Origin: Methanothrix sp.
GTDB taxonomy: Archaea; Halobacteriota; Methanosarcinia; Methanotrichales; Methanotrichaceae
Length of the DNA stretch: 64,000 bases
Direction: 5' to 3'
Assembly: GCA_026394555.1 (NCBI GenBank)
Contig: JAPKXZ010000075.1
Span: forward strand, 1-64,000
Position 1 is the stretch's first letter; every line of letters begins with the position of its first letter. The notes beneath the pieces were generated by a model, which saw only the letters and a list, made by a program, of their open reading frames with translations, did no database searches and was not told the DNA's origin. Below, piece by piece: positions 1 to 64,000 of this stretch. A program made the translations under genes and the position numbers.

Positions 1-638
1 CGACCGAGCTTGAGAATCCAACCAAGCTGAAGCCCAAGACCACGATCGGAGTAGACCTTGGCATCACTCATGCAGCCGTAACTTCGGATGGTCAGTACTT
101 CGACTATCCAAAGTACCATGTCCAAGCTGAGAAGAAGAATCGAGCTGCCAATAAATCGTTGCACCGCAAGAAGCTTGGATCCAATAACCGGAAGAAAGCC
201 CAGACAAAGTTGGCCCGGATCGCAAAGAGGATAACCAACCTTCGCGAGGAGTTTTTGCATCAGGTATCAAGGAAACTGGTAAACTCGGCAGACCGAATAG
301 TATTTGAAGATCTGAACATCCAGAATATGCTTAAGAACCACTGTCTGGCAAAGCATATTCAAGATGTATCATGGGGAAAGCTAATACGCTTCACGGTGAG
401 CAAGGCTGAAAGAGCTGGCAAAACCGTGGTATTGCTTAATCCCTATAACACTAGCCAGAGATGTTCCGCTTGTGGTGAGATCGTGTCCAAGAAGCTAAAA
501 GATAGGGTGCATATCTGCCCTCGGTGTGGTCTAATAATTTGCAGAGATCTCAATGCAAGCATGGGAATCAGAACCCTCGGACTGAGGGAGATAGCCTGTG
601 GAGAACCGACCTCCGGCTTTGGCCTATGTCCAAAGTAA
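1..638 (+). CDS. tnpB: TnpB-type RNA-guided nuclease, 5'-truncated by the window
   Basis: The reading frame is open from base 3 to the TAA at 636-638. It encodes about 211 C-terminal residues of a transposon-encoded TnpB/OrfB protein. Visible motifs are the first RuvC aspartate in VDLGITHAAV near the start, the RuvC glutamate in IVFEDLNI, a four-cysteine zinc finger (CSACGE then CPRCGL) and the last RuvC aspartate in RDLNAS. All catalytic residues therefore seem present. TnpB proteins are DNA nucleases guided by an RNA made from the element's right end. Only the N-terminal part, upstream of the window, is missing. Confidence 0.9.
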   Translation, partial: TELENPTKLKPKTTIGVDLGITHAAVTSDGQYFDYPKYHVQAEKKNRAANKSLHRKKLGSNNRKKAQTKLARIAKRITNLREEFLHQVSRKLVNSADRIVFEDLNIQNMLKNHCLAKHIQDVSWGKLIRFTVSKAERAGKTVVLLNPYNTSQRCSACGEIVSKKLKDRVHICPRCGLIICRDLNASMGIRTLGLREIACGEPTSGFGLCPK

Positions 639-694
639 GCGCCGGTTCGTCGAAGCAGGAAGCTCCATCCTTTAGGGTGGGGAGGAAGTCACTC
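1..694 (+). mobile_element. IS200/IS605-type element, 3' portion
   Basis: The window opens inside an insertion sequence of the IS200/IS605 superfamily. What is visible is most of its tnpB gene and the right end that follows it. The right end is a short hairpin-forming stretch at about 650-694 whose core (665-687, beginning CCATCCTTTAGGG) recurs exactly at 60575-60597. In this family the tnpB 3' end plus right end encodes the omega RNA that guides TnpB. The left end and any tnpA lie outside the window, so completeness cannot be judged. The right boundary is an estimate. Confidence 0.8.
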
Positions 695-715
695 CAAAGG
701 AGCAAAACCATCTTG

Positions 716-1357
716 ATGGTCTCTCATGAATTTGTTCCCGAATACTGGATGAACGAGATCCGGCCCATGTACCGGGGAGCCGATCCCGCCCATGATTTCT
801 CGCACATCTCCCGAGTTTACAAAAATGCCACGATCATTGGCCGGGAAGAAGGCGCAGATATGCAGGTGCTGCTGCTAGCGGCGCTCTTGCATGATGTGGG
901 ATCGGAAAAAAAGCACGAGCATGGCGAGCCTGAGGGCCAGGGCAAAAGGGCAGTGGCGGCTTTCCTGGAGTCGATCGGGCTGGAAGAGGACGCAAGAGAG
1001 AAGGTGCTCTATGCCGTAGAAGTGCACCGCTTTTCCGGAAAAATTGTTCCGGTTACTCTGGAGGCCAGGATACTTCAGGATGCCGACCGGCTGGATGCCA
1101 TTGGAGCCATAGGAATTGCCCGGGTATTTCTCACGGGAGGAGCACTGGGAAGAGAGCTCTATTCTCCTGATGATCCCTTCTGCCGGGCCAGAGAACCGGA
1201 CGACACGAAATGGAATCTGGATCATTTCTACAAGAAGCTGCTCAAACTGGAATCGGGCATGCATACGAAGAGCGGAAAAAAGCTTGCGGCAGGAAGGACA
1301 ACGATTTTGAGAAGATACCTCCTGGACCTGGAAGAAGAGATCGGGACTAAATTATAA
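716..1357 (+). CDS. HD-domain phosphohydrolase
   Basis: The product is about 213 residues of the HD superfamily of metal-dependent phosphohydrolases. The metal-binding pattern is visible: His26 and His30 in HDFSH, His59-Asp60 in ALLHDVG and a later Asp in ILQDADRLDAIG. The substrate is unknown; relatives act on nucleotides or other phosphate esters. I chose the ATG at 716 because it follows a purine-rich ribosome-binding site (AAAGGAG, about 695-701), and because the open frame further upstream only runs back into the insertion-sequence end. The gene's promoter region has thus been replaced or closely approached by the IS right end, about 20 bp away. Confidence 0.8.
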   Translation: MVSHEFVPEYWMNEIRPMYRGADPAHDFSHISRVYKNATIIGREEGADMQVLLLAALLHDVGSEKKHEHGEPEGQGKRAVAAFLESIGLEEDAREKVLYAVEVHRFSGKIVPVTLEARILQDADRLDAIGAIGIARVFLTGGALGRELYSPDDPFCRAREPDDTKWNLDHFYKKLLKLESGMHTKSGKKLAAGRTTILRRYLLDLEEEIGTKL

Positions 1358-1391
1358 AAATTGTTTTGAATCTAAGGATAAGGTGGAATAA

Positions 1392-2567
1392 ATGGATTAC
1401 GTTTTGCATCCGCGTTCGGAGATCGATGCCAGGATAAAGAGGCTGCAAGACCGGATGGGCGAACTGGACGGTGCCATATTGTTTGAATCCACGGACCTGG
1501 GCTATTTCTCGGGCACAGCCCAAGATGGTCTGATCTACATCCCCAGGGACGGTCTGCCAACCCTCATGATCAAAAAAAACCTGGAGAGGGCCAGGCAGGA
1601 ATCACCTCTCCCCGTGCAACCGCAAAAGAGCCTTAAATCCCTCAAAACCGATCTGGATCTACCTGCCGGCGCGAGGATCGGCCTGGAAACGGATGTGCTT
1701 CCTTACAATAATTATGCTCGGCTGGCAAAGGCTTTAGGTGAGGATGTCCATTTTTCCGATATATCTGAAAACATCAAGCACATTCGCTCTGTAAAGTCTG
1801 ATTTTGAGATCCGGCTCATCCGCGAGGCGGCCCGGATTTTGGATGCAGGAATCGCAACGGTTGCAGACCACCTTAAAGAGGGCATGCGGGAGATAGATCT
1901 GGCCGTTGAGGTGGAAAGTACCATGAGGCTCCTGGGCCATCAGGGCAAGGTGGCATTTAGACGGTTTAATCAGAATCTTCCCATGGGCCACCTCATGGCC
2001 GGCGCAGGTGCCGCAATACCAAGCAGCGTATCCTCTCCCACGGGGGGAAAGGGCATGTCTCTTTTCTTTGCCCAGGGGCCGGGATTTGCCAGGATCAGGC
2101 GCAATGAGCCGGTGCTGGTGGACTATGCCGGATGCTACAACGGCTACATTGCCGATGAGACGCGCATATTCTCCTTAGGAAAGCTGCCGGCCAAATTGGA
2201 GGAGGCGCACCAGGCCGCCCTGCGAATCGAAGAAGTCATTGCCAGCGAGCTTTCGCCCGGCAAGAAGAGCCGCGATATCTGGAGTCTCTCTCTGGCGGAA
2301 GGCCTCAAGCTGGGCTATCAGGATTTCCTGGGTGGCCCCCCTGGCGGCAAAGCCGGATTTGTGGGACACGGGGTGGGGCTGCAGATAGATGAGTATCCGG
2401 TGATAGGTCCGGTTGACCATGAGATTGTGGAGAATATGACCATTGCCGTAGAGCCGAAGATGATCTATCCAGGAGAAGGCGTGGTGGGAATTGAGGACAC
2501 ATTCCTCGTCGGACCCAATGGGCCGGAGAGGCTGACCCTTCTCCCCAGGGAGATCTGGCGGGTGTAG
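1392..2567 (+). CDS. M24-family Xaa-Pro aminopeptidase-like protein
   Basis: This 391-residue protein has the creatinase N-terminal domain (about 1-130) followed by the pita-bread M24 metallopeptidase fold. Five expected metal ligands can be placed: Asp in VLVDYAG, Asp in YIADETRIF, His in GHGVGLQIDE, Glu in TIAVEPKM and Glu in VGIEDTF. Such enzymes remove an N-terminal residue preceding proline in the cytoplasm. An AAGGTGG ribosome-binding site precedes the ATG. The rhodanese gene follows after 3 bp, so the two are probably co-transcribed. Confidence 0.85.
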   Translation: MDYVLHPRSEIDARIKRLQDRMGELDGAILFESTDLGYFSGTAQDGLIYIPRDGLPTLMIKKNLERARQESPLPVQPQKSLKSLKTDLDLPAGARIGLETDVLPYNNYARLAKALGEDVHFSDISENIKHIRSVKSDFEIRLIREAARILDAGIATVADHLKEGMREIDLAVEVESTMRLLGHQGKVAFRRFNQNLPMGHLMAGAGAAIPSSVSSPTGGKGMSLFFAQGPGFARIRRNEPVLVDYAGCYNGYIADETRIFSLGKLPAKLEEAHQAALRIEEVIASELSPGKKSRDIWSLSLAEGLKLGYQDFLGGPPGGKAGFVGHGVGLQIDEYPVIGPVDHEIVENMTIAVEPKMIYPGEGVVGIEDTFLVGPNGPERLTLLPREIWRV

Positions 2568-2570
2568 GAT

Positions 2571-2945
2571 ATGTCTGAAAAACAGATAGTAGAAGAGCTG
2601 TCTCCTTTGGAATGTAGGGACCTTGTGGAGCGGCTTTCCGACCCGTCGTTACGGGATAATTTCGTGGATGCGAAGTGTCTGATGATCCTGGACGTAAGAA
2701 CTCCGCAGGAATACGTCTTGGGCCACCTGGACGGCTCGATCAATCTGGATTTTAAGTCGCCCTCCTTTAGCGACCTGATCGCAAGGCTGGATCGAGACAA
2801 GGCGTACCTGCTTTACTGTCGCACAGGCCGCAGATCGGCGCGCGCTGTGATGCTCATGAGTTCTTTAGGATTCAAGGAGCTGTATAATTTAACCAACGGG
2901 ATAGAGCAGTGGCAAAGAGAGGGCTATGAGGTTATCTCTGGATGA
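2571..2945 (+). CDS. Rhodanese-domain protein
   Basis: This is a 124-residue single-domain rhodanese-like protein. The active-site loop is LLYCRTGRRS, with Cys as the expected persulfide carrier, and the CH2A-like signature VRTPQEYVLGHLDG lies upstream. Members move sulfane sulfur; the acceptor here cannot be inferred. It follows the M24 peptidase gene after 3 bp. Its last 22 bp overlap the end of the convergent acyltransferase gene on the other strand. Confidence 0.85.
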   Translation: MSEKQIVEELSPLECRDLVERLSDPSLRDNFVDAKCLMILDVRTPQEYVLGHLDGSINLDFKSPSFSDLIARLDRDKAYLLYCRTGRRSARAVMLMSSLGFKELYNLTNGIEQWQREGYEVISG

Positions 2946-4051
2946 TCCTGGCAAAGCCCTGCAATCAGCATTTTGCCATATAAAATGCCCTTCTCTTCAA
3001 TGAAGCGATAGGTAAATAATGAGCTCAAAGTTAGAAGAATAAGCGTTAGCAGTAAGCAGGAAGAAAAGGCAAGACCGGGAGAAGCTATGCCAGCATAGAT
3101 AAAATTATATGCCGGTTTTAAAAAATATATCAATAAAGGATGAAGCAAGTAGACACTGTAGCTGATCTTTCCATAAAATGCAGTGAATCCATTTACTAGC
3201 AATCTATTTGGGTATAATGAAAGAGAAAGGCAAAGTGTGCTGAAAGCGATCGCTTGCCAGTAACGCTCGCTAAGTGGAATAAAATAAAAATCTGGATTGA
3301 ATAGGACAATAAATAAAATAAAAAATGTTATTATTAATAATAATATAGATATTATCCTGCCGTAGACACGGCTTATTTTGTGAATATAGTTCTTGTATAT
3401 TAGATAGCAAATAATGCCTGCGGAAAAAACCGGAAGGAAACTTGCGACGCTCATATAACCACTCATGATCTCCTGGCTGAATGGAGCGAATTGGTTGAGA
3501 AGGTAATGGACGATGTCAGCAAAGGCCATCGTAGAGGCTAATAAGATAAACGATCTAGGAATGGTGTTGAAGCCCAAATAGATGAGGGGCAGGATAAGAT
3601 AGAATGGCATCTCCACCCCTATGGTCCAGCCGGTTGTGACAATGCTTTCAAAGTAGGGTGGGTAAAGATTAAATATAAATGCAAAATTTGCCATAATTTC
3701 TGCCGTTGTGGGAAATGTTTTAAGAATAAGCACGTCCTTAATCAAATAAATTATTATCATAATATAAAATAATGGTGCTATTCTGAAGAATCGACGCATG
3801 TAGAATTTTTGAAATCGTTTCTCCTCATCTCTTTTATTGTCCAAAGAATAATAAAGCGTAAAGGAGCTGATGATAAAAAATAAAATTAAACTGGATCTTG
3901 CCAGAAGAATATGTTCTTCCAGTAGCGCAGGAAGCCCTAAAAAACTCAGGTGATAGACAACAATTGCGAGAGCCGCAATCCCGCGCAGGGAGTCGATGAA
4001 ATCCAACCTGCCCTTTTTGGTCCCCCTGCTTAAATTTATAAAATCCCCCAA
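2924..4051 (-). CDS. Acyltransferase family 3 membrane protein
   Basis: This 375-residue integral membrane protein is of the acyltransferase-3 (OafA-like) family. The N-terminal FIDSLRGIAALAIVVYHLS carries the family Arg and His, and about ten hydrophobic segments follow. Such proteins transfer O-acyl groups to extracytoplasmic glycans. The gene is AT-richer than its neighbours and has no operon partner, so it may be an accessory surface-modification gene; this is inference. It converges on the rhodanese gene. Confidence 0.8.
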   Translation of the reverse strand: MGDFINLSRGTKKGRLDFIDSLRGIAALAIVVYHLSFLGLPALLEEHILLARSSLILFFIISSFTLYYSLDNKRDEEKRFQKFYMRRFFRIAPLFYIMIIIYLIKDVLILKTFPTTAEIMANFAFIFNLYPPYFESIVTTGWTIGVEMPFYLILPLIYLGFNTIPRSFILLASTMAFADIVHYLLNQFAPFSQEIMSGYMSVASFLPVFSAGIICYLIYKNYIHKISRVYGRIISILLLIITFFILFIVLFNPDFYFIPLSERYWQAIAFSTLCLSLSLYPNRLLVNGFTAFYGKISYSVYLLHPLLIYFLKPAYNFIYAGIASPGLAFSSCLLLTLILLTLSSLFTYRFIEEKGILYGKMLIAGLCQDHPEITS

Positions 4052-4191
4052 AGATTAAATCCATTTTTCCTAAAAGCAATTTGCCGAACTAGAATATAAA
4101 ATTTGTCTGCAGCAAAAATAATTTTTCCGGATGATTATCCCTTTCATCTCTGCCACATCGAACTAATGTCTCCTCTAGGGCGGCGTTGCCC

Positions 4192-4210
4192 GCTCTCTGG
4201 GCCAGAGAGC
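4192..4210. other. Near-perfect inverted repeat in the 4052-4254 intergenic gap
   Basis: The arms GCTCTCTGG and CCAGAGAGC are separated by one base, in a 200-bp gap without a convincing gene. It lies 45 bp past the stop of the DUF362 gene on the minus strand and could be part of its 3' end. No T-tract follows, so I do not call it a terminator. Nothing else is recognisable in the gap. Confidence 0.4.
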
Positions 4211-4254
4211 CGGCGCAGATGAAGAAGTTCTGATGCAACAGGATTCTTTTTCTC

Positions 4255-5745
4255 TCAGGCCAAATAGACATTCATGCTCTTTTCACTCACCGTGGCCCTG
4301 TGCCCTGCTTTTTGTATCTCGGCTGAGGATTGCCGCAGCCAGTCACCAAAGGTACCGGGCGAGGTGTTGTCCGGGTCCAGGGACTCCAGATCATCATGGC
4401 CCAAATCCCGGGCAGCCGGCATGAGGATATTCTTGGCGGCCCAATAGTCCAGGGCGGCGGGATCGACACTGGCCGCGATTATGCCCGTATGGCTGGCTTG
4501 CTCATACGAGGTGCTGGGCCCTACTTTGGGATGGGCGTTAATCCAGATGGCATCCAGGATGTTCAGGTCGGGAAATCGTGTCTGAGCCATCTCTGTTCCC
4601 ATGCCACCGGAGCCTACAGAATTATGAGCCCTGCCGCCTGCCTCCCGGCTCTGCATATCGGAGCCCACTCCCATGTAGTGCTTGACAGAGGCCGTTACAC
4701 CGTATATTACGTGTGTTTTGAGTACAGGAACGTTTAACACCTTGAGCCGCTGGGAGTTGTAGCTGCCGTTGACGGCATCCCAGACGCCCAGCTTAAAGCT
4801 GATGTAGGTGCCGTATTTGGTCTGGAACTTGGGATAGGTGACGGCGATTTTTGTCTGGGCATCAGGCGGACCGCTTACGATATAGCCGTCGGCCATATCC
4901 CCTTCGCCATATTCGCCGACCTTCTTGTTGGTGATCGTATCCCAGAGATAGGTCGATACCTTTCGATCCGGGAAGGAGTCAGCCACCACCTGCATGGATT
5001 GGGCTTTATCTTCAGCGTTGTTTCGAGCATAGCTCAGGCTGCCTCCCCGGCCCGTCGAGCCGTACTGACCCTGGCCGTTGTCGGCAATGACCACCTCGCC
5101 GGTAAAGCCCTGGGGATGATCCAGGATAGCCTGTACGAGTGCTTTGACCAGATCGGAATTGGTGCCTCCCCTTTCATCCCACTGGCTGTTGACCTTGATT
5201 ATTACCACGTCATTCTTGCCGATGATGCCAAGAGAGCTGTTTTGGGCATAGAAGGGCAGGCCGTGGCTCTGCATCAGCTCTATCAATCTCGTCAAGGCAT
5301 CATCGTTTCCGAAGGTGCCGGTTACCGCAAAGATGTCGGACGGCTCTTGGAGTTGCGAGCGCATTGGGGAAAGGTTGATCATGATATTATCTCCCTTGCC
5401 GGCCACAGTCGCATCATCTCCCGCCACATCTGCCAGGCCCAGGATGTTGAATGAACCACCTAAACCACCCAGGATAAATAAAGAAATGATCAGGAGCAGC
5501 AGAAAGCCGGCCAGAATCCGTCCTTTGCCTCTCGCAGCAGTCCCTGGCGAGCGGACGACCACGAGGAAAGGCAGAACGTAGGTTGCGAGCCACAGGCCCC
5601 CGCTGGCTACTGAGGCCTGCTGGCAAGGGTAGATCATGCGGGTGGGCTTGCTGCCTGTCCGGAAGATAAACCAGAGAATGCCTGCCAGGCCAAAGATAAA
5701 GAAGCTGTGCCGGGCTTTATGCACTAATTTCTTGATCGAATTCAT
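4255..5745 (-). CDS. DUF362-domain protein with N-terminal membrane segments
   Basis: The protein has 496 residues. The first about 110 contain two or three hydrophobic segments (around 12-28, 50-62 and 78-96), so it is probably membrane-anchored with the bulk outside or facing the membrane. From about 140 it matches the DUF362 pattern (KNDVVIIKVNSQWDERGGTN, then LVKALVQAIL and VVIADNGQG). No iron-sulfur cysteine cluster of the kind fused to some DUF362 proteins is visible. Function is unknown. It lies 33 bp downstream of the cupin gene and may end the ino1-cupin transcript. Confidence 0.7.
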   Translation of the reverse strand: MNSIKKLVHKARHSFFIFGLAGILWFIFRTGSKPTRMIYPCQQASVASGGLWLATYVLPFLVVVRSPGTAARGKGRILAGFLLLLIISLFILGGLGGSFNILGLADVAGDDATVAGKGDNIMINLSPMRSQLQEPSDIFAVTGTFGNDDALTRLIELMQSHGLPFYAQNSSLGIIGKNDVVIIKVNSQWDERGGTNSDLVKALVQAILDHPQGFTGEVVIADNGQGQYGSTGRGGSLSYARNNAEDKAQSMQVVADSFPDRKVSTYLWDTITNKKVGEYGEGDMADGYIVSGPPDAQTKIAVTYPKFQTKYGTYISFKLGVWDAVNGSYNSQRLKVLNVPVLKTHVIYGVTASVKHYMGVGSDMQSREAGGRAHNSVGSGGMGTEMAQTRFPDLNILDAIWINAHPKVGPSTSYEQASHTGIIAASVDPAALDYWAAKNILMPAARDLGHDDLESLDPDNTSPGTFGDWLRQSSAEIQKAGHRATVSEKSMNVYLA

Positions 5746-5778
5746 AGGTGGATCAAGGATTCATGTTGACATTCACTA

Positions 5779-6096
5779 TTAATAATCATCTCTAGGCGGG
5801 CTGAATGTATCGACCACCACAGATGCCTGCAAAGCTAGGGCAGAGTGCAGGGCGCCGGATGGGGCACAGTAGCTGTCCCCAGGGCCGAGATCGCAGCTTT
5901 TGCCGTCTACGGTAATGCGGATCTTTCCAGAGACAACGTAGCCTGCCTGATCATGGGGATGGGCGTGGCTGGGAATTTCCACTCCGCGATCCAGATCAAA
6001 CCGGCAAATCATCAGCTTCTCCCCGCTGACCAGGGTCCGACGAATCAGTCCGCGAATCATCTCTACCGGTGTGGCATCCGCATATTGAAAGAACAA
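5779..6096 (-). CDS. Small cupin-domain protein
   Basis: The product is 105 residues, a single cupin beta barrel. The first cupin motif is visible as PSHAHPHDQAGYVVSGKIRI, with two His and a Gln where a metal ligand set is expected. The second motif (GDSYCAPSGALHSALAL) contributes a further His. No substrate can be assigned. It starts 4 bp after the stop of inositol-1-phosphate synthase, which indicates co-translation and possibly a role in polar-lipid or solute metabolism; the role is inference. Confidence 0.75.
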   Translation of the reverse strand: MFFQYADATPVEMIRGLIRRTLVSGEKLMICRFDLDRGVEIPSHAHPHDQAGYVVSGKIRITVDGKSCDLGPGDSYCAPSGALHSALALQASVVVDTFSPPRDDY

Positions 6097-6100
6097 TTAT

Positions 6101-7237
6101 TTAACCATCACAGCCTGCGGCCAGCGAGGCTTTGGCATTTTCCAGCTCGTCTGCTTCTCCCAGGATGAATTTATTTACCATCTCTTTTGCCACGTCATCG
6201 GGATACTGCACCGGCGGATGCTTCATAGTATAAGCGGATATGGCCAGAAGCGGCCCTCCCATCTTTCTGTCTTTGGCCAGCTTGCAGATCCTTATGGCAT
6301 CAATGGAGCTTCCTGCGCTGTTGGGCGAGTCCTCCACGGAGAGGCGCAGCTCGAGATTAATGGGCACATCTCCAAAGACCCTGCCTTCCATTCTCAGGAA
6401 GCAGACCTTGTTGTCTTTTTGCCAGGGCACATAGTCGGATGGGCCGATGTGTATATCATCATCGTTGAGGGGCACATCCAGAATAGACTGCACAGCTTCC
6501 GTCTTGCTGATCTTCTTTGATTTGAGCCTCTCCCGATTGAGCATATTCAGGAAATCGGTATTCCCGCCAATGTTGAGCTGGTAGGTTCTGTCCAGGACGC
6601 AGGCTCTGTCCTTGAAGAGCTGGGTGAGAGCGCGATGTACAATGGTGGCACCGATCTGAGATTTTATGTCGTCGCCCACAATTGGCACCCCTGCCTCCAG
6701 GAACTTTTTGGCCCACATTGGGTTGGAGGCGATGAAGACCGGCATGCAGTTAACAAAGCCGACACCTGCATCTAAGGCAGCTTGCGCATAAAAGCGCGTG
6801 GCCTCTTCCGAGCCTACCGGCATATAATTTACCAGCACATCAGCGCGGCTCTCTACCAGCTCTCTTCTCACGTCGCATGGCTTTTCATCAGCTACGACGA
6901 ATCTCTTGTCCTCAGGATAATTAAGCATATGAGGAGCAACGCCGTCTAAAACCGGCCCCATCTTGACCTCGACGTTTTTGCGGGGAACATCAGGATAGAA
7001 AATCTTGGTGCAGTTGGGTGGCGCAAATATGGCCTGGCCTACGTCTTTTCCCACCTTTCGCACATCTATGTCGAAGGCTGCTACCACATCGATATCGCCA
7101 GCTCTGTAACCACATACATCATAATGCATAAGTCCGATGCATTCGTTCTCATCCGTATGTTTGTAATATTCGATCCCCTGAATCAGGGAACTTGCGCAGT
7201 TTCCCAAGCCCGCGATTGCCAACCTTATCTTTTTCAA
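6101..7237 (-). CDS. ino1: Myo-inositol-1-phosphate synthase
   Basis: The enzyme converts glucose 6-phosphate to 1L-myo-inositol 1-phosphate with NAD, which supplies inositol for archaeal phospholipids and solutes. The 378-residue product has the N-terminal Rossmann loop AIAGLGNCASSLIQG and the family signature DDIKSQIGATIVHRAL. I place the start at the TTG at 7235-7237, which is preceded by a strong GGAGGGG site and directly begins the Rossmann strand. The open frame continues about 350 bp further upstream but overlaps the next gene and has no similarity to the family. It appears to head an operon with the cupin gene. Confidence 0.9.
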   Translation of the reverse strand: MKKIRLAIAGLGNCASSLIQGIEYYKHTDENECIGLMHYDVCGYRAGDIDVVAAFDIDVRKVGKDVGQAIFAPPNCTKIFYPDVPRKNVEVKMGPVLDGVAPHMLNYPEDKRFVVADEKPCDVRRELVESRADVLVNYMPVGSEEATRFYAQAALDAGVGFVNCMPVFIASNPMWAKKFLEAGVPIVGDDIKSQIGATIVHRALTQLFKDRACVLDRTYQLNIGGNTDFLNMLNRERLKSKKISKTEAVQSILDVPLNDDDIHIGPSDYVPWQKDNKVCFLRMEGRVFGDVPINLELRLSVEDSPNSAGSSIDAIRICKLAKDRKMGGPLLAISAYTMKHPPVQYPDDVAKEMVNKFILGEADELENAKASLAAGCDG

Positions 7238-7329
7238 CCTCTTTTCCCCTCCTGGGTCAAATGAAGCTCGGAGACCTGAATTCGGAGTCGCAGCTTCGTA
7301 TAAATACAGGACATATATATGGCTTTGGC

Positions 7330-8214
7330 CTAATCTTCTACAGCAGGCGCCAGCATGGTTCCGAGCATACGGGAAAGCTGCTCTTCCAGCTTTGCCCTGC
7401 CTGTAGCGCTTTCCTCGTACTCTATTCTGTATGTTCTGGGAATATCCGTCAGGTATTTTGAGCCTTGCGGGTGAATCAAGATCGTCTCTTTCCCCAGGGT
7501 ATGAGCAATGCCCAGGCCATACATCACCCCGCCGTCCGGTCCCGTGAGATCGGCAATGATCACCGCCGCGTGATTGAGTGAATGCCACATCTCACGTACA
7601 GCAGATCTACCGCTCCTGATGTCTTCTGCCTCAACAATAGGCAGGTTGTTGGCCCGGCTCGCATTCAGAATGGTTTCTTCATTTCCTCGCAGGTTCGCAT
7701 CCTGGGGCATGAGCAGAAGTAGCGTCTTTGCGCCTACCGGCTCGCCAGCCTGTCCAAATATAGGACGGGTGCGCATGAGGCTGAGCATCTTTTCCAGCCT
7801 TAGGAACTCCGAGTCGATATGCTCAGAGGCCGCTTTTTGCAAAGCCGCATGCCGATCCGAGGTGCTTTGCTCTATTAAGTTTGCCGGAAACTGGATGATA
7901 AAGGCATCCACGAAGCCGAACTCCCACTGGGCGCTATTGGCCGCCTGCTGGGGCGTCAAAGCGATATCAGGTTTATAAAAATAGCTGGCGATCCGATTCT
8001 CTATCCGAAACTGCGCCAGAATGGAGAGGCTATTTTTGTCCAGGATGGCTACCATGCTGCAGGGGAGCTGGCTTCTGGCAATGCCTCTCTGCAGATGTCT
8101 CTCCATGGTCTTCGCGTCAACTATGGTCATGAACTCGTCTATCAGCTTATCTACCTTGGCAGAAAGCTCGGCCTCCATCTCGCCGCTTCTCATCCGGGCT
8201 ACGTCGTTAAGCAT
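7330..8214 (-). CDS. Unknown protein with C-terminal TIR-like / nucleoside deoxyribosyltransferase-like domain
   Basis: The product is about 294 residues. The N-terminal two thirds are helical and unrecognised. The C-terminal part has the pattern AAVIIADLTGPDGG, then MYGLGIAHTLGKETILI. This resembles the nucleoside 2-deoxyribosyltransferase/TIR-like fold, where the second stretch normally reads as a glutamate-containing YELGIAHALGK. The catalytic Glu expected in that stretch is a Gly here, so activity as a glycosidase is uncertain. The start is ambiguous: ATG at 8214 (chosen), GTG at 8238, or ATG at 8193. It overlaps the end of the GNAT gene by about 16 bp, so it is translated in one operon with GNAT and argG. 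Confidence 0.55.
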   Translation of the reverse strand: MLNDVARMRSGEMEAELSAKVDKLIDEFMTIVDAKTMERHLQRGIARSQLPCSMVAILDKNSLSILAQFRIENRIASYFYKPDIALTPQQAANSAQWEFGFVDAFIIQFPANLIEQSTSDRHAALQKAASEHIDSEFLRLEKMLSLMRTRPIFGQAGEPVGAKTLLLLMPQDANLRGNEETILNASRANNLPIVEAEDIRSGRSAVREMWHSLNHAAVIIADLTGPDGGVMYGLGIAHTLGKETILIHPQGSKYLTDIPRTYRIEYEESATGRAKLEEQLSRMLGTMLAPAVED

Positions 8215-8657
8215 AAGCACACATCCAAATTCTTCCACATCCGCACGGCATGATTGCCTCGACCATAATAGTTCCTGACCAGCTCCCTCTCCTGGTAGCC
8301 GGCTTTTCTGTAAAGCTCTACCGCCCCCGGCTTGTCCAACGCGGCCTCAAGTCGGATCGCCTGGGCACCGAGTTGTGCCAACGTCTCCTCTAAAGACTGG
8401 AGAAGATTGCTGCCGATGCCTTTCCTGCGGTAACCGGGATGAACGTCCAGGGTATAGACGGCACCTGCCTTTCCACTGGTATATCCCATGATGAAGCCTA
8501 ATACTTTCTTCTCCGGCTCACAGGCCACCAAAGACACGGCATAGCGTATCAGGTAGGCGAACATCTTGGGCGGAAAAGCGGTCTCCTCCGGGAAGCAGAG
8601 CCCCTCGATCTGCACGATCTGGGCCAGATCCCCGGGCTCAGCTCTCCTGACCATCAT
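8199..8657 (-). CDS. GNAT acetyltransferase, RimI-like
   Basis: This 152-residue GCN5-related N-acetyltransferase shows the acetyl-CoA pyrophosphate-binding loop [15 protein letters not shown], then [19 protein letters not shown] typical of RimI/ArdI-type protein N-alpha-acetyltransferases. Its ATG overlaps the stop of argG by four bases (ATGA), implying translational coupling. The peptide or small-molecule acceptor is not determined. Confidence 0.85.
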
Positions 8658-9874
8658 TTCTTCTCTGGCACCTTACCAGAAACCGGTTTCAAGACATCAT
8701 TAAGTCCCTTTCTCTTGAGCAGCCTGGCCTGGAAGCCATGGTACTTGGCAAAGCCTTCTGCATCCTTCTGGCTCAAGGTCTGGGAGTCGAAGGAGACCAT
8801 GTCCTGAGCATAGAGTGCGTCGGGTGATTGGCGGCCCAGGGGAATGGCATTTCCGCAGTAGAGCTTCATCTTGACCGAGCCGTTGACCCTCTTTTGGGAC
8901 TGATCCAGGAAGGCATTCAGATCAGGATATAAGGGATCCTCCACCAGGCCCATATAGGCCAGCTCCGACCAGGCCTCATCCACCATGACCTTGAAGCGAA
9001 GCTCGGCCCGGGATAAGACCAGATGCTCGAGGTCCTTATGGGCCGTGAGGATAATAGTAGCCGCAGGATGCTCATAGTTCTCGCGCGCCTTCAGGCCCAG
9101 CACCCTGTCCTCCACCATATCCGTCCTGCCCACGCCGTGCTCGCCGCCCAGCCTGTTGAGCAACTCAATCAGCTCAACGCCACCCATCGGCACGCCGTCC
9201 AAAGAGACGGGAACACCCTGGACAAATCCGATCTCCACTACCAGCGCCTTCTTGCTTGCATCCGGCTTTTTGGTCCAGCCGTAGATCTCCTCGGGCGGCT
9301 CGAAGTAGGGATCCTCAAGCTTTCCTCCCTCAATGGACCGGGACCAGATGTTCTCGTCTATCGACCAGGGCCGATCGCGGGTTACGGTAACTTCAATGCC
9401 ATGCTCGCGTGCATAATCTATCTCCCATTCGCGGGCTAAGTCCAACTCTCTCATGGGTGCTATGACCCGGCAGTCTGTCGCCCGGAAGATGGCCTCGAAG
9501 CGCAGCTGGTCGTTGCCGCGACCGGTGCATCCGTGCGCCAGGTTCTTTATGCCTTTTTGCTTGGCGATCTCGACTGCTTTGATAGCGATGAGCGGCCGGG
9601 CAATGGCCGTTCCCAGAACATATCCCTCGTAAGAGCCGTTGGCTTTGATGAGCGGAAATATGTAGTCCTTTACGAACTCTTCTCTTGCATCTATGACGTA
9701 ATGCTCGTCCGCCAGCTGCTTTGCTCTGCGGTTTCCTCGCTCGATATCTGAGCGCGGCTGGCCGACATCCACCAGAACGGTGACTATTCTATCAAATCCA
9801 TAGCGCTCTTTGAGGAGCGGGATACAAACAGATGTATCCAGGCCGCCGGAATAGGCCAGTACAACTTCAGACAC
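8654..9874 (-). CDS. argG: Argininosuccinate synthase
   Basis: This 406-residue enzyme joins citrulline and aspartate with ATP cleavage, the penultimate step of arginine synthesis. The N-terminal PP-loop ([18 protein letters not shown]) binds ATP, and [14 protein letters not shown] is a family signature. Length and order are full. It heads a minus-strand operon with the GNAT and TIR-like genes. argH is not in the window. Confidence 0.95.
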
Positions 9875-9971
9875 TTCGCAACACCGCTTTCGTACAAGAG
9901 GCCAGGGTCATTTAACCTTATCTCTTCCTGTAGCGATAACTCTATAACTGCCACGAAAAAGTAGGAGCATA

Positions 9972-11083
9972 ATGACCCAGCTTATCAAGACGGCCGCGCT
10001 ATCTGTGGACTATGATCGGGATCATCGAGCCCTGCAGGCATCGGGCGCTCTGGCACGAATGATCCAGCCGGTTTTGAAGATGATAAACCAGAGGCTGGCG
10101 GAGGAAAAGCTGGCTCAAGTCAGGCTGAAGGATATCGTTGCCAGCACATGGCTTCCGCCCATTCCCAGCGGCCCCTTCCGAAGGCTTCTGGTCAATGAAG
10201 CACGGACAGCGATAGGCCGACCGGTGCCTCAGACTCTCTCCATCGAGGTTACAAGACGCTGCGGGGCAAAATGCGACCACTGCCTGATAAAGGAGGGAGA
10301 GGGAGAGCTCTCCCGCGAGGACATTTTGCGCACCATCGACCAGGCCCTGGATATGGGCACCTGTATCGTCACCTTTACCGAAGGCGATCCTCTTTTGCGA
10401 GAGGATATATTCGAATTGATAAAGCACGTCGATCCAGAGAAGGCCGTAGTCAACCTCTTCACGCCGGGTCTGGACATGACCGTAGAGAAGGCGGTCAAGC
10501 TCAGAGAAGCCGGGCTTTATAATCTTATCATTGGCGTTTACAGCACCGTTCCCGAGGAGCACGACCTGGTGAGGGGTGTAGTCGGATCTCATGCCAAGGC
10601 GGATCTCATGCCAAGGCAATAGAAGCCATACAGATCGCTCTACAGACGGGATTGATGGTAACTATGTCCTGTCACATAAAGGCCGGTCAGGTGGACAGGA
10701 TCTCGGATCTCTACGAGCTGGCGGCAAAATTGGGTGTGCAAGAGCTGTCCATTTGGGAAGGCATGCCAAAGACTCCTGAGGAAAAGTTGACATTGATTGA
10801 GAAGGAGAAGATCGTCGATCTCTACAAGAGGATCAACTCCACGCCGGGTGGCCCGCGGCTTTTTGCCAATACCTATTTTGAAGGCCAATTGCTGGGCTGC
10901 ATGGCTGGGAGAAGGTGGCTGCATGTGGCAGTTGACGGCAGCGTCAGGGCCTGTCCCTATTTGCAGGAGAGCTATGCCAATATCAAGGACTCTTCTCTGA
11001 AAGATGCCTGGAAGGCTCTACGTAGCTCTGGGCAGTTCGAGGGATTTGTCGGCCATTGCCCGGCCCAGGAAATCTTTGGCTAA
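9972..11083 (+). pseudogene. Radical SAM protein disrupted by a 17-bp tandem duplication
   Basis: The first frame (9972-10622) carries the 4Fe-4S/SAM motif CGAKCDHC, and the second (about 10618-11083) continues with MSCHIKAGQVDRI and a C-terminal cysteine region (GCMAG, RACPYL, GHCPA) resembling an auxiliary-cluster domain. The break falls exactly on two abutting copies of GGATCTCATGCCAAGGC. Removing one copy restores one continuous frame of about 364 residues through the joint (VVGSHAKAIEAIQIALQTG). So this is either a recently disrupted gene or an assembly artefact. The substrate is not recognisable. Confidence 0.85.
10584..10617. repeat. 17-bp perfect tandem duplication inside the radical SAM gene
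   Basis: Copies are 10584-10600 and 10601-10617. Seventeen is not a multiple of three, so the second copy shifts the frame and introduces a stop at 10620-10622. Such a unit could revert by slippage or recombination. Confidence 0.95.
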
Positions 11084-11155
11084 GGCATTTTTTGTAATTT
11101 TTTTCCATGGAAAATTATTAGTAGAGACATGCGCTTATCATCTCTGAGGTAAGAC

Positions 11156-11794
11156 ATGGGTATCATCAGTAGCCTCAAGGAGAGCCTTGGGACCTGGATA
11201 AACAGGATATTTAAAAAAAAGAGGGCCAAGATCGGACTTTACGGCCCGCCTAATGCCGGAAAGACTACACTGGCCAACAGGATTCTGCATGACTGGAGTG
11301 AGGGGGAGAGCTTTGGAGAGGCTTCCCCTATTCCACATGAGACCCGCCGGGCCATGAGAAAGGAGGGCGTGGTGATCAACGCCAACGGATCGAGCATCGA
11401 GCTGGATATAGGCGACACACCAGGCATGGCCACAAAGGTTGATTTCAAGGAGTTCATGATCTATGGCCTTTCTGAGGTCGAGTCTAAGAAGAGGGCCAAA
11501 GAAGCCACGGAAGGCGTCATTGAAGCTATCAAATGGCTGGATGACCTGGACGGCGTGCTATTAGTTATGGACTCAACCGAGGATCCTTATACTCAGGTCA
11601 ATGTGGTAGTGATTGGAAACATGGAAGCCCGGAAGCTTCCCCTCCTCATTGTGGCCAATAAGATGGATCTGCCCAACGCCTCGCCGGCCAGAATTAAGGC
11701 AGCTTTCCCTCAGCACGCCATGGTGCCCATCTCCGCCCTGGAAGGATCGAATATAGATAACCTTTATCAGGCGATAGCAGCTCATTTTGGGTGA
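11156..11794 (+). CDS. Era-like small GTPase
   Basis: This 212-residue P-loop GTPase has G1 [13 protein letters not shown] (about 24-36), G3 within LDIGDTPG (the usual DxxG), G4 NKMD in IVANKMDLP and a G5-like SALEG. It is found in archaea next to a DUF2073 gene and a zinc-ribbon gene, exactly as here. Its cellular target is not established; ribosome or RNA-related roles are guesses from Era similarity. The next gene starts 5 bp downstream. Confidence 0.85.
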
Positions 11795-11799
11795 TCTTG

Positions 11800-12159
11800 A
11801 TGAGAGAAGTGCAAATGGACCTCATCTCCGGGGAGAAGCTGGAGAAGATGACCTCCATGGAGAAGATTCGGCTCATCCTGGACAAGGTCAAAAACGGCAA
11901 GATTGTGGTTTTAGAGTGCGGGCTGACCTCGGATGAGGAGGTGCGCCTCATCGAGATGACCATGACCGAGATTCGGGTGGACGAGTTCTCAGGAATAGAG
12001 ATAGAGAGCTACCCTTCCAAGAAGGAAGGATCGTTTTTGGACAAGATATTCGGCAGAGCCCTTAAGGGCAGGATGACGGTCATCGGCCCTGCCAATCAGC
12101 TGCGCACCATTGAGAAAGACAAATATCAGATCAGCACCAAGGTCTCCGTGGGGGACTAG
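11800..12159 (+). CDS. DUF2073-family protein
   Basis: This is about 119 residues, a conserved archaeal family of unknown function that accompanies the Era-like GTPase. The start at ATG 11800 is preferred because GGTGATCT, a strong anti-16S match, sits just before it; a GTG at 11791 overlapping the GTPase stop is the alternative. The sequence is charged and without membrane segments (ends AIGP-type strand followed by IEKDKYQISTKV). It directly abuts the zinc-ribbon gene. Confidence 0.75.
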   Translation: MREVQMDLISGEKLEKMTSMEKIRLILDKVKNGKIVVLECGLTSDEEVRLIEMTMTEIRVDEFSGIEIESYPSKKEGSFLDKIFGRALKGRMTVIGPANQLRTIEKDKYQISTKVSVGD

Positions 12160-12645
12160 ATGCCTCATATCTGTACCCGCTGTAGCAATGTCTTCGACTT
12201 GGGAGAGGATATCCTGAAGGGCTGCCCCAATTGCGGCTGGAAGAAGTTCCTGTTCGTGAAAAAAGAGCAGCTGGATGAGAAGGCAGAGATGCTACCGCCA
12301 AAGCCTATCATAAATAGGGCTATGGGTGTGCGGATACCGCCCGAGAGACTGGAAAAAGGGTCGAGGGCAATAGAGGAGGAGATGCAGGCTTCGCAAAGAT
12401 CAGCTCCGGCTGTAGCAGCTTCTTCGACGCTTTGCATCCCGGTCAAGAAAAAACTCGATGATATTCGTCAAAGTGACGGCAAGCCGGAAGAGAAGACCTT
12501 GGAGAGCGTCAAGATAACCGCACCTGGCACCTACGAGTTGAATCTGCCGTCTCTATTCGAGAGAGATGAGTTGATTATGGCGGTCAAGGAAGGCACTTAT
12601 TTTATTGATCTCGCATCTGTCTTTAAAAAGAGCAAGAAGGATTGA
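12160..12645 (+). CDS. Zn-ribbon protein of the GTPase cluster (DUF2072-like)
   Basis: The product has 161 residues. The N-terminus has a zinc ribbon with CTRC (about residues 5-8) and CPNC (about 23-26), then a long low-complexity charged linker and a C-terminal conserved stretch (GTYELNLPSLFERDELI). It is the third gene of the conserved archaeal GTPase/DUF2073/Zn-ribbon set and starts directly after the stop of the preceding gene. Function is unknown; a nucleic-acid or ribosome link is only suggested by the ribbon. Confidence 0.75.
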   Translation: MPHICTRCSNVFDLGEDILKGCPNCGWKKFLFVKKEQLDEKAEMLPPKPIINRAMGVRIPPERLEKGSRAIEEEMQASQRSAPAVAASSTLCIPVKKKLDDIRQSDGKPEEKTLESVKITAPGTYELNLPSLFERDELIMAVKEGTYFIDLASVFKKSKKD

Positions 12646-12653
12646 GAGGTTTA

Positions 12654-12803
12654 TCACTTATCTATTCTGATCTCAATTCCTTTCCAGTCCTGGCCCACTC
12701 CACGCAGAGACTGTGCCATGGCTACTGCCGCATTGCCGATGATCTCCTGGGTGAAGGCATTTAAATCGACTGCCTTTCCATCCACTTTCAGCGAAACATT
12801 CAT
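12654..12803 (-). CDS. Small conserved-looking protein, 49 aa
   Basis: A short gene encodes 49 residues (MNVSLKVDGKAVDLNAFTQE followed by an amphipathic helix and a final strand ending EIRIDK). The ATG at 12801-12803 is preceded by AAAGAGGAAGAG on the minus strand, a plausible ribosome-binding site. It lies 11 bp after the stop of the secreted protein gene and converges on the zinc-ribbon gene. Composition and codon use look like a real gene; the predicted fold would be beta-helix-beta. Function is unknown. Confidence 0.65.
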   Translation of the reverse strand: MNVSLKVDGKAVDLNAFTQEIIGNAAVAMAQSLRGVGQDWKGIEIRIDK

Positions 12804-12814
12804 TCTCTTCCTCT

Positions 12815-13222
12815 TTAAGCTCCGCCAAATATGGCGATGGGCGGGGTGTAAACGGAGGGGATGGCAGAAATTGCCTGGGGCAGGGTAAAGACAGAGCCGG
12901 CCTGGTTGGTTACATTGGTATTCTTAACGGCGAACATGGGTGTGATTGTAACCGGAGTGGGACCCTTGATCATGGTCGTGTTCACATTGAGCAGTGCTTT
13001 CTTTCCCAGAGTGCTGAGATCGAGCACATTGCTTTTCAGGTTGCCTCCCAGAGAGGTTGCGGCAATAGTCGGCATTGTGGGCGAGAGCCTGGGCAGAGAA
13101 ACCGCCTCCATGCTCGTTTTTTTACCTAATGTGCTCAAATCCAGAACATCGGCAGCGCTGGCCGTGACGGCAACGCTTGCCAGAAGAACCGTGACGACGA
13201 ATAATGTAAGAATCAACTTCAT
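12815..13222 (-). CDS. Secreted protein with two VLDLSTLGKK repeats
   Basis: This 135-residue protein begins with a typical signal peptide (hydrophobic residues 4-20, cleavage near ASAAD). The mature part starts with VLDLSTLGKK and repeats it about 50 residues later, each followed by a Thr/Pro-rich strand segment. The ATG at 13222 follows a perfect AGGAGG. No domain is recognised; it may be an exported or surface-bound protein. The 49-aa gene follows at 11 bp, so they form a likely two-gene operon. Confidence 0.75.
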   Translation of the reverse strand: MKLILTLFVVTVLLASVAVTASAADVLDLSTLGKKTSMEAVSLPRLSPTMPTIAATSLGGNLKSNVLDLSTLGKKALLNVNTTMIKGPTPVTITPMFAVKNTNVTNQAGSVFTLPQAISAIPSVYTPPIAIFGGA

Positions 13223-13356
13223 TTCATGAACCTCCTTTCTCAAAAGGGTACTCAATCAGACCCCTTTTCCAGGTACGTGAGGTTTAACCATTTATTCCTT
13301 TTGCCTTCACGCTTTATAAGCGGATCAAAAAAAAAGAGTTTTGCTGCCAGGTTTCC

Positions 13357-14157
13357 CTAGCAGTCAATGCCATCACAGGGCGCTTGGATTTTGTCGGGCA
13401 CGGGATTCTCATGGAACTTTATGGTCTTCTCGGCCTCGAAGGTTCCTGTGAACATCTCGTGGGCCTTGATATCCTTGTAGAATATCTTGTGCCACTTGGC
13501 ATCGGTGCCCCAGGTACCATTGAAGGAGTTTTTGGTCTCGAGACCAATGAGATGGGACGGAACATAGATATCATTGCTGGCCGTCATGAGATACTCGACC
13601 TCCTCGGTGTTTCTTCCGGCTTCCTTGAGCATCTTGATCAAGTCCTCCGGGCTGACATTTGCCATCGGCTGATAAGGCGTCGTGGAGGCAAAGAATGCAG
13701 TTTCATCCTTTTCCATCTCATTTACAGAGAACATCTCCTGAACATCAGCGCCGATTCCGCCGTAGAATGCCTTGGAATGCAGGTACTTGCCGCCGGTCAG
13801 AGGCGTCTCGCCTGCATAAGTCAGCTTAGTGGTCTCGTAGAGGTTTAGGCCAGACTTGTCGCCGCCGTTTACCGAGCTTACATTCCTCATGAGCTTCTCA
13901 GCATCCTGAGAGTAAGCATGCTCGGAGTCCAGCTCCAGGTCGCCGTCGCCTGCCATGGTGTTGTAGTATTCAAGTGCGATCTTCTTGTCAATTATCGACG
14001 TACTGACATCGATAATTCCCGTTCCGGACACTTTTTGTGCTTCACAGAACTGCTCATACTGCACTGGTGGAACCAGTGGTGGATTAGCTAGCACGATGCC
14101 GCAACCCCCCATAAGGGCAATTGCAATCATGAATGCTACTACTATTACTCCCTTCAT
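13357..14157 (-). CDS. Exported protein of unknown function, possible lipoprotein
   Basis: The 266 residues start with a signal peptide ending in LMGGCG, which could serve as a lipobox-like cysteine. The mature protein has a C-terminal CDGIDC pair and a strand-rich body. It shares layout and end pattern (TGTFEAEKTIKF here, SGSFQTQKRIEF at the other end) with the secreted protein at 59777-60502, so the two look like distant members of one lineage-specific surface family. That relationship is my pattern judgement. It stands alone between AT-rich spacers. Confidence 0.65.
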   Translation of the reverse strand: MKGVIVVAFMIAIALMGGCGIVLANPPLVPPVQYEQFCEAQKVSGTGIIDVSTSIIDKKIALEYYNTMAGDGDLELDSEHAYSQDAEKLMRNVSSVNGGDKSGLNLYETTKLTYAGETPLTGGKYLHSKAFYGGIGADVQEMFSVNEMEKDETAFFASTTPYQPMANVSPEDLIKMLKEAGRNTEEVEYLMTASNDIYVPSHLIGLETKNSFNGTWGTDAKWHKIFYKDIKAHEMFTGTFEAEKTIKFHENPVPDKIQAPCDGIDC

Positions 14158-14431
14158 TTTTCTTTTCGCCCCCTTTTTTTTTAAGCGATTAATTTGAGCT
14201 ATTTCGCTAAATAAGCGAGATTTAGCTTTCTATCAATATCTTACTTTTATATTATATAAATTTATCCTTCAAAACAGCCTAGATTGGGGCGACCTCCTTT
14301 CAGATCCCTGAACTGGTTTCTAAAGCCGGAGGGGATAAGTATAGTGAAAATGATATACTATGAATAATAAATGCGTATCAATAGATCTAATACAATGGAA
14401 TCAAATACAACAAGATCGCTTAGGATCAGTT

Positions 14432-16720
14432 ATGTCCTCCTACCTGGAGCATCCGCATCTTTTGCCGCAAACAGTAGAAAAGCGACTCTTCCAGTTGGAT
14501 TTGGCCGCCACGGCTCTCACGGCCTCCAGTCTTATCGTAGTGCCTACGGGTCTGGGCAAGACCGTCATAGCACTCATGGTGTTGCTGGCTCGAATGGATA
14601 AGGGCCGGGTTCTTTTCCTGGCTCCCACCAAGCCGCTGGTGGAGCAGCATGCGGTTTTCTTGCAGCGTGTGCTCAAAGACAGAGATATCGTCACCATGAT
14701 GACCGGAGAGAATTCTCCGGAAAATAGAATCGAATCCTGGGGGAAGAGCCGCATCGTTGTATCCACTCCACAGGTGATAGAAAACGATCTTCTCTCTCGA
14801 AGGATTGATCTTAAGGATGTATCCCTGGTGATATTCGACGAGGCGCACCGAGCCGTGGGAGGCTATGCTTATGTTTATATCGCCGATCGCTATCATCGCG
14901 AGGCGAAAAGCCCGCTGGTCTTGGGGATTACCGCCAGCCCGGGCAGCCAGAGCGAGAAGATCGCCGAGATATGCACCAACTTATCCATTGAGAAGATCCA
15001 GACCCGCACGGAAGATGATCCTGATGTCGCCCCATTTGTTCACGAGCGGGAGATAGAGTGGGTGAAGCTTACCGTTCCCAAAGAGCTTCTGCTTATCCGA
15101 TCCGCCATCGAGGAGTTGCTCAAAAGCAGAATCGATGATCTGAACCTTTTAGGCGTCAGTCCGGTCAGAATCGATGCCAAGTCCTCCAAGAGAGAGCTTC
15201 TCGGGCTGCAGGCTACCCTCATGTCCTCGGCCAAGACGCTGGCAAATAAATCTACATTCGCGGCCATTTCTCTCATGGCCGAGATTTTCAAATTGCATCA
15301 TGCCGTTGAGCTGGCGGAGACGCAGGGACCGGATGCACTGGCCAGATATTTTCAGAGGTTAGAAGGCGAAGCCCTCTCGCGTAGCGGTTCCAAAGCTTCC
15401 CGCCGCATAATGCAGGATCCCGGATTCTTGCAGGTTGTAGATGCCCTGCATAACCTGGAGGTGGAGCATCCTAAGCCCGCCGCCGTAAAGAAAATACTAC
15501 ATGAGCAGATTGCTGCGAAGCCAGAGTCTCGCATCATGGTCTTTACCAACTATCGGGACACGGCCACATCTCTCCTCTCCTTCCTGAAAGATGAGCCCGC
15601 CATTCGAGCCGTGCGATTCGTGGGCCAGTCCAGCCGTGATAATGATCAAGGCCTCAGCCAAAAAAAGCAAGCCGAGATTCTGCAGAAATTTCGGGCCGGC
15701 GACTACAATGTCCTCATTGCCACCTCGGTGGGGGAGGAAGGAATCGATATTCCTGCCACGGATCTGGTTCTCTTTTATGAGCCGGTGCCCTCCGAGATTC
15801 GCAGCATTCAGCGCAAAGGCAGGACCGGCAGGGCGAGAGCTGGCAGAGTAGTAGTATTAATGGCCAAAGGTACGCGCGATGAGGCCTATCACTGGATTTC
15901 GGAGCGCAAAGAAAAGAACATGAACCGGCAGATACGGGATATGAGCGGTCAACCCGGCGAATCTTTGCCAAAGGAGTTTTTGCCCCGGCAGCTGCAGATA
16001 ACAGAGGATCCGGCCCATCCTGCAAAGATGGATGAACGTGAAGTGCAAAAAGAGCCAACGGAGGCGGAAGAGCCCGGCAAAATTTCTGCAAAAATTTTTG
16101 TGGACTCAAGGGAGAGGGAGATGGCAAAGCTTCTGGAGTCTCTGGGCCTTCTGGTCACCGTCAAGAATCTGGAGGTGGGAGACTATGTGGTCAGCGATCG
16201 GGTGGCCATCGAACGCAAAACGGCACATGATTTTGTATCTTCGATCATCGATCCAAAGAGAAACTTATTCCGGCAGATTGCGGATTTGGCCAGGACTTAC
16301 GAGCGGCCGGTTTTGATTTTAGAGGGCAGGGATCTTTACACCACGCAGATGAATGCCGGATCTATTCGCGGAGCAATGATTTCCGTGGCCGTGGACTATG
16401 GTGTCCCCATCATTCCCACGGAAGACCGGAATGAAACGGTCGCGGTTATTGCCCAGCTGGCCCAAAGAGAGATGCGAGAGGGACGTTCGCCGAAGGTGCA
16501 TGGCCACAAGACTGCCAGGACGCTTAAAGAGCAGCAAGAGTACTTGATATCGGCCATTTCCAGCGTGGGGCCGACGGTAGCCAAGAACCTGCTCAAGCAC
16601 TTCGGATCCGTCGAGAAGATCATGACGGCCTCATCTGAGCAGCTGCAAGAGGTAGAACTGGTGGGGCCCAAGATCGCACAGCGCATTCGCGAGCTGGTGG
16701 GCGGGGACTACAAAGGGTAG
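14432..16720 (+). CDS. hef: Hef helicase/nuclease
   Basis: Archaeal Hef (XPF/FANCM relative) processes stalled replication forks. The roughly 762-residue protein has an SF2 helicase (Walker A PTGLGKTVIAL, DEAH box in VIFDEAHRAVGGYAY, motif VI QRKGRTGRA), an acidic linker, an ERCC4 nuclease domain (VDSRERE, GDYVVSDRVAIERK) and a C-terminal helix-hairpin-helix pair. All expected nuclease acids are present. I choose ATG 14432 rather than the upstream in-frame ATG at 14360, because family members begin with a short tail before PQTVEKRLFQLDLA and an AGGA motif precedes 14432. Confidence 0.92.
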   Translation: MSSYLEHPHLLPQTVEKRLFQLDLAATALTASSLIVVPTGLGKTVIALMVLLARMDKGRVLFLAPTKPLVEQHAVFLQRVLKDRDIVTMMTGENSPENRIESWGKSRIVVSTPQVIENDLLSRRIDLKDVSLVIFDEAHRAVGGYAYVYIADRYHREAKSPLVLGITASPGSQSEKIAEICTNLSIEKIQTRTEDDPDVAPFVHEREIEWVKLTVPKELLLIRSAIEELLKSRIDDLNLLGVSPVRIDAKSSKRELLGLQATLMSSAKTLANKSTFAAISLMAEIFKLHHAVELAETQGPDALARYFQRLEGEALSRSGSKASRRIMQDPGFLQVVDALHNLEVEHPKPAAVKKILHEQIAAKPESRIMVFTNYRDTATSLLSFLKDEPAIRAVRFVGQSSRDNDQGLSQKKQAEILQKFRAGDYNVLIATSVGEEGIDIPATDLVLFYEPVPSEIRSIQRKGRTGRARAGRVVVLMAKGTRDEAYHWISERKEKNMNRQIRDMSGQPGESLPKEFLPRQLQITEDPAHPAKMDEREVQKEPTEAEEPGKISAKIFVDSREREMAKLLESLGLLVTVKNLEVGDYVVSDRVAIERKTAHDFVSSIIDPKRNLFRQIADLARTYERPVLILEGRDLYTTQMNAGSIRGAMISVAVDYGVPIIPTEDRNETVAVIAQLAQREMREGRSPKVHGHKTARTLKEQQEYLISAISSVGPTVAKNLLKHFGSVEKIMTASSEQLQEVELVGPKIAQRIRELVGGDYKG

Positions 16721-16725
16721 CCACC

Positions 16726-17196
16726 TCACCGCATATGCAGGACGGTCAGAATAGTGTGCTCCAGCTCCTCTTGGGGATAATTGCCTACCTGCTTATAAAC
16801 GAGAGTGCCGTTTTCATAGACAAGCAGGGTTGGAGTTCTTGATACCCCATACTTGTTCATAGTTATGGGATTTCGATCGATACAAAGCTTTGCGAATACG
16901 ATCCGGCCCTTAAAATCTTTTGCCATTTGGTTTATCTTTGGCTCGATAAGCTGGCAGGGCCGGCAGCCTATCTCCCAGCAGTCCAAGACAAAAGGCGAGT
17001 AGATCTTGAGCGCCTGGTCCAGGTCACCGTCATTCACGACAACGGGCGACTCTGGAAACACCAGTGCCGGTCCGGAGGCGTTGCCATTCATCTGCCCTTT
17101 TGGGGCCGCCAGGCAGTCTACCGTCATCGCTAGAGTCAGCAAACTTATGAGTGCAAGGACCATTAATGTGGCTTTTCTATTAATTGAGTTCATCAT
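16726..17196 (-). CDS. Exported or membrane-anchored thioredoxin-like protein
   Basis: The product is 156 residues: an N-terminal hydrophobic segment (about 10-30, signal peptide or anchor ending near CLAA) and a thioredoxin domain with active site CWEIGCRPCQLI. The redox pair is kept, but the usual WCGPC is GCRPC, with Gly-Cys and Arg changed. The cis-Pro in RTPTLLVYENG is present. It should work outside the cytoplasmic membrane on protein disulfides. It converges on hef and faces away from a second, cytoplasmic thioredoxin gene at 17855. Confidence 0.8.
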   Translation of the reverse strand: MMNSINRKATLMVLALISLLTLAMTVDCLAAPKGQMNGNASGPALVFPESPVVVNDGDLDQALKIYSPFVLDCWEIGCRPCQLIEPKINQMAKDFKGRIVFAKLCIDRNPITMNKYGVSRTPTLLVYENGTLVYKQVGNYPQEELEHTILTVLHMR

Positions 17197-17273
17197 TGTC
17201 GGTCCTCCGGGCTTCTTGCCGTGGATACAAGGATCACAGATATATCCTATTGCCTCCTTATAGTAATGCAGCT

Positions 17274-17852
17274 ATGTATTCAATCATTGCGTGCGGCATT
17301 TTTGAAAAGGAGATCGAAGCGCTGCGCTTTGAGCTGTTTTTTCCCTTTGAGGCCCACTACCTGGGAGCAGGGCTGCACGTGGACTTCGATGATTTAAAAA
17401 TGGCTCTCGTGGCAGAGCTGGAGAAGTGCCGACAGAACGGCAGCGATGGGCAAATAGTAGTATACGGCCAGTGCCACCCCAAGATTGAGGAAATCCTCGC
17501 GCCCTACCATGCGGCGCTTGCGGCATGCCAGAACTGCGTGGACGCCTTCATCACCCGGAAGGGGCTGGAGAAGAAGGCCAAGGATGGGCTTTTCTTCTAC
17601 CTCTCTCCCGGCTGGCTGGATGCCTGGAAGGACATTTTCCGCCGCCTTAATTGGGGCCCGGAAGAGGCCAGGATGCAGATGGGCTCATTTAAGGGAACGG
17701 TCTACCTGGACACTCTGAAAGATGCGCCGGCACGACAGGAAGAGCTTTTAGAATTCTTTGACTTCACTAACCTACCCTTCGAGATAATGCCCGTAGATCT
17801 GGGCCACTTCAAATCCCTCATAGTTAAGGCCAAAGAAAGATTGGAGGATTGA
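17274..17852 (+). CDS. DUF1638-family protein
   Basis: This is a 192-residue cytosolic protein starting YSIIACGIFEKEIEAL. The sequence shows VYGQCHPKIEEIL, CQNCVDAF and FYLSPGWLDAW patterns of the DUF1638 family, which is common in methanogens. Several cysteines (ACG, GQCH, CQNC) could bind metal or corrinoid, but that is speculation. It overlaps or abuts the downstream thioredoxin start, suggesting joint expression and a redox-related role. Confidence 0.75.
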   Translation: MYSIIACGIFEKEIEALRFELFFPFEAHYLGAGLHVDFDDLKMALVAELEKCRQNGSDGQIVVYGQCHPKIEEILAPYHAALAACQNCVDAFITRKGLEKKAKDGLFFYLSPGWLDAWKDIFRRLNWGPEEARMQMGSFKGTVYLDTLKDAPARQEELLEFFDFTNLPFEIMPVDLGHFKSLIVKAKERLED

Positions 17853-17854
17853 GC

Positions 17855-18262
17855 TTGGACGAGTTGGAAGAGATAAAAAGGAAGAAAATGGAACAGATGA
17901 AAAAAGATATGAATGCATCGGCGAAACCGTTCGTAGAGCTGCCGGACAAGCCCGTTATTGTCACGGACGCGACAATTGATGCCGCAGCCGGCCAGTATCC
18001 CATCTTCATTCTGGACTGCTGGGCGGAGTGGTGCGGACCCTGCCGCACGATCGGTCCGATTATCGAGCAGCTGGCGAGCGAGATGAAAGGAAAGGTCGTC
18101 TTCGGCAAGCTGAACATCGACGAGAATATGCAAACCGCCAACAAGTACAGGATCTCGGCGATTCCCACTCTGATGATCTTCAAGGACGGCAAACTCATCG
18201 ATAAACTGGTGGGAGCCTACCCCAAGCCCGCCTTAGTCGCGAAAATTCAGAAGTTCCTCTGA
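17855..18262 (+). CDS. trxA: Cytoplasmic thioredoxin
   Basis: This is a 135-residue thioredoxin with active site DCWAEWCGPCRTIGP and cis-Pro in AIPTLMIFKDG. It has a charged N-terminal extension of about 40 residues (rich in Lys, Glu and Met) not found in short thioredoxins. The start is probably the TTG at 17855, just after a GGAGGA site. It is coupled to the DUF1638 gene upstream. Its substrates are unknown. Confidence 0.88.
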   Translation: MDELEEIKRKKMEQMKKDMNASAKPFVELPDKPVIVTDATIDAAAGQYPIFILDCWAEWCGPCRTIGPIIEQLASEMKGKVVFGKLNIDENMQTANKYRISAIPTLMIFKDGKLIDKLVGAYPKPALVAKIQKFL

Positions 18263-18303
18263 AGGTTAACCTTCCGAAGATCTTCTTTTTTATACTTTTT
18301 CTT
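18261..18303 (+). terminator. Palindrome plus T-tracts after trxA
   Basis: GAAGGTTAACCTTC begins at the trxA stop and can form a five-pair stem with a TTAA loop. It is followed by two T-rich runs (18285-18290 and 18296-18300). This fits an archaeal T-tract terminator between convergent genes. Confidence 0.55.
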
Positions 18304-18308
18304 TTCCA

Positions 18309-18824
18309 TTAAGGTATGCTACTGGCAGCCTTGATCTTTGGATAGCCGGAGATGCTGTAAACCGGTTTGGATGAGAGAGTGTCCGGCACCTTATAAAGGG
18401 GCTTGGTTCTTGAGTATTGGCTGATATTGTAAGTGGGCTTATAGATATCGGTATTGTAGGTGAGTTGGGATACATTTCCCAGGCGCTGGCTAACATTGAA
18501 TGCGGTACTTGGGGATATGCTGGATGATATATTGTAGGTGGATTTGTTGCCGTACACATCCAGGTTGTTTAATGGCTTGGATCTCGCGAAGCCGGCCCGA
18601 AGGACCTTGGTGTGATCAGCGGCTTTCCCAGTACCCAATTGGGTGACGGCCGGGGCGCTTTTCAGACTATCATTTAGCGTGATGTTCTTTGTGACATTCT
18701 GGGTCTCGTTTAATGTGATGTTCGCGGCGGCGTTCTGACTGTCTTCTGCAATTGTGGCCGGCATCAAAAATGCCAGCAGCGCCAGAGTGCAGATAAGGCT
18801 AACCAGGATTTTTTGCATAATCAT
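18309..18824 (-). CDS. Secreted sequon-rich protein
   Basis: The product is 171 residues: a signal peptide (hydrophobic about 6-24, cleavage near TIAED), then a region packed with Asn-X-Ser/Thr sequons (ITLNETQNVTKNITLNDS) and a Tyr/Ser/Pro-rich remainder with repeated YNIS elements (TYNISSSI, TYNISQYS, VYSISGY). It is likely an N-glycosylated surface or extracellular protein. Its start codon overlaps the stop of the gene upstream (ATGA), so the two are translated together. Confidence 0.7.
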   Translation of the reverse strand: MIMQKILVSLICTLALLAFLMPATIAEDSQNAAANITLNETQNVTKNITLNDSLKSAPAVTQLGTGKAADHTKVLRAGFARSKPLNNLDVYGNKSTYNISSSISPSTAFNVSQRLGNVSQLTYNTDIYKPTYNISQYSRTKPLYKVPDTLSSKPVYSISGYPKIKAASSIP

Positions 18825-19867
18825 CTCCTCCTCCTGAGAAGAACGGTCGTGAGCAAGGCTAATGCGGCAGATCCAGCCGGAAAGTTGGCTTTCTTTGCCG
18901 TATCTGTGGCGTTGCTCCTTTGCAGAGATTTAGCCTCAATCACATTCTCCTCCAAATCCATAACGGCGCCGCCCTGGCCGAGCAAAACGGTGCGTAGTTG
19001 GTAGATGCCCGGCTCAAGAGTTTTGTTCCAGGTGATCTCCACCGTCTCATCGTCTCCCGTAAGAAGGACCGGCGTTCTCTTCTCGGTGGTATTGAGAATG
19101 GAACCATTTTGAGATAGAATGAAGCGCAAAGATCCCGCAAAGGGAACGCGAGAGTTGCCCATGACGGTAGCGCTGGCACCGGTCTCATCCTGATAGGTCT
19201 CGGTGATCAATGCATCCTCCACAGCCAAAAAGGAATTCATGAAGGACCTTGTTTGGTTGTGATTCAGCTCCACAATCTTCACGCGGCCCGCATACTCGCG
19301 TCCGTTTTCCAGGATCTGCTTCCAGGCATAGTCCTTGCTAATCGGCAGGCCATTGCTTCCCGTGATGGGTACCACCTGCTCTCTGGTGACATACACTGCT
19401 TTGTTTCCGTCGATGAGCATGTAGTAAATATCCACAACGGTAGGATCGCTGGCACTGATGACAAGGTGCATGCCGCGAGAGTCGGCACGAAAATCGCGCA
19501 CGTCAAACCGTATGGGCTCCACTCCCCCGTAAAAGAAGCTATTGCATTTCCTGGAGACTGCGGTGCCATTTTCCCATAAGAGCGCGCAGACATCATAGCT
19601 GCCTTTCTCGGCTTTTAGGGCCGGCCAGCGAATGACAAAGGTCCCTGCACCATCCAGCGTCAGGTTCCTGGTCGCTATCCGTCTTCCCTCATCCATCAGA
19701 TCCAGCTCTAAAGCCATGCCGGCCACGTCTCCTTCCAGTGTAACATCAGCCGAGTCCATGCTGGAGTAGAGATCTATAATCTCCGAAGAATGGGCTGTGC
19801 CCGTCATAGCCATCAGGGCTGCCAGGGCCACCAGGGCCGCTAAATGCCAAACCGCGCTTATTCTCAT
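18821..19867 (-). CDS. Surface protein with signal peptide and C-terminal anchor
   Basis: This 348-residue protein has a signal peptide (residues about 5-25, ending TAHSS), an extracellular-type beta-rich body and a C-terminal hydrophobic segment followed by four arginines (ALALLTTVLLRRRR). This tripartite tail resembles archaeal cell-surface sorting signals such as PGF-CTERM, although the exact Pro-Gly-Phe motif is not present (NFPAGS instead). It is translationally coupled to the sequon-rich gene downstream. Ligand or role is unknown. Confidence 0.65.
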   Translation of the reverse strand: MRISAVWHLAALVALAALMAMTGTAHSSEIIDLYSSMDSADVTLEGDVAGMALELDLMDEGRRIATRNLTLDGAGTFVIRWPALKAEKGSYDVCALLWENGTAVSRKCNSFFYGGVEPIRFDVRDFRADSRGMHLVISASDPTVVDIYYMLIDGNKAVYVTREQVVPITGSNGLPISKDYAWKQILENGREYAGRVKIVELNHNQTRSFMNSFLAVEDALITETYQDETGASATVMGNSRVPFAGSLRFILSQNGSILNTTEKRTPVLLTGDDETVEITWNKTLEPGIYQLRTVLLGQGGAVMDLEENVIEAKSLQRSNATDTAKKANFPAGSAALALLTTVLLRRRR

Positions 19868-19923
19868 AGGACCAACCTGCCGACCATTGCCGGATGTTCT
19901 GTTTTACCTTTATGGGTTTAAAA

Positions 19924-21564
19924 CTAAATAGTCAACCAATTGGTGAATGGCGCGATCAAGGTTATGAGCATGGATGTCAGTACCAACCAGGTAAGAAGGG
20001 CCACGGTCGTCCTGGTGAATCTTTCCGCCTTCTCGGGCCTGACAATCTTCTCAAAGCCGGACTGCACCAGATCCCTGAAGATGTGCCCACCATCCAATGG
20101 CACCGCAGGAAGACAGTTGAACAGGCCGGCATAAAGGTTGATCCAGCCGATCCAGAGCAGAAGGTTGGCAATCCAGAAGAACTTGTTTCCCAGGGGCTCG
20201 GCCCATCCGCTGGGCTCAAAGACGGCGGTCAGCCAGCCGCTAAAACCGGGAAAGCCCTTCTGGGTGAATCCAGGAATTCCGGCGAAAGGCAAGCTTAACA
20301 TGTAGGCGAAACCCTGTATACCTCTATCGGGTAAGGCTTTGAGGAACTGCAGGATCTGCCCTGCTTGAGCCTCCTGAAAGATTACGCCGCCGGATAAAAC
20401 CGCATTCCCGGAGATGCCGATACCTATGAATCCTCCGCTATCCGGAGAAGCTGCCTCTTTCGCCGTGAGATTGACCCCGTAAGTATTGCCCTGACCGGTG
20501 GTTATGGAGATGATTTGGCCGGGTCGAGTGGCGTTCATCTGCTTTCGAAAGCCCTCTAGATTTACAATCTCTATCCCGTCGATCCTGGTGATTAGGCTCC
20601 TGGCAGGGAGACCTGCAGATTCGGCGGGCGAGCCCTTGAAGATGGAGGCCACCATGATGCCTCGCGCCGGCTCGCCGGTGAGCGGCAGGACCTGTTCTCG
20701 GTCTTCATAAAGCAATCGCAGGCTCACAGAAGAGCTGCCCAGATCGCTGTAGAACTGCTCTAGATTGCCGTCTCTGTTTCCATCTACGTCCAACAGCACC
20801 ATTCCGTTCGTAAAACCTGCCTTCTCGGCAGCAGAGCCGTCCTGAACATCGACTACTATCAGCCTGTCCACCGGAGATATGGATCCGATGACCGGTCCGA
20901 AGAAGAGGGCCATAGCCACTGCCGCCACAATGAAATTGGAGATGACACCTGCCGATAGAATCCTGATTCTTGCCGCCTTGTTCACCTTTGCCGGCATATC
21001 TTTGTTGCCGAAGAGATCCACATCATCCGGCTCCACAAATGCAGCTATTGGTGCAAAAAAAACGGCCACAATTCCCATGGACTTGACGCGCACGCCCTCG
21101 ACGCGACTGAGTATGCCGTGAGCGAACTCGTGCACTACCATGGTCACAAAGAGAGCAATCCAGCCCCAGACGAAGGGAATGTACTCATTTAAGCCGGGAA
21201 TGAGAAGGATGTTTCTCGGAGCGTTCAAGCTGCTGGGCAAAGGAGGCTCATGAATCATTGATATGGCTAAGCTAAGAAGCAGGATCAAAAAAGAGGCCAT
21301 GCTCAGTATGACCAGGGGTATGCCGGCCGAGGCTACCAGTCTCCAGAATCTCTTGGGACGGGCCAGCCTGTCCAGCAGATTCAGGCCCCGGGTGGTGCGA
21401 AAGAATACTGCCAAAGGAATGCCGAGCACGCTTCCGACTGAGATTCCCCGGCTACGCCATATCTCGCTATCTTTCAAAGGCAAGAGAAGAATGGAATACA
21501 GGCCAATGAGTGCCAGAGCTATGAGCAGCCAATCAACGTAGTCAAGCTGTAACTGCAAGTCCAA
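19924..21564 (-). CDS. Site-2-type membrane metalloprotease with PDZ domains
   Basis: This 546-residue M50 family intramembrane protease has the zinc motif HEFAHG (His145, Glu146, His149) in a transmembrane segment. The third ligand motif PAVPLDGGHIFRD lies near residue 490, and two PDZ-like domains sit between (about 215-390). Such enzymes cut within membrane-spanning regions of anchored regulators. The start is probably TTG at 21564. It lies 10 bp downstream of the KH gene and may belong to the same transcript as the translation cluster. Confidence 0.85.
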   Translation of the reverse strand: MDLQLQLDYVDWLLIALALIGLYSILLLPLKDSEIWRSRGISVGSVLGIPLAVFFRTTRGLNLLDRLARPKRFWRLVASAGIPLVILSMASFLILLLSLAISMIHEPPLPSSLNAPRNILLIPGLNEYIPFVWGWIALFVTMVVHEFAHGILSRVEGVRVKSMGIVAVFFAPIAAFVEPDDVDLFGNKDMPAKVNKAARIRILSAGVISNFIVAAVAMALFFGPVIGSISPVDRLIVVDVQDGSAAEKAGFTNGMVLLDVDGNRDGNLEQFYSDLGSSSVSLRLLYEDREQVLPLTGEPARGIMVASIFKGSPAESAGLPARSLITRIDGIEIVNLEGFRKQMNATRPGQIISITTGQGNTYGVNLTAKEAASPDSGGFIGIGISGNAVLSGGVIFQEAQAGQILQFLKALPDRGIQGFAYMLSLPFAGIPGFTQKGFPGFSGWLTAVFEPSGWAEPLGNKFFWIANLLLWIGWINLYAGLFNCLPAVPLDGGHIFRDLVQSGFEKIVRPEKAERFTRTTVALLTWLVLTSMLITLIAPFTNWLTI

Positions 21565-21574
21565 AATTTAATCC

Positions 21575-22117
21575 TCAGAGCAAGCCCTGCGCCCTCAGCT
21601 CTTCCTTGGCCAGCTCCTGATGCTTCTTCTCCAAAAAGCTATAGACATTTCCATGTGGTGCTCCATCAAGCAGCATCTCTATGGCGGTACGTGCAACTCG
21701 CATTTGCTCCGCATAGCCTAATATGGCTACTGTTTTGCCATACACAGATACCTTGGCACCGGAGAGCCGTTCCATGATCTCACGCGACCGTCCGTCCTTG
21801 CCGATGATGCGGCCCTTGATGCGTTCCATATCGTTCTTGGTGCCTGCCATCTTAGACAGGTCCAGCACATCGAGCATCAGCATCTCGTCATCAAGAAGGG
21901 CCAGGGCCCTCTCCGGTGAGAAGCCTCTGCCGATGGCTTTTACCAGGTCTAATACTCTTAGGCCCTGCAATGGGTCTTCTGCCGATGCAATAGAGATCGC
22001 ACCGGTCTCGCTGTCTATCTCAATAGTGGTCTTGGTCTTCTCTTCGATAAAGCGCTTCATGGACCCGCCAGGTCCCACCAGCACACCTACGCGCTCTTCT
22101 GGAATCTTGATATCCAA
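21575..22117 (-). CDS. KH-domain RNA-binding protein (Dim2/Pno1-like)
   Basis: The 180 residues hold two KH modules: the first with VGVLVGPGGSMKR (GxxG loop), the second with GRIIGKDGRSREIME. This is the archaeal homologue of Pno1/Dim2, which helps mature the small ribosomal subunit with Rio kinases. The gene sits 5 bp after rio1, and the order aIF1A-rio1-KH is conserved in archaea, which supports the assignment. Confidence 0.88.
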   Translation of the reverse strand: MDIKIPEERVGVLVGPGGSMKRFIEEKTKTTIEIDSETGAISIASAEDPLQGLRVLDLVKAIGRGFSPERALALLDDEMLMLDVLDLSKMAGTKNDMERIKGRIIGKDGRSREIMERLSGAKVSVYGKTVAILGYAEQMRVARTAIEMLLDGAPHGNVYSFLEKKHQELAKEELRAQGLL

Positions 22118-22122
22118 TTTAA

Positions 22123-22920
22123 TCAGCCTTCTTTTTTGTCTATCTCTTCTTTGTCTTTGCGTAGCTTCTCCCAGATCTCTTCCGGGGAGCCCACGTTATA
22201 TTTTTTCTTAAAGTAATGGGCCACGTTAGCTATATCGCGCTCCAGAAATCTTCTGGCCATGGGATGGTCCAGCGTAACAGACTGCCCCATATCTATTATC
22301 ACCGGCTCGCCTTCGTCATAAAGTATATTGAACTCGCTCAGATCGGCATGAACGAGTTGTGCGCGATTATAGAGCACAGAGATATATTCAACGATTCTAT
22401 CAAAAATGCGCTTGGCGTCCTCTGTCTCCAGTTCCACGTCTTTTAGCGGTGGAGCAACATTCTCGCCTTTGCCGATAAGATCCATAACCAGTATGTTCTC
22501 CCTCATGGCTATGGGGTGGGGCACGGCTACACCCACCTCTTCCGCTCGCGTCAGGTTCCGAAATTCCTTCCGGGTCCAGGCCGCGACAATAGCTCTCTTT
22601 GTGCCCTTCACGTTTCCAAATCGTGGATCGCCATGCAAGTAGTCCTGCATGGAATTGAAATTGCTGGTAGAGATGCGGTAAATCTTTAGGGCCAGCTGTT
22701 TCTCACCCACGATGGCCTTAAAAATGTTGGCTTCTTTGCCGGTGCAGACGGACCCGCCCAGAGCATCGATTACGCCCTTGCTGGCCAGGCTGTAAAGGTC
22801 CATCAGGGTGCGCTTATCGAAGACCGCATCCTGGACGTTTAGATCATCGGAGTCCTTTATCCTGGTACGAAGAACATCGATCTTGGTATCGAAATCTTCA
22901 TCCTTGGTACGCCGGCTCAT
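22123..22920 (-). CDS. rio1: Rio1-type serine/threonine kinase
   Basis: This 265-residue atypical kinase/ATPase acts in small-subunit maturation. Key parts visible are the nucleotide loop SVCTGKEANIF, catalytic Lys in LALKIYRIS, the catalytic loop LVHADLSEFNIL and the metal-binding VIIDMGQSV. The N-terminal Rio1 helices precede the kinase fold. It lies 25 bp downstream of aIF1A, in an operon with the KH gene. Confidence 0.93.
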   Translation of the reverse strand: MSRRTKDEDFDTKIDVLRTRIKDSDDLNVQDAVFDKRTLMDLYSLASKGVIDALGGSVCTGKEANIFKAIVGEKQLALKIYRISTSNFNSMQDYLHGDPRFGNVKGTKRAIVAAWTRKEFRNLTRAEEVGVAVPHPIAMRENILVMDLIGKGENVAPPLKDVELETEDAKRIFDRIVEYISVLYNRAQLVHADLSEFNILYDEGEPVIIDMGQSVTLDHPMARRFLERDIANVAHYFKKKYNVGSPEEIWEKLRKDKEEIDKKEG

Positions 22921-22945
22921 AAAGTGCCTTTCAAGAAGATTCCTT

Positions 22946-23269
22946 TCAAGAAGTTCCTTTCAGAAATCCCTTGCGCTGCAGCCAGTCAACCTGGGGACCG
23001 GTGTATCTCCAGACTACATCGGCCTTCTCATTCTGGATTTCCCAGGGAATGACAATAACCACGTCACCCTGTCTAATCCAGATCCTCTTTTTCATCTTGC
23101 CAGGTATGCGGCCCATCCTGGTAACGCCGTCGATGCATCTCACCCTTATGCGATTGGCTCCCAGCAAGCTTTCCACATGACCGAATATTTCTCGATCCTG
23201 TTTGCGGGGGAGACGGACTCTGGTAATTACAGCTCCTTCTTCTTCCCTGCCACGACCTCTATTATACAG
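22946..23269 (-). CDS. eif1A: Translation initiation factor aIF1A, apparently starting at CTG
   Basis: The product has about 107 residues and is an S1/OB-fold factor that promotes start-codon selection. The core ([20 protein letters not shown]) is clear. The first conventional start in frame (GTG at 23176) would remove about 31 family-conserved N-terminal residues ([20 protein letters not shown]). The frame extends to a TGA at 23279-23281, and between them there is no ATG, GTG or TTG. A CTG at 23267-23269 follows GAGGTGAT, an excellent ribosome-binding site, by five bases, giving (M)[11 protein letters not shown] therefore annotate CTG as the start; a sequence error is the alternative. Confidence 0.85.
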
Positions 23270-23418
23270 CTTATCACCTCAAATAATAATTATGGACCTA
23301 GGACTTCATGGAATCTTCGGGGCCGCTCTTGCCCCGAGTAGCCAAAGTATCTTTCTTTTCGCCCTTTCGCTAAAAACCACTCTTAAATAGTTAAAGCTTG
23401 TGTCGGCCAAAATGCAAA

Positions 23419-23492
23419 TGGGCCCGACGCGATTCGAACGCGTGATCCCCGCCGTGTGAAGGCGATGTCATAACCAGCTAGACCACAGGCCC
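23419..23492 (-). tRNA. tRNA-Val (CAC)
   Basis: The cloverleaf is complete: acceptor GGGCCTG/CGGGCCC with discriminator A, D-arm, anticodon stem TCGCC/GGCGG with loop TTCACAC (anticodon CAC), and T-arm ACGCG-TTCGAAT-CGCGT. No intron is present and CCA is not encoded. Confidence 0.95.
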
Positions 23493-23607
23493 TCGAAGTA
23501 AGCCTAGTAAGTCATCAGCTATTTGTATCTTGCCCTTGGGAAGAGAACGGCAAAACTCATGCCCATAGGAATTATTTAAATAGTAATTCGCGAAGCTAAT
23601 AAAGTGA

Positions 23608-24393
23608 ATGAGTTTCATTTTGCGAAACCCAGCCTACACCTTTTATGAGCGGCTTTTAAAGTCACGCATTCTTGCCGGGGTGCCGGTGGAGCACGTGGCC
23701 ATCATCCAGGATGGAAATCGCAGATATGCCATGCAAAAAGGCCTCTCCAGGTTCCTGGGGCACAGCCTTGGTGCCGACACCTCGGAGAAGGTCTCCGATT
23801 GGTGCCTGGAGGTAGGTGTTAAGCATCTTACCCTCTATGCCTTTTCCACAGAGAACTTTGAGAGGGACGAGTTGGAGAAGCGCTATCTCTTTGATCTGAT
23901 CAAAAACAAGTTTGGGGAGCTTGGTCGCTCCAAAAAAATACATGCTAACAGGGTTCGGGTAAGGGCCATCGGCAGGGTGGAGATGCTGCCCTTGGACCTT
24001 CAAGAGGAGATCTGCCGCACTGAGGATGCCACGCGAGAATATGAGACGATGTACCTGAACGTAGCCCTGGCCTACGGCGGCCAGCGCGAGCTGGTAGATG
24101 CAGCGCGATTCCTGGCGCGCCAGATAAGAGTGGGAAAGATCAGGGCGGATGAGGTGAATGAGGATCTGATCGCAACGCACCTCTATCCGCAGGACGGCAT
24201 TTCTGTACCCAAAGTAGATCTGATCATCAGGACGGGCGGGGACAGTCGCACCTCCAACTTCTTGCCCTGGCAGGCCAACGGCAATGAGTGTGCCGCATAC
24301 TTTTGCGCGCCCTACTGGCCGGAGTTTAGGAAGATCGACTTTCTGCGCGCCATTCGCACTGCTCAGACCAGGGGCCCTGGCCAACAAGCTTAA
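23608..24393 (+). CDS. uppS: cis-Prenyltransferase (undecaprenyl-diphosphate synthase family)
   Basis: This 261-residue enzyme adds isopentenyl units in cis to build the polyprenyl carrier lipid used for glycan transfer. The diphosphate-binding motif IQDGNRRYA contains the catalytic Asp35. LTLYAFSTENFERDE and the C-terminal DLIIRTGGDSRTSNFLPWQ are family hallmarks. Archaeal versions usually make C55-C60 dolichol-type precursors for N-glycosylation, matching the sequon-rich proteins nearby. It stands alone between two tRNA genes. Confidence 0.93.
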   Translation: MSFILRNPAYTFYERLLKSRILAGVPVEHVAIIQDGNRRYAMQKGLSRFLGHSLGADTSEKVSDWCLEVGVKHLTLYAFSTENFERDELEKRYLFDLIKNKFGELGRSKKIHANRVRVRAIGRVEMLPLDLQEEICRTEDATREYETMYLNVALAYGGQRELVDAARFLARQIRVGKIRADEVNEDLIATHLYPQDGISVPKVDLIIRTGGDSRTSNFLPWQANGNECAAYFCAPYWPEFRKIDFLRAIRTAQTRGPGQQA

Positions 24394-24423
24394 TAACTAA
24401 AAGCATGCCATGAGGGATGTTTT

Positions 24424-24511
24424 GTCCCGATGGGGTAGTGGACATCCCGAAGGCCTGCGGAGCCAAAAGCGCAGAGAGCCTTCAACCCGGGTTCGAATCC
24501 CGGTCGGGACG
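24424..24511 (+). tRNA. tRNA-Arg (GCG) with a 16-nt intron
   Basis: Acceptor GTCCCGA/TCGGGAC with discriminator G; T-arm CCGGG-TTCGAAT-CCCGG. The anticodon stem AAGGC/GCCTT is interrupted at the canonical 37/38 position. A textbook bulge-helix-bulge can be drawn: bulge GGA, four-pair helix CTGC/GCAG, bulge AGA and a small inner hairpin. Excision of 24461-24476 leaves loop CTGCGGA with anticodon GCG. Confidence 0.9.
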
Positions 24512-24637
24512 CTTTTCTTAAAATATTTCTATACCACAATTTTTACCCCCCATCACCGAAAGACCTAATTACCTTTGTCGCGAAATAACATGCATCCGGC
24601 GCTGCAAATCGCGGCGCAATTAGTGTGTGGGAGCGAG

Positions 24638-25372
24638 ATGGTTGTGGCATTACAAAGCAGCAAATTTTCTAGGTCCAAGTCGGGAATACCTGGATATGAC
24701 GAATTGGTAGATGGCGGTTTTCACAAAGGAACCGTCAACACCATCACCGGATCTTCCGGTACGGGCAAGACCGTCTTTGCCGGCCAGTTCATAAATTACG
24801 GCATCAAGATGGGCGAGAAGGGAATGATCATCACCCCTTCCGAGAGCGCCGAGTACCTGAAGAGAGAGATGATGTCCTCCTTTGGCTGGGACTTCTCCAA
24901 CCTGGAAAAGGAGGGAAAACTCGCCATTGTCGATGTCACCGACCCAGTCTTGCGCCTGCAAAAGAGCATCGATGCCGATCCGGTGGATTTCCTCATAAAC
25001 TTTCGTAAGCTTGTGGAGAGAAAGCTGGAGGAGGCCAAGCCCGACCGGCTCTTCATCGACGACCTGACTGCCTTCTTCATGGCCGTAGAGCAGCCCTTTA
25101 AAATTCGGTCCCTGACCGACGACCTCTTCGGTACCATTCGTGCCAGCGGCGTGACCTCGGTCGTCACCATTGGCACAGCTTTTGGCACCAACCAGTTCCT
25201 GGAGTACGGAGCGGACTCGGCCACCGTGCTCAACCGCGAGCGCATCGGCAATACTCTCATCCGGTCGATATACATCATGAAGATGCGCGGCTCGAAGATC
25301 GCCAATAGCATCAGGGTCCTGGACATATCCGATGAGGGAATCTCGGTGTCCTCGCTCTCGCCCTATTCTTGA
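24638..25372 (+). CDS. KaiC-like RecA-fold ATPase
   Basis: The protein has about 244 residues, one RecA/KaiC domain. Walker A is GSSGTGKT (about 38-45) and Walker B is DRLFIDDL, and no second domain is present. Archaeal single-domain KaiC-like proteins are thought to be signalling or regulatory ATPases. The start at ATG 24638 is chosen over an upstream TTG (24575) because GGGAGCGAG precedes it. It stops 10 bp before the glycogen-synthase-like gene, so it may control the sugar cluster; that is inference from position. Confidence 0.8.
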   Translation: MVVALQSSKFSRSKSGIPGYDELVDGGFHKGTVNTITGSSGTGKTVFAGQFINYGIKMGEKGMIITPSESAEYLKREMMSSFGWDFSNLEKEGKLAIVDVTDPVLRLQKSIDADPVDFLINFRKLVERKLEEAKPDRLFIDDLTAFFMAVEQPFKIRSLTDDLFGTIRASGVTSVVTIGTAFGTNQFLEYGADSATVLNRERIGNTLIRSIYIMKMRGSKIANSIRVLDISDEGISVSSLSPYS

Positions 25373-25382
25373 GAGGCATAAA

Positions 25383-27167
25383 ATGATCGAAAGATGGATC
25401 GTCCTGGCTGCAGAGGAAGCAGGTCCCGTCTCGAATAAGATGGGCGGTATCTGGAATGTGGTGGATGCAGAGGCAGTGACGCTAGCGGGGCTGGTGGCGC
25501 GAGGTGATATTGAAAGCGGCCTGCACATCTTGGTTGCGGGTCCCAACTATCCCTCTTCCGGCGGAGACTGGAACACAGGCAGAAACCGGGTCACAGATCT
25601 CACGGGATTCGAGAAGCTGGAGAATGGGCCAGAGCTCGAGGGCGTTCTGACGACACTGACGGCTTTTGGCATTGAGACCGTTACCGGGCAAAGAAATGTA
25701 CAAGGCGTTCCCATCAGCTATGTGCTCTTCAATACCAATTATTATCAGTCCCACATGGTGCGCTGGAAGAATCAGGAGATGACCCAGAATAACGCCATCA
25801 AGACGGAGGCCTTTGATCTGTTGGGCCTGGATTCCATGAACTTCGAGAGAGCTCACTATGGCTCTGAGTACAACCACTACCTCAATCTTTCCTATGCCGT
25901 ATCCGAGCTGGTGCGAGGCCTGACGCGCGCTCCGGAAGAGATGGCGCAAAAGTATACCGACCGGGCGGTTTCGGATTTTGCCAAGTCGGTAATGCCCAAA
26001 GTGAGAGTTGCCATGCACTGCCATGAGTTTGGAGTCTTCTATGCGGCAGCCAGGCTGAAGAAGCTGGGCGTTCCTGTTAGATCGGTCTGCACATTGCACG
26101 CCACAGTTCCCGGTCGCACGGCGGGCTATAAATCTCTGCAAAAGGTAGCTCAAGGCGACTCAAACATGGAACCCGGCACGCCTTTTGGCTTTGCCACATT
26201 GGAGGCTCTGGCCCGCTATGCCGATGCCGTTACATTCGTGGGCGATTCGACCATGAAAGAGGCCATGCTTTTTTACCGCTTGAAAGGCATTGTCATTCGG
26301 AATGGAATTGATGTGGTGGCCCAGGAGATCGACTGGGATAAAAAAGAGCGCTGCCGGGCCAAGATCCAGCAGTTTCTGACCGACAATCTCTACAAATACT
26401 GCGACGGCAAGTGCGTAAAATCCCAGAACATAATCCCTGTCTTCACCATCTCCCGCATAGAGATCGAGAATAAAGGATATCTTCAGCTCCTTGATGCCCT
26501 GGTGCTTCAGGATCACCTGCTCAAGCATAGATTAGCCGGTCAGCGCCATGCCGAGGAGACAAGGGTGGTATGCTTCCTGATAGCCGCGCACGGTCCCAAA
26601 GACAAGGAGAAGCTGCCGGAGGGATTTCCCATCAATCTCACGCCGGAGGTTCTGGTGGGCGACGAGATCCGCCTGGAGAATATGATCAAGGAGCATGGCC
26701 TGGATGAATCGGAGCTGATATCCGGCAGACGAATGGTGGCGGCACTGCTCTATCCTCAGTGGGTGGGACCCGATGACGGCGGCCTGGGAATGCATGCTGA
26801 TGAGATCATGGCCGGCTGTGTCGCCGGCATATTTCCTTCTCAATATGAGCCCTTCCTTCTCACCGCCCTGGAAGCGGGCCGGGAAGGCACACCCAACATC
26901 GTCAGCCGGGCGGCAGGATACAGCGATGCTCTAAAGAAGATCAAACGCCGCGTGCCGGGCCTGGGGGGCGTGGTGATTGTGGACAACATTGAGGCTCAGC
27001 CCCAGGAGACCGTCCTGGATTATGCCCTGGCCCTGGACTACTTCACCTGGACCTATCTGGATGATGAGGTCAAATACCGACTGCTCTGCGAAGAGTCCTT
27101 CTCCTTGGCCAGGCAGTTTAGCTGGAATGAGCCGGTACTGGAGTATTACAAGAATCTGGTAGCTTAG
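25383..27167 (+). CDS. Glycogen synthase-like glycosyltransferase (GT3)
   Basis: This 594-residue enzyme is of the eukaryotic-type glycogen synthase family. The N-terminal VSNKMGGIWNVV binds the sugar nucleotide region. HCHEFGVFYAAARLKK, HATVPGRTAGYKSL and the C-terminal PSQYEPFLLTALEAGREG, with the retaining Glu, are GT3 hallmarks. It should elongate alpha-1,4-glucan from UDP-glucose or ADP-glucose. The ATG at 25383 follows GAGAGG. It lies 19 bp before a GT4 gene in a plus-strand run of sugar genes. Confidence 0.88.
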   Translation: MIERWIVLAAEEAGPVSNKMGGIWNVVDAEAVTLAGLVARGDIESGLHILVAGPNYPSSGGDWNTGRNRVTDLTGFEKLENGPELEGVLTTLTAFGIETVTGQRNVQGVPISYVLFNTNYYQSHMVRWKNQEMTQNNAIKTEAFDLLGLDSMNFERAHYGSEYNHYLNLSYAVSELVRGLTRAPEEMAQKYTDRAVSDFAKSVMPKVRVAMHCHEFGVFYAAARLKKLGVPVRSVCTLHATVPGRTAGYKSLQKVAQGDSNMEPGTPFGFATLEALARYADAVTFVGDSTMKEAMLFYRLKGIVIRNGIDVVAQEIDWDKKERCRAKIQQFLTDNLYKYCDGKCVKSQNIIPVFTISRIEIENKGYLQLLDALVLQDHLLKHRLAGQRHAEETRVVCFLIAAHGPKDKEKLPEGFPINLTPEVLVGDEIRLENMIKEHGLDESELISGRRMVAALLYPQWVGPDDGGLGMHADEIMAGCVAGIFPSQYEPFLLTALEAGREGTPNIVSRAAGYSDALKKIKRRVPGLGGVVIVDNIEAQPQETVLDYALALDYFTWTYLDDEVKYRLLCEESFSLARQFSWNEPVLEYYKNLVA

Positions 27168-27186
27168 ATGGGGATGTGAGAAAACA

Positions 27187-28395
27187 ATGAGAATTGCCTA
27201 CTTGAGCCTCGAGTTTCCGCCCAGGATCTTCGGCGGTCTTGGTGTGTATGTGGATGAAATATCCAGAGAAATGGTCTCCCTGGGTGAGAAAATCTCGGTC
27301 TTTACATTGGGGGACAACAGACTGGAGAGGCATCAGGACATGAATGGTGTGGAGGTGTTCAGGGAGGTTACCGTCCCGATCAGGGATGGGCTGGAGATAT
27401 TCCTTTCACCCGAGACCCTTTCCTGGGGGGAAGGCCTTTACTTCCTTTTGGACCTTTTCAGCCTAAACCAGCTAGCTGCGGCGAGACTCATGGAGAATGG
27501 GCCATTCCATCTCTGTGTGGCTCACGACTGGCTCGGCCTCCTGGGAGCCATGGCCGTTAAGAGAGAAGGTATTCCCATGATTTTCCATGTGCACGGCCTG
27601 GAGGTCGGTCGAACGGATAATCCCAATCCCCAGCTCGTAGCTCTGGAAAAGAAAGGCGCGAATGTAGCGGATCTTATCATTACCGTTTCAGAGGCCATGA
27701 AGCAGGAGCTGGTCAGCCTGGGAGTTGAGGCAAAGAAGGTTCACGTATGCTACCATGGCGTGGACGGCGCGTTTTTCGATCCCGATCGGGCTGATCCAGA
27801 GCGTCTGGCGGCTTTGCGAAAGAGATACGGCTATGCAGAGGATGATGTCATCGTGCTCTTCATGGGCCGGCTGGAACCTGTCAAAGGGATTGTACAGCTC
27901 TTTTCTGCCATTTCCTTTGTCCAGGCAAAGCATCCCAAGGTGAAGCTATTGGTCGTGGGCAAGGGAAGCCTGGAGAGCTGGGCTCTTGCAGAGGCGAAAC
28001 GGCTGGGCGGCATCACTCTGGTCACAGACTTTCTGGATGCAGAGGATAAGATGCACCATTATGCTCTGGCGGATTTATGCGTATTTCCCAGCATCTATGA
28101 GCCCTTTGGCATCGTCGCTCTCGAGGCCGCGGCCATGGGCAAGGCAGCTGTGGTGGGCGCCTCCGGCACCTCTGGTCTGGCGGAGATTGTAAAAAACCCG
28201 GGCGACGCACATCCAACGGGCGTTCATGTCAATGCTCGCGATTCCAGGGATATCGCCTGGGGCATCAATCTAGCCCTGGAGGACCTGGATCGCCTCCAAT
28301 CCTGGGGAAAGAACGCCAGGACCAGGGCCCTGGAAGAGTTCACCTGGCAGAAAGCCGCAAAGAGGACACTGGCGATTTATAAGGAAGTGGCTTGA
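27187..28395 (+). CDS. GT4 glycosyltransferase, glycogen synthase-like
   Basis: The 402-residue retaining glycosyltransferase has two Rossmann domains. The N-terminal FPPRIFGGLGVYVDEISRE contains the Gly-Gly loop. The C-terminal VLFMGRLEPVKGIVQL and FPSIYEPFGIVALEAAAMG hold the donor-binding Glu-x7-Glu. It resembles archaeal GT4 enzymes that use UDP- or ADP-glucose to make glycogen or oligosaccharides. With the GT3 enzyme upstream, this gives two glucan-type synthases in tandem. Specificity is not certain. Confidence 0.82.
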   Translation: MRIAYLSLEFPPRIFGGLGVYVDEISREMVSLGEKISVFTLGDNRLERHQDMNGVEVFREVTVPIRDGLEIFLSPETLSWGEGLYFLLDLFSLNQLAAARLMENGPFHLCVAHDWLGLLGAMAVKREGIPMIFHVHGLEVGRTDNPNPQLVALEKKGANVADLIITVSEAMKQELVSLGVEAKKVHVCYHGVDGAFFDPDRADPERLAALRKRYGYAEDDVIVLFMGRLEPVKGIVQLFSAISFVQAKHPKVKLLVVGKGSLESWALAEAKRLGGITLVTDFLDAEDKMHHYALADLCVFPSIYEPFGIVALEAAAMGKAAVVGASGTSGLAEIVKNPGDAHPTGVHVNARDSRDIAWGINLALEDLDRLQSWGKNARTRALEEFTWQKAAKRTLAIYKEVA

Positions 28396-28423
28396 CCAAA
28401 GAGGGTAAGAGGGGACGCAGACG

Positions 28424-29407
28424 ATGACGGAGTTAAGAAGACATTACTTTCTGGATGAGTACTGCATCATCGCCGCCGAGCGCAAGAAAAGGCCGTCTGA
28501 TTTCCAGATGGCAAAGACGGCCCCTGGAGACGAAACCGCATGCCCATTTTGTCCGGGAAACGAGAAGATGACTCCCCTCGCTGTTGCAGTTTACACTGAG
28601 CAAGGTGTATCATCCGATGGCCTGGAGAGGAATACCGGCTGGCTTTTGCGTGTCTTTCCCAATGTTTTCGCAGCCATGGTCCCATGCCCTGCGCCCGCCA
28701 CGACAGAATGGATGGCTCTGCCTGGGCAGGGCTTTCACGAGGTGATTGTAGACAGTCCCCTGCACAGAGAAAATCCAGCTGACTATGCAAAGGAGCACAT
28801 GGAAAAGCTCATCCAGGTCTACCGGGATCGCTATGTCCACTACTGCAGCAACAGCCTTGTGAAATATGTATCTATCTTCAAGAATTGGGGCAAGGAGGCG
28901 GGAGCATCATTATCGCACAGCCATTCTCAGCTCATCACCCTTCCCATTCTTCCGCCTCTGATTAAAAGAGAACTGGATGTCATCAGCCATGCTTCGCGTT
29001 GTCCGTTCTGCAATATCGTAGCGCAAGAGATGAAGTCATGCCGGCTCATCGAGGAGAACGAGAACTGGATTCTAATTGCACCCTTCTATTCTCAGGCACC
29101 CTATGAGACCTGGATCTTGCCCAAGAGGCATTTTGCCAACCTGGGAGAGATGCATGAAGCTGAAGGCAAGAGCCTGGCTGCTCTATTAAAGCGGGCCCTG
29201 GGGAGCATGCGATCCGTCTTGAACGATCCGTCCTATAACTGCATGATCTTCCAGCTTCCTATCGGCTACCACATCAATATCAGAATTCAACCGGCCATTT
29301 CCAAAATCGCGGGCTTTGAGAGGGGCACAGGAATGTACATCAACTCCATTGCCCCGGAGCAGGCCGCCGAGGAATTTAGGCATAAGCTAAAAGCGGCGAA
29401 AGGTTAA
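28424..29407 (+). CDS. galT: Galactose-1-phosphate uridylyltransferase-like protein
   Basis: This 327-residue HIT-superfamily nucleotidyltransferase has a zinc site CPFCPGN near residue 40, a second CPFCNIV pair, and the catalytic HSHSQ motif near 165 where the second His carries the nucleotidyl group. It should exchange UMP or AMP between a sugar 1-phosphate and a nucleotide sugar, feeding the neighbouring glycosyltransferases or returning glucose 1-phosphate. Whether galactose is the true substrate is unknown, and an ADP-glucose phosphorylase-like role is possible. Confidence 0.8.
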   Translation: MTELRRHYFLDEYCIIAAERKKRPSDFQMAKTAPGDETACPFCPGNEKMTPLAVAVYTEQGVSSDGLERNTGWLLRVFPNVFAAMVPCPAPATTEWMALPGQGFHEVIVDSPLHRENPADYAKEHMEKLIQVYRDRYVHYCSNSLVKYVSIFKNWGKEAGASLSHSHSQLITLPILPPLIKRELDVISHASRCPFCNIVAQEMKSCRLIEENENWILIAPFYSQAPYETWILPKRHFANLGEMHEAEGKSLAALLKRALGSMRSVLNDPSYNCMIFQLPIGYHINIRIQPAISKIAGFERGTGMYINSIAPEQAAEEFRHKLKAAKG

Positions 29408-29533
29408 TCAATTATCCGGCTATAGATAATGAGAATTTGATTATTTCATTCCTAACGTATTCCATAAAGCGTATCGTACCGATAAAAGATCAATAACCAT
29501 TAGCTGCAAGGCAAGACAATACCCGGTGAATAG

Positions 29534-30709
29534 ATGCGAATTGCAATGCTCTCTTGGGAGAGCTTATACTCAATAAAGGTCGGTGGGGTGGCCCCCCACG
29601 TCTCAGAGATCTCGGAAGCGCTGGCCAGAAGGGGCCATGAAGTACATATCATTACGCGCCGAGGCGATTTTGAGTCCTACGACAAGATCAACGGCGTGCA
29701 TTACCAGAGGGCCGATGTAGACGGCTCTGGAGATGTCCTCTCTCAGATGAACCGCATGTGTGATGCACTTTACGATCGCTTCGGGGCAGTGCAAAATCTC
29801 TTTGGCAAATTCGATATAGTGCATGGCCATGATTGGCATCCGGTGCCCGCTTTGACCCGTATAAAGGAGCACTTTGGCTTGCCCTTCCTTCTGACCATGC
29901 ATAGCTCAGAATGGGGCAGGAATGGAAACCACTTTGGTCACGGTATATCCCAGGAGGTCTCCCATCGAGAGTGGCTGGGCTGCTATGAGGCCAGCAAGGT
30001 GATTGTGACCACCAGGCGCATGCAAGACGAGTTGATGTGGATCTACAGCCTGCCTGGAGACAAGATCAGCATTATACCAAACGGCATCATTATGGGGAAG
30101 ATGAGAAAGGGGCTGGACGCCGGCCGGGTCAAGGAGAAGTACGCCATTCACCCCCTGGCTCCGATGGTGCTCTTCTGCGGCAGGATGAGTATTCAGAAGG
30201 GACCGGACCTGTTGGTAGAGGCTGTGCCTCGTATCTTGAGAAACAGATCCGATGCCCGTTTTGTCTTCATGGGGGAGGGTGGCATGAGGCAGGACTGCGA
30301 GAGAAGAGCTCGCGAGCTTTGCGTAGCGGATGCCTGCCGATTCCTGGGATACACCTCCAGCGCCGAGAAAGAGGAGCTGGTCAATGCCTGCGATCTCATG
30401 TGCGTTCCCAGCAGAAACGAGCCTTTCGGCGTTGTGGTCCTGGAGGCCTGGGATGCCTGCAAACCGGTAGTTGCGACGGAGGCGGTGAGCATAATTAATA
30501 ACTTCGAGGACGGCCTCCTGGCCTATATTCAGCCGGAGTCCATCGCCTGGTGCATAAACCGGCTGCTGGCCAATCCCGAGGAGATGATGAAGCTGGCAAG
30601 GGCAGGATGCAGCCGGATTGATGCCGAGTTTAGCTGGGATCGCATCGCCAAGAGGACGGAAGACGTCTATGAAGAGGCGAGAAAACAGATCCAACCGAAA
30701 GGTTCTTGA
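29534..30709 (+). CDS. GT4 glycosyltransferase
   Basis: This 391-residue GT4 enzyme starts MRIAMLSWESLYSIKVGGVA with the glycine loop. VLFCGRMSIQKGPDLLVEA and CVPSRNEPFGVVVLEAWDAC form the donor site. It is close in layout to starch/glycogen synthases and trehalose-type synthases. It is separated from galT by 126 bp, so it may have its own promoter, and is followed by tRNA-Thr. The acceptor is unknown. Confidence 0.82.
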   Translation: MRIAMLSWESLYSIKVGGVAPHVSEISEALARRGHEVHIITRRGDFESYDKINGVHYQRADVDGSGDVLSQMNRMCDALYDRFGAVQNLFGKFDIVHGHDWHPVPALTRIKEHFGLPFLLTMHSSEWGRNGNHFGHGISQEVSHREWLGCYEASKVIVTTRRMQDELMWIYSLPGDKISIIPNGIIMGKMRKGLDAGRVKEKYAIHPLAPMVLFCGRMSIQKGPDLLVEAVPRILRNRSDARFVFMGEGGMRQDCERRARELCVADACRFLGYTSSAEKEELVNACDLMCVPSRNEPFGVVVLEAWDACKPVVATEAVSIINNFEDGLLAYIQPESIAWCINRLLANPEEMMKLARAGCSRIDAEFSWDRIAKRTEDVYEEARKQIQPKGS

Positions 30710-30737
30710 AGGGTGAGTAGCACAAGGGGCTCTTGGC

Positions 30738-30811
30738 GCCTCGATAGCTTAGCCCGGTATAGCGCGTCCTTGGTAAGGACGAGGTCGCGGGTTCGAATCC
30801 CGTCCGAGGCT
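30738..30811 (+). tRNA. tRNA-Thr (GGT)
   Basis: Anticodon stem CGTCC/GGACG with loop TTGGTAA gives anticodon GGT. The T-arm is GCGGG-TTCGAAT-CCCGT. The acceptor GCCTCGA/CCGAGGC pairs except at position 7-66 (A opposite C). No intron; CCA is not encoded. It overlaps no gene. Confidence 0.93.
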
Positions 30812-30865
30812 TCAATTTTTTGTTTCCATCTATTTTAGGCAAAAACCTAGTGTTGAGGTGAGTTA

Positions 30866-31291
30866 TTGGATAAGAAAAGCATATTGATTATCGACGACGA
30901 TAGAGGCATACTCGACGGCTTTAAGCTTCTCTTGGAGAGGAAGGGTTACCTAATAGATACGGCTGAGACCGGCAGTGAAGCCATAGAAAAGGTACGCAGC
31001 AAATATTTTAACCTGGCATTAATTGATATCAGGCTTCCTGATATAGATGGTACCGCCCTTCTCTCGGAATTTCGCGAGCTTAACCCGGAGATGAAAAAGA
31101 TCATCATCACAGGTTATTCCACTCGAGAAAACGCCATTGAATCCCTTAATCAAGGAGCAAACGCATATTTAGAAAAGCCGGTGACTCCAGGAAAATTGCT
31201 GGAATTTGTGGCAAAAAAATTGGCGGAACAGGAATATGAGATCAAGTATCATGAGGATATTGTGAATAATTTGCTCCAATCTCGCAAGTAA
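30866..31291 (+). CDS. Response regulator, receiver domain only
   Basis: The product has 141 residues: a CheY-type receiver with acidic pocket IIDDD, phospho-acceptor Asp54 in ALIDIRLPD, Thr in IITGYS and Lys in YLEKPVTP, followed by a short helical tail without an output domain. It probably starts at TTG 30866, which follows GAGGTGAG. The convergent gene downstream encodes a histidine kinase, so the two are likely partners. Confidence 0.88.
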   Translation: MDKKSILIIDDDRGILDGFKLLLERKGYLIDTAETGSEAIEKVRSKYFNLALIDIRLPDIDGTALLSEFRELNPEMKKIIITGYSTRENAIESLNQGANAYLEKPVTPGKLLEFVAKKLAEQEYEIKYHEDIVNNLLQSRK

Positions 31292-31319
31292 ATTTATTTT
31301 TTATAATTCGACATGGTGA

Positions 31320-32283
31320 TCATTGTCCTATGGCTATAGGTATTTTTATCTCGGCGATTGTGCCCCTACATTTCTCGCTCACGATTCGGATATCGCCATC
31401 CATGGCCTCCAATAGGCGTTTGCAGACGGCAAGACCCATACCCATACCTTTGGCTTTGGTGGTAATGAGAGGATGGAAGATTTTGTTTTTGACCTCCAAT
31501 GGTATGCCTGGACCGGTGTCCTTAATGGCCAAGATAACATCTTTCTCTGTAGAGGACATAGAGAAATTCAGCATGCCTCCCTCCGGCATGGCCTGAATGG
31601 CATTGGAAATGATATTGATGAGAACACGTACGATCATGATCGGATCGCCCCTCACAGTTATGCTCTCCTCCATTTCTATTCTAATCTCAATGTTTTCCGG
31701 AATATTCATGCTGGCGAGAGTATCACTGATAATCGTTGGCAAGCATAAATCCATCATATCCGGATTTAAAGGCCGAGAATAGTCCAGCAGATTGCAGACG
31801 ATCTTGTTCATGTACAGCGACTGTTTTTCTATGGCTACCAAATCGGATATGAGGCCTAGCTTATCAAGATTTGCCTCTGCCAACGATTCTTCAACCTTGC
31901 GCCTGGCCAGGTATGCGGTGTTCACTATGGCCTGCAGTGGATTTCGCAGATCATGGCCGATCATAACCGCCGTCTCACCAATCGCTGCCATGCGCTCCTT
32001 GTCTCTAAGCTGTCGGCTTCTCTCCTCTAACTGGGCTTTCAACCGACTCTCACATCTGAATCGCTCCTTTTTTGTCCTCACCTCATCAACTATATCAGCA
32101 AAAGCCTTCAGCAAGGCGTCCGTACACTGATAATTGATTCGAGACAGCTTGACTTGTATCCAGATATTTGACCCATTTTTTTGCATAAAATGCAGTTTTT
32201 TTTGGTGGCGGCTTTTCCTTTTCAGAAAAATGGTCAATATGGAGATCCTCCTCGCCCTGGCATACTGGGATGTCAACAGGCAT
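31320..32283 (-). pseudogene. Sensor histidine kinase, 5' end frameshifted in an A-run
   Basis: The intact frame (31320 to about 32196) encodes the end of a PAS domain (HFMQKNGSNIWIQVKL), a coiled linker, a HisKA-type helix with phospho-acceptor IGHDLRNPLQ and a HATPase domain (NIISNAIQAM, DTGPGI). Upstream, a second frame (ATG at 32283, MPVDIPVCQGEEDLHIDHF) encodes the preceding PAS segment. The two join perfectly if one A is removed from the eight-A run at about 32196-32203. The kinase may thus be inactivated, slippage-controlled or mis-assembled. Even the joined protein starts inside a PAS fold, so more of the 5' end may be lost. Confidence 0.7.
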
Positions 32284-32318
32284 AATATGACAACACAACA
32301 AACAATATTTAGATGTTA

Positions 32319-34157
32319 CTACAATTGCACTTTATCCCAGGCGCGCAGCACCTCCGCCACCGACCAGGCCTGAGAGATACAGCCGCCCGGACGCTGGGGG
32401 CAGTCGCCGTCAAAGACCTCGGGGATTGTGTTAATTCCGCCGGCATGCATGGTTATCAAGGGCTTAAGAAGCTCTCTGGCCTTTGCCAGGACCGGTCCAA
32501 ATCTGCCGTTCACAGAGAGCAGAGCATCAATGTACGGCCCCATGAGCCAGGGCCAGACGGTGCCCTGATGATAGGCTCCATCCCGGCGACATGGGTCACC
32601 CTCGTATCTGCCTCTATAGCGCGGATCGCGAGGGGAGAGAGTTCTTAGTCCGTAAGGCGTGAGCAATTCCCTTGTTACAACATCAAGAATGCTCTTTCTC
32701 ATAACCAGAGGCAGCAGATCGGAAATTCCTGCCGCGATAATCTGGTTGGGCCGGATAGATGCATCCTCATGGTCAATTACATCAAAAAGGCAGCCGCTCT
32801 CACTATTCCAAAACCTCTGGTAGCTCTGGCGTACCCTTTCGGCCAGCTCTGTAAACCCCGGATCTGATTTGTCTAAAGCCTCGCATAGCTTCTGCATATC
32901 TCTCAAGGCAGAATACCAGAGGGCATTTATCTCGCAGCATTTTCCGGCTCGCGATGTCACCGGCCGGCCATCCAGGCGAGCATCCATCCAGGTGAGCGCG
33001 GGCCCGGATACGATAAGGCCATCCTCGCCCCCTCCAAAGTCCTCTCCCTGCCGAGAATAGCGACGAAATACCTCTAGTAGCCTGGGCCAGAGCTCTCCGA
33101 CAAACTCCCGGTCTTTAGAATATTCAAAATAGCTGCCCACAGCCCGAACAAACCACAATGATGCGTCCACGGTATTGTAAGAGCCGGCACCCAGGTCGTT
33201 GGGCAAGACGCCGTCTTTCATGGCGGAGGCGAAGGATTTCAGGACCTGCCTGGCATCCAGAAAGCGCCCTGTAGAGAGCAAGAGTCCAGGCAGGGAGATC
33301 ATGGCGTCCCTACCCCAATCATCAAACCAGTGGTATCCGGCGATAAGGCTCTTGCCTTGCCCCCTTTTCACCAGGAAGGCGTCTGCGGCCCTTGCCAGAT
33401 CCGGTAAGGGAGCGGTCAGCTTTTCCAGACGCTCCATTTCTTTTTTTTGCTCTGCCCTCCAGTCCGGCATGCTGGTCCTCCCGGTAGAAGCAGCAATGGC
33501 AAAGGCGGCATCTCCTGAGAGATCGATCTCGAAATGGCCCGGCGTGAAGAGGTCCTCCTTCCAGGCTAAGCCCCGCAATCGCTCCTCTTGGTACTCGAAG
33601 TTATGGTAAATCGTCTCCTGCGGCACATAGGCTGCCCCGTCTGAGGAGAGCGTGAGGCAAATGTCCGGGTGAAGACGTGATCGGAGAATCGTTCCCGCAC
33701 CAAGAGGCTCCTGGCTCAGGGGCGGCAGAGGGGATGCAGCGTGAAAGCTCCTGCTGTGCACCAGGGGAACGATGGCAAACGTTCCCTGCCCATTTTTAAT
33801 TTTGTAGCTGATGATCGTAGTATTCTCACCACGGATCATGAAGACGGTCTTATCGATGCGAGAACTGCCGATCTTATAGCAAAATCGCGGGAAGGGGTCG
33901 GAACGAAACTCCTGCAGGTATTTGAATCCCTGGGGATGGATCACACCGGGATATTGATGATTGGCCAGAGAGATGCCTGCTATCTCTTCGTCCAGGGAGC
34001 TGAGCAAAAGCCGGCGGTCTGCGGGAGGCTCCAGCGCCGCCACAAGAAGGCCGTGATAGGCCCGCGTGTTGCTGCCTACTATGGTGGCGGAGGCATAGCC
34101 GCCTAAACCGTTGGCCAGCAGCCACTCCCGGCCCGCGCCCTCTTCATAGTTCATCAT
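32319..34157 (-). CDS. Glycogen debranching enzyme (amylo-alpha-1,6-glucosidase)
   Basis: This is a 612-residue archaeal-type GDE. The N-terminal domain starts EWLLANGLGGYASATIVGSN; the (alpha/alpha)6 catalytic domain (GH133-like) carries WFDDWGRDAMISLPG and the C-terminal YHQGTVWPWLMGPYID with its acidic residues. It removes alpha-1,6 branches from glycogen. Its start overlaps the stop of the GH57 gene upstream (ATGA), so both are made together as a glycogen-breakdown pair. Confidence 0.9.
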   Translation of the reverse strand: MMNYEEGAGREWLLANGLGGYASATIVGSNTRAYHGLLVAALEPPADRRLLLSSLDEEIAGISLANHQYPGVIHPQGFKYLQEFRSDPFPRFCYKIGSSRIDKTVFMIRGENTTIISYKIKNGQGTFAIVPLVHSRSFHAASPLPPLSQEPLGAGTILRSRLHPDICLTLSSDGAAYVPQETIYHNFEYQEERLRGLAWKEDLFTPGHFEIDLSGDAAFAIAASTGRTSMPDWRAEQKKEMERLEKLTAPLPDLARAADAFLVKRGQGKSLIAGYHWFDDWGRDAMISLPGLLLSTGRFLDARQVLKSFASAMKDGVLPNDLGAGSYNTVDASLWFVRAVGSYFEYSKDREFVGELWPRLLEVFRRYSRQGEDFGGGEDGLIVSGPALTWMDARLDGRPVTSRAGKCCEINALWYSALRDMQKLCEALDKSDPGFTELAERVRQSYQRFWNSESGCLFDVIDHEDASIRPNQIIAAGISDLLPLVMRKSILDVVTRELLTPYGLRTLSPRDPRYRGRYEGDPCRRDGAYHQGTVWPWLMGPYIDALLSVNGRFGPVLAKARELLKPLITMHAGGINTIPEVFDGDCPQRPGGCISQAWSVAEVLRAWDKVQL

Positions 34158-35650
34158 TTAGCCCCCAAGAGGACGCCGTCCACTGCTTTCAATAAGCCTT
34201 TTCGCAGTCTCTCCCCCTTGATGCTCTTCAATTTGGCCAAACGCTCGGCAAGAGACGCATCTGCGAGGCTGGTCGCTGCCCAGAGGGCCAGATCCCCCCG
34301 GCTATTATGATATAGCAGTGATTCGATAGATACGGTTTTTAAAATATTTTGCAGGCCGGCTAAGCTCCAGGCGACCTCTCCCGTGAACTGATCCGTGTCT
34401 GTGGCAAAACGGAAGGGTGAATCGGCCAGGTGGGTCTTCTTCTTAAGACGGTAGTGCAGGTCACATAGAACGCTGAAGTAAGTGACCGAGGCATCATAAG
34501 GAATGCCGTAAGGGCTGAAGTAGCTGTGCACCTCTCCCGGGCCCCCGCCATGAGTGAAAATGTAATAGAGATGATCAGATAAGAGAAGCGTCCTCCAAAT
34601 CTGCAGAAGCTCTGGGTCCCGGCTCTCTTTGACCGGCGCTTCCAGTCGCTTTTGGTAGATGAAGCAGGCCTGCTGCAAGGCATTTCCCAGCCAGCAGCTC
34701 GTATCCCTCTCCAGGTCCGCCCAGGAGACATAATTTGGCACGGATAGCTCTCTTTCTGGAGGAGTGTCGCGGGCGATCTCGGCAGGCGTGGCAAACCGGA
34801 GGTTCTCATGCCGGAGAACCTCTTTTGGCAGAACGCGCAGGAACTCGAAGATGCCCGTGTCCGCCCACTGATGCTCGCCAAAGGTCTCATAGTCGCAGAA
34901 GATGTTTATGCACTGGCCGGGGGTAGCGGCGAGCCAGCCGGCATACTTGTCGGCAGTGAGGGGGTACTCTTCCCAGCTACGCGAGGAGAAGCGAAAGCCG
35001 ATGTCGTCTGTGAGCTTGAAGTTACGAAGCAGCAAAGAGATGCCGGTTTGGGGGGGCCGGTAAACGTAATTGGGGTCGGCCACCACGCCCTCGGTGAAGA
35101 CGGTCCTGTATCCCATGCATTCGACCATTCCCGCAATCTCGTCATTGTAAATCAGCTCCGTATTCTCGAAGGTAGTAGGATGGAGCCCAAAAATGTCCCA
35201 GATAAGCTCCTTATGCATCTTGACCTGCTCGAAAAATTCAGATTTATCCTCGTAGAGGCTGGCCAAAGAGTGATAGTAGGTCTGCCCCATCACCTCCACT
35301 CCGCCCGTCTCCACCAGCTTGACAAAGGAGTCCAAAACCTCGGGACGGTAGGCACGGCACTGCTCCAGGAAGACGCCTGAGAAGCTGTAAGCGACCTTAA
35401 AAGGCCTGTCCGATCCCTCATGCTTTCTAATGCACTCCAAGATCACCTCGTTGGCAGGCAGATAGCATTTGTCGGATACGCGCTCAAAGATCCTCCTATT
35501 CTCAGAATCATCGAAATAAAACTCTCGCAAATTGGGCACAGCCTCCCTCAGGGAGAAATTGTCCCAGAAGAAATTTTTCTTGAGCCGCAGCGGCTGGTGG
35601 ACCTCAAAGCATAGGGATACAAGGGTCATGTTTTCCATATCCTGCTGCAA
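34154..35650 (-). CDS. GH57 family alpha-amylase/glucanotransferase
   Basis: This 498-residue protein of glycoside hydrolase family 57 shows, in order, CFEVHQPLRL (the family His), GQTYYHSLASLY, VFTEGVVAD with the likely nucleophile Glu, and IFCDYETFGEHQW with the acid/base Asp region. It cleaves or rearranges alpha-1,4-glucan in the cytoplasm. It heads the two-gene operon with the debranching enzyme. Confidence 0.9.
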   Translation of the reverse strand: MQQDMENMTLVSLCFEVHQPLRLKKNFFWDNFSLREAVPNLREFYFDDSENRRIFERVSDKCYLPANEVILECIRKHEGSDRPFKVAYSFSGVFLEQCRAYRPEVLDSFVKLVETGGVEVMGQTYYHSLASLYEDKSEFFEQVKMHKELIWDIFGLHPTTFENTELIYNDEIAGMVECMGYRTVFTEGVVADPNYVYRPPQTGISLLLRNFKLTDDIGFRFSSRSWEEYPLTADKYAGWLAATPGQCINIFCDYETFGEHQWADTGIFEFLRVLPKEVLRHENLRFATPAEIARDTPPERELSVPNYVSWADLERDTSCWLGNALQQACFIYQKRLEAPVKESRDPELLQIWRTLLLSDHLYYIFTHGGGPGEVHSYFSPYGIPYDASVTYFSVLCDLHYRLKKKTHLADSPFRFATDTDQFTGEVAWSLAGLQNILKTVSIESLLYHNSRGDLALWAATSLADASLAERLAKLKSIKGERLRKGLLKAVDGVLLGAK

Positions 35651-35754
35651 AATATTTACATCCTTCGCGCGGCCTTCTCAATTATCCTCAAATGAGCAAA
35701 AGGTATAAATTCTAGAATTGATTTCTTACGTGCTTCCAGTGGGGGAATTAGTGA

Positions 35755-36027
35755 ATGGTATTTGGAATGACAATGATCAAAGTTAGCTCTGGCCAGGAAA
35801 GATCGGTTTATGCCCGTCTGCAAAAGAGGCCGGAAGTAAGGGACGTCTATCGTCTCTTTGGAGAGTATAGCTTCTTTTTAGTTATGCAGGCAGAAGAGAG
35901 AAATGGACTCTCCCGAATGCTCAGCGAGATAAAAGCACGTGAGAATGTAATCAAGACCGGACCCTTCCTTCTCAGCGCAGAAGAGGGCGGCCCAACGATG
36001 GGCAGAGCAGATTTCGTCTTTGGGTGA
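35755..36027 (+). CDS. Lrp/AsnC effector-domain (RAM-like) protein
   Basis: The product has 90 residues. The pattern resembles a stand-alone AsnC ligand-binding domain: TMIKVSSGQERSVYARLQ, VRDVYRLFGEYSFFLVMQAE and VIKTGPFLLSAEE. There is no helix-turn-helix, so it may sense a small molecule and act with other proteins. It stands alone, and the 160 bp after it hold no gene I can support. Confidence 0.65.
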   Translation: MVFGMTMIKVSSGQERSVYARLQKRPEVRDVYRLFGEYSFFLVMQAEERNGLSRMLSEIKARENVIKTGPFLLSAEEGGPTMGRADFVFG

Positions 36028-36191
36028 AATCATCAGGTCCCTCGCTGTTTCTAGTATAGCGGGGCCGAAATAAAATCTTTGGCTCTTCGCGATTTATCAT
36101 CGAGATACGGTTATTGACCGCAGCGACTCGCAATTTTCCTTATTATCGTCTCCGTCCGTTCGTCCTCTCTGCGCTCTGTGACTCTCTGGTT

Positions 36192-36614
36192 TTATTCCGT
36201 AGAGCAGCTCGGCTCCAGCAGAGGCGCAAACTTGGTGCCGTAGTAGATTATGCCCTTGTCACCCTCTTTTCCCAGAATGCGAAATACAGGCCGAACGCGC
36301 ATGCCGATTTTCACACCCGCTGAGCTGGAGACGATCTGACCGGTAATCTTGGGCCCCTCATCCAGTTGGATGATGGCCAGGTTATAGGGCGTCAGCCTCT
36401 CGAAGTCCTCGGTGGCAGTATAGATGGTAGTATAGGTGATGACACTGCCCGTTCCCTTGAAGGTGTAATCCTCTAAATGTGCCCCGCGACGGCAGTTAGG
36501 GCAGAGGTTTCTGGGTGGGAAGAAGTATTCATTGCAACAAGTGCAGTGTGTCCCGGAAAGATTGTATCTTTGCGGTATGCTTCTCCAGAATCTGGGTGCT
36601 TGGTTTGTCATCAT
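36192..36614 (-). CDS. DUF35 OB-fold/zinc-ribbon acyl-CoA carrier protein
   Basis: The 140 residues comprise an N-terminal zinc ribbon (CTCCNEYFFPPRNLCPNCRR, four cysteines) and an OB-fold. In archaea this protein bridges acetoacetyl-CoA thiolase and HMG-CoA synthase and channels acetoacetyl-CoA between them. The gene lies directly next to both (its start touches the thiolase stop), exactly as expected for the mevalonate entry complex. Confidence 0.9.
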   Translation of the reverse strand: MMTNQAPRFWRSIPQRYNLSGTHCTCCNEYFFPPRNLCPNCRRGAHLEDYTFKGTGSVITYTTIYTATEDFERLTPYNLAIIQLDEGPKITGQIVSSSAGVKIGMRVRPVFRILGKEGDKGIIYYGTKFAPLLEPSCSTE

Positions 36615-37777
36615 TACCTCGTAAATATGTGGACCAGGGCCGTTCCACCCGAGCCGCCCACATTGTGAGCCAGGCCCACCTCGGCCTCATCCACCTGGCG
36701 CTTGCCTGCCTTTCCGCGCAGTTGCAGGACGATCTCGTAGGCCTGCTTTATTCCTGTGGCGCCCACGGGATGGCCGCAGGCCTTCAGCCCTCCGGAGGTG
36801 TTGATGGGTAGGCTGCTGCCCAAGGCCGTCATACCATCCTCTGTGGCCTTGCCGCCCTGGCCCTTCTCCACAAATCCCAGGTCCTCTATGGCCAGGATCT
36901 CCCCTATGGTAAAGCAGTCATGCACCTCGGCCACGTCAACATGGCGCGGCTCGATCCCGGCCTGGGTGAAGGCAGAGCGCCCGGCATGAACAGTGGCGTC
37001 CAATGTGGTCAGATCGCGACGATCATGCAGTGCGAGCGTGTCGCTCGCCTGGGCACTGCCCACGATCTTTATGGGCTCTTCGGAAAACCTTCTCGCCATT
37101 TCCGTAGGGGCAAGCACCAATGCCGCCGCTCCATCGGAGATGGGAGAGCAGTCCAGGACATGCAGAGGGTCCGCCACCATGGGCGACTTAAACACATCAT
37201 CAGTCGTTATCTCCATGTGATACTGGGCTATGGGATTCATGCAGGCATGGTGGTGATTTTTCACCGCCACCTGGGCCATCTGCTCCTTCGTTGTGCCATA
37301 ACGGCGCATGTGCAGCTTGGCCATCATGGCATAGAGTGCAGGGAAGGTAGCGCCAAAGAAGCACTCCCATTCCCTATCCGCTGCCGAGGCCAGTGCGTCG
37401 GCAGCAGTGCCGGTGGAGACATCGGTCATCTTCTCCACGCCCGCCGCGATGACAATATCGCTATAGCCGCTGGCCACCGCCAGCACCGCCTGGCGCAGCG
37501 CCAGGCCCCCGGAGGCACAGGCCGCTTCCACGCGCGTGGAGGGAATGTGCAGGCGGGAGAGGCCGGCGCAGTCGGCGATGAGCGCCCCGATGTGCTCCTG
37601 CTCGATGAACCGGCCGGCGCTCATGTTGCCCACGTAAAGAGCGTCGATCTGTTCGCCGGTGATCTCGGCATCCCCAATGGCCATCACACCGGCCTCAGCG
37701 ATCATGTCGCGCAAAGAGACATCCCATCGCTCTCCGAACTTGGTGCAGCCTACACCAATTATGGATACGGATCTCAT
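36614..37777 (-). CDS. Acetoacetyl-CoA thiolase
   Basis: This 387-residue thiolase condenses two acetyl-CoA for the mevalonate pathway that builds archaeal lipids. The nucleophile is Cys87 in [25 protein letters not shown] and the C-terminal [11 protein letters not shown] supply the His and second Cys. It overlaps HMG-CoA synthase by 4 bp upstream and touches DUF35 downstream, a coupled three-gene operon. Confidence 0.93.
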
Positions 37778-38811
37778 ATTCTCAGCTTGCCCTTATGCTT
37801 GGCATACATGGCATAATCAAGATACTCGGCTTCGCCTATATAGTCGCGAACACTAGGTGCGCCACAGCGGATATCATCAATTTTATCTTTCACTCTTATG
37901 CTGAAGGCATCGCTTCCCGCGCCCGAGCCGAAGCTGGTCACAAAGATGCGCTCACCGGGCTTTGCGATGTCTAAGGTGGCGGCAAGACCAATGAGGCAGG
38001 ATGCCGAGTACGTGTTACCGATCAATGGCACAATCAATCCCGGCTCGATCTGCTTTTTGGAAAAGCCCAGCATCTTGGCCACGCGCACAGGAAACTTGCC
38101 ATTGGGCTGGTGAAATACGGCATAATCATAATCATTAGGTGCTGTCCCCATGCGTTCCAGAAGGCCGCGCGCAGCACCAGTCACATGTTTGAAGTAGGCC
38201 GGCTCGCCCGTGAATCTTCCCCCGTGCTCCGGATAGGCCATGCCCTCCCGCCTCCAGAAATCAGGGGTATCGGTTGTGAAAGAATAAGTGCCCTCTATCT
38301 CGGCGGCCACGTCTTGGCTGCCTATCAGATACGCCGCTCCACCGGCTGCGGCTGTATATTCCAGCATATCTCCCGGAGCGCCCTGGCTCACGTCCGCGCC
38401 TATGGCCAGGCCCAGATCAATTAGATTGGAGCTGACGAGTCCCAGGCACGCCTGGAGGGCAGCGGTGCCCGCTTTACAGGCAAACTCGAAGTCCGCAGCC
38501 GTAAAAGAGGATGAGGTGCATACGGCCTGACCAACTATGGTGGCGGTGGGCTTCACGGCATAAGGATGGCTCTCCGAGCCGGCATAAATGGCACCTATCC
38601 TTTTCGGATCAATCCGTGCGCGCTGCAAGGCATTTCTTGCCGCTTCCACGGCGAATGTCACCGTATCCTCATCCAGATCGGGCACGGATTTCTCGAAGAC
38701 CTGTAGCCCCTCTGTGATCTCTTCTCCGTCCCCCCAAACCCGAGCAATCTCGTCCAATCTTATGCGAAATCGCGGGATATAGACCCCATAACTTACAATA
38801 CCAGAGACCAA
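37774..38811 (-). CDS. Hydroxymethylglutaryl-CoA synthase
   Basis: This 345-residue enzyme makes HMG-CoA from acetoacetyl-CoA and acetyl-CoA. The catalytic Cys112 lies in [13 protein letters not shown], the catalytic His in [12 protein letters not shown] and the Glu region in [14 protein letters not shown]. It is the archaeal short type. The gene is coupled with thiolase by a 4-bp overlap and follows the regulator gene by 6 bp. Confidence 0.94.
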
Positions 38812-38817
38812 GAGATT

Positions 38818-39537
38818 TCACCCTTTGCTCAGAGCACTAGAGATATCGTCAACGGAAAAATGTGTCGTTAAAAGAGGAATATTCTCAATCTGTGCGATTC
38901 TAATGGCAATGGGACTCACATCGGACGGCATTATCCCCTGCAAGATTACCGCGCCGGGCTTGAGGTTGCTGACCCGCACCGCCACCATGGGCGATTTTCC
39001 CGAGTGAACGCCCGTGAATATCAGGGCGCGAGCCGTGCTGCGTCCGTAGATCTTCTGGAACTGGTCGGGAAGCATCTCAATGATGGCCTTCATGCTATCT
39101 ATTACCGTATAGCCCCAGATGGTGATATCCGTGCGGCCGAAGATGACCTCGGCATTCAGTTTTTCGACAATGGTCGCGAGGTGGATGGGATCCTGATACT
39201 CGCAGACACTGCAGATGGAGTCCAGGCCTAAAATGTCGCCCCACATGTTCTCGTAGGCGCGCAGAACATTGCAGCCGCGGCTCTCATCGATGCGTAGGAG
39301 CGCATCAATGATCTTGCTCACGATCATTATGCCGGGGGACTTTCGCCTGCCGCTCTCATAATCGGAGATCACGGACGGAGACATGCCCATATGATTGGAC
39401 AGGTCGGTCTGGGTTATGGCGAAGTTTCTGCGCCATTTCCTCAGGGTGTCCCCAGGACTAGTGGAAAGGGTGATCTCTCCTGCTATCTTCTCGGCCAGTA
39501 ATCCTCGTGCGTTGGAGATCTCCCCACCGGAATTCAT
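38818..39537 (-). CDS. HTH transcriptional regulator of the mevalonate module
   Basis: This 239-residue protein has an XRE-type helix-turn-helix (about 36-85: FAITQTDLSNHMGMSPSVIS, then DYESGRRKSPG) and a C-terminal domain with conserved TDITIWGYTVIDSM and VHSGKSPMVAVRVSNLKPG that may bind a ligand. A CSVC pair around residue 113 could bind metal. It is the first gene before HMG-CoA synthase, at 6 bp spacing, so it probably regulates its own operon in response to an isoprenoid or acyl-CoA signal; the signal is inference. Confidence 0.8.
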   Translation of the reverse strand: MNSGGEISNARGLLAEKIAGEITLSTSPGDTLRKWRRNFAITQTDLSNHMGMSPSVISDYESGRRKSPGIMIVSKIIDALLRIDESRGCNVLRAYENMWGDILGLDSICSVCEYQDPIHLATIVEKLNAEVIFGRTDITIWGYTVIDSMKAIIEMLPDQFQKIYGRSTARALIFTGVHSGKSPMVAVRVSNLKPGAVILQGIMPSDVSPIAIRIAQIENIPLLTTHFSVDDISSALSKG

Positions 39538-39620
39538 AAATCAACAACTGGTTAAACTAGGATATAAATCTAGCGAAAATAATTCGGCATTCAACGTAAT
39601 AAAAAAGATTAGAAAAGAAG

Positions 39621-39718
39621 TGCGTCGACCGGGATTCGAACCCGGGTTGTAGGCTTGCTTCGCAGAGAATCAAAATCTGCCTGGAAGGCCCAAGTCATAA
39701 CCACTAGACCATCGACGC
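39621..39718 (-). tRNA. tRNA-Gly (TCC) with a 26-nt intron
   Basis: Acceptor GCGTCGA/TCGACGC with discriminator A; T-arm CCGGG-TTCGAAT-CCCGG. The anticodon stem TGGGC/GCCTA encloses a canonical bulge-helix-bulge: helix CTTC/GAAG, bulges CAG and CAA, and an inner five-pair hairpin GCAGA/TCTGC. Removing 39656-39681 leaves loop CTTCCAA, anticodon TCC. Confidence 0.92.
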
Positions 39719-39829
39719 CCGCTCCTTAGCTGGCAGAGGTTGAACTTAACTGTTTCGATCCAAAATCCAAAAGTGCGTCAGATACTTTGATATAAGGGAG
39801 AGAACGCGAAAACGATTCAGGAAATACGA

Positions 39830-40366
39830 ATGAATGCCCTGATCATTGCCTTCTGGCTGATGCTGCCTGCATACATACCCAATAACTGTGCCGCACTCTT
39901 CGGCGGAGGCATGCCTCTGGATGGGGGCCGCATCTTCTCGGACGGCCAGCGCACTCTTGGCGACGGCAAGACCTTTCGAGGAACCTTCGCGGGAACCGTC
40001 TGCGGCGTTCTAGTTGGGCTCCTGCAAAACCTGGTCGCACCTTATGTCGGCCTGCCCTCTTTCGGCAGCGGCATTGAGCAATTATTCATTCTCCTGGCCC
40101 TCTCCCTGGGAGCGATGCTGGGAGATATCGTGGCGGCATTCTTCAAGCGCCGCATGGGCTTGCAGCGCGGTGCGCCCCTTTTCATAATAGATCAGCTTGA
40201 TTTTGTCATTGGAGCCTGGCTTCTCACATTGATCAGCGCACCGGACTGGTTTATGCAGCACTTTACCATTACTATAATATTAATAGTATTATTAATAACC
40301 CCTATACTGCACCGAGTTACAAATATCATCGGCTACCGGATGGGTGCGAAGAGGGAACCCTGGTAA
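39830..40366 (+). CDS. carS: CDP-archaeol synthase
   Basis: This 178-residue integral membrane enzyme moves CMP from CTP to unsaturated archaetidic acid, giving CDP-archaeol for polar head groups. The signature LDGGRIFSDGQRTLGDGKTF near residue 30 is characteristic, and four hydrophobic segments follow. It stands alone between tRNA-Gly and the mtr operon. Confidence 0.9.
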   Translation: MNALIIAFWLMLPAYIPNNCAALFGGGMPLDGGRIFSDGQRTLGDGKTFRGTFAGTVCGVLVGLLQNLVAPYVGLPSFGSGIEQLFILLALSLGAMLGDIVAAFFKRRMGLQRGAPLFIIDQLDFVIGAWLLTLISAPDWFMQHFTITIILIVLLITPILHRVTNIIGYRMGAKREPW

Positions 40367-40424
40367 GCTCAATTTGTTTCACCTGCATTAGATAGCGATG
40401 AGCAAGATATTTTCCCTGTCCGCT

Positions 40425-40528
40425 ATCGCGAAAGGTTTATAAGTTTAGGTAATTGATACCGAGAGCGTCATAGCCAATTTTATCCTGAAACAGCATGAAA
40501 TTGGTGAAATGAAAAGGAGGAGGAATAC
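40425..40528 (+). promoter_or_regulatory. Promoter and leader of the mtr operon
   Basis: GCGAAAGGTTTATAAG (about 40428-40443) gives a purine-rich BRE followed by a strong TTTATAA TATA box. Transcription should start near 40465, leaving a leader of roughly 60 bases that ends in an unusually strong AAAAGGAGGAGGA ribosome-binding site before mtrE. This fits very high expression. Confidence 0.7.
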
Positions 40529-41434
40529 ATGGACGCATTTGGCATGGGGATCTGTGCTGCGGCTGGTGCTCTTGCGTTTGTTGCGGGTGCTTCTGAGGAT
40601 ATCGACTCGGATATTGGTTCTCAAAGCAATCCCAACTCACAAGTTCAGTTGGCTGCTCAGGTAGGAAATCCCCACCGGATTTATAATAAGGCCATTGCAG
40701 GCGAGCCACCATCGAATGCTTTGTGGTGTGCGGTTGCATGTCTCATGGCTTATGTGCTCATCGAAGGCTATCATATGCCTTTGCTCTTTGCAGCAGTTGC
40801 TGGTGCTTCATTAGCCGCTCTATTCGACGGCGTTATGTCTATTAGCGCTTACCTAGGACGGTCTGCCAGCCAGGCCAGGTTCAATCAGTGGATTTACCTG
40901 GATATCATCAGGTACACTACGCCATCCATCATGGCGCATGTGTGGATAACGTCGTTTTGCATAACCCTGATTGCAATTATTCAGGTCTACGTGCTCACGC
41001 CTCATCATCCTTTCCCGATTCCCGTTATCGGCCTCATTTGGGGCATAACTGTGGGAGCTATCGGGTCGTCAGTGGGCGATATCCACTACGGTGGCGAGCG
41101 TGAATTCCAGTGGAGGCTATTCGGACAGGGCCTCAACACTATGCTCTCCGGACAGATCGTCAGGAAAGCTGAAGCTGGCCTAAGAAATTCTATTGATAAC
41201 GCATGGTTCTGCGCCAAGTTCGGCGGTCCGTGCACGGGTCTTGGCTTCGGCCTAACAGTGTTCCTGGACAACTGGAGAACAACGGTATTTGACCCCGTTA
41301 CTCAGGCAACTTATGCCATCGCGATGGGATGTTTCTTTGTACTTGCTATGAACTTATATAATCTCTATATGGAAATCTCCGCGAGGAAGAAGTACGGGCC
41401 ATATCCAGGCTATAAGGGGGACATTGCAGCATGA
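40529..41434 (+). CDS. mtrE: Tetrahydromethanopterin S-methyltransferase subunit E
   Basis: This 301-residue integral membrane subunit of the Mtr complex couples methyl transfer between tetrahydro(sarcina)pterin and coenzyme M to sodium translocation. About six hydrophobic segments are visible, with the conserved N-terminal SDIGSQSNPNSQVQLAAQVG. It is the first gene of mtrEDCBAFGH, and its stop overlaps the mtrD start by four bases. Confidence 0.96.
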   Translation: MDAFGMGICAAAGALAFVAGASEDIDSDIGSQSNPNSQVQLAAQVGNPHRIYNKAIAGEPPSNALWCAVACLMAYVLIEGYHMPLLFAAVAGASLAALFDGVMSISAYLGRSASQARFNQWIYLDIIRYTTPSIMAHVWITSFCITLIAIIQVYVLTPHHPFPIPVIGLIWGITVGAIGSSVGDIHYGGEREFQWRLFGQGLNTMLSGQIVRKAEAGLRNSIDNAWFCAKFGGPCTGLGFGLTVFLDNWRTTVFDPVTQATYAIAMGCFFVLAMNLYNLYMEISARKKYGPYPGYKGDIAA

Positions 41435-42132
41435 GCCTTGTCTTTGATACTAATATGCTCATTTATATGCTGGAGATCGTAGTTGGCGGTCTTCTGGTGA
41501 GCGTAGGCGTACATTTTGTGCCTGTGGGCGGCGCTCCGGCAGCTATGGCGCAGGCTACAGGTATCGGTACAGGTACGGTTACCCTGGCAGCAGGCTCGGG
41601 TCTGACCGGTCTATTATCCGCCGGTTTGATGATGTCGGTCACAGATAACATCTGGCCGATTCTGGCTACCGGCGCTGTGGGCTCCATGATCATGATGGAT
41701 GCCACAATGCTGACTGGTGACTTCATCTACTCTTATGCCGTTGGCTGTCCTTATGCCTCGGCCAAGGTCAACTATGACCCCATAACCATGTTTCCCCAGC
41801 CGCCTTATGTGGCTCCGGGAACGGTAGGTCAGGGCATTCCCACGGTATGCTTCGTGAGCGGCACCATTGGCGCTCTCTTAGGAGGCGTCGGTGGAGCTAT
41901 GATCTACTATCCATGTCTGCAAATCGGGGGCAATCCAGCGCAAGCAGCTATCTTCGCCATAGGCATATTCTTCGTGCAAGCTGTAATTCCCTCCTGGAAC
42001 ATTCAGGGAACTATCGAAGGATTCCACGACCCCAAGTTCAAGAAGTGGCCCCTGGCATTCAAGGCAAGCTTGGTTGCAGGAATACTCTTGGCAATTATGA
42101 CGGTGCTTATCCAGCCCTTGGGAGTTGCTTAA
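41431..42132 (+). CDS. mtrD: Tetrahydromethanopterin S-methyltransferase subunit D
   Basis: This 233-residue multi-spanning membrane subunit of Mtr has Gly/Ala-rich helices (ATGIGTGTVTLAAGSGLTGL) and the conserved GCPYASAKVNYDPITMFPQP loop. With MtrC and MtrE it forms the membrane core thought to carry sodium. The start codon overlaps mtrE. Confidence 0.96.
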   Translation: MSLVFDTNMLIYMLEIVVGGLLVSVGVHFVPVGGAPAAMAQATGIGTGTVTLAAGSGLTGLLSAGLMMSVTDNIWPILATGAVGSMIMMDATMLTGDFIYSYAVGCPYASAKVNYDPITMFPQPPYVAPGTVGQGIPTVCFVSGTIGALLGGVGGAMIYYPCLQIGGNPAQAAIFAIGIFFVQAVIPSWNIQGTIEGFHDPKFKKWPLAFKASLVAGILLAIMTVLIQPLGVA

Positions 42133-42133
42133 G

Positions 42134-42946
42134 ATGGATCAACTAAAAGGATTCAAATTAGAACCCAAGCAATTGAGGATGTACGGCATAATCGGGTCAG
42201 TAGTCGGAATATATCTGACTGTGGGCCTTAACGCTATGACAGGAACGAAGGTATTCTCCTTCATAGGATGCATTGCAGCCTTATTTGCAGTGCTGTGGGG
42301 AGCAAACTCCATCCGCAGAATCTGCTCCTACGGTCTGGGTACGGGAGTACCCGCCATGGGAATGTTGTGCACGGGAATGGCATGTGTGGCTGCCGTGTTC
42401 GGCCTGAACATCGCAGGGCGATTCGGATTTGAGATAGCGGGCCCTATTATCACTCTGGTTTATGCCATGGTCTTCGGGTACGTCGTTGGCACTCTCTGTA
42501 ATAAGGTAATGAAATTCAACATCCCCATCATGGAAGAAGGACTGATGGACGGCTCCGGCGCATGCACCATGGCAGTACTTGCCTGGAGCGTTAGCCTATC
42601 CGGATCTCTATCGTACAACGAGATCATAGCCACCGTTTACAACACCGGCTTTTTGGCAGTAATCTTCATCCTGGGAGGCATGGCCTTATTCCATCCGTTC
42701 AACGCCAACCTGGGACCTGATGAGAAGCAGGACAGGACGCTCATCGATGGTATGATGGTCGGCGGACTGGCCATGTTTGGACTTGGCATATGCTCCATAG
42801 TGACGATCGGATTTGCTCCGGCAATGCTGACGATAGTAGTGGGCTTTGCACTCTGGTACTACTTCTTTGTCTGGTACTTCAGACTGGCAAAGAGAGATGC
42901 TGCCGCAGTGGTAGGAACCGGGCTTCTGCCCCCGAGCGCGCTATAA
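42134..42946 (+). CDS. mtrC: Tetrahydromethanopterin S-methyltransferase subunit C
   Basis: This is a 270-residue membrane subunit of Mtr. The ATG at 42134 lies one base past the mtrD stop. Conserved GTGVPAMGMLCTGMA and the MDGSGACTMAVLAWS loop are visible among about seven hydrophobic segments. It forms the translocation core with MtrD and MtrE. Confidence 0.96.
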   Translation: MDQLKGFKLEPKQLRMYGIIGSVVGIYLTVGLNAMTGTKVFSFIGCIAALFAVLWGANSIRRICSYGLGTGVPAMGMLCTGMACVAAVFGLNIAGRFGFEIAGPIITLVYAMVFGYVVGTLCNKVMKFNIPIMEEGLMDGSGACTMAVLAWSVSLSGSLSYNEIIATVYNTGFLAVIFILGGMALFHPFNANLGPDEKQDRTLIDGMMVGGLAMFGLGICSIVTIGFAPAMLTIVVGFALWYYFFVWYFRLAKRDAAAVVGTGLLPPSAL

Positions 42947-42959
42947 GGAGGAGGAGAAA

Positions 42960-43319
42960 ATGGGAGTTGTTAGAGTATCACCCGAATTGGGTCTGCTATT
43001 TGACCCAATCAAGGGAACAGTCTCACAGGAGAGGGAGGACGTCGTTCAGTACGCGCTCGATCCGCTCTATCCTAAGATTGAGAGGCTGGACAGGATAGCG
43101 CAGGATATGATGAACCAACTGGGGCCGGACAGCGAACTCATGGAGTCCTATGCCAACAGAGGCAAAGCCTCTTACATCGGCGGCCTCTACACCAACATCT
43201 GGGCAGGCTTAATCATCGGCCTGGTAGTGGCGTTTGTCATCCTGATCAGCTCGCTGTTCGCCACGCCGGAAGGAATCGCGATTGTAAGAGCCGCAGTAAC
43301 GCATACGGGAGGCATGTAA
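42960..43319 (+). CDS. mtrB: Tetrahydromethanopterin S-methyltransferase subunit B
   Basis: This 119-residue subunit has an N-terminal soluble part (VRVSPELGLLFDPIKGTVSQ) and a single C-terminal membrane helix (about 79-100). It is preceded by a strong AAGGAGGAGGA site. It probably packs with MtrA, F and G in the stalk/anchor part of Mtr. Confidence 0.95.
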   Translation: MGVVRVSPELGLLFDPIKGTVSQEREDVVQYALDPLYPKIERLDRIAQDMMNQLGPDSELMESYANRGKASYIGGLYTNIWAGLIIGLVVAFVILISSLFATPEGIAIVRAAVTHTGGM

Positions 43320-43321
43320 GA

Positions 43322-44059
43322 ATGGTACTTAAAAAGAAGCCTACCGATCCTTGGCCGCTGATCACAGGCGAGTATGAAGTTGGAAATCCGGAAAGCCCGG
43401 TGGCCGTCTGTACCTGCGGATCGCATCTCAAGGCCTCTGAGCTGTTCGCTGCCGGTGCCGGTCTGGTTGGACCCTGCAAGACGGAGAACATCGGAATAGA
43501 GAAGATGACCGCCAATCTGGTCTCCAATCCCAACATCAGATACCTGATCATTACGGGAATGGAGGTCAAGGGGCATATCACCGGTCAGGCTGTAGAAGCC
43601 TTTCTCAAAGACGGCATAGATAAGGAGGGAAAGATTGTCGGGGCCACGGGCGCTATTCCCTTCATCCAGAACCTGAACGAGGAGTCCATAGAGCGGATCA
43701 AGACGCAGGTCCAGCCTATCATGATGATAGACACCGAGGACATGGGCGCTATCAAGGCCAAGATCCAGGAGCTGGTCTCCAAGGACCCCGGGGCCTTAGA
43801 CGTCGAGCCCATGAGAATCGAGATCAGTAGGGGTGGAGAAGAAGAGGAAGATCACGGACCCAGGCCGCTGGCAGCCGAGGTAGTCGAGATCAGAGACAGG
43901 ATCAGAATGGAGCAATTCGCAGTGACTGTCGACGGTCTCCTCAATAAGCTGCAAGCGGGCATTTATGCAGGAAAGATGGAGGGCCTCGCCCTAGGCATGA
44001 CCATCGTCCTGATCCTCTTCGGCTTAATCCTGAGGATCGCACCCAAAGGAGGGATCTAG
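43322..44059 (+). CDS. mtrA: Tetrahydromethanopterin S-methyltransferase subunit A
   Basis: This 245-residue corrinoid subunit carries the methyl group on cobalt. The N-terminal domain (DPWPLITGEYEVGNPESPVA; GPCKTENIGIEKMTANLVSN) holds the cobamide and its axial histidine region. A C-terminal hydrophobic helix (about 218-238) anchors it. It starts 2 bp after mtrB. Confidence 0.96.
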   Translation: MVLKKKPTDPWPLITGEYEVGNPESPVAVCTCGSHLKASELFAAGAGLVGPCKTENIGIEKMTANLVSNPNIRYLIITGMEVKGHITGQAVEAFLKDGIDKEGKIVGATGAIPFIQNLNEESIERIKTQVQPIMMIDTEDMGAIKAKIQELVSKDPGALDVEPMRIEISRGGEEEEDHGPRPLAAEVVEIRDRIRMEQFAVTVDGLLNKLQAGIYAGKMEGLALGMTIVLILFGLILRIAPKGGI

Positions 44060-44061
44060 AA

Positions 44062-44298
44062 ATGGCAGAGGAGAAAGAGGTTGTCTACGGCCAGGGATAT
44101 CCCACGGTTGTCATGACCCAAGAAGGGTACTTCGATGACATTGTAGAGGACATCAAGTATAAGGGCCAGCTCCTGGCCAGAGAGACGAAAATGAGTTCAG
44201 GAGTTCTTTCCACCGTTTCGATGGGATTCTTCACCGGTTTCATCATCGCTCTCTTGATGATGATCGGGCCGTTCTTCATACTTCAGGGGGGGCTGTGA
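44062..44298 (+). CDS. mtrF: Tetrahydromethanopterin S-methyltransferase subunit F
   Basis: This 78-residue small subunit is related to the C-terminal part of MtrA. It has a polar N-terminus (IVEDIKYKGQLLARETKMSS) and one C-terminal membrane helix. It starts 2 bp after mtrA. Confidence 0.94.
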   Translation: MAEEKEVVYGQGYPTVVMTQEGYFDDIVEDIKYKGQLLARETKMSSGVLSTVSMGFFTGFIIALLMMIGPFFILQGGL

Positions 44299-44301
44299 GC
44301 C

Positions 44302-44547
44302 ATGGCTGAAGAAGGAAGAAAGGCAGTACCCGTCGCGGTTGTCGATCAGGAACAGTTCAACCAGCTTATGGCCAGGTTGGATAAGATCGATGAGAAGATC
44401 GAGTTCTACTCAGGCGAGAAGTTTCTGCGGGCAGGCAAGTCTATCGGCAGGGATCTAGGTACCGCCTATGGTGTTTGCGCAGGATTGATCATTATACTGG
44501 CATATGTGCTGTTCGTATATGCCGGCAACTGGACAAGGGTGATTTAA
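44302..44547 (+). CDS. mtrG: Tetrahydromethanopterin S-methyltransferase subunit G
   Basis: This 81-residue small subunit has a predicted coiled segment (QEQFNQLMARLDKIDEKIEF), a polar stretch (RAGKSIGRDLG) and one C-terminal membrane helix. It anchors the soluble MtrH or MtrA part to the membrane. It directly abuts mtrH. Confidence 0.94.
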   Translation: MAEEGRKAVPVAVVDQEQFNQLMARLDKIDEKIEFYSGEKFLRAGKSIGRDLGTAYGVCAGLIIILAYVLFVYAGNWTRVI

Positions 44548-45483
44548 GTGTTTAAGTTTGATAGGAAGCAAGAGGTCTTCGAGTTCGGCAAGTTCAAGGT
44601 TGGGGGCCAGCCTGGAGAGTACCCCACATGCTGCATAGGCACCATGTTCTATGCCAGGCACAAGATCGTATCCGATCCGGAGCACGGAGTCTTTGACGTG
44701 GCAGCCGCGGAGAGGCTCTGGAATAAACAGGTTGAGATGAGCGACATCACCGGCAACTCCTGCATGAACCAGATTGTTGCAGAGAGTGATGAGGCCATGA
44801 AGAAGGAGATCGACTGGTTTGTGGGCGTATCCGATTACCCATTCCTCATCGATTCCTCGGCACCGTCGGTGCGCGCCTTCGGCGTCAAGTACGCCTCTGA
44901 GATCGGCGTAGCTAATAGGGCTGTGCATAACTCCATCAATGCCTCCATAACTCCCGAGGAGCTGCAGGCCGTCAAAGAAAGCGACCTTGATGCCGCGATC
45001 GTCCTGGCCTTCAATGCCATGGAGAAGGGAACCGTTGGCAAGATGAACATCCTGACCAAGGCAGCCGGTGGCGCCAAGAAGGGCATGCTGGATTACGCCA
45101 AAGAGTGCGGCATTACGAGACCCCTCATCGATGTGGCCGCGATGCCACTGGGTGCAGGCTCCGGCGCTACTTATCGCGCCGTTATTGCCGTCAAGGCCCA
45201 GCTGGGCCTGCCAGTCGGTGCAGGATTCCATAACGGGGCATCGGCCTGGGACTGGATGAAAAAGTGGAAGAAAGAGCACAAGGAGGCCTTCGCTCCTGTC
45301 GATATCGGCTCCAACCTGGTGGCCGGAATCCTAGGTGCTGACTACTACCTCTACGGACCGATAGAGAACGCTCCCATGGTCTTCCCCGCCGCTGCGATGG
45401 TGGATATCATGAAGGCTGAGTCCGCCGTGGAGCTGGGCCTGAAGGTCTTAGCTGAGGAACACCCCATCACGAAGACGCTTTAA
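44548..45483 (+). CDS. mtrH: Tetrahydromethanopterin S-methyltransferase subunit H
   Basis: This 311-residue soluble TIM-barrel subunit moves the methyl group from methyl-tetrahydro(sarcina)pterin to the corrinoid on MtrA. The N-terminal FKFDRKQEVFEFGKFKVGGQ and GNSCMNQIVAESDEAM are typical. It starts at GTG directly after the mtrG stop and ends the operon. Confidence 0.96.
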   Translation: MFKFDRKQEVFEFGKFKVGGQPGEYPTCCIGTMFYARHKIVSDPEHGVFDVAAAERLWNKQVEMSDITGNSCMNQIVAESDEAMKKEIDWFVGVSDYPFLIDSSAPSVRAFGVKYASEIGVANRAVHNSINASITPEELQAVKESDLDAAIVLAFNAMEKGTVGKMNILTKAAGGAKKGMLDYAKECGITRPLIDVAAMPLGAGSGATYRAVIAVKAQLGLPVGAGFHNGASAWDWMKKWKKEHKEAFAPVDIGSNLVAGILGADYYLYGPIENAPMVFPAAAMVDIMKAESAVELGLKVLAEEHPITKTL

Positions 45484-45515
45484 GCGCCTTCTTTTTTCCT
45501 CTTTTTGAGGTTTCC

Positions 45516-46175
45516 TTGCCTCGCGTTGTTGTGCAAACGGCGTTTGAAGATATCAAATTCATGTGCCAGAGGTGCGGCTCCTGTTGCCATCATAAAAGGC
45601 CAGCGGAGTTTGAGGACCTGGTTCCCATGGAGCAGCTAAAGGAGTTCTGGGAGAAGTCCAACCTCATCTACCTGACGAAAGAGGACATCAAACGCATAGG
45701 CCGCAAGACTGGGCTTGTCGCGAAGGATTTCGTGGACACGCTCTACGAGTACGACGGCAAATTCGTGCGGGCCAAAGAAGGAGGAAAGAAGGTGATCCTG
45801 GACATTCCGGTCATGAAGAGCAAGGAGGATACCACCTGCGTATTCTACGAGGATGGCTGCACCGTTTATCCGGTGCGACCGAGGGCCTGCAAGCTCTTCC
45901 CATTCCGGGTGGAGGAGAAGTCAACGCTTGACGGTGATCTCATCCTTAGCATTGGTTACAATCCCACATGTCCAGGGATCGGCAAAGGGAAAAGCGTTGC
46001 CAAAAAAGATCTGGAGAGGCTGGTAGTTGACCAGTTTCGGCAGAGGAGCGAGTCAATCGCCTCAGAAGTAGGCATCCTGGCGAGAGAGGGCAAGATCCAG
46101 AAGGATGCAGAGGTTTGCCGAACGCTTCCTGGCCGCAGATCTATTGCCTGGCAAAGTTTTTCTACTGAAGAGTAA
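45516..46175 (+). CDS. YkgJ-type cysteine-cluster protein
   Basis: This 219-residue protein is of the zinc/iron-chelating YkgJ family. The cysteine set is CQRCGSCCHHK near residue 17, then CVFYEDGCTVYPVRPRACKL and NPTCPG. It may bind an Fe-S cluster or zinc, and its role is unknown. It lies 32 bp after mtrH with a TTG start, so read-through from the mtr promoter is possible. Its stop codon lies inside the inverted repeat at 46173-46199. Confidence 0.8.
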   Translation: MPRVVVQTAFEDIKFMCQRCGSCCHHKRPAEFEDLVPMEQLKEFWEKSNLIYLTKEDIKRIGRKTGLVAKDFVDTLYEYDGKFVRAKEGGKKVILDIPVMKSKEDTTCVFYEDGCTVYPVRPRACKLFPFRVEEKSTLDGDLILSIGYNPTCPGIGKGKSVAKKDLERLVVDQFRQRSESIASEVGILAREGKIQKDAEVCRTLPGRRSIAWQSFSTEE

Positions 46176-46200
46176 TAACAGGGCAAAGGCATGGTTATTC
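46152..46200 (+). promoter_or_regulatory. Diverged promoter/palindrome unit before the 58-aa gene
   Basis: The arms TAATAAC (46173-46179) and GTTATT (46194-46199) flank AGGGCAAAGGCATG. The spacing, the GGCATGG before the right arm and an AAG-TTTTTCTAC TATA-like stretch upstream resemble the four TGTAAACC units at 48-51 kb, but the arm sequence differs. The small gene begins 29 bases later, as in the unit at 49587. This is a probable distant member, by eye. Confidence 0.4.
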
Positions 46201-46228
46201 CAGCGCCCTGCTAAAGGAGGTAAGATTT

Positions 46229-46405
46229 ATGACAGTTGTAAAGAGCGATGCAATGCTGCAACATGAGGTTTGGATCCATGAGGTAGTCACTCATAGACCC
46301 AAGCATATGAGAGAACAAGTAATGCACATCGAGGTTAGAAACCTTGTAATGATAGCAGCTGCAATTTTGGTAGTAGTAATTGCCGCTGTTGAAATGATTA
46401 AATGA
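46229..46405 (+). CDS. Small single-helix membrane protein, 58 aa
   Basis: A short gene with a perfect AAAGGAGGT ribosome-binding site encodes 58 residues: a His/Glu/Val-rich N-terminal part (HEVWIHEVVTHRPKHMREQV) and one C-terminal hydrophobic helix (LVMIAAAILVVVIAAVEMI). Topology is probably a tail-anchored protein. No family is recognised. A GC hairpin follows its stop. Confidence 0.7.
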   Translation: MTVVKSDAMLQHEVWIHEVVTHRPKHMREQVMHIEVRNLVMIAAAILVVVIAAVEMIK

Positions 46406-46416
46406 TGTAGGCTGAA

Positions 46417-46436
46417 AAGGCCGGCTTTCCGGCCTT
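46417..46436. terminator. Perfect 8-bp GC hairpin after the 58-aa gene
   Basis: AAGGCCGG and CCGGCCTT enclose a CTTT loop, 12 bases after the stop codon and just before the convergent gene end at 46446. It is symmetrical, so it could end transcription from both sides, though no long T-tract follows. Confidence 0.6.
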
Positions 46437-46445
46437 CGTCCTATA

Positions 46446-46904
46446 TTATTGGAATTTGCAATTGCCCGATTCGATATCATTTAGATTCTTAATAATATTG
46501 GCTTTGTGTGCAGTAGAGAGATTATGATATTCACAGATCGTCAGCACTCGGTGAAGTTCATCGCGCTGCATTGAAGCGGTATGCTGGGCAACATATAACA
46601 TTGTTTCCAGATATTCCTTCTCTTTTATCATATTTTCAATAATCTCTAAAAAAGCCGCATCAAATTTTATCTCAGAAGTACCGATATCCTTGATCACTCT
46701 TGCCAGTTTTTCGCTTGACTTTTGGCTGGCCATGTTCGCGGCCAAGGCTCTTTGGGCAAAATCCAGGGATGCATCAGAAACCCCATTCAATATTAGCTCG
46801 GACGCTAGTCTCTTCAGGGTCTTGCTCTGAAGAATAGTTTCCGATTCAAGAGCCAGAAAGGCTTCAGGGGTTATCTCTATCTTTGTGTATTTTGGGCCAG
46901 GCAT
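46446..46904 (-). CDS. Hypothetical all-helical protein
   Basis: The 152 residues are predicted largely helical, without membrane segments. It opens KYTKIEITPEAFLALESETI and has long amphipathic stretches (ALAANMASQKSSEKLARVIK; FLEIIENMIKEKEYLETMLY). I recognise no family. A TATAAAGG box lies about 45 bases upstream on the minus strand (46949-46956), consistent with its own promoter. It is an orphan at the edge of the small-gene region. Confidence 0.6.
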   Translation of the reverse strand: MPGPKYTKIEITPEAFLALESETILQSKTLKRLASELILNGVSDASLDFAQRALAANMASQKSSEKLARVIKDIGTSEIKFDAAFLEIIENMIKEKEYLETMLYVAQHTASMQRDELHRVLTICEYHNLSTAHKANIIKNLNDIESGNCKFQ

Positions 46905-47071
46905 TTTTCTCGCTGCACCTCATTTTTTCAATTCTTATGAGTTCCTTTATATCAATACTTATTACGCACGTTTATGTGTCATTTCTAAGACGGAGTTACC
47001 GCGCACCGTCCTAATACTGTAGTTAAAAGCAAGGAGCTGCTGCTTAAAAAAAGTATCTGCAAATGCCGCTT

Positions 47072-47131
47072 GGAAAAAGATAAATACTTTGAAAAAGGAT
47101 GAATTTGGAAAAAAGGAAAAATTGCCAAATT
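47072..47131 (+). promoter_or_regulatory. TATA box plus 30-nt inverted repeat before the 31-aa gene
   Basis: GGAAAAAGATAAATAC (47072-47087) is a good BRE/TATA. About 20 bases later the arms AATTTGG (47102-47108) and CCAAATT (47125-47131) form a 30-nt inverted repeat. The geometry (TATA, then a roughly 30-nt palindrome, then a strong ribosome-binding site and a very small membrane-protein gene) copies the TGTAAACC units with a different arm sequence. Confidence 0.45.
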
Positions 47132-47146
47132 GGGAGGAATAAGAAA

Positions 47147-47242
47147 ATGAAACTTGGTCATCAGGAGTTGGGCGTGTACCCATTGTGGGTAGGATTTTGG
47201 TTGGCTGCTATCATCATATCGATACTATTGGGTCCGACTTAA
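47147..47242 (+). CDS. Very small membrane protein, 31 aa
   Basis: A strong GGGAGGAA site precedes an ATG and 31 residues: a short polar start (MKLGHQELGVYPLWV) and one hydrophobic helix (GFWLAAIIISILLG). It is likely a membrane miniprotein, with no recognised family. It is supported by its ribosome-binding site and by a promoter-like TATA box 65 bases upstream. Confidence 0.6.
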   Translation: MKLGHQELGVYPLWVGFWLAAIIISILLGPT

Positions 47243-47463
47243 TGGCAGAGAATCTAAAAAGAATTCATTATGGCAGGATTCATGCTTAAGGGGATTGACC
47301 TCGATCTCACCTCCTTCATCCCCTATTTTCCCCCTATGAATCCAATTTTTAGCAGGAATAGCAACTAGCCGAATAGATTAGATAGCACAAAGTTTATGTG
47401 GGATGCAGTAGGAGAGGGCCTAGGTCTAGCGTATCCAATGTCCTGAATGGAGGTGAAAAATAG

Positions 47464-47574
47464 ATGCCAGATATCACGAGCCAGTTGATCGCCATAGTAT
47501 TATTCGGTCTTTGTACATTCATACTGCCAACTGTGTTCAACAGGTGGTCTGATAGCAGAGCAGGTGTTAGATAA
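47464..47574 (+). CDS. Very small membrane protein, 36 aa
   Basis: GGAGGTGAAAAATAG precedes an ATG and 36 residues with one central hydrophobic helix (LIAIVLFGLCTFILPTVF) and a basic, polar C-terminus (NRWSDSRAGVR). It follows the 31-aa gene by about 220 bp of sequence without another gene. A strong terminator-like hairpin lies 15 bases after the stop, which supports a real transcript. Confidence 0.6.
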   Translation: MPDITSQLIAIVLFGLCTFILPTVFNRWSDSRAGVR

Positions 47575-47588
47575 ACCTGGCTCTTTCG

Positions 47589-47610
47589 GATCCTGGCTCG
47601 TGCCAGGATC
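47589..47610 (+). terminator. Perfect 9-bp hairpin after the 36-aa gene
   Basis: GATCCTGGC and GCCAGGATC enclose a TCGT loop, followed after about 10 bases by AT-rich sequence (TATATTTATCTCTATTTTATC). This is a plausible terminator for the small gene. The remaining stretch to 47817 holds no gene I can support. Confidence 0.65.
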
Positions 47611-47817
47611 TGCATTATATTTATCTCTATTTTATCGTGGTAATTTTTTGGAACTTCTTAGTCAAACGGCGGCGAGGCAAGCAGACGGAACATGCCAGAT
47701 GCAGCTGATTAAGAATATAAGAATATCCTTAAATTGGTCCTTTGCGAAGAAAAAATCAATAACTTTGCTCTAAGTATATCTGAATAAGATACCATTTTCT
47801 GAACGACAAAAGGAAGA

Positions 47818-47970
47818 ATGATTCATTGTATCGGCTGTGGGGCTGAGTTCTCCACTGAGGAATTATTGATAGCCTGGCTTGAGGGCAAAATCCCTAACAC
47901 AATCAGCTGTCCTGTTAGCGGCAAGCTTGAGTCAACTCTTATGGAAAGACAAATCAAGGCAAGGGCATAA
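47818..47970 (+). CDS. Small cysteine-containing protein, 50 aa
   Basis: A short gene after AAAAGGAAG encodes 50 residues: MIHCIGCGAEFSTEELLIAW, then a Lys/Glu-rich tail. The CxxC plus a later Cys (TISCPVSG) could be a small zinc finger with three Cys and a His, but spacing is not that of a known family. No paralogue is seen in the window. It lies just upstream of the first TGTAAACC promoter unit. Confidence 0.55.
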   Translation: MIHCIGCGAEFSTEELLIAWLEGKIPNTISCPVSGKLESTLMERQIKARA

Positions 47971-47982
47971 GACTGGTTCCCA

Positions 47983-48041
47983 AGCGAAAATTCTTATACT
48001 TCCAAGCTTATGTAAACCTTGCCCAACGCCATGGGTTTACA
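47983..48041 (+). promoter_or_regulatory. TGTAAACC promoter-palindrome unit A (symporter)
   Basis: BRE-like AGCGAAAA, TATA TTCTTATAC (TTATAC starting 47994) and, exactly 17 bases from that point, a 31-nt inverted repeat at 48011-48041 with arms TGTAAACC and GGTTTACA. It matches units C, D and E in promoter, spacing and arms. The palindrome covers the expected transcription start, as an operator would, or forms the 5' hairpin of the RNA. It points toward the broken symporter gene. Confidence 0.8.
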
Positions 48042-48125
48042 CCGAAATTGTGGTGGGGTTTATCCACTATCCGGCCCGACAATAGAGAGCCAGCCAAAAA
48101 AAAGGTGCTGGCCCTCTATTTTCTC
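48018..48125 (+). ncRNA. Conserved leader or small RNA A
   Basis: After the palindrome come the motif TTGTGGTGGGG, a spacer, and a strong hairpin: AATAGAGAGCCAGC (48081-48094) pairs with GCTGGCCCTCTATT (48107-48120) with one mismatch, followed by TTCTCTT. The same order occurs in copies D and E. The hairpin sits between promoter and symporter start, so it would be either an attenuator or the 3' end of an RNA of about 105 nt. The 5' end is inferred from the TATA box. Confidence 0.55.
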
Positions 48126-48236
48126 TTATCAATTTTAATTATCAATCAGCATTGCAGTTACAGCTACAGAAAGAGATTTATAGGCTTGTCAACCTTCTCC
48201 GCGAAAAAGGGTTTACAATTTCGTGAGGCATGGTTT

Positions 48237-49542
48237 ATGAATCCGGCTGCCGTCGTAATAGTCATCTACTTGCTGGCGATGCTTGTCATCGGTGCTTGGG
48301 GGCACCGCCTGAAAGGACTGGAGGATTTTCACCTGGCGGGGCGGAGCATAAAACTGGTTCTTCTTACAGGCACTTTCTGTGCCACTATCATTGGCGCTTC
48401 GGCAACTCTGGGCATGGCGGGCCTGGGCTTCAGCAAAGGCCTGCCGGGCGCATGGTGGATGCTCTCCGGTACGGCTGGCCTGCTGGTGCTGGCGATCTTT
48501 TTTGCCGAGAAAGTGAGAGCTACCGGATGCTACACTCTGCCTGAACTGGTGGGCTCCTTTTATGGAGGGAGGGCAAGGTTTGTCGCCTCCGCTCTCATTG
48601 TTATCTCCTGGGTGGGAGTCATTGCCGTGCAGATAGTGGCCTGCGGCAAGGTGCTGGGCGCCGTATTCGGAGGAAACGATACTTTATTCATGGCAGCATG
48701 TACGGCAGTCTTCGTGCTCTACACAGCTCATGGAGGGCAGAGCTCGGTGATAAGGACCGACCTGGTACAGCTCATGATAATATTAGCAGGAATGATAGTT
48801 CTGTTTTTCAGAGCATCAGAGGTAGCTGGACTGGGGTTGCTCTTTCGCCAGAGCTTTCCCACTTCGGCAGATATGGGCGGATGGAACGTGTTGTCCATGC
48901 TGCTGGTTGTCGGCTCGGCATACCTGGTCGGGCCGGATATGTATTCTCGTCTGCTCTCTGCCCATACCCCCAGAGAAGCAAAGATATCAGCGGCGATCGC
49001 AGCCGTCATCCTCATTCCCCTGGCCTTCCTCATCACATCCCTGGGCATCTTCGCCCGGTCGCTTTCTCTCGCCCGCCATGGAGGGCCTGGTGGCCGCAGC
49101 TCTCCTGGCAGCATTCATGTCCTCAGCGGACACGAGCCTGATGACGGCTACCTCCATTTTAACTCTGGATATTTACAGAAAGGCAAAGCCGGCTTCGAGT
49201 GAAGAGAAACTGATGACCGTCTCAAGGCTGTTTGCGTTAATCATAGGGCTTTTGGCTTTGGCATTAGCTGTTTCCTTGCCCAGCATCATCAAGACTCTGC
49301 TTATCGCTTATACTGTCTTTACCAGTGGTCTGCTCTTACCGGTTATTGCCGGATTTTACAGAGAGCGGCTGGGCCTTACGCCTTCCGGCGCGCTGGCAGC
49401 GCTGCTGGGGGGCGGAGTAACCGCAATCTTCCTGGGCCAGACGTATCCTCTGCTTGGCATGGCGGTATCCGCAGCATTCCTATTCGGGGTAAGCTGGTTG
49501 GAGAAACAGTATACGGAGCAGGAATGCAAGAGCGTGGTTTAG
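48237..49542 (+). pseudogene. Sodium:solute symporter (SSS family), broken by an internal deletion
   Basis: The first frame (ATG 48237, MNPAAVVIVIYLLAMLVIG) runs through about nine membrane segments to LGIFARSL near 49065. The second frame resumes at SPAMEGLVAAALLAAFMSSA and continues to 49542. About 20 residues that normally lie between these motifs are missing and the frame has shifted, so a small deletion (my estimate is 60-70 bp) removed an extracellular loop. The conserved ADTSLMTA sodium-site region is intact downstream. The substrate is unknown; acetate or an amino acid is possible. Promoter unit A lies upstream. Confidence 0.75.
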
Positions 49543-49556
49543 ACAACTAGGCATTC

Positions 49557-49617
49557 AACGATAAAGCATTTATACTTCCATGTATATGTAAACCCGACCC
49601 AATCACATGGGCTTACA
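49557..49617 (+). promoter_or_regulatory. TGTAAACC promoter-palindrome unit C (52-aa gene)
   Basis: ACGATAAAGCATTTATAC (BRE plus TATA) precedes a 31-nt inverted repeat at 49587-49617 with arms TGTAAACCC and GGGCTTACA. The distance from TTATAC to the repeat is 17 bases, as in units A and D. Unlike A, D and E it lacks the long leader: GTGGAGGG follows within 20 bases and serves as the ribosome-binding site of the 52-aa gene. Confidence 0.8.
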
Positions 49618-49647
49618 ATTGTTCATAATAATGTGGAGGGAAAAGAA

Positions 49648-49806
49648 ATGCAAACAAGTGGCATGATCGGTGGAGTATTGTTTGTTATAGGGATCGCCGC
49701 GATATTCACTTCAGGCGGCAATACTATGATGATGGTTATTGGGGATGCATGTGTTGCAGCAGCAGGCATAGCTATTGTTGCTTTGGGAAACAAAAAAGCT
49801 GCCTAG
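49648..49806 (+). CDS. Small membrane protein, 52 aa
   Basis: The ATG is preceded by GTGGAGGGAAAAGAA. The 52 residues form two hydrophobic helices (GMIGGVLFVIGIAAIFTSGG and MMMVIGDACVAAAGIAIVAL) joined by a short Gly/Asn turn, ending in basic GNKKAA. It is probably a helical-hairpin membrane miniprotein. It is under promoter unit C, so it should be co-regulated with the helix-turn-helix gene at 50099. No family is recognised. Confidence 0.7.
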   Translation: MQTSGMIGGVLFVIGIAAIFTSGGNTMMMVIGDACVAAAGIAIVALGNKKAA

Positions 49807-49939
49807 GCCGCCGCCCAAATATATATTTTTTGAATGAATAACCCCTAGCTTGCTCTGGGGTGCACCTTTTTGCAGTTATCTCAGAGAACTGCCGGGCCTT
49901 ATGCTATTTTGCGCTGCAATGATCATAAAATGCAGGTGA

Positions 49940-50050
49940 AAAGAGGATAGAGGGGGCCGGTATTCCCTTACTGGCCCCTATTGTTGGGCGGATGATGGCC
50001 AAATCGCACCGCAACGCAGCGGTTCTGTAAACCCATGCCATTGGGTATAG
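49940..50050 (-). ncRNA. Orphan small RNA candidate D
   Basis: Promoter unit D points leftward with no gene before the end of the opposite-strand 52-aa gene. The leader it would transcribe matches copies A and E (the CATCATCC spacer, then a GC hairpin) and ends in a hairpin (49951-49979, arms AGGGGCC.GTA and TAC.GGCCCCT) followed by CTATCCTCTTTT, a convincing terminator. The product would be about 110 nt. Both ends are inferred from the TATA box and hairpin, not observed. Confidence 0.6.
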
Positions 50051-50083
50051 TTTACATCAGCTCGGGAGTATAAATGCTTTTTC
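50026..50083 (-). promoter_or_regulatory. TGTAAACC promoter-palindrome unit D
   Basis: On the minus strand ACGAAAAAGCATTTATACTC precedes a 31-nt inverted repeat (50026-50056) with arms TGTAAAC and GTTTACA, again 17 bases from TTATAC. It lies just beyond the stop of the helix-turn-helix gene and drives no open reading frame. Confidence 0.8.
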
Positions 50084-50098
50084 GTGCCTTCTATCAAA

Positions 50099-50584
50099 TC
50101 AAATGTCCCGCGCCTTGATCCAAACAATAATGTTGTGGGTGTTTTTGCTCAATTTATAACCTCGGCGTCGCAGTGCAGTTCTAACGCAGTCGCGGTCTAC
50201 TCCATTTATTTTCGCGATCCTGCCAATTTCGGATCTGTCAAAAAACTGTAGCTGTCTGGCTTCGCATTTGGCAATATAATCTTCCAAGGAGGCGATCCTT
50301 TTGTTATGATTCATGCGTTCGCCTTCTTTGCTCTTCCAGATCATTCGGCCATGACCGTTATTGGTCAATTGATAGCCGAGCCTTCTAAGCTCACAGCGAA
50401 TTCGCTCCGGAGATAAGCCAAAACGACCGGCTATCGATTGAACCTCTCGGCGATCATAGATGCAGGATCTAAAATGGCTGCTATTTGAAAGATAGATTTC
50501 AAGGTTGTGAATAGTCTTATCAGTCGGTTGGGTTACAGGTGGGTTTACTGAATCTAGACCGGTTTTCAGTATGCACTTTGTCAT
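50099..50584 (-). CDS. Protein with two tandem helix-turn-helix repeats
   Basis: The product is about 161 residues. Two repeats can be aligned: DRREVQSIAGRFGLSPERIR then ELRRLGYQL and MIWK; and DRSEIGRIAKINGVDRDCVR then ALRRRGYKL and IVWIK. Each has the spacing of a helix-turn-helix, so the protein should bind DNA with two heads or a palindrome. It is flanked on both sides by TGTAAACC palindromes (D and E), and E is its own promoter, so autoregulation is likely. I start it at ATG 50584; the open frame upstream translates only repeat element E. No known family is assigned. Confidence 0.65.
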   Translation of the reverse strand: MTKCILKTGLDSVNPPVTQPTDKTIHNLEIYLSNSSHFRSCIYDRREVQSIAGRFGLSPERIRCELRRLGYQLTNNGHGRMIWKSKEGERMNHNKRIASLEDYIAKCEARQLQFFDRSEIGRIAKINGVDRDCVRTALRRRGYKLSKNTHNIIVWIKARDI

Positions 50585-50629
50585 ATTCGCCTTGGCTGGA
50601 AGCATCTTTGGATGATTGGCTGTGATTGA

Positions 50630-50730
50630 GGATAGAAGGCCAGTATTCTCTTGCCGGCCCTCAATCGTATGGTGGATGATGACAGAACCCCCTCCACAAT
50701 GCGGCGTAAACCTTTGCATTGAGGTGTGGT
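50630..50730 (-). ncRNA. Conserved leader E of the helix-turn-helix gene
   Basis: Between palindrome E and the helix-turn-helix gene lies a leader with CGCATTGTGGAGGGGG, CATCATCC and a hairpin (about 50635-50662, GAGGGCCGG against CTGGCCTTC) followed by TATCCTC. The order and motifs match copies A and D. Its hairpin is weaker than the others and no T-run follows, so it may act as a leader rather than terminate. The gene starts about 45 bases later. Confidence 0.5.
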
Positions 50731-50762
50731 TTACAGCGCTTGGAAGTATAAATGCTTTTTCG
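50705..50762 (-). promoter_or_regulatory. TGTAAACC promoter-palindrome unit E (helix-turn-helix gene)
   Basis: On the minus strand GCGAAAAAGCATTTATACTT precedes the inverted repeat 50705-50735 with arms TGTAAACC and GGTTTACG; spacing from TTATAC is 16. It directs transcription into the two-repeat helix-turn-helix gene. Confidence 0.8.
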
Positions 50763-50807
50763 CGTATCGTGCATTTAGCACGGATAAGAAGAAGGTAGAA
50801 AAGGCTA

Positions 50808-51623
50808 TCACTCGAAGTTTTCGGGAATGGATTTGTCCAGGAAGCCAGCTATGCCTCCCGGATAATAGACCTCCAAAGCATCGAGTTCCGCCATCTTTCT
50901 TGGATCAAGAGAGTGCGATTTCAGATATCTCTTGAACCTTTCTTGGTTCTCTTTCGAATCATTACTTCTCGAGACCATGGGAATCTTAAGCTCCATAACC
51001 TGATCGGGCTTGAGACCAAGGCATTTTACTCTGATATCTGCATTGCATCCCGGTGGCTTTAATTTTGCAATCTTCGTCGCCAGATCCTGGCAAAAGAACG
51101 CACTGCTGGAACTCAGGTCGGAGAGACAGAGAATGACGGTCGGAGAGTCGCAGCGCCGGTACAGGGCTTCGATGGCCTCCTCCGAGGCACTGCCACTGAC
51201 AGAGACGAGGGTTACCTGGTGTTTCTCACAGACCGGACCTATTAATGGATTTAGCGCTGACTTATTCAGCCAAACTTCGATGGAATTGGATCTTCCGGGA
51301 GAACTCTCCGACAAGAACAGGTGCTCTCCCGGAATCTCATCTAGAATGGCGTCCGCAGGAATGAAACCCAGCTTTCTGGCTTTGCTCATCCACTTGGAAA
51401 GCTTCTCGCCATCGCTTTCATGGTAAGGCCGTGTGATCCGAATCTCGCCTACGAACCATCCACAAATAGGATAATCTGTCTCCTTCCTTTGCATCGCATA
51501 GTAAAACATGGCTCGAAGCGTGGTCCTCGACCTGCCGATGTCCCTTACAAAATTACGATATACTTCTGCCAACCACCGGGACTTGGTTCGATCCGTTTCA
51601 GTATCTACAAATGGTTCGGTCAT
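50808..51623 (-). CDS. Winged-helix plus Toprim-like protein with degraded catalytic residues
   Basis: The product is about 271 residues. The first half (RTTLRAMFYYAMQ, then GEKLSKWMSKARKLGFIPAD) looks like the winged-helix region of Spo11/topoisomerase VI A-like proteins carried by mobile elements. The second half (IEVWLNKSALNPLIGPVCEK; VSVSGSASEEA; VILCLSDLSSSS) follows their Toprim fold, but the Glu usually in EVWxEK is Asn and the Asp-x-Asp motif is reduced to SDLSSSS, so cleavage activity is probably lost. ATG 51623 is used; a TATATATT box about 30 bases upstream suggests a nearly leaderless transcript. Assignment is by pattern only. Confidence 0.5.
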   Translation of the reverse strand: MTEPFVDTETDRTKSRWLAEVYRNFVRDIGRSRTTLRAMFYYAMQRKETDYPICGWFVGEIRITRPYHESDGEKLSKWMSKARKLGFIPADAILDEIPGEHLFLSESSPGRSNSIEVWLNKSALNPLIGPVCEKHQVTLVSVSGSASEEAIEALYRRCDSPTVILCLSDLSSSSAFFCQDLATKIAKLKPPGCNADIRVKCLGLKPDQVMELKIPMVSRSNDSKENQERFKRYLKSHSLDPRKMAELDALEVYYPGGIAGFLDKSIPENFE

Positions 51624-51798
51624 ATCTGTATTTCCTATTGATGCCAAAATATATAGATTAGAGCGTTTCCGCAAGTATACCATCCGAAACTGAAAACGAA
51701 GATTCCTGAGGGGGCTGGATGGTGCAGAAGCTTTCGGTTATGGAGCGGATACTTAATGAGGAGGCAACCTGAAAGAAGTGCTTTAACCATTGGAGGCT

Positions 51799-52164
51799 AT
51801 GCATTTGACAAAGAAATTCACCGATTTAACACCCAGCGATCTGACCCGGCTGCCCAATCTTTCCGAATATCACTATTGCGTAGGCGTGGAGCGCATCTAT
51901 CTGCACCTATTCAACGAAAAGAATATGCACTGGTATATGGCGGAGTACGGGCCGATTAGCAAGAAATTCTTCGGTTTTTTCGAGAACAGGTCCGACGGAA
52001 TATCCTCGGGATTTTGTACCATGGAAGATATGATGAAATGGTGCAAGAAGGGCGGAGCATGGGAGCCGTTGGTTGACGAGAACTGGAAGCCGACGGAGGC
52101 CAGAGAAGTCCTCTCTTTGCAGGGATATATCAAAATGATGATATGCCCGCCGGATATGCTGTGA
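51799..52164 (+). CDS. DUF2958-like protein
   Basis: This roughly 121-residue protein contains ERIYLHLFNEKNMHWYMAEY then KFFGFFENRSDG, the pattern of DUF2958 proteins, which are small and typical of plasmids, phages and integrated elements. Function is unknown. The start is uncertain: ATG 51799 sits too close to a GGAGG, so the TTG at 51805 may be the true start. It supports the idea that 46-52 kb is an accessory island. Confidence 0.6.
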   Translation: MHLTKKFTDLTPSDLTRLPNLSEYHYCVGVERIYLHLFNEKNMHWYMAEYGPISKKFFGFFENRSDGISSGFCTMEDMMKWCKKGGAWEPLVDENWKPTEAREVLSLQGYIKMMICPPDML

Positions 52165-52315
52165 TTTGACTTTTTGGCTCCGAGACGCCGCTCACCTCAT
52201 CTTGCACTTTTTCTAGCATTTTATAGGTTAGCATTTTCTCTTTGCGAGAAAGCGCAAACTCAGCCTCAAGCTTTGCTAAATACGCCTCATTCGTAGGCTC
52301 TCCCTTTTCGACTCT
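52130..52315 (-). other. Short coiled-coil-like open frame without a standard start
   Basis: Directly after the marker-12 stop, the same frame continues open for 61 codons with a gene-like, helical composition (NEAYLAKLEAEFALSRKEKM then LTYKMLEKVQDEV). There is no ATG, GTG or TTG near its beginning; a GGGAG site stands before an ACG codon at 52294. It may be a small gene with an unusual start (the first ATG is at 52234), a decayed extension, or chance. It overlaps the end of the DUF2958-like gene. Confidence 0.3.
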
Positions 52316-53251
52316 TTACAGATCCACTTTCAGTCCCAGAATGCTCTTCGAGCCGTCAAATACGTCTTTGGCGATCCAGGCGCATCCTTGTGCCGCCGCA
52401 GAGCTGTGCAGAGGCAGTACAGTTCGGCCCAGGAGCTCGTATACGCGCCGGCTCAGCTTTGCGGCGGGGCTACCCGCCAGGAATAGATCCGGCCTCTCCA
52501 CGCCCCGGTCGCGACAGAGGACGAGAAGGGCATTGATCTCCATGGCCGCGAATAATGATAGGGATTCGAGGGCCAAGCTTTCCTCCTCGGGCAGGCATTG
52601 CTCTAAGTTTGCCCGCCCCATCCGGGAGAGAATGCCGCCGCAATTGAAAGCCTGGTTAGCCGTCATCTTCCCGGAATCGACATCTCTTATGGCCTCCACA
52701 TCCAGCGGGCCCTGCATCAGTCCGGGGGCAAAGATGGGAGCGTCAATAGCGGCGACGATCTTTCCCTGCAGCACGGCAAATGTTACGGTGTTGGAGCTGG
52801 CATCGCATACAATGAAGCTGTGGCTTTTGCCCCTAAAAACGCCGTAGGCCAGGCCCACCTTCTCCGGGCTCATGCCGTGGGAGAAGACCTTCAAGCGGGG
52901 ATCGATATCGCTGGCGCGATGAATGCCGGGCAGAAGGATGGCCGGCCAGCCCGAGGCTTGGATGGCCTCAAAGACACGGGTACCGCCGCCCACATGCAGA
53001 CCTGCTCCATCCTGCCGAACCAGGCCGCGGTTAGGTGCATCCTGAAGCCTCACAATCCGGGTTAAGCCGTCTCCCATGGAGTAGCTGAGGGCTACCAGAT
53101 CGACGTTGCCTTGGCCTAAATTCTGAACAATCCGCTCTACAATCTCTTCCGGAGAAAGGCGGCTGGCCTCTTGTCTGGCAAGCATCCAGCAGCGACCCTC
53201 CGGGGTGGCAAATCTTATGGCGGTGGTTCCGTGGTCTACTCCTATGAACAT
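52316..53251 (-). CDS. Methanogenesis marker protein 12
   Basis: This 311-residue protein starts MFIGVDHGTTAIRFATPEG, an ASKHA-type (actin/sugar kinase) phosphate-binding loop. LHVGGGTRVFEAI and FIVCDASSNTVTFAVLQGKI follow. The family is found essentially only in methanogens, and its biochemical role is not known. It stands alone here apart from the short frame that follows it. Confidence 0.85.
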   Translation of the reverse strand: MFIGVDHGTTAIRFATPEGRCWMLARQEASRLSPEEIVERIVQNLGQGNVDLVALSYSMGDGLTRIVRLQDAPNRGLVRQDGAGLHVGGGTRVFEAIQASGWPAILLPGIHRASDIDPRLKVFSHGMSPEKVGLAYGVFRGKSHSFIVCDASSNTVTFAVLQGKIVAAIDAPIFAPGLMQGPLDVEAIRDVDSGKMTANQAFNCGGILSRMGRANLEQCLPEEESLALESLSLFAAMEINALLVLCRDRGVERPDLFLAGSPAAKLSRRVYELLGRTVLPLHSSAAAQGCAWIAKDVFDGSKSILGLKVDL

Positions 53252-53330
53252 TCGATCAGCCCAATGCCAGGATTCCTGGCAGACGGAGTATTTTTGCTAG
53301 GCCTTGATAAGCGTATCCGGCCCGCGGAGA

Positions 53331-53519
53331 TCATTTATCCGAAAGAAGTAGAATTGCCTTATTCAATAGCACAGTGGTATGTATTACCGCATACGATTCC
53401 AGAAGCATGACCTCCCCGGTGTACTCTTCGGTCTCGATGATATCTACCTCTGCAAACTGGGGCTTGCTTGACCTTACCCGTCCTTCAAAGAAAGAAAGGC
53501 TCTCTTTATCTTCATACAG
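53331..53519 (-). pseudogene. Fragment of a second acylphosphatase/coiled-coil protein
   Basis: Immediately after the TGA of the next gene, the same frame is open for 62 codons (ESLSFFEGRVRSSKPQFAEV, then IIETEEYTGEVMLLESYAV). It aligns by eye with the end of the acylphosphatase domain and the start of the coiled region of the adjacent gene (LGAFIDAVSARKPKKADVSG and following). This is the remnant of a tandem duplicate that has lost its front, or the tail of the original gene. Confidence 0.55.
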
Positions 53520-54098
53520 TCAACGCGGTCTGATTCCGATCTTGCTCTTTATCACTCGGATATCCTTTTCCATTCTGCTTAGCCGTTCTGTATTGCTGTG
53601 ATGTACCACGTCATCGCGCAGGTCCCGGATCTCTGCGGTTGTTTCGTCTTGCTTATCCAGCATTTGATCCTGTTTATCCAGCATTTGGTCTTGCTTACCT
53701 AACATTTGATCCAGCTTGCCGATGGTGAGATCCTGCTTATTAAGCATCAAATCCATCTTCCCATTTATGCTCTCGATTGCATCTATGCCCTTGGCAAGCT
53801 GAGAACTCATGGATAGCATCGATGTTCTCACAATAGACGGCACGCGACCCTCGAAAGGCTCACTCCGGATGCCTGACACATCAGCCTTCTTGGGTTTCCT
53901 GGCACTCACAGCATCAATGAACGCTCCCAATTGAGCATCCTCTGCATCTGCTTTGGCGATTACTATCTGTTTGCCGTCTTCTTCTGAATTATGGACCGAG
54001 AACTTTCCGATTTCGAATTCATCGGCCAGAGCGATCAAAAAGGGCCGATATCCTACGCCGTGGACTTTGGGACCAGCAATTACTATTTTTTGTTTCAT
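53520..54098 (-). CDS. Acylphosphatase-like domain fused to a coiled coil
   Basis: In this 192-residue protein, residues 1-75 have the acylphosphatase pattern (KVHGVGYRPFLIAL with the catalytic Arg; the conserved Asn in FSVHNSEEDGKQI). Residues about 95-180 form a coiled coil with seven-residue repeats (QMLGKQDQMLDKQDQMLDKQ). The fusion suggests an oligomeric or scaffolding role rather than simple acyl-phosphate hydrolysis. The substrate is unknown. It stands between marker 12 and cofD with no operon link. Confidence 0.7.
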   Translation of the reverse strand: MKQKIVIAGPKVHGVGYRPFLIALADEFEIGKFSVHNSEEDGKQIVIAKADAEDAQLGAFIDAVSARKPKKADVSGIRSEPFEGRVPSIVRTSMLSMSSQLAKGIDAIESINGKMDLMLNKQDLTIGKLDQMLGKQDQMLDKQDQMLDKQDETTAEIRDLRDDVVHHSNTERLSRMEKDIRVIKSKIGIRPR

Positions 54099-54172
54099 AA
54101 TCCTTTCCCAATAAATTCTTTTAAAGCCTATTTAGCGGTTTCTTCTTATTAGAGCTTCCGCTCTTGCTCGAT

Positions 54173-55066
54173 TCAGGCAGCAGAGATGAGTTCCAGCAAT
54201 TCCTTCGCCACCTTGCCGCTCTCCCTTCTCGTCCTCATGAGCGTGCTCATGCGCTGGCACTCACCCTGGTAGCTGCTCTTTTTGTCCACCAGGAAGAGGT
54301 CTACCTTGCCAAGCATTGATCGCACCCCTTCATCATTGGGGGGGACGTTCATGGCCGTCATGAATTTAGCAGCCGGACCGCTCACCGGCTTATTTCCAAT
54401 GAATGGACTCATGGCCACCACCATTTTGTCCGCCAGCCGCTCGCGCACGCCCTGCAGGGCCAAAATGGGGCCGATGCTGGTGACGGGATTGCTGGGACCG
54501 ATGAGGATGGTGTCTTCCTTTTCCAGCAGATCCAGAAAAGCCTGGCAGGGAAGAGCGGCATCCATACCCGCAAAAAAGAGGTCGCGAACCTCGGGCAACC
54601 CCCGGCGGCCCACCCAGAATTCCTGAAAGTGCATTACTCCTTCCGGGGTAGAAACGACCGTAGAAACAATGTCGTCCGTCATGGGAACGACCCGCTGCTT
54701 CACACCCAGAGATTCGGCCAGGGCCTGTGATGCATGGCTGAGTTTGACCCCCCGGCGAAGCAGCTCGGAGCGAAAGATATGAACGGCTCGATCCCTGTCC
54801 CCTACCTGCAGCTTCTCTTTGATGCCCATCGCGATCAAGGAATCATGGGTGAGGGTCTTGTCGCCCTTTATGCCCCACATTTTCTTCTCATCGATCATAT
54901 CGGCCAGGGTGTAAAGAACTGAATCGAGATCTGGAGTGATGTAGTTCCCGGAGATCCAGAGGTCCTCGGCCGTGTTCACCACCACCGAGAGCTCCTCTGG
55001 CCGCAAAAGCTCCTTTAAGCCTCGGAGAAGCTTGGGTGTGCCCGTGCCGCCGCTCAAAACCAGCAT
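54173..55066 (-). CDS. cofD: 2-phospho-L-lactate transferase
   Basis: This 297-residue enzyme of coenzyme F420 synthesis transfers the lactyl-phosphate unit to Fo. The N-terminal LVLSGGTGTPKLLRGLKEL and the VVNTAEDLWISGNYITPDLD motif are diagnostic, and IGPSNPVTSIGPILALQGVR lies near the middle. It starts next to the ZPR1 gene in a minus-strand run that also contains cofG. Confidence 0.95.
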   Translation of the reverse strand: MLVLSGGTGTPKLLRGLKELLRPEELSVVVNTAEDLWISGNYITPDLDSVLYTLADMIDEKKMWGIKGDKTLTHDSLIAMGIKEKLQVGDRDRAVHIFRSELLRRGVKLSHASQALAESLGVKQRVVPMTDDIVSTVVSTPEGVMHFQEFWVGRRGLPEVRDLFFAGMDAALPCQAFLDLLEKEDTILIGPSNPVTSIGPILALQGVRERLADKMVVAMSPFIGNKPVSGPAAKFMTAMNVPPNDEGVRSMLGKVDLFLVDKKSSYQGECQRMSTLMRTRRESGKVAKELLELISAA

Positions 55067-55651
55067 CTAAAGACCAGCACTTTCGACATCCACGATAATC
55101 ATGCCTGTCTTGAGATGAGCAGCATCTTCATCGGGAAGTGTCGATTTCACAGCTTTTTCATAGTCAATTGCGCTGTTTCCCAGAGGGTCCTCGAGAATGA
55201 GGGTCAGAGGAAACCGGCCGGCTTTGGCAAGGTTGATCTTCTCCAGGATCTCTTCGCCCTTACTGATGCTTTCCGGGCTTTCCGCCTCGCGCGCCGAGCG
55301 AGTGGCAAAGCCCACCACGCCCAGGATCCGGTCAAGGACGCCTTCCACATTGGATATGTACGACTCCGAGGAAAACCCTGGCTCGATGTCCACGCCAAGC
55401 TCCGGGATGCGAAGCGTGCCGCTGGAAGAACGAATCACTCTTGCGTCCAGATCTTCAATGCTTGTCACCGGCAGAGTGAAGCGCACCGGCTCCTTTTGCG
55501 TTAAGAGAATGGTATCGCTGTGTCTAAAGCCGCAGTCACAGATCCCGGCAATGACCATAGTCTCTCCAAAATGAGGTATGTCCACCGTCTCCCAGCAAAA
55601 CTGCATCTGGACAGAGCATACGGGACAGGGCGCGTTTGTGGTTAGATTCAA
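55067..55651 (-). CDS. ZPR1-type zinc-finger protein
   Basis: The 194 residues comprise a zinc finger with four cysteines (CPVCSVQMQFCWE and ICDCGF) and the alpha/beta ZPR1 domain (GFRHSDTIL, IEPGFSSESYISNVEGVLDR). In eukaryotes ZPR1 works with translation factor eEF1A; the archaeal role is not established. It overlaps the SepF-like gene by 4 bp upstream, and cofD follows directly downstream, so the three are co-translated. Confidence 0.88.
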   Translation of the reverse strand: MNLTTNAPCPVCSVQMQFCWETVDIPHFGETMVIAGICDCGFRHSDTILLTQKEPVRFTLPVTSIEDLDARVIRSSSGTLRIPELGVDIEPGFSSESYISNVEGVLDRILGVVGFATRSAREAESPESISKGEEILEKINLAKAGRFPLTLILEDPLGNSAIDYEKAVKSTLPDEDAAHLKTGMIIVDVESAGL

Positions 55652-56013
55652 TCTTTGCTCCCGACCACCTTTTCACGGTCAATCTTTATGCCGCTTGGCA
55701 CTAAAACTATGAGATCATCGCCAATTCCGGCTATATCTCCTGAGACATCTTCCACTGCCTTTTTCAGTTCACCAATGGCCCGGTCTAAAGCAGCTTGATC
55801 CCGCTTCAGTCCGGCGATATCCACCAGGACAATATTGCCTGCATAAATCTCCTGTTTGATCTCGGGCAGAACCTCGACCCTACCCAGCTCCGCTACCCTT
55901 AAGATTATCTCCGGGGAGCCGCTCCCTTCCTCGAACTGACCCAGATCGACCTCTGAGTAATCCTGCTCCTTAGACTTTCCTATGAGCTTGAGCTTTTCCA
56001 GAAATCCAGCCAT
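55648..56013 (-). CDS. sepF: SepF-like cell division protein
   Basis: This is a 121-residue archaeal SepF. The N-terminal amphipathic helix (MAGFLEKLKLIGK) would bind the membrane; the C-terminal domain (EIYAGNIVLVDIAGLKRDQA, GIGDDLIVLVPSGIKI) dimerises and anchors FtsZ. Overlap with the ZPR1 gene is four bases. Confidence 0.85.
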   Translation of the reverse strand: MAGFLEKLKLIGKSKEQDYSEVDLGQFEEGSGSPEIILRVAELGRVEVLPEIKQEIYAGNIVLVDIAGLKRDQAALDRAIGELKKAVEDVSGDIAGIGDDLIVLVPSGIKIDREKVVGSKD

Positions 56014-56048
56014 CTAAAAACCCCGCAAAGGAAATGTGTATTATTATA

Positions 56049-56243
56049 TTACAGGTCCACGAGTTTTAATCCTACCAAGCCCATGGCCACCATGAAGAGC
56101 AGGACGATCAGAGCAAAGCTCGAAGATCTCAGCTCGGCGGGAAGGGCTATTTGTGCCCCCAAAATGAGGACAACCATCAGAAATACGAGGCCAGTACTAA
56201 GGCCAATCTCAAGCCAATTCTTCTTCACAAGTGTACTGTCCAC
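56049..56243 (-). CDS. Small two-helix membrane protein
   Basis: The product is about 64 residues with two hydrophobic helices (IGLSTGLVFLMVVLILGAQI and SFALIVLLFMVAMGLVGLKL). The start is unclear: GTG 56243, just after the cofG stop, or GTG 56228. A longer frame upstream overlaps cofG and is not needed. It lies between cofG and sepF in the same direction and may be part of that transcript. Function unknown. Confidence 0.6.
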   Translation of the reverse strand: MDSTLVKKNWLEIGLSTGLVFLMVVLILGAQIALPAELRSSSFALIVLLFMVAMGLVGLKLVDL

Positions 56244-56248
56244 CCGCC

Positions 56249-57250
56249 TTAGAAGATATACTTTTTCGCCCGAAGACCGTCCTCGTCCGCCAGGAAATCC
56301 ACCAACCATCGGGTTTCATGGCCATGCCAGCCCATAGCAATAAAGCGGGGATAAACGGGCAGCCTCTCTCTCAGGTTATAATCCGAGAGACGGTGGTGCA
56401 ACTCTACTTCATCCGGCCAGGGTCTGTCGGGATTTATGCCGTCCACAGTAACAGGGCTAATTCCTCCCAGATCGGTTGCACCCGCGGCAAGCATGGGACG
56501 CGGGTCCACCAGGTTGGGGGGGACCTGAATGGCCACATCAGGCGGAAGGATCTCGCGTGCCGCTTCTACCGTCCGGCGGATATCCATTATCTCTGGCCGG
56601 GGGGCATTCTCCAGAGCCGTTCCCGATTTAGGATCCAGCGGCTGGATGATGACCTCCTGAATATGACCGAAGACGCTATGCAGATGGGCAATTTTGCGGA
56701 GCGCGTCTATCCGGTCCTGCTGGCTTTCGCCAATGCCCACCATTATGCCTGTAGTGAAAGGAATACGCAGTCTTCCGGCCAGGGCCATGTACTGCAACCT
56801 TAAGTCTGGCCTCTTTCCCGGCGACTGTGCATGTGCATCCAGCCGGGCAGTCGTCTCCAGCATCAGCCCCATAGAGGCGTTATACGGCTGCAAGCGCCGC
56901 AGATCTTCTTCTCCCAGCAGGCCGGCATTGCTATGGGGCAAGAGTCCAAACTCAAGGGCAAGCTCGCATAGCTCCACCAAATAGTCCATTAGATCCGCGA
57001 CGCCGGCATTGGCCAGGATGCTCTCAAAGCCCAAGACGGACCCGGGGCTCTCTCCCATTGTAAAAAGCGCCTCGCTGCATCCACATAGAGCGCCCTGTTC
57101 CAGCAGATGCAGCGCTTTTGATCTGGAAAGCAAATGGGCGTCTTTTGGTTCCTTTCGAAAAGAGCAGTAGCCGCAGCGATTCCTACAGAGGTTTGTCACG
57201 GGAAGAAAAATATTTTTGGAGTAGGTGAGTGTTTTCATCTTACTATTCAT
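56249..57250 (-). CDS. cofG: Fo synthase subunit 1 (7,8-didemethyl-8-hydroxy-5-deazariboflavin synthase, CofG)
   Basis: This 333-residue radical SAM enzyme helps make the Fo chromophore of F420. The cluster motif CRNRCGYC gives Cys22, Cys26 and Cys29, followed by the SAM and substrate regions ([33 protein letters not shown]). CofH is not in the window. It starts 3 bp after UPF0179. Confidence 0.94.
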
Positions 57251-57253
57251 AAC

Positions 57254-57703
57254 CTAACGACGAAACTCCACCAGCTTCAAGACATTTCCCAGCGGGCAGT
57301 CTTCAGGAGCCTCGCCTACTATATCCACAATAGTGCATCTTTCCCCATCTTTCAGTCCCGATGGGTGGCACATATCGTACATGCTGCATTCGGGATCATC
57401 GCATTTCATGGCTTCAAAGACTATTTTGGAACCGGGAAATGCTTTTCTGGCGTCAAAGGCCGCAATAATGGGGCTCTCCGCCACTTCAACCGCCCGCACT
57501 CCAGCCTCGTGTATGGGACACTCGTGAACCAGCTCTCCGCGGGTCCCCAATATCCGGTAGCGCCTGCTCGGCTCCAGGTTGATGCACGTGTTTCTAAGCT
57601 TACATGTCTCACATTCCGGTGTGGGGCCCACGAAGGTGAACTCCAGGCCAATGCTGGCAAGTTTCGTTCCAATCAGCGTAATTTGTGTGGATGCCTCGGA
57701 CAT
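57254..57703 (-). CDS. UPF0179 family protein
   Basis: This is a 149-residue archaeal protein with four conserved cysteine pairs ([10 protein letters not shown] near 31-40; [12 protein letters not shown] near 101-112) that could bind a metal or Fe-S cluster. The family is conserved in euryarchaea without known function. It directly precedes cofG, so a role near F420 or iron-sulfur enzymes is possible but not shown. Confidence 0.85.
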
Positions 57704-57737
57704 AGTTCATTCTCCTTTTTTCATGATTATTATTATC

Positions 57738-58787
57738 TTAGATTATTCCCGTCGCTTCAGCCGCTTTGGTCGCCGCCATTCTGTTCAGGCCAAAATCCAG
57801 TATGGTATAGCGTTCCGGTCGAATCTCGTGGGCACTGACCAGGGCAGAGATCACGCTATCTGCATCCAAACCTGCTTCTGCCGCGGAGATGGGTGCGCCT
57901 ACCATTGCCAGTGCCCTTTTTATCATCTTCCAGTCCCCGCCATGCAGATACATCATCATAATGGTGCCCAGACCGCAAAGCTCGCCATGCAGAGCCCTTC
58001 CTGGAGCAATTTTGTTCATGGCATGAGCGAACTTGTGCTCCGAGCCGCTGGCTGGACGCGACGATCCGGCTATGCTCATGGCCACTCCGCTGGATATCAG
58101 GGCTTTGATTACAATCCTTGCCGATTCCTCCCGGCCCGGTCGAATATCTGCCGCAAGCTCAACGATCATGCGCGCCGTCATGCCGGAGAGGGCAGCGGCA
58201 TATTCACTGTACTCCTCATTATGCAGGCGATGGGCCAGTTGCCAGTCCAAAATGGCAGTGTAGTTGGAGATGATGTCGCCGCATCCGGCAGCCAGTAGCC
58301 GCGCCGGAGCCTGGGATATTATCTTGCTGTCGGCAACTATGGCCAGCGGGGAATGCGCTTTGATGGAAGTGGTCTCCCCGTTGACCGTCAAGGAGGCCTG
58401 AGAGGAGCAGATGCCGTCATGCGAAGCGGCAGTGGGCACAGACAAAAACGGCACACAAACCCCAAGTGATGCGAGCTTGGCAATGTCTATCGATCTGCCG
58501 CCTCCGGCACCGATAAGAAAACCTGCCCCCATCTCCCGCGCCAAACGCTCTGCGCGACCTACCTCTTCCAACTTGGAGGCGCTGCAAATGAGGGTCTCTG
58601 GCTCGTATCCGCCGTCCTCTAAGAGCTCAAAGATGGCCTTTCCCATCACGTCCAAGGTACGCGGGCCGGTGATGATAAGAGCACGCCCTTTGAGTTGCAG
58701 GCTGGTGCAGATCTCGGATAGCTCCAGTATCACGCCACTACCTACCGCTACGATGCGCGGGAGTTCCATCCACCTAGATCCGACCAT
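57738..58787 (-). CDS. egsA: sn-Glycerol-1-phosphate dehydrogenase
   Basis: This 349-residue enzyme makes the archaeal glycerol backbone stereoisomer from dihydroxyacetone phosphate with NAD(P)H. The dinucleotide loop GAGGGRSIDIAK and the metal-site regions VPTAASHDGI, SGSEHKFAHAM and RALHGELCGLGT are present. It stands alone and is oriented like the cofG run. Confidence 0.94.
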   Translation of the reverse strand: MVGSRWMELPRIVAVGSGVILELSEICTSLQLKGRALIITGPRTLDVMGKAIFELLEDGGYEPETLICSASKLEEVGRAERLAREMGAGFLIGAGGGRSIDIAKLASLGVCVPFLSVPTAASHDGICSSQASLTVNGETTSIKAHSPLAIVADSKIISQAPARLLAAGCGDIISNYTAILDWQLAHRLHNEEYSEYAAALSGMTARMIVELAADIRPGREESARIVIKALISSGVAMSIAGSSRPASGSEHKFAHAMNKIAPGRALHGELCGLGTIMMMYLHGGDWKMIKRALAMVGAPISAAEAGLDADSVISALVSAHEIRPERYTILDFGLNRMAATKAAEATGII

Positions 58788-58852
58788 TGCCTTCTCACCA
58801 GCGAAAAACAGGCTAAGATGTAGTTGGTCTATGGCGATATAAAATCATATCC

Positions 58853-59611
58853 TTAACAAGTCACTATTTCAGAGGAGAGGTCGCAGAGTATGCGATCTCT
58901 TATGATATTGACCTCGGAGCTGGTTCTGTTGCGGGGGCGAGGAAGTGGGATCTTTATGATATCCTTAATTCTCCCCGGCCGGGCGGACATGATCACGATG
59001 CGATCCGCGAGGTATATGGCCTCATCAACGCTGTGGGTGACAAAGACCACTGTCTTTCTCTCCTCATGCCAGATGCGCAGAAGTTCGGACTGCATGATGT
59101 TGCGCGTCTGAGCGTCCAGGGCTCCAAAGGGCTCATCCATGAGCAGAGCCTTGGGATGATTGACCAGAGCCCGAGCGATGGCCACTCGCTGTTTCATGCC
59201 TCCGGACAGCTCATGCGGATAGCGCGTCTCAAAACGCTCCAGTCCCACCATCTTTAGATACTGGCGGCCCTGGGCCAAGCGCTCCAGAGAGGGTACGCCC
59301 CTCAATTCCAGGCCGAAGACGATGTTATCGATGACCGTTCGCCAGGGAAATAACGAGTACTCCTGGAAGACCATGCCTCTCTCCGGGCCGGGGCCGATTA
59401 TGGGTTCGCCATCAAGAGTTACGGTGCCCCTCGTCGCCTCCTCAAGGCCCGCCACTATGCGCAGCAGCGTGGTCTTGCCGCAGCCGGAGGGGCCGATGAA
59501 GCAGACGAACTCATTCTCCTCTATCTCCAGGTTAATATCCTGCAGGGCCACCATCTCTTTTCCGTCCGCGAAAAATTGCTTGGATACGCCCTTGATCTCC
59601 AGCAGAGCCAT
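58853..59611 (-). CDS. ABC transporter ATPase, nitrate/taurine type
   Basis: The 252-residue ATPase shows Walker [15 protein letters not shown]-loop region [13 protein letters not shown], signature [15 protein letters not shown] and Walker [14 protein letters not shown]. It is of the NitT/TauT class for anions such as nitrate, sulfonates or molybdate. No permease or binding-protein gene adjoins it in the window, so its partners are elsewhere or lost. Confidence 0.9.
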
Positions 59612-59776
59612 TCAATGCGTTGTATCGTGGCGGGTAGCTATAGATCTTTCCGTTCAGGAAGAATCACTTCGCAGTGATTGGCTCCTCCTAAAAGGGCGCT
59701 GTGGATCAGGATATTTACGACACCATTAGTCGAGGCATGAAAGTCTTGTTAGAAGTTCTGACGAGGAGATTCACAA

Positions 59777-60502
59777 TTGACGAGGCCGCTAAACACGCAC
59801 CAAAAGATTAATTATCTCATCTTGCCGTTAAGATTTTTATTGAAATGCAATTTGCTCTGTCTAATCGTCATCGGATTTGAGGTCTTAGCGTTGGTAGCGG
59901 GCTTTTTCTACAGTGTTACAGCGGCAGATTATAGCCCGAATGTACCCTATTTTACTCCTGCCTATGATATTAGGCACCCTATAAATGAGAGGCATTTTGC
60001 AGATATGGGATTTCTCTACGATGAGTCATCAACGGTAAGGGGTTCGGGGGAGATTTCCATCAAAGGATCATTTCACGATTATGCAGTTGATTCTAGCGGC
60101 TGGATGAAAGGTTCTGGATCAATCAACTTCGAATCTCTACGAAACATGAATAAGGTTGGCAGAGAGGTCGACTTCTCCCAGAAGGCGGATCTGGTTTTTA
60201 CTGGCGGACAACTCAAGAATAGGAAGAGCCTGAAACTGCCACTATTCGAAAAAGGTATTGGCGCCAGTGTGAGCGAGAGGTTCAATCTAAGTCATGTGGA
60301 TAAGAGTGAGTCTAGTGAGGTGCGGTCCATTAACCGTTTCAATAATACCATGGTTTATGACACGGCACTGGCCTATGAAGGCCTCTGGAATTTCAGGAAC
60401 ATGCGAGGCTGGTCGATCAATATGAATAGAAGTGATCAGTCCTATTCGGGGTCTTTCCAAACTCAAAAGAGGATTGAGTTCGATGATTCTGCCCGAACTT
60501 AG
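59777..60502 (+). CDS. Secreted protein of the 13-kb paralogue family
   Basis: The 241 residues begin with a long hydrophobic stretch (about 24-46), then a mature part rich in Ser/Gly strands (GSGEISIKGSFHDYAVDSSG) that ends SGSFQTQKRIEFDDSART. The end matches the pattern of the exported protein at 13357-14157. It starts at TTG 59777. Sequons (NRSDQS, FNNTM) suggest a glycosylated surface protein. Two orphan IS right ends lie downstream. Confidence 0.6.
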   Translation: MTRPLNTHQKINYLILPLRFLLKCNLLCLIVIGFEVLALVAGFFYSVTAADYSPNVPYFTPAYDIRHPINERHFADMGFLYDESSTVRGSGEISIKGSFHDYAVDSSGWMKGSGSINFESLRNMNKVGREVDFSQKADLVFTGGQLKNRKSLKLPLFEKGIGASVSERFNLSHVDKSESSEVRSINRFNNTMVYDTALAYEGLWNFRNMRGWSINMNRSDQSYSGSFQTQKRIEFDDSART

Positions 60503-60559
60503 CATTCCTATTGCAGTCGTGATCGAGCAACACCATCGCTTTAAAATGCCTTCAACTCG

Positions 60560-60600
60560 TTGCCCAAGGAGTCCCCATCCTTTAGGGTGGGGAGGAATTG
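60560..60600 (+). mobile_element. Orphan IS605 right end (same type as at 665-687)
   Basis: The 23-base core at 60575-60597 is identical to the tnpB right end at 665-687, and the flanking GGAG/GGAA bases agree. No tnpB or tnpA coding sequence adjoins it. It is a solo end left by a decayed or abortive insertion, and may still specify an omega-RNA-like scaffold if transcribed. Confidence 0.75.
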
Positions 60601-60836
60601 GGCGGTCCCGTGAAGTATTTATGCTCACAAAACCATCTCCTGATTACGTTCTTGTGTGCCGCAAGGCACAACCTGAAATGCATTTGAGGGGAGAACTGTA
60701 TTAGGGCCGCCTCGACCATTCTGAAATGGCTCGACGTATCTTGCAAATCTGCGTCAACCGGCCTATTGTCGTCCGTTGTTGGTCTGAACCCAACCGTCTT
60801 AAGAGGGACCACCCTCCTAACGAAAACTGGAACGGC

Positions 60837-60882
60837 AAGCCACCTCCTTCAGGGGGTGGTCAGGGGGTGGTAGTTGACCGAA
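60837..60882 (+). mobile_element. Second orphan IS605-like right end
   Basis: AAGCCACCTCCTTCAGGG followed by GGTGGTCAGGGGGTGGTAGTTGAC makes a hairpin of the kind found at right ends of other IS605-family elements (CCTCCTTCAGG core, GTTGAC end). No transposase gene is linked. The stretch 60503-60937 contains these two ends and no gene I can support. Confidence 0.55.
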
Positions 60883-60937
60883 AATCCCAACCAATCTATC
60901 GAAGGGCTTTTAACCGCAGACTCCAACCGGTCAGCCT

Positions 60938-61384
60938 ATGGGGATTAGTATCAAGCATACGATTCTGTTTCTGGTGGTCATGTCTTGCGTCTTCATCCAT
61001 CTTCCTCAGGCAAAAGGTGGCTGCGCTGGAGGATGTGCCGTCTCCAGCAGCGGAGTTTCTTCATCCAGCTTCATGGCCGATCCGGCAGCCAACATGGACA
61101 TGTCCAGCTTTGATGAGTTTGTCAGGGACAATCTTGGCGGCAACCCCCAAACTACATTACAGGCAAAATCGTCCTTGCAGGATAAGCCATTAAACATCAA
61201 TTCATCCCTTAACCAAACCAGCAATGGCAATGCAAGTCAGACCAGCCTTGTAGTTCGCCCTGTAATCAATAGCCTGGAAAACACAACATCCGATAATGGG
61301 ACAGTTAAATTGGGTGCTTTTGGAATGCAGGACAAGAGATTATCAAATCTGGCTTTTGCTGCTTTCAATAATAATATGTTCTAA
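60938..61384 (+). CDS. Small secreted protein, sequon-rich
   Basis: The product has 148 residues: a signal peptide (hydrophobic about 8-22), a cysteine pair directly after it (GGCAGGCAVSSS), then an Asn/Ser-rich low-complexity region (NINSSLNQTSNGNASQTSL) with several glycosylation sequons. It is likely exported and may be lipid-linked through a cysteine. No family is recognised. It is an orphan in the accessory region. Confidence 0.6.
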   Translation: MGISIKHTILFLVVMSCVFIHLPQAKGGCAGGCAVSSSGVSSSSFMADPAANMDMSSFDEFVRDNLGGNPQTTLQAKSSLQDKPLNINSSLNQTSNGNASQTSLVVRPVINSLENTTSDNGTVKLGAFGMQDKRLSNLAFAAFNNNMF

Positions 61385-61417
61385 GCTTAATATTTAGAGT
61401 TGACGAAGATGGCCGGA

Positions 61418-61452
61418 ACGCCCGCACGTCAGGGGGGCCGGAGGCCCGCTTG
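61418..61452. repeat. GC-rich hairpin repeat, copy 1
   Basis: Shares the core CAGGGGGGCCGGAGGCCCG and flanking ACGC-CACG bases with copy 2 at 61993-62027. The core folds as GGGCC-GGA-GGCCC. Followed closely by CGCTTGCGGTCGAGCG, which recurs at 63652-63667. Confidence 0.75.
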
Positions 61453-61486
61453 AGCGGCTGCGCTTGCGGTCGAGCGATTCACTTGC

Positions 61487-61675
61487 TTGCGGCTTTGTGG
61501 GTGCCTGAAGGATGCCATCGATATCTATGACCACATTAGATTTGAAGGAGATGAAAGAGGCAAGTCGAGTGTGCTTTTCGCAATTTGGTATCTAATAGAT
61601 GTCGCCTCTGGTATCAAGCTTCAGAATAAGGATCAACTTTTTCTTGATGTGCGCGAGGAAGCGATAATAGAATAG
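61487..61675 (+). CDS. Hypothetical protein, possibly a 5'-truncated remnant
   Basis: The open frame gives up to 62 residues with gene-like composition (DAIDIYDHIRFEGDERGKSS, AIWYLIDVASGIKLQ, LFLDVREEAIIE). No clear ribosome-binding site exists, and the frame begins right after the GC-rich repeat at 61418-61476, so the repeat may have replaced the front of the gene. No family is recognised. Confidence 0.4.
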   Translation: MRLCGCLKDAIDIYDHIRFEGDERGKSSVLFAIWYLIDVASGIKLQNKDQLFLDVREEAIIE

Positions 61676-61708
61676 ACCTGATATCTCGGTTTAAGCGAAC
61701 ATGAAAGC

Positions 61709-61864
61709 TCATAGACCAAGTTCTGCCTTAAGGTCTTCCCAGGATATGCCACACTTGCGAGTCTCTTCTGCGAGTTGATCCAACTCTCTTATCTCAGAGA
61801 CCTCTAATTCTATCTCTTCAATTGTAGATTCCTGAATGACGGCTTTCTCTTTCGCACCGGCCAT
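61709..61864 (-). CDS. Small acidic helical protein, 51 aa
   Basis: ATG at 61864 on the minus strand opens 51 residues: a short start (MAGAKEKAVIQEST) and a Glu/Leu-rich amphipathic helix (IEEIELEVSEIRELDQLAEE) ending CGISWEDLKAELGL. Size and character resemble small antitoxin or regulator proteins, but there is no partner toxin I can recognise; the facing frame at 61487 is the only neighbour. Function unknown. Confidence 0.5.
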   Translation of the reverse strand: MAGAKEKAVIQESTIEEIELEVSEIRELDQLAEETRKCGISWEDLKAELGL

Positions 61865-62185
61865 GATAGGTTCTTCTCGCTACAAAGCTATAAGGATTGC
61901 GAAAAGGCCGTGGATCGGGCCGGGATTCATGACCTGCTCAGAGGGCGGCGAGGATAGCTGGCCGGAAATCCGATCGAGCACGGATCGCAGGGACGCTCAC
62001 ACGCCAGGGGGGCCGGAGGCCCGGTTGGTGGCATCGTTGCTGCGGTCGAGCTGAGATTGCAGGTAGTCGCTCGGTGGTTGGCATGCCCGCTGGCCTGGTG
62101 AATCCGTTCGTAGCAGAGATGGCTGGGGGGACCTCTTCCTAGGGGCGAGAGAGCCCTCCGAGGTCACGACCGAAATCATCAGACA
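61865..62185. other. Stretch without a supportable gene, GC-rich
   Basis: About 320 bases without a convincing coding frame. It contains GC-rich hairpin copy 2 (61993-62027) and a TGCGGTCGAGC variant at about 62040. The antisense frames across it are products of the repeats. Confidence 0.6.
61993..62027. repeat. GC-rich hairpin repeat, copy 2
   Basis: Same core and flanks as 61418-61452, in the same orientation, 575 bp away. It is followed after about 15 bases by TGCGGTCGAGC, a variant of the tail motif. Confidence 0.75.
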
Positions 62186-62353
62186 TCAGTATCTCGATAT
62201 GCTTAGGAGATGCAGCTTCCATACCACAATCAGGATTACAAATAGGGCAATGAGAATCTTGAGAGCCAAAAGATATTCATTTGCCCCAGCTATGTTAAAG
62301 CCTGAAAGGAAATCTCCATCAATACCCACTGTCGAAATGGTATCACCCTTCAA
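62186..62353 (-). CDS. Small tail-anchored membrane protein, 55 aa
   Basis: From TTG 62353, 55 residues: a polar start (KGDTISTVGIDGDFLSG) and a strong C-terminal helix (LALKILIALFVILIVVWKLH) with basic end. A TATA-like ATTTATTTATG lies about 20-30 bases upstream on the minus strand, suggesting a nearly leaderless mRNA. There is no family and no classical ribosome-binding site, so support is moderate. Confidence 0.45.
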   Translation of the reverse strand: MKGDTISTVGIDGDFLSGFNIAGANEYLLALKILIALFVILIVVWKLHLLSISRY

Positions 62354-62545
62354 AATATATGCTGTACATAAATAAATCCTTTTCGATCATCTCATGCGCG
62401 CACTGAATTGAAAACTACCCAATGTACCTGGACGTTCTAAAGCCATAACCAGCAATTGGAAAGAGAAATGGTTTTCTAATGCCATGCCTTTATATCTGTT
62501 AACGTATTATACTTTTTTAGATTTAAGAACCGCGGAGTGCAGACA
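62354..62545. promoter_or_regulatory. Intergenic region with likely divergent promoters
   Basis: Between the minus-strand 55-aa gene and the plus-strand SHOCT gene. AT-rich with TATATCT and TTATACTTTTTT stretches (about 62491-62518) suitable as a promoter of the SHOCT gene. No coding frame. Confidence 0.4.
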
Positions 62546-62779
62546 ATGCCATACTATCCAATGATGGACTGGTATCCCTTCATGGGATTCTGGATGAATT
62601 TTATTTGGTTAATAATTATTATAGTGATAGCCTATTTCATCTACAAGCAGATCAAAAGCGGAACGATTCTTGCACCTAGCAAAAGCGCCGAGGATCTCCT
62701 GGCCGAGCGATACGCAAAGGGAGAGCTGACCAGAGAGCAGTTTATGGAGATGAAAGAGGATATAAAAAAATCCACTTAA
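62546..62779 (+). CDS. Small SHOCT-domain membrane protein
   Basis: The 77 residues carry a Met/Tyr/Trp-rich N-terminus (MPYYPMMDWYPFMGFW), one membrane helix (LIIIIVIAYFIYKQI) and a C-terminal SHOCT motif (AEDLLAERYAKGELTREQF). SHOCT is a short oligomerisation helix pair. The start at ATG 62546 follows GGAGTG. Such proteins are widespread small membrane components without known function. Confidence 0.8.
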   Translation: MPYYPMMDWYPFMGFWMNFIWLIIIIVIAYFIYKQIKSGTILAPSKSAEDLLAERYAKGELTREQFMEMKEDIKKST

Positions 62780-62931
62780 GAGTGCTCGAAAAGCTCAACC
62801 TTTCGCAGCCCTAAAGGATCGGGGCCAGGTTCCTGGGCGGGCAGGAAAAACGTGGGTGGGGCAAAGTCTCGCTCTCCAGTCAACAGTTAGCTTCTTAACC
62901 TCATGAAGGAATTTAGCGCTGCGGTGGTTCA

Positions 62932-63468
62932 TTGAAACGCCTAATGATATTCATCGATAATTCTAACATCTTCCGAGGATCACGCCGGGAGGGCATCAAA
63001 TTTGATTACCAGAAGTTAGTGGATTTCTTGGCGGATTCGGGCATTCAGAGGCTAGAAAAATACGACTTAACACGAGTCATAATGTACTGTGCTGTTGACA
63101 GATCTCAGCCGGATGATCGGGTCAGAGCCCAAGAAGCGCTTTATTCTATCTTTAACAGTTTTATCAAGTTCGATGTCAAGACTTTTGACTTGAAATTGGT
63201 CCAAGCCGCTAATGGTGACATCACTGATAAATACGAAAAGGGGGTAGACGTGGCCTTGGTTACCGATCTACTCTTGTTGGCATCACGAAATGCGTTCGAC
63301 GTGGCCATCATATGCGCAGGAGATGCTGATTTCTTCCGAGCGGTCGAAGGCGTAAAAGAAATGGGAAAGGAGATATACATCGCAAGCTTTGATAATAGTT
63401 GCGCAACAAAGCTCAAGGATGCTTCGTTAGGTTATATTTCTTTAACAATGCACTCCACTAAAATTTAG
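62932..63468 (+). CDS. NYN-domain (LabA/DUF88) protein
   Basis: The 178-residue PIN-like NYN domain has three acidic patches: MIFIDNSNIF at the start, EKGVDVALVTDLLLL and VAIICAGDADFFRAVEGV. These are the metal-binding acids of the family, which contains RNA nucleases. It probably starts at TTG 62932. It stands alone in the accessory region; the RNA target is unknown. Confidence 0.82.
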   Translation: MKRLMIFIDNSNIFRGSRREGIKFDYQKLVDFLADSGIQRLEKYDLTRVIMYCAVDRSQPDDRVRAQEALYSIFNSFIKFDVKTFDLKLVQAANGDITDKYEKGVDVALVTDLLLLASRNAFDVAIICAGDADFFRAVEGVKEMGKEIYIASFDNSCATKLKDASLGYISLTMHSTKI

Positions 63469-63835
63469 TATTTTTTAGCGGAGAGCGAGCACCTTATGGA
63501 TGCCGAAGACCTTTTGGTTCACTCTCCGCGAGTTATTTCTAACACTACACAACGCACGTACGATATAAAACTTTTGCGTGATTGGCTATAGATCGTCTCC
63601 GTCCAGGTCCGGGGCGGGCAGGAGCACCGTGGCGGGAGTCCCGCACGGTCCCGCTTGCGGTCGAGCGGAGGCGCAGGTGGCCGCTTGTGGCCGCACGCGC
63701 GCAAGCCTAGTTCTCCGGAGGAGGAACGGATGCCGCTAGGGCGTCCTGTATGGCTGGCAGGGATCCGATGAAGCATAGATTGATAAATAATCAATTCATA
63801 TCTAAAGATAAATTCCGTTGTATGTCACGGAGGGA
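63469..63835. other. Non-coding stretch with dispersed GC-rich repeats
   Basis: No supportable gene. It holds CGCTTGCGGTCGAGCG (63652-63667, also at 61461-61476) and a GGGCGGGCAGGA...CGTGG unit (about 63610-63633, also at about 62835-62856). A short hairpin CCGCTTGTGGCCGCACGCGCGC follows. The promoter of the downstream secreted gene should lie near its end. Confidence 0.55.
63652..63667. repeat. Tail motif CGCTTGCGGTCGAGCG, second copy
   Basis: Identical 16-base copy of 61461-61476; a diverged form stands at about 62040. It belongs to the GC-rich repeat family of the 61-64 kb region. Confidence 0.7.
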
Positions 63836-63841
63836 TTACAT

Positions 63842-64000
63842 ATTAGAACGATTCCATTTTGCGTGGCTGCGATCCTCTTCCTAACGATTCTCCTTTTCGT
63901 AGGAATGGCCGTAGCCGAGAATGTATCGAACAAGATGACCAACGAGACTCCCACCAACCTAAACCTGTTCCTGTCACATTACCAGAAGATGCAATCCTCT
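63842..64000 (+). CDS. Secreted protein, 3'-truncated by the window, possible ATT start
   Basis: A clear signal peptide (RTIPFCVAAILFLTILLFVG then MAVAEN) is followed by an Asn-rich mature start (KMTNETPTNLNLF). The frame runs to the window end. Just before it, GGAGGG (63829-63834) is an ideal ribosome-binding site, but the in-frame codon at the right distance is ATT (63842-63844), with no ATG, GTG or TTG nearby. Either ATT is used or the true start is the GTG at about 63869 inside the signal peptide, which seems worse. Confidence 0.6.
   Translation, partial: MRTIPFCVAAILFLTILLFVGMAVAENVSNKMTNETPTNLNLFLSHYQKMQSS

What the first reader, a model, noticed from the sequence alone, without database searches (positions are those of the whole stretch)
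47983..50762. Four near-identical promoter units with a 31-nt TGTAAACC/GGTTTACA palindrome
Seen directly: units at 47983-48041 (+), 49557-49617 (+), 50026-50083 (-) and 50705-50762 (-) share a BRE, CATTTATAC-type TATA box and a 31-nt inverted repeat starting 16-17 bases from TTATAC. Arms and spacing are conserved while the centre varies, the mark of a protein or RNA-structure site. The units drive a symporter, a 52-aa membrane protein, a helix-turn-helix gene and an orphan RNA. Inference: a local regulon whose regulator is the helix-turn-helix protein, binding at the transcription start. I know of no described system with this layout.
Basis: partly seen in the sequence, partly recalled or inferred. 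Interest (0 to 1): 0.88.

Follow-up and report, generated by a model that had tools for sequence, protein, structure and literature searches.

The report
Biotin-repressor operator cluster in Methanothrix
The repeated palindrome is the long-known DNA landing site of the biotin repressor BirA, here in a methane-making archaeon, where it sits next to the gene of a membrane symporter that is very probably this group's missing biotin (vitamin B7) importer.

Summary
The palindrome is the published BirA operator (TTGTAAACC-[N14/15]-GGTTTACAA, PMC545781). The genome has one biotin ligase, BirA with an N-terminal HTH_11 domain, beside pyruvate carboxylase. In sister-family Methanosarcinaceae the same box precedes the biotin transporter gene bioY; a matrix trained only on those bioY boxes ranks the five sites as the top five in the window. 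In the window's family (37 Methanothrix-type genomes) BioY and bioB are absent, and the box precedes orthologues of the symporter (27 of 32 loci), nearly always without the helix-turn-helix gene. In Dehalococcoidia a related symporter lies directly behind birA, whose promoter carries the box. Best reading: a BirA biotin regulon in which an SSF symporter has replaced BioY. The cluster's extras (52-aa protein, tandem winged-HTH gene, orphan RNA) are a local expansion; three of five units share a ~90-nt hairpin RNA leader of unknown function. This genome's symporter carries a 50-nt frameshifting deletion.

The parts
   Evidence: (best-scoring site of the window with the bioY-trained matrix, 27.8 of 30 bits); orthologous position in relatives
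48177..48183 (+). TATA box (TTTATAG) of u5
   Evidence: read from sequence
48011..48041 (+). u1: BirA-type operator, perfect arms; TTATAC at 47994-47999
   Evidence: conserved in G021 and G013
48042..48132 (+). u1 leader RNA element (hairpin family, model R1)
48237..49542 (+). SSF-family symporter, candidate biotin importer; in this genome broken by a 50-nt deletion and frameshift near 49067
   Evidence: Pfam SSF; orthologues; deletion against G021
49587..49617 (+). u2: BirA-type operator of the 52-aa ORF; TTATAC at 49570-49575
   Evidence: conserved in G021 and, with 3 mismatches, in G013
49648..49806 (+). 52-aa hydrophobic protein, no family known
   Evidence: homologues
50026..50056 (-). 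u3: BirA-type operator of the orphan RNA; TTATAC (minus strand) at 50068-50073
49936..50020 (-). u3 leader/orphan RNA element (hairpin family R1)
50705..50735 (-). u4: BirA-type operator of the helix-turn-helix gene; TTATAC (minus strand) at 50746-50751
50619..50705 (-). u4 leader RNA element in the 5' UTR of the helix-turn-helix gene (family R1)
50099..50584 (-). 161-aa protein with two tandem winged helix-turn-helix domains
   Evidence: orthologues in G021, G013, G016

Best explanation
The palindrome is the operator of the bifunctional biotin ligase/repressor BirA. When biotin is plentiful and the carboxyl-carrier protein of pyruvate carboxylase is already biotinylated, BirA loaded with biotinyl-5'-AMP dimerises and binds the box, which lies on the transcription start just behind the TATA box, and blocks initiation. 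When biotin is scarce the promoters open. The principal conserved target is an SSF-family symporter that imports biotin in Methanothrix and relatives in place of the absent BioY. In a subclade (window genome, G021, G013, partly G016) the same promoter-operator module also controls a 52-aa membrane protein, a tandem winged-HTH protein and an orphan RNA, and three of the five units carry a shared hairpin leader. Shown: motif, operator position, gene associations, BirA domains, absence of BioY and bioB. Inferred: BirA binding, biotin response, transport of biotin, and any function of the extras.
For: Published consensus TTGTAAACC-[N14/15]-GGTTTACAA (PMC545781) matches letter for letter in the arms. 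The only BPL of the genome is BirA with HTH_11 + BPL + BPL_C, its N-terminus aligning with E. coli BirA, directly behind pycA. The box precedes bioY in 13 of 20 Methanosarcinaceae loci (<=3 mismatches; 0.15 expected) and bioY-ECF operons. A matrix from those bioY boxes alone puts the five sites first in 64 kb (19.4-27.8 bits; next 14.1). The box precedes 27 of 32 symporter orthologue loci (about 0.2 expected), mostly at -34 to -76. BioY is absent in all 37 family genomes and present in the other 24; no bioB above cut-off in 61. Dehalococcoidia: box, then birA, then symporter.
Against: No binding, expression or uptake data. The symporter meets no substrate-specific family cut-off, and its sequence similarity to the mammalian multivitamin transporter is weak (E 4e-5). 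The symporter of this very genome is frameshifted, and no second copy of its clade was found. A few orthologues lack a recognisable box. birA's repressor-domain model is just under its cut-off (63.6 against 70 bits). The link of the 52-aa protein, HTH gene and RNA to biotin rests on the operators alone.
Confidence: 0.86

Rival explanations
1. The tandem winged-HTH protein (50099-50584) is the regulator, binding its own and neighbouring promoters.
For: It is encoded inside the cluster under its own copy of the box, is predicted to carry two winged-HTH domains, and all strong boxes of the genome lie within 2.7 kb of it.
Against: The box stands before symporter orthologues in more than 20 genomes with no close orthologue of the protein, and before bioY in another family. 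The box sequence equals the BirA consensus.
Confidence: 0.06
2. BirA governs the boxes, but the symporter carries something other than biotin (pantothenate, lipoate or a sugar).
For: Distant sequence similarity to PanF, PutP and sugar symporters, no specific cut-off met; the SSF family is diverse.
Against: BirA regulons are dominated by biotin supply genes; family-wide absence of BioY and bioB leaves a biotin importer missing; the box-birA-symporter arrangement occurs independently in Dehalococcoidia.
Confidence: 0.13
3. The palindrome acts as an RNA hairpin rather than as a DNA operator.
For: Palindromic in DNA, hence foldable; an RNA hairpin family does follow in three units.
Against: With the TATA box 16-17 nt upstream the transcript is expected to start inside the palindrome, so it would not contain both arms; the TATA-to-box spacing differs between orthologues; the arms match a known DNA-binding consensus.
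Confidence: 0.03

Closest known systems
BirA biotin regulon of bacteria and archaea (TTGTAAACC-[N14/15]-GGTTTACAA; Rodionov et al. 2002, cited in PMC545781)
   Same: Operator sequence and spacing, group II BirA in the genome, operator at the promoter, association with biotin supply.
   Different: Main target is an SSF symporter instead of bio genes or bioY; five boxes clustered in 2.7 kb; extra targets (52-aa protein, tandem wHTH gene, orphan RNA).
BioY / BioMNY ECF biotin transporter of Methanosarcinaceae
   Same: Same operator directly upstream.
   Different: Unrelated transporter family; absent from the window's family.
SSF-family sodium symporters (PanF, PutP, SGLT, SMVT/SLC5A6)
   Same: Pfam SSF domain over the whole protein; SMVT carries biotin (PMC8747999).
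   Different: Below the cut-off of every substrate-specific model; only weak similarity to SMVT.
pyc-birA cluster of Methanosarcina barkeri (Mukhopadhyay et al. 2001, cited in PMC3199775)
   Same: A bifunctional birA lies beside a pyruvate carboxylase gene here too.
   Different: No operator found at pycA-birA in this genome.

Membership tests
BirA biotin regulon | Operator TTGTAAACC-N14-16-GGTTTACAA | tested here: met
   five sites within one mismatch in the 8-nt arms, spacer 15
BirA biotin regulon | Biotin ligase with N-terminal DNA-binding domain in the genome | tested here: met
   single BPL with HTH_11, BPL_LplA_LipB, BPL_C (repressor-domain model TIGR00122 slightly under its cut-off)
BirA biotin regulon | Operator at promoters of biotin synthesis or transport genes | tested here: inconclusive
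   met for bioY in the sister family; in the window's family it precedes an SSF symporter whose substrate is inferred
BirA biotin regulon | Biotin-dependent binding and repression by BirA | not testable with these tools
   needs gel shift or expression data
SSF symporter family | Pfam SSF domain over full length | tested here: met
   PF00474, 133 bits for the intact orthologue
PanF / PutP symporters | Score above the equivalog cut-off | tested here: not met
   77 of 328 and 97 of 515 bits
BioY biotin transporters | Pfam BioY domain | tested here: not met
   none in the genome or family
Known RNA families (leader hairpin element) | Match to an Rfam model | tested here: not met
   nothing near a gathering score in 46500-52000

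The most novel reading that the evidence does not exclude
A biotin-controlled small-RNA circuit in Methanothrix: BirA operators drive a multi-copy structured RNA family (about 90 nt; u1, u3, u4 and relatives in five other genomes) together with a tandem winged-HTH protein, adding a second regulatory layer to biotin uptake by a new class of archaeal biotin importer.
Probability: 0.25. Interest if true: 0.68.

Novelty: new variant of a known kind. Interest (0 to 1): 0.5.

Why it matters
Methanothrix is a major acetate-consuming methanogen. Its family lacks BioY and recognisable bioB, so how it obtains biotin was open; the operator points to one conserved symporter as importer and makes that directly testable. 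It would add an SSF-type importer to the short list of prokaryotic biotin transporters and show a BirA regulon that has spread to a small membrane protein, a DNA-binding protein and an RNA.

Tried and rejected
Local helix-turn-helix regulator: rejected because the box occurs without the gene. Rfam match for the orphan RNA: none. Structure comparison of the tandem wHTH model (pLDDT 74.7): no match at E <= 0.001, best hits generic winged helices. BirA box at pycA-birA: none. Covariation of the leader hairpin: 87% of cells paired and slid controls clearly lower, but both-side changes only modestly above shuffles (10 against 6.1 cells; 22 of 500 shuffles as high), so a conserved hairpin is likely but not proven. 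52-aa protein as a biotin protein: its more distant homologues elsewhere have no box. Literature: no held paper found naming an SSF biotin transporter in archaea or a Methanothrix BirA regulon; Rodionov 2002 itself is not held.

Full report
What was checked. The four units exist as described. The window gives five hits within 3 mismatches against 0.09 in shuffles. Across the 2.53-Mb genome these five are the only sites within one mismatch.

What the motif is. The palindrome equals the published operator of the biotin repressor/ligase BirA, TTGTAAACC-[N14/15]-GGTTTACAA (PMC545781); even the TGTCAACC variant of site 48187 is among the published sites listed there. The genome has one biotin protein ligase. 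It carries an N-terminal HTH_11 domain, the ligase domain and the C-terminal domain, aligns over the N-terminus with E. coli BirA, and lies directly behind a biotin carboxylase (pycA) gene.

Independent test in relatives. In two Methanosarcinaceae genomes the one-mismatch site lies just upstream of bioY and its ECF partner genes. In 20 bioY loci of that family, 13 have a box within 3 mismatches, 0.15 expected. A symmetric weight matrix trained only on these 13 bioY boxes was run over the 64-kb window. The five cluster sites came out first (27.8, 22.4, 22.1, 21.0, 19.4 bits); the next site scored 14.1, and the maximum in five shuffled windows was 17.8.

The conserved target. In the window's own family the box is upstream of orthologues of the SSF symporter: 27 of 32 loci within 3 mismatches, about 0.2 expected, mostly 34-76 bp before the start (one further locus is cut by its contig end). 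Only G021, G013 and G016 hold close orthologues of the helix-turn-helix protein, so the box does not depend on it. BioY is absent from all 37 genomes of this family and present in all 24 others examined; no genome has a bioB above the curated cut-off. The symporter clade (over 50% identity) is found, complete or partial, in nearly all genomes of the family and in none of the others. Named records show these to be Methanothrix/Methanosaeta and Methanotrichaceae. In two Dehalococcoidia assemblies a 43%-identical symporter directly follows birA, and a box TGTCAACC-N14-GGTTGACA stands just before birA. This supports a biotin role from an unrelated lineage.

How it probably works. The TATA box lies 16-17 nt before the palindrome in u1-u4 and closer in u5, so transcription is expected to start inside the palindrome (inference from archaeal promoter geometry). 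BirA bound there would block initiation; biotinyl-5'-AMP is the co-repressor in the known systems (general knowledge). Biotin shortage would release the symporter. Binding, response and substrate were not shown here.

The extras. u2 precedes a 52-aa hydrophobic protein, u4 a protein predicted to have two tandem winged-HTH domains, and u3 an orphan RNA. u1, u3 and u4 share after the palindrome a ~90-nt element with a long hairpin. A covariance model finds it three times each in the window genome, G021 and G013, and once each in G002, G016 and G010. Two of these, in G013 and G010, were not in the training set; the G013 copy again follows a palindrome, with symmetric changes in both arms, and the G010 copy has none. 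Covariation is suggestive, not decisive. No Rfam family matches. The role is unknown: a small RNA, or a leader that ends or tunes transcription, are both possible.

Caveats. The window genome's symporter has a 50-nt deletion relative to G021 that shifts the frame. It may be a true lesion or an assembly error. Substrate-specific family models do not assign the symporter. Genome-wide mismatch scans used spacer 15 only.

Verdict. A real and clean signal, but the regulator and operator are of a known kind. The new parts are the SSF symporter as probable biotin importer of Methanotrichaceae, the cluster of five operators, and an unassigned RNA element under them.

Noticed in passing
L047:5975-6005; L188, L189, L194 (upstream of an archaeal-type PEP carboxylase-like gene in Methanosarcinaceae genomes G049, G046, G041): BirA-type boxes (1, 2 and 3 mismatches) stand right behind a TATA-like sequence about 150 bp before the CTQHPD motif of a PEP carboxylase-like gene, the biotin-independent route to oxaloacetate; BirA may switch from pyruvate carboxylase to PEP carboxylase when biotin is short. 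Five other orthologues have only weak or no boxes.
   Followed up: partly
window 49060-49070: 50-nt deletion with frameshift in the symporter gene compared with G021; the deleted stretch is flanked by the short repeat GCTT.
   Followed up: partly
L157:1471-1594 and L061:3905-4021 (genome G013): Two palindromes in G013 changed symmetrically in both arms (CGTAAACTT..AAGTTTACG), at the helix-turn-helix leader and at an orphan copy of the RNA element, while the symporter-distal box u1 kept CC/GG.
   Followed up: partly
L056:378-490 (G002) and L133:1501-1585 (G010): Copies of the RNA element beside an MFS-type transporter gene, with no symporter or helix-turn-helix gene seen in the stretch held; G002 has a perfect-arm operator, G010 has none.
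   Followed up: partly
L115 (genome G021, second locus): A second, 72%-identical symporter copy with its own one-mismatch box about 54 bp before its start.
   Followed up: no
window 50808-51683 (-): 291-aa protein without Pfam or NCBIfam match; homologues lie beside the symporter in G001 and G002 and beside the 52-aa gene in G013.
   Followed up: no
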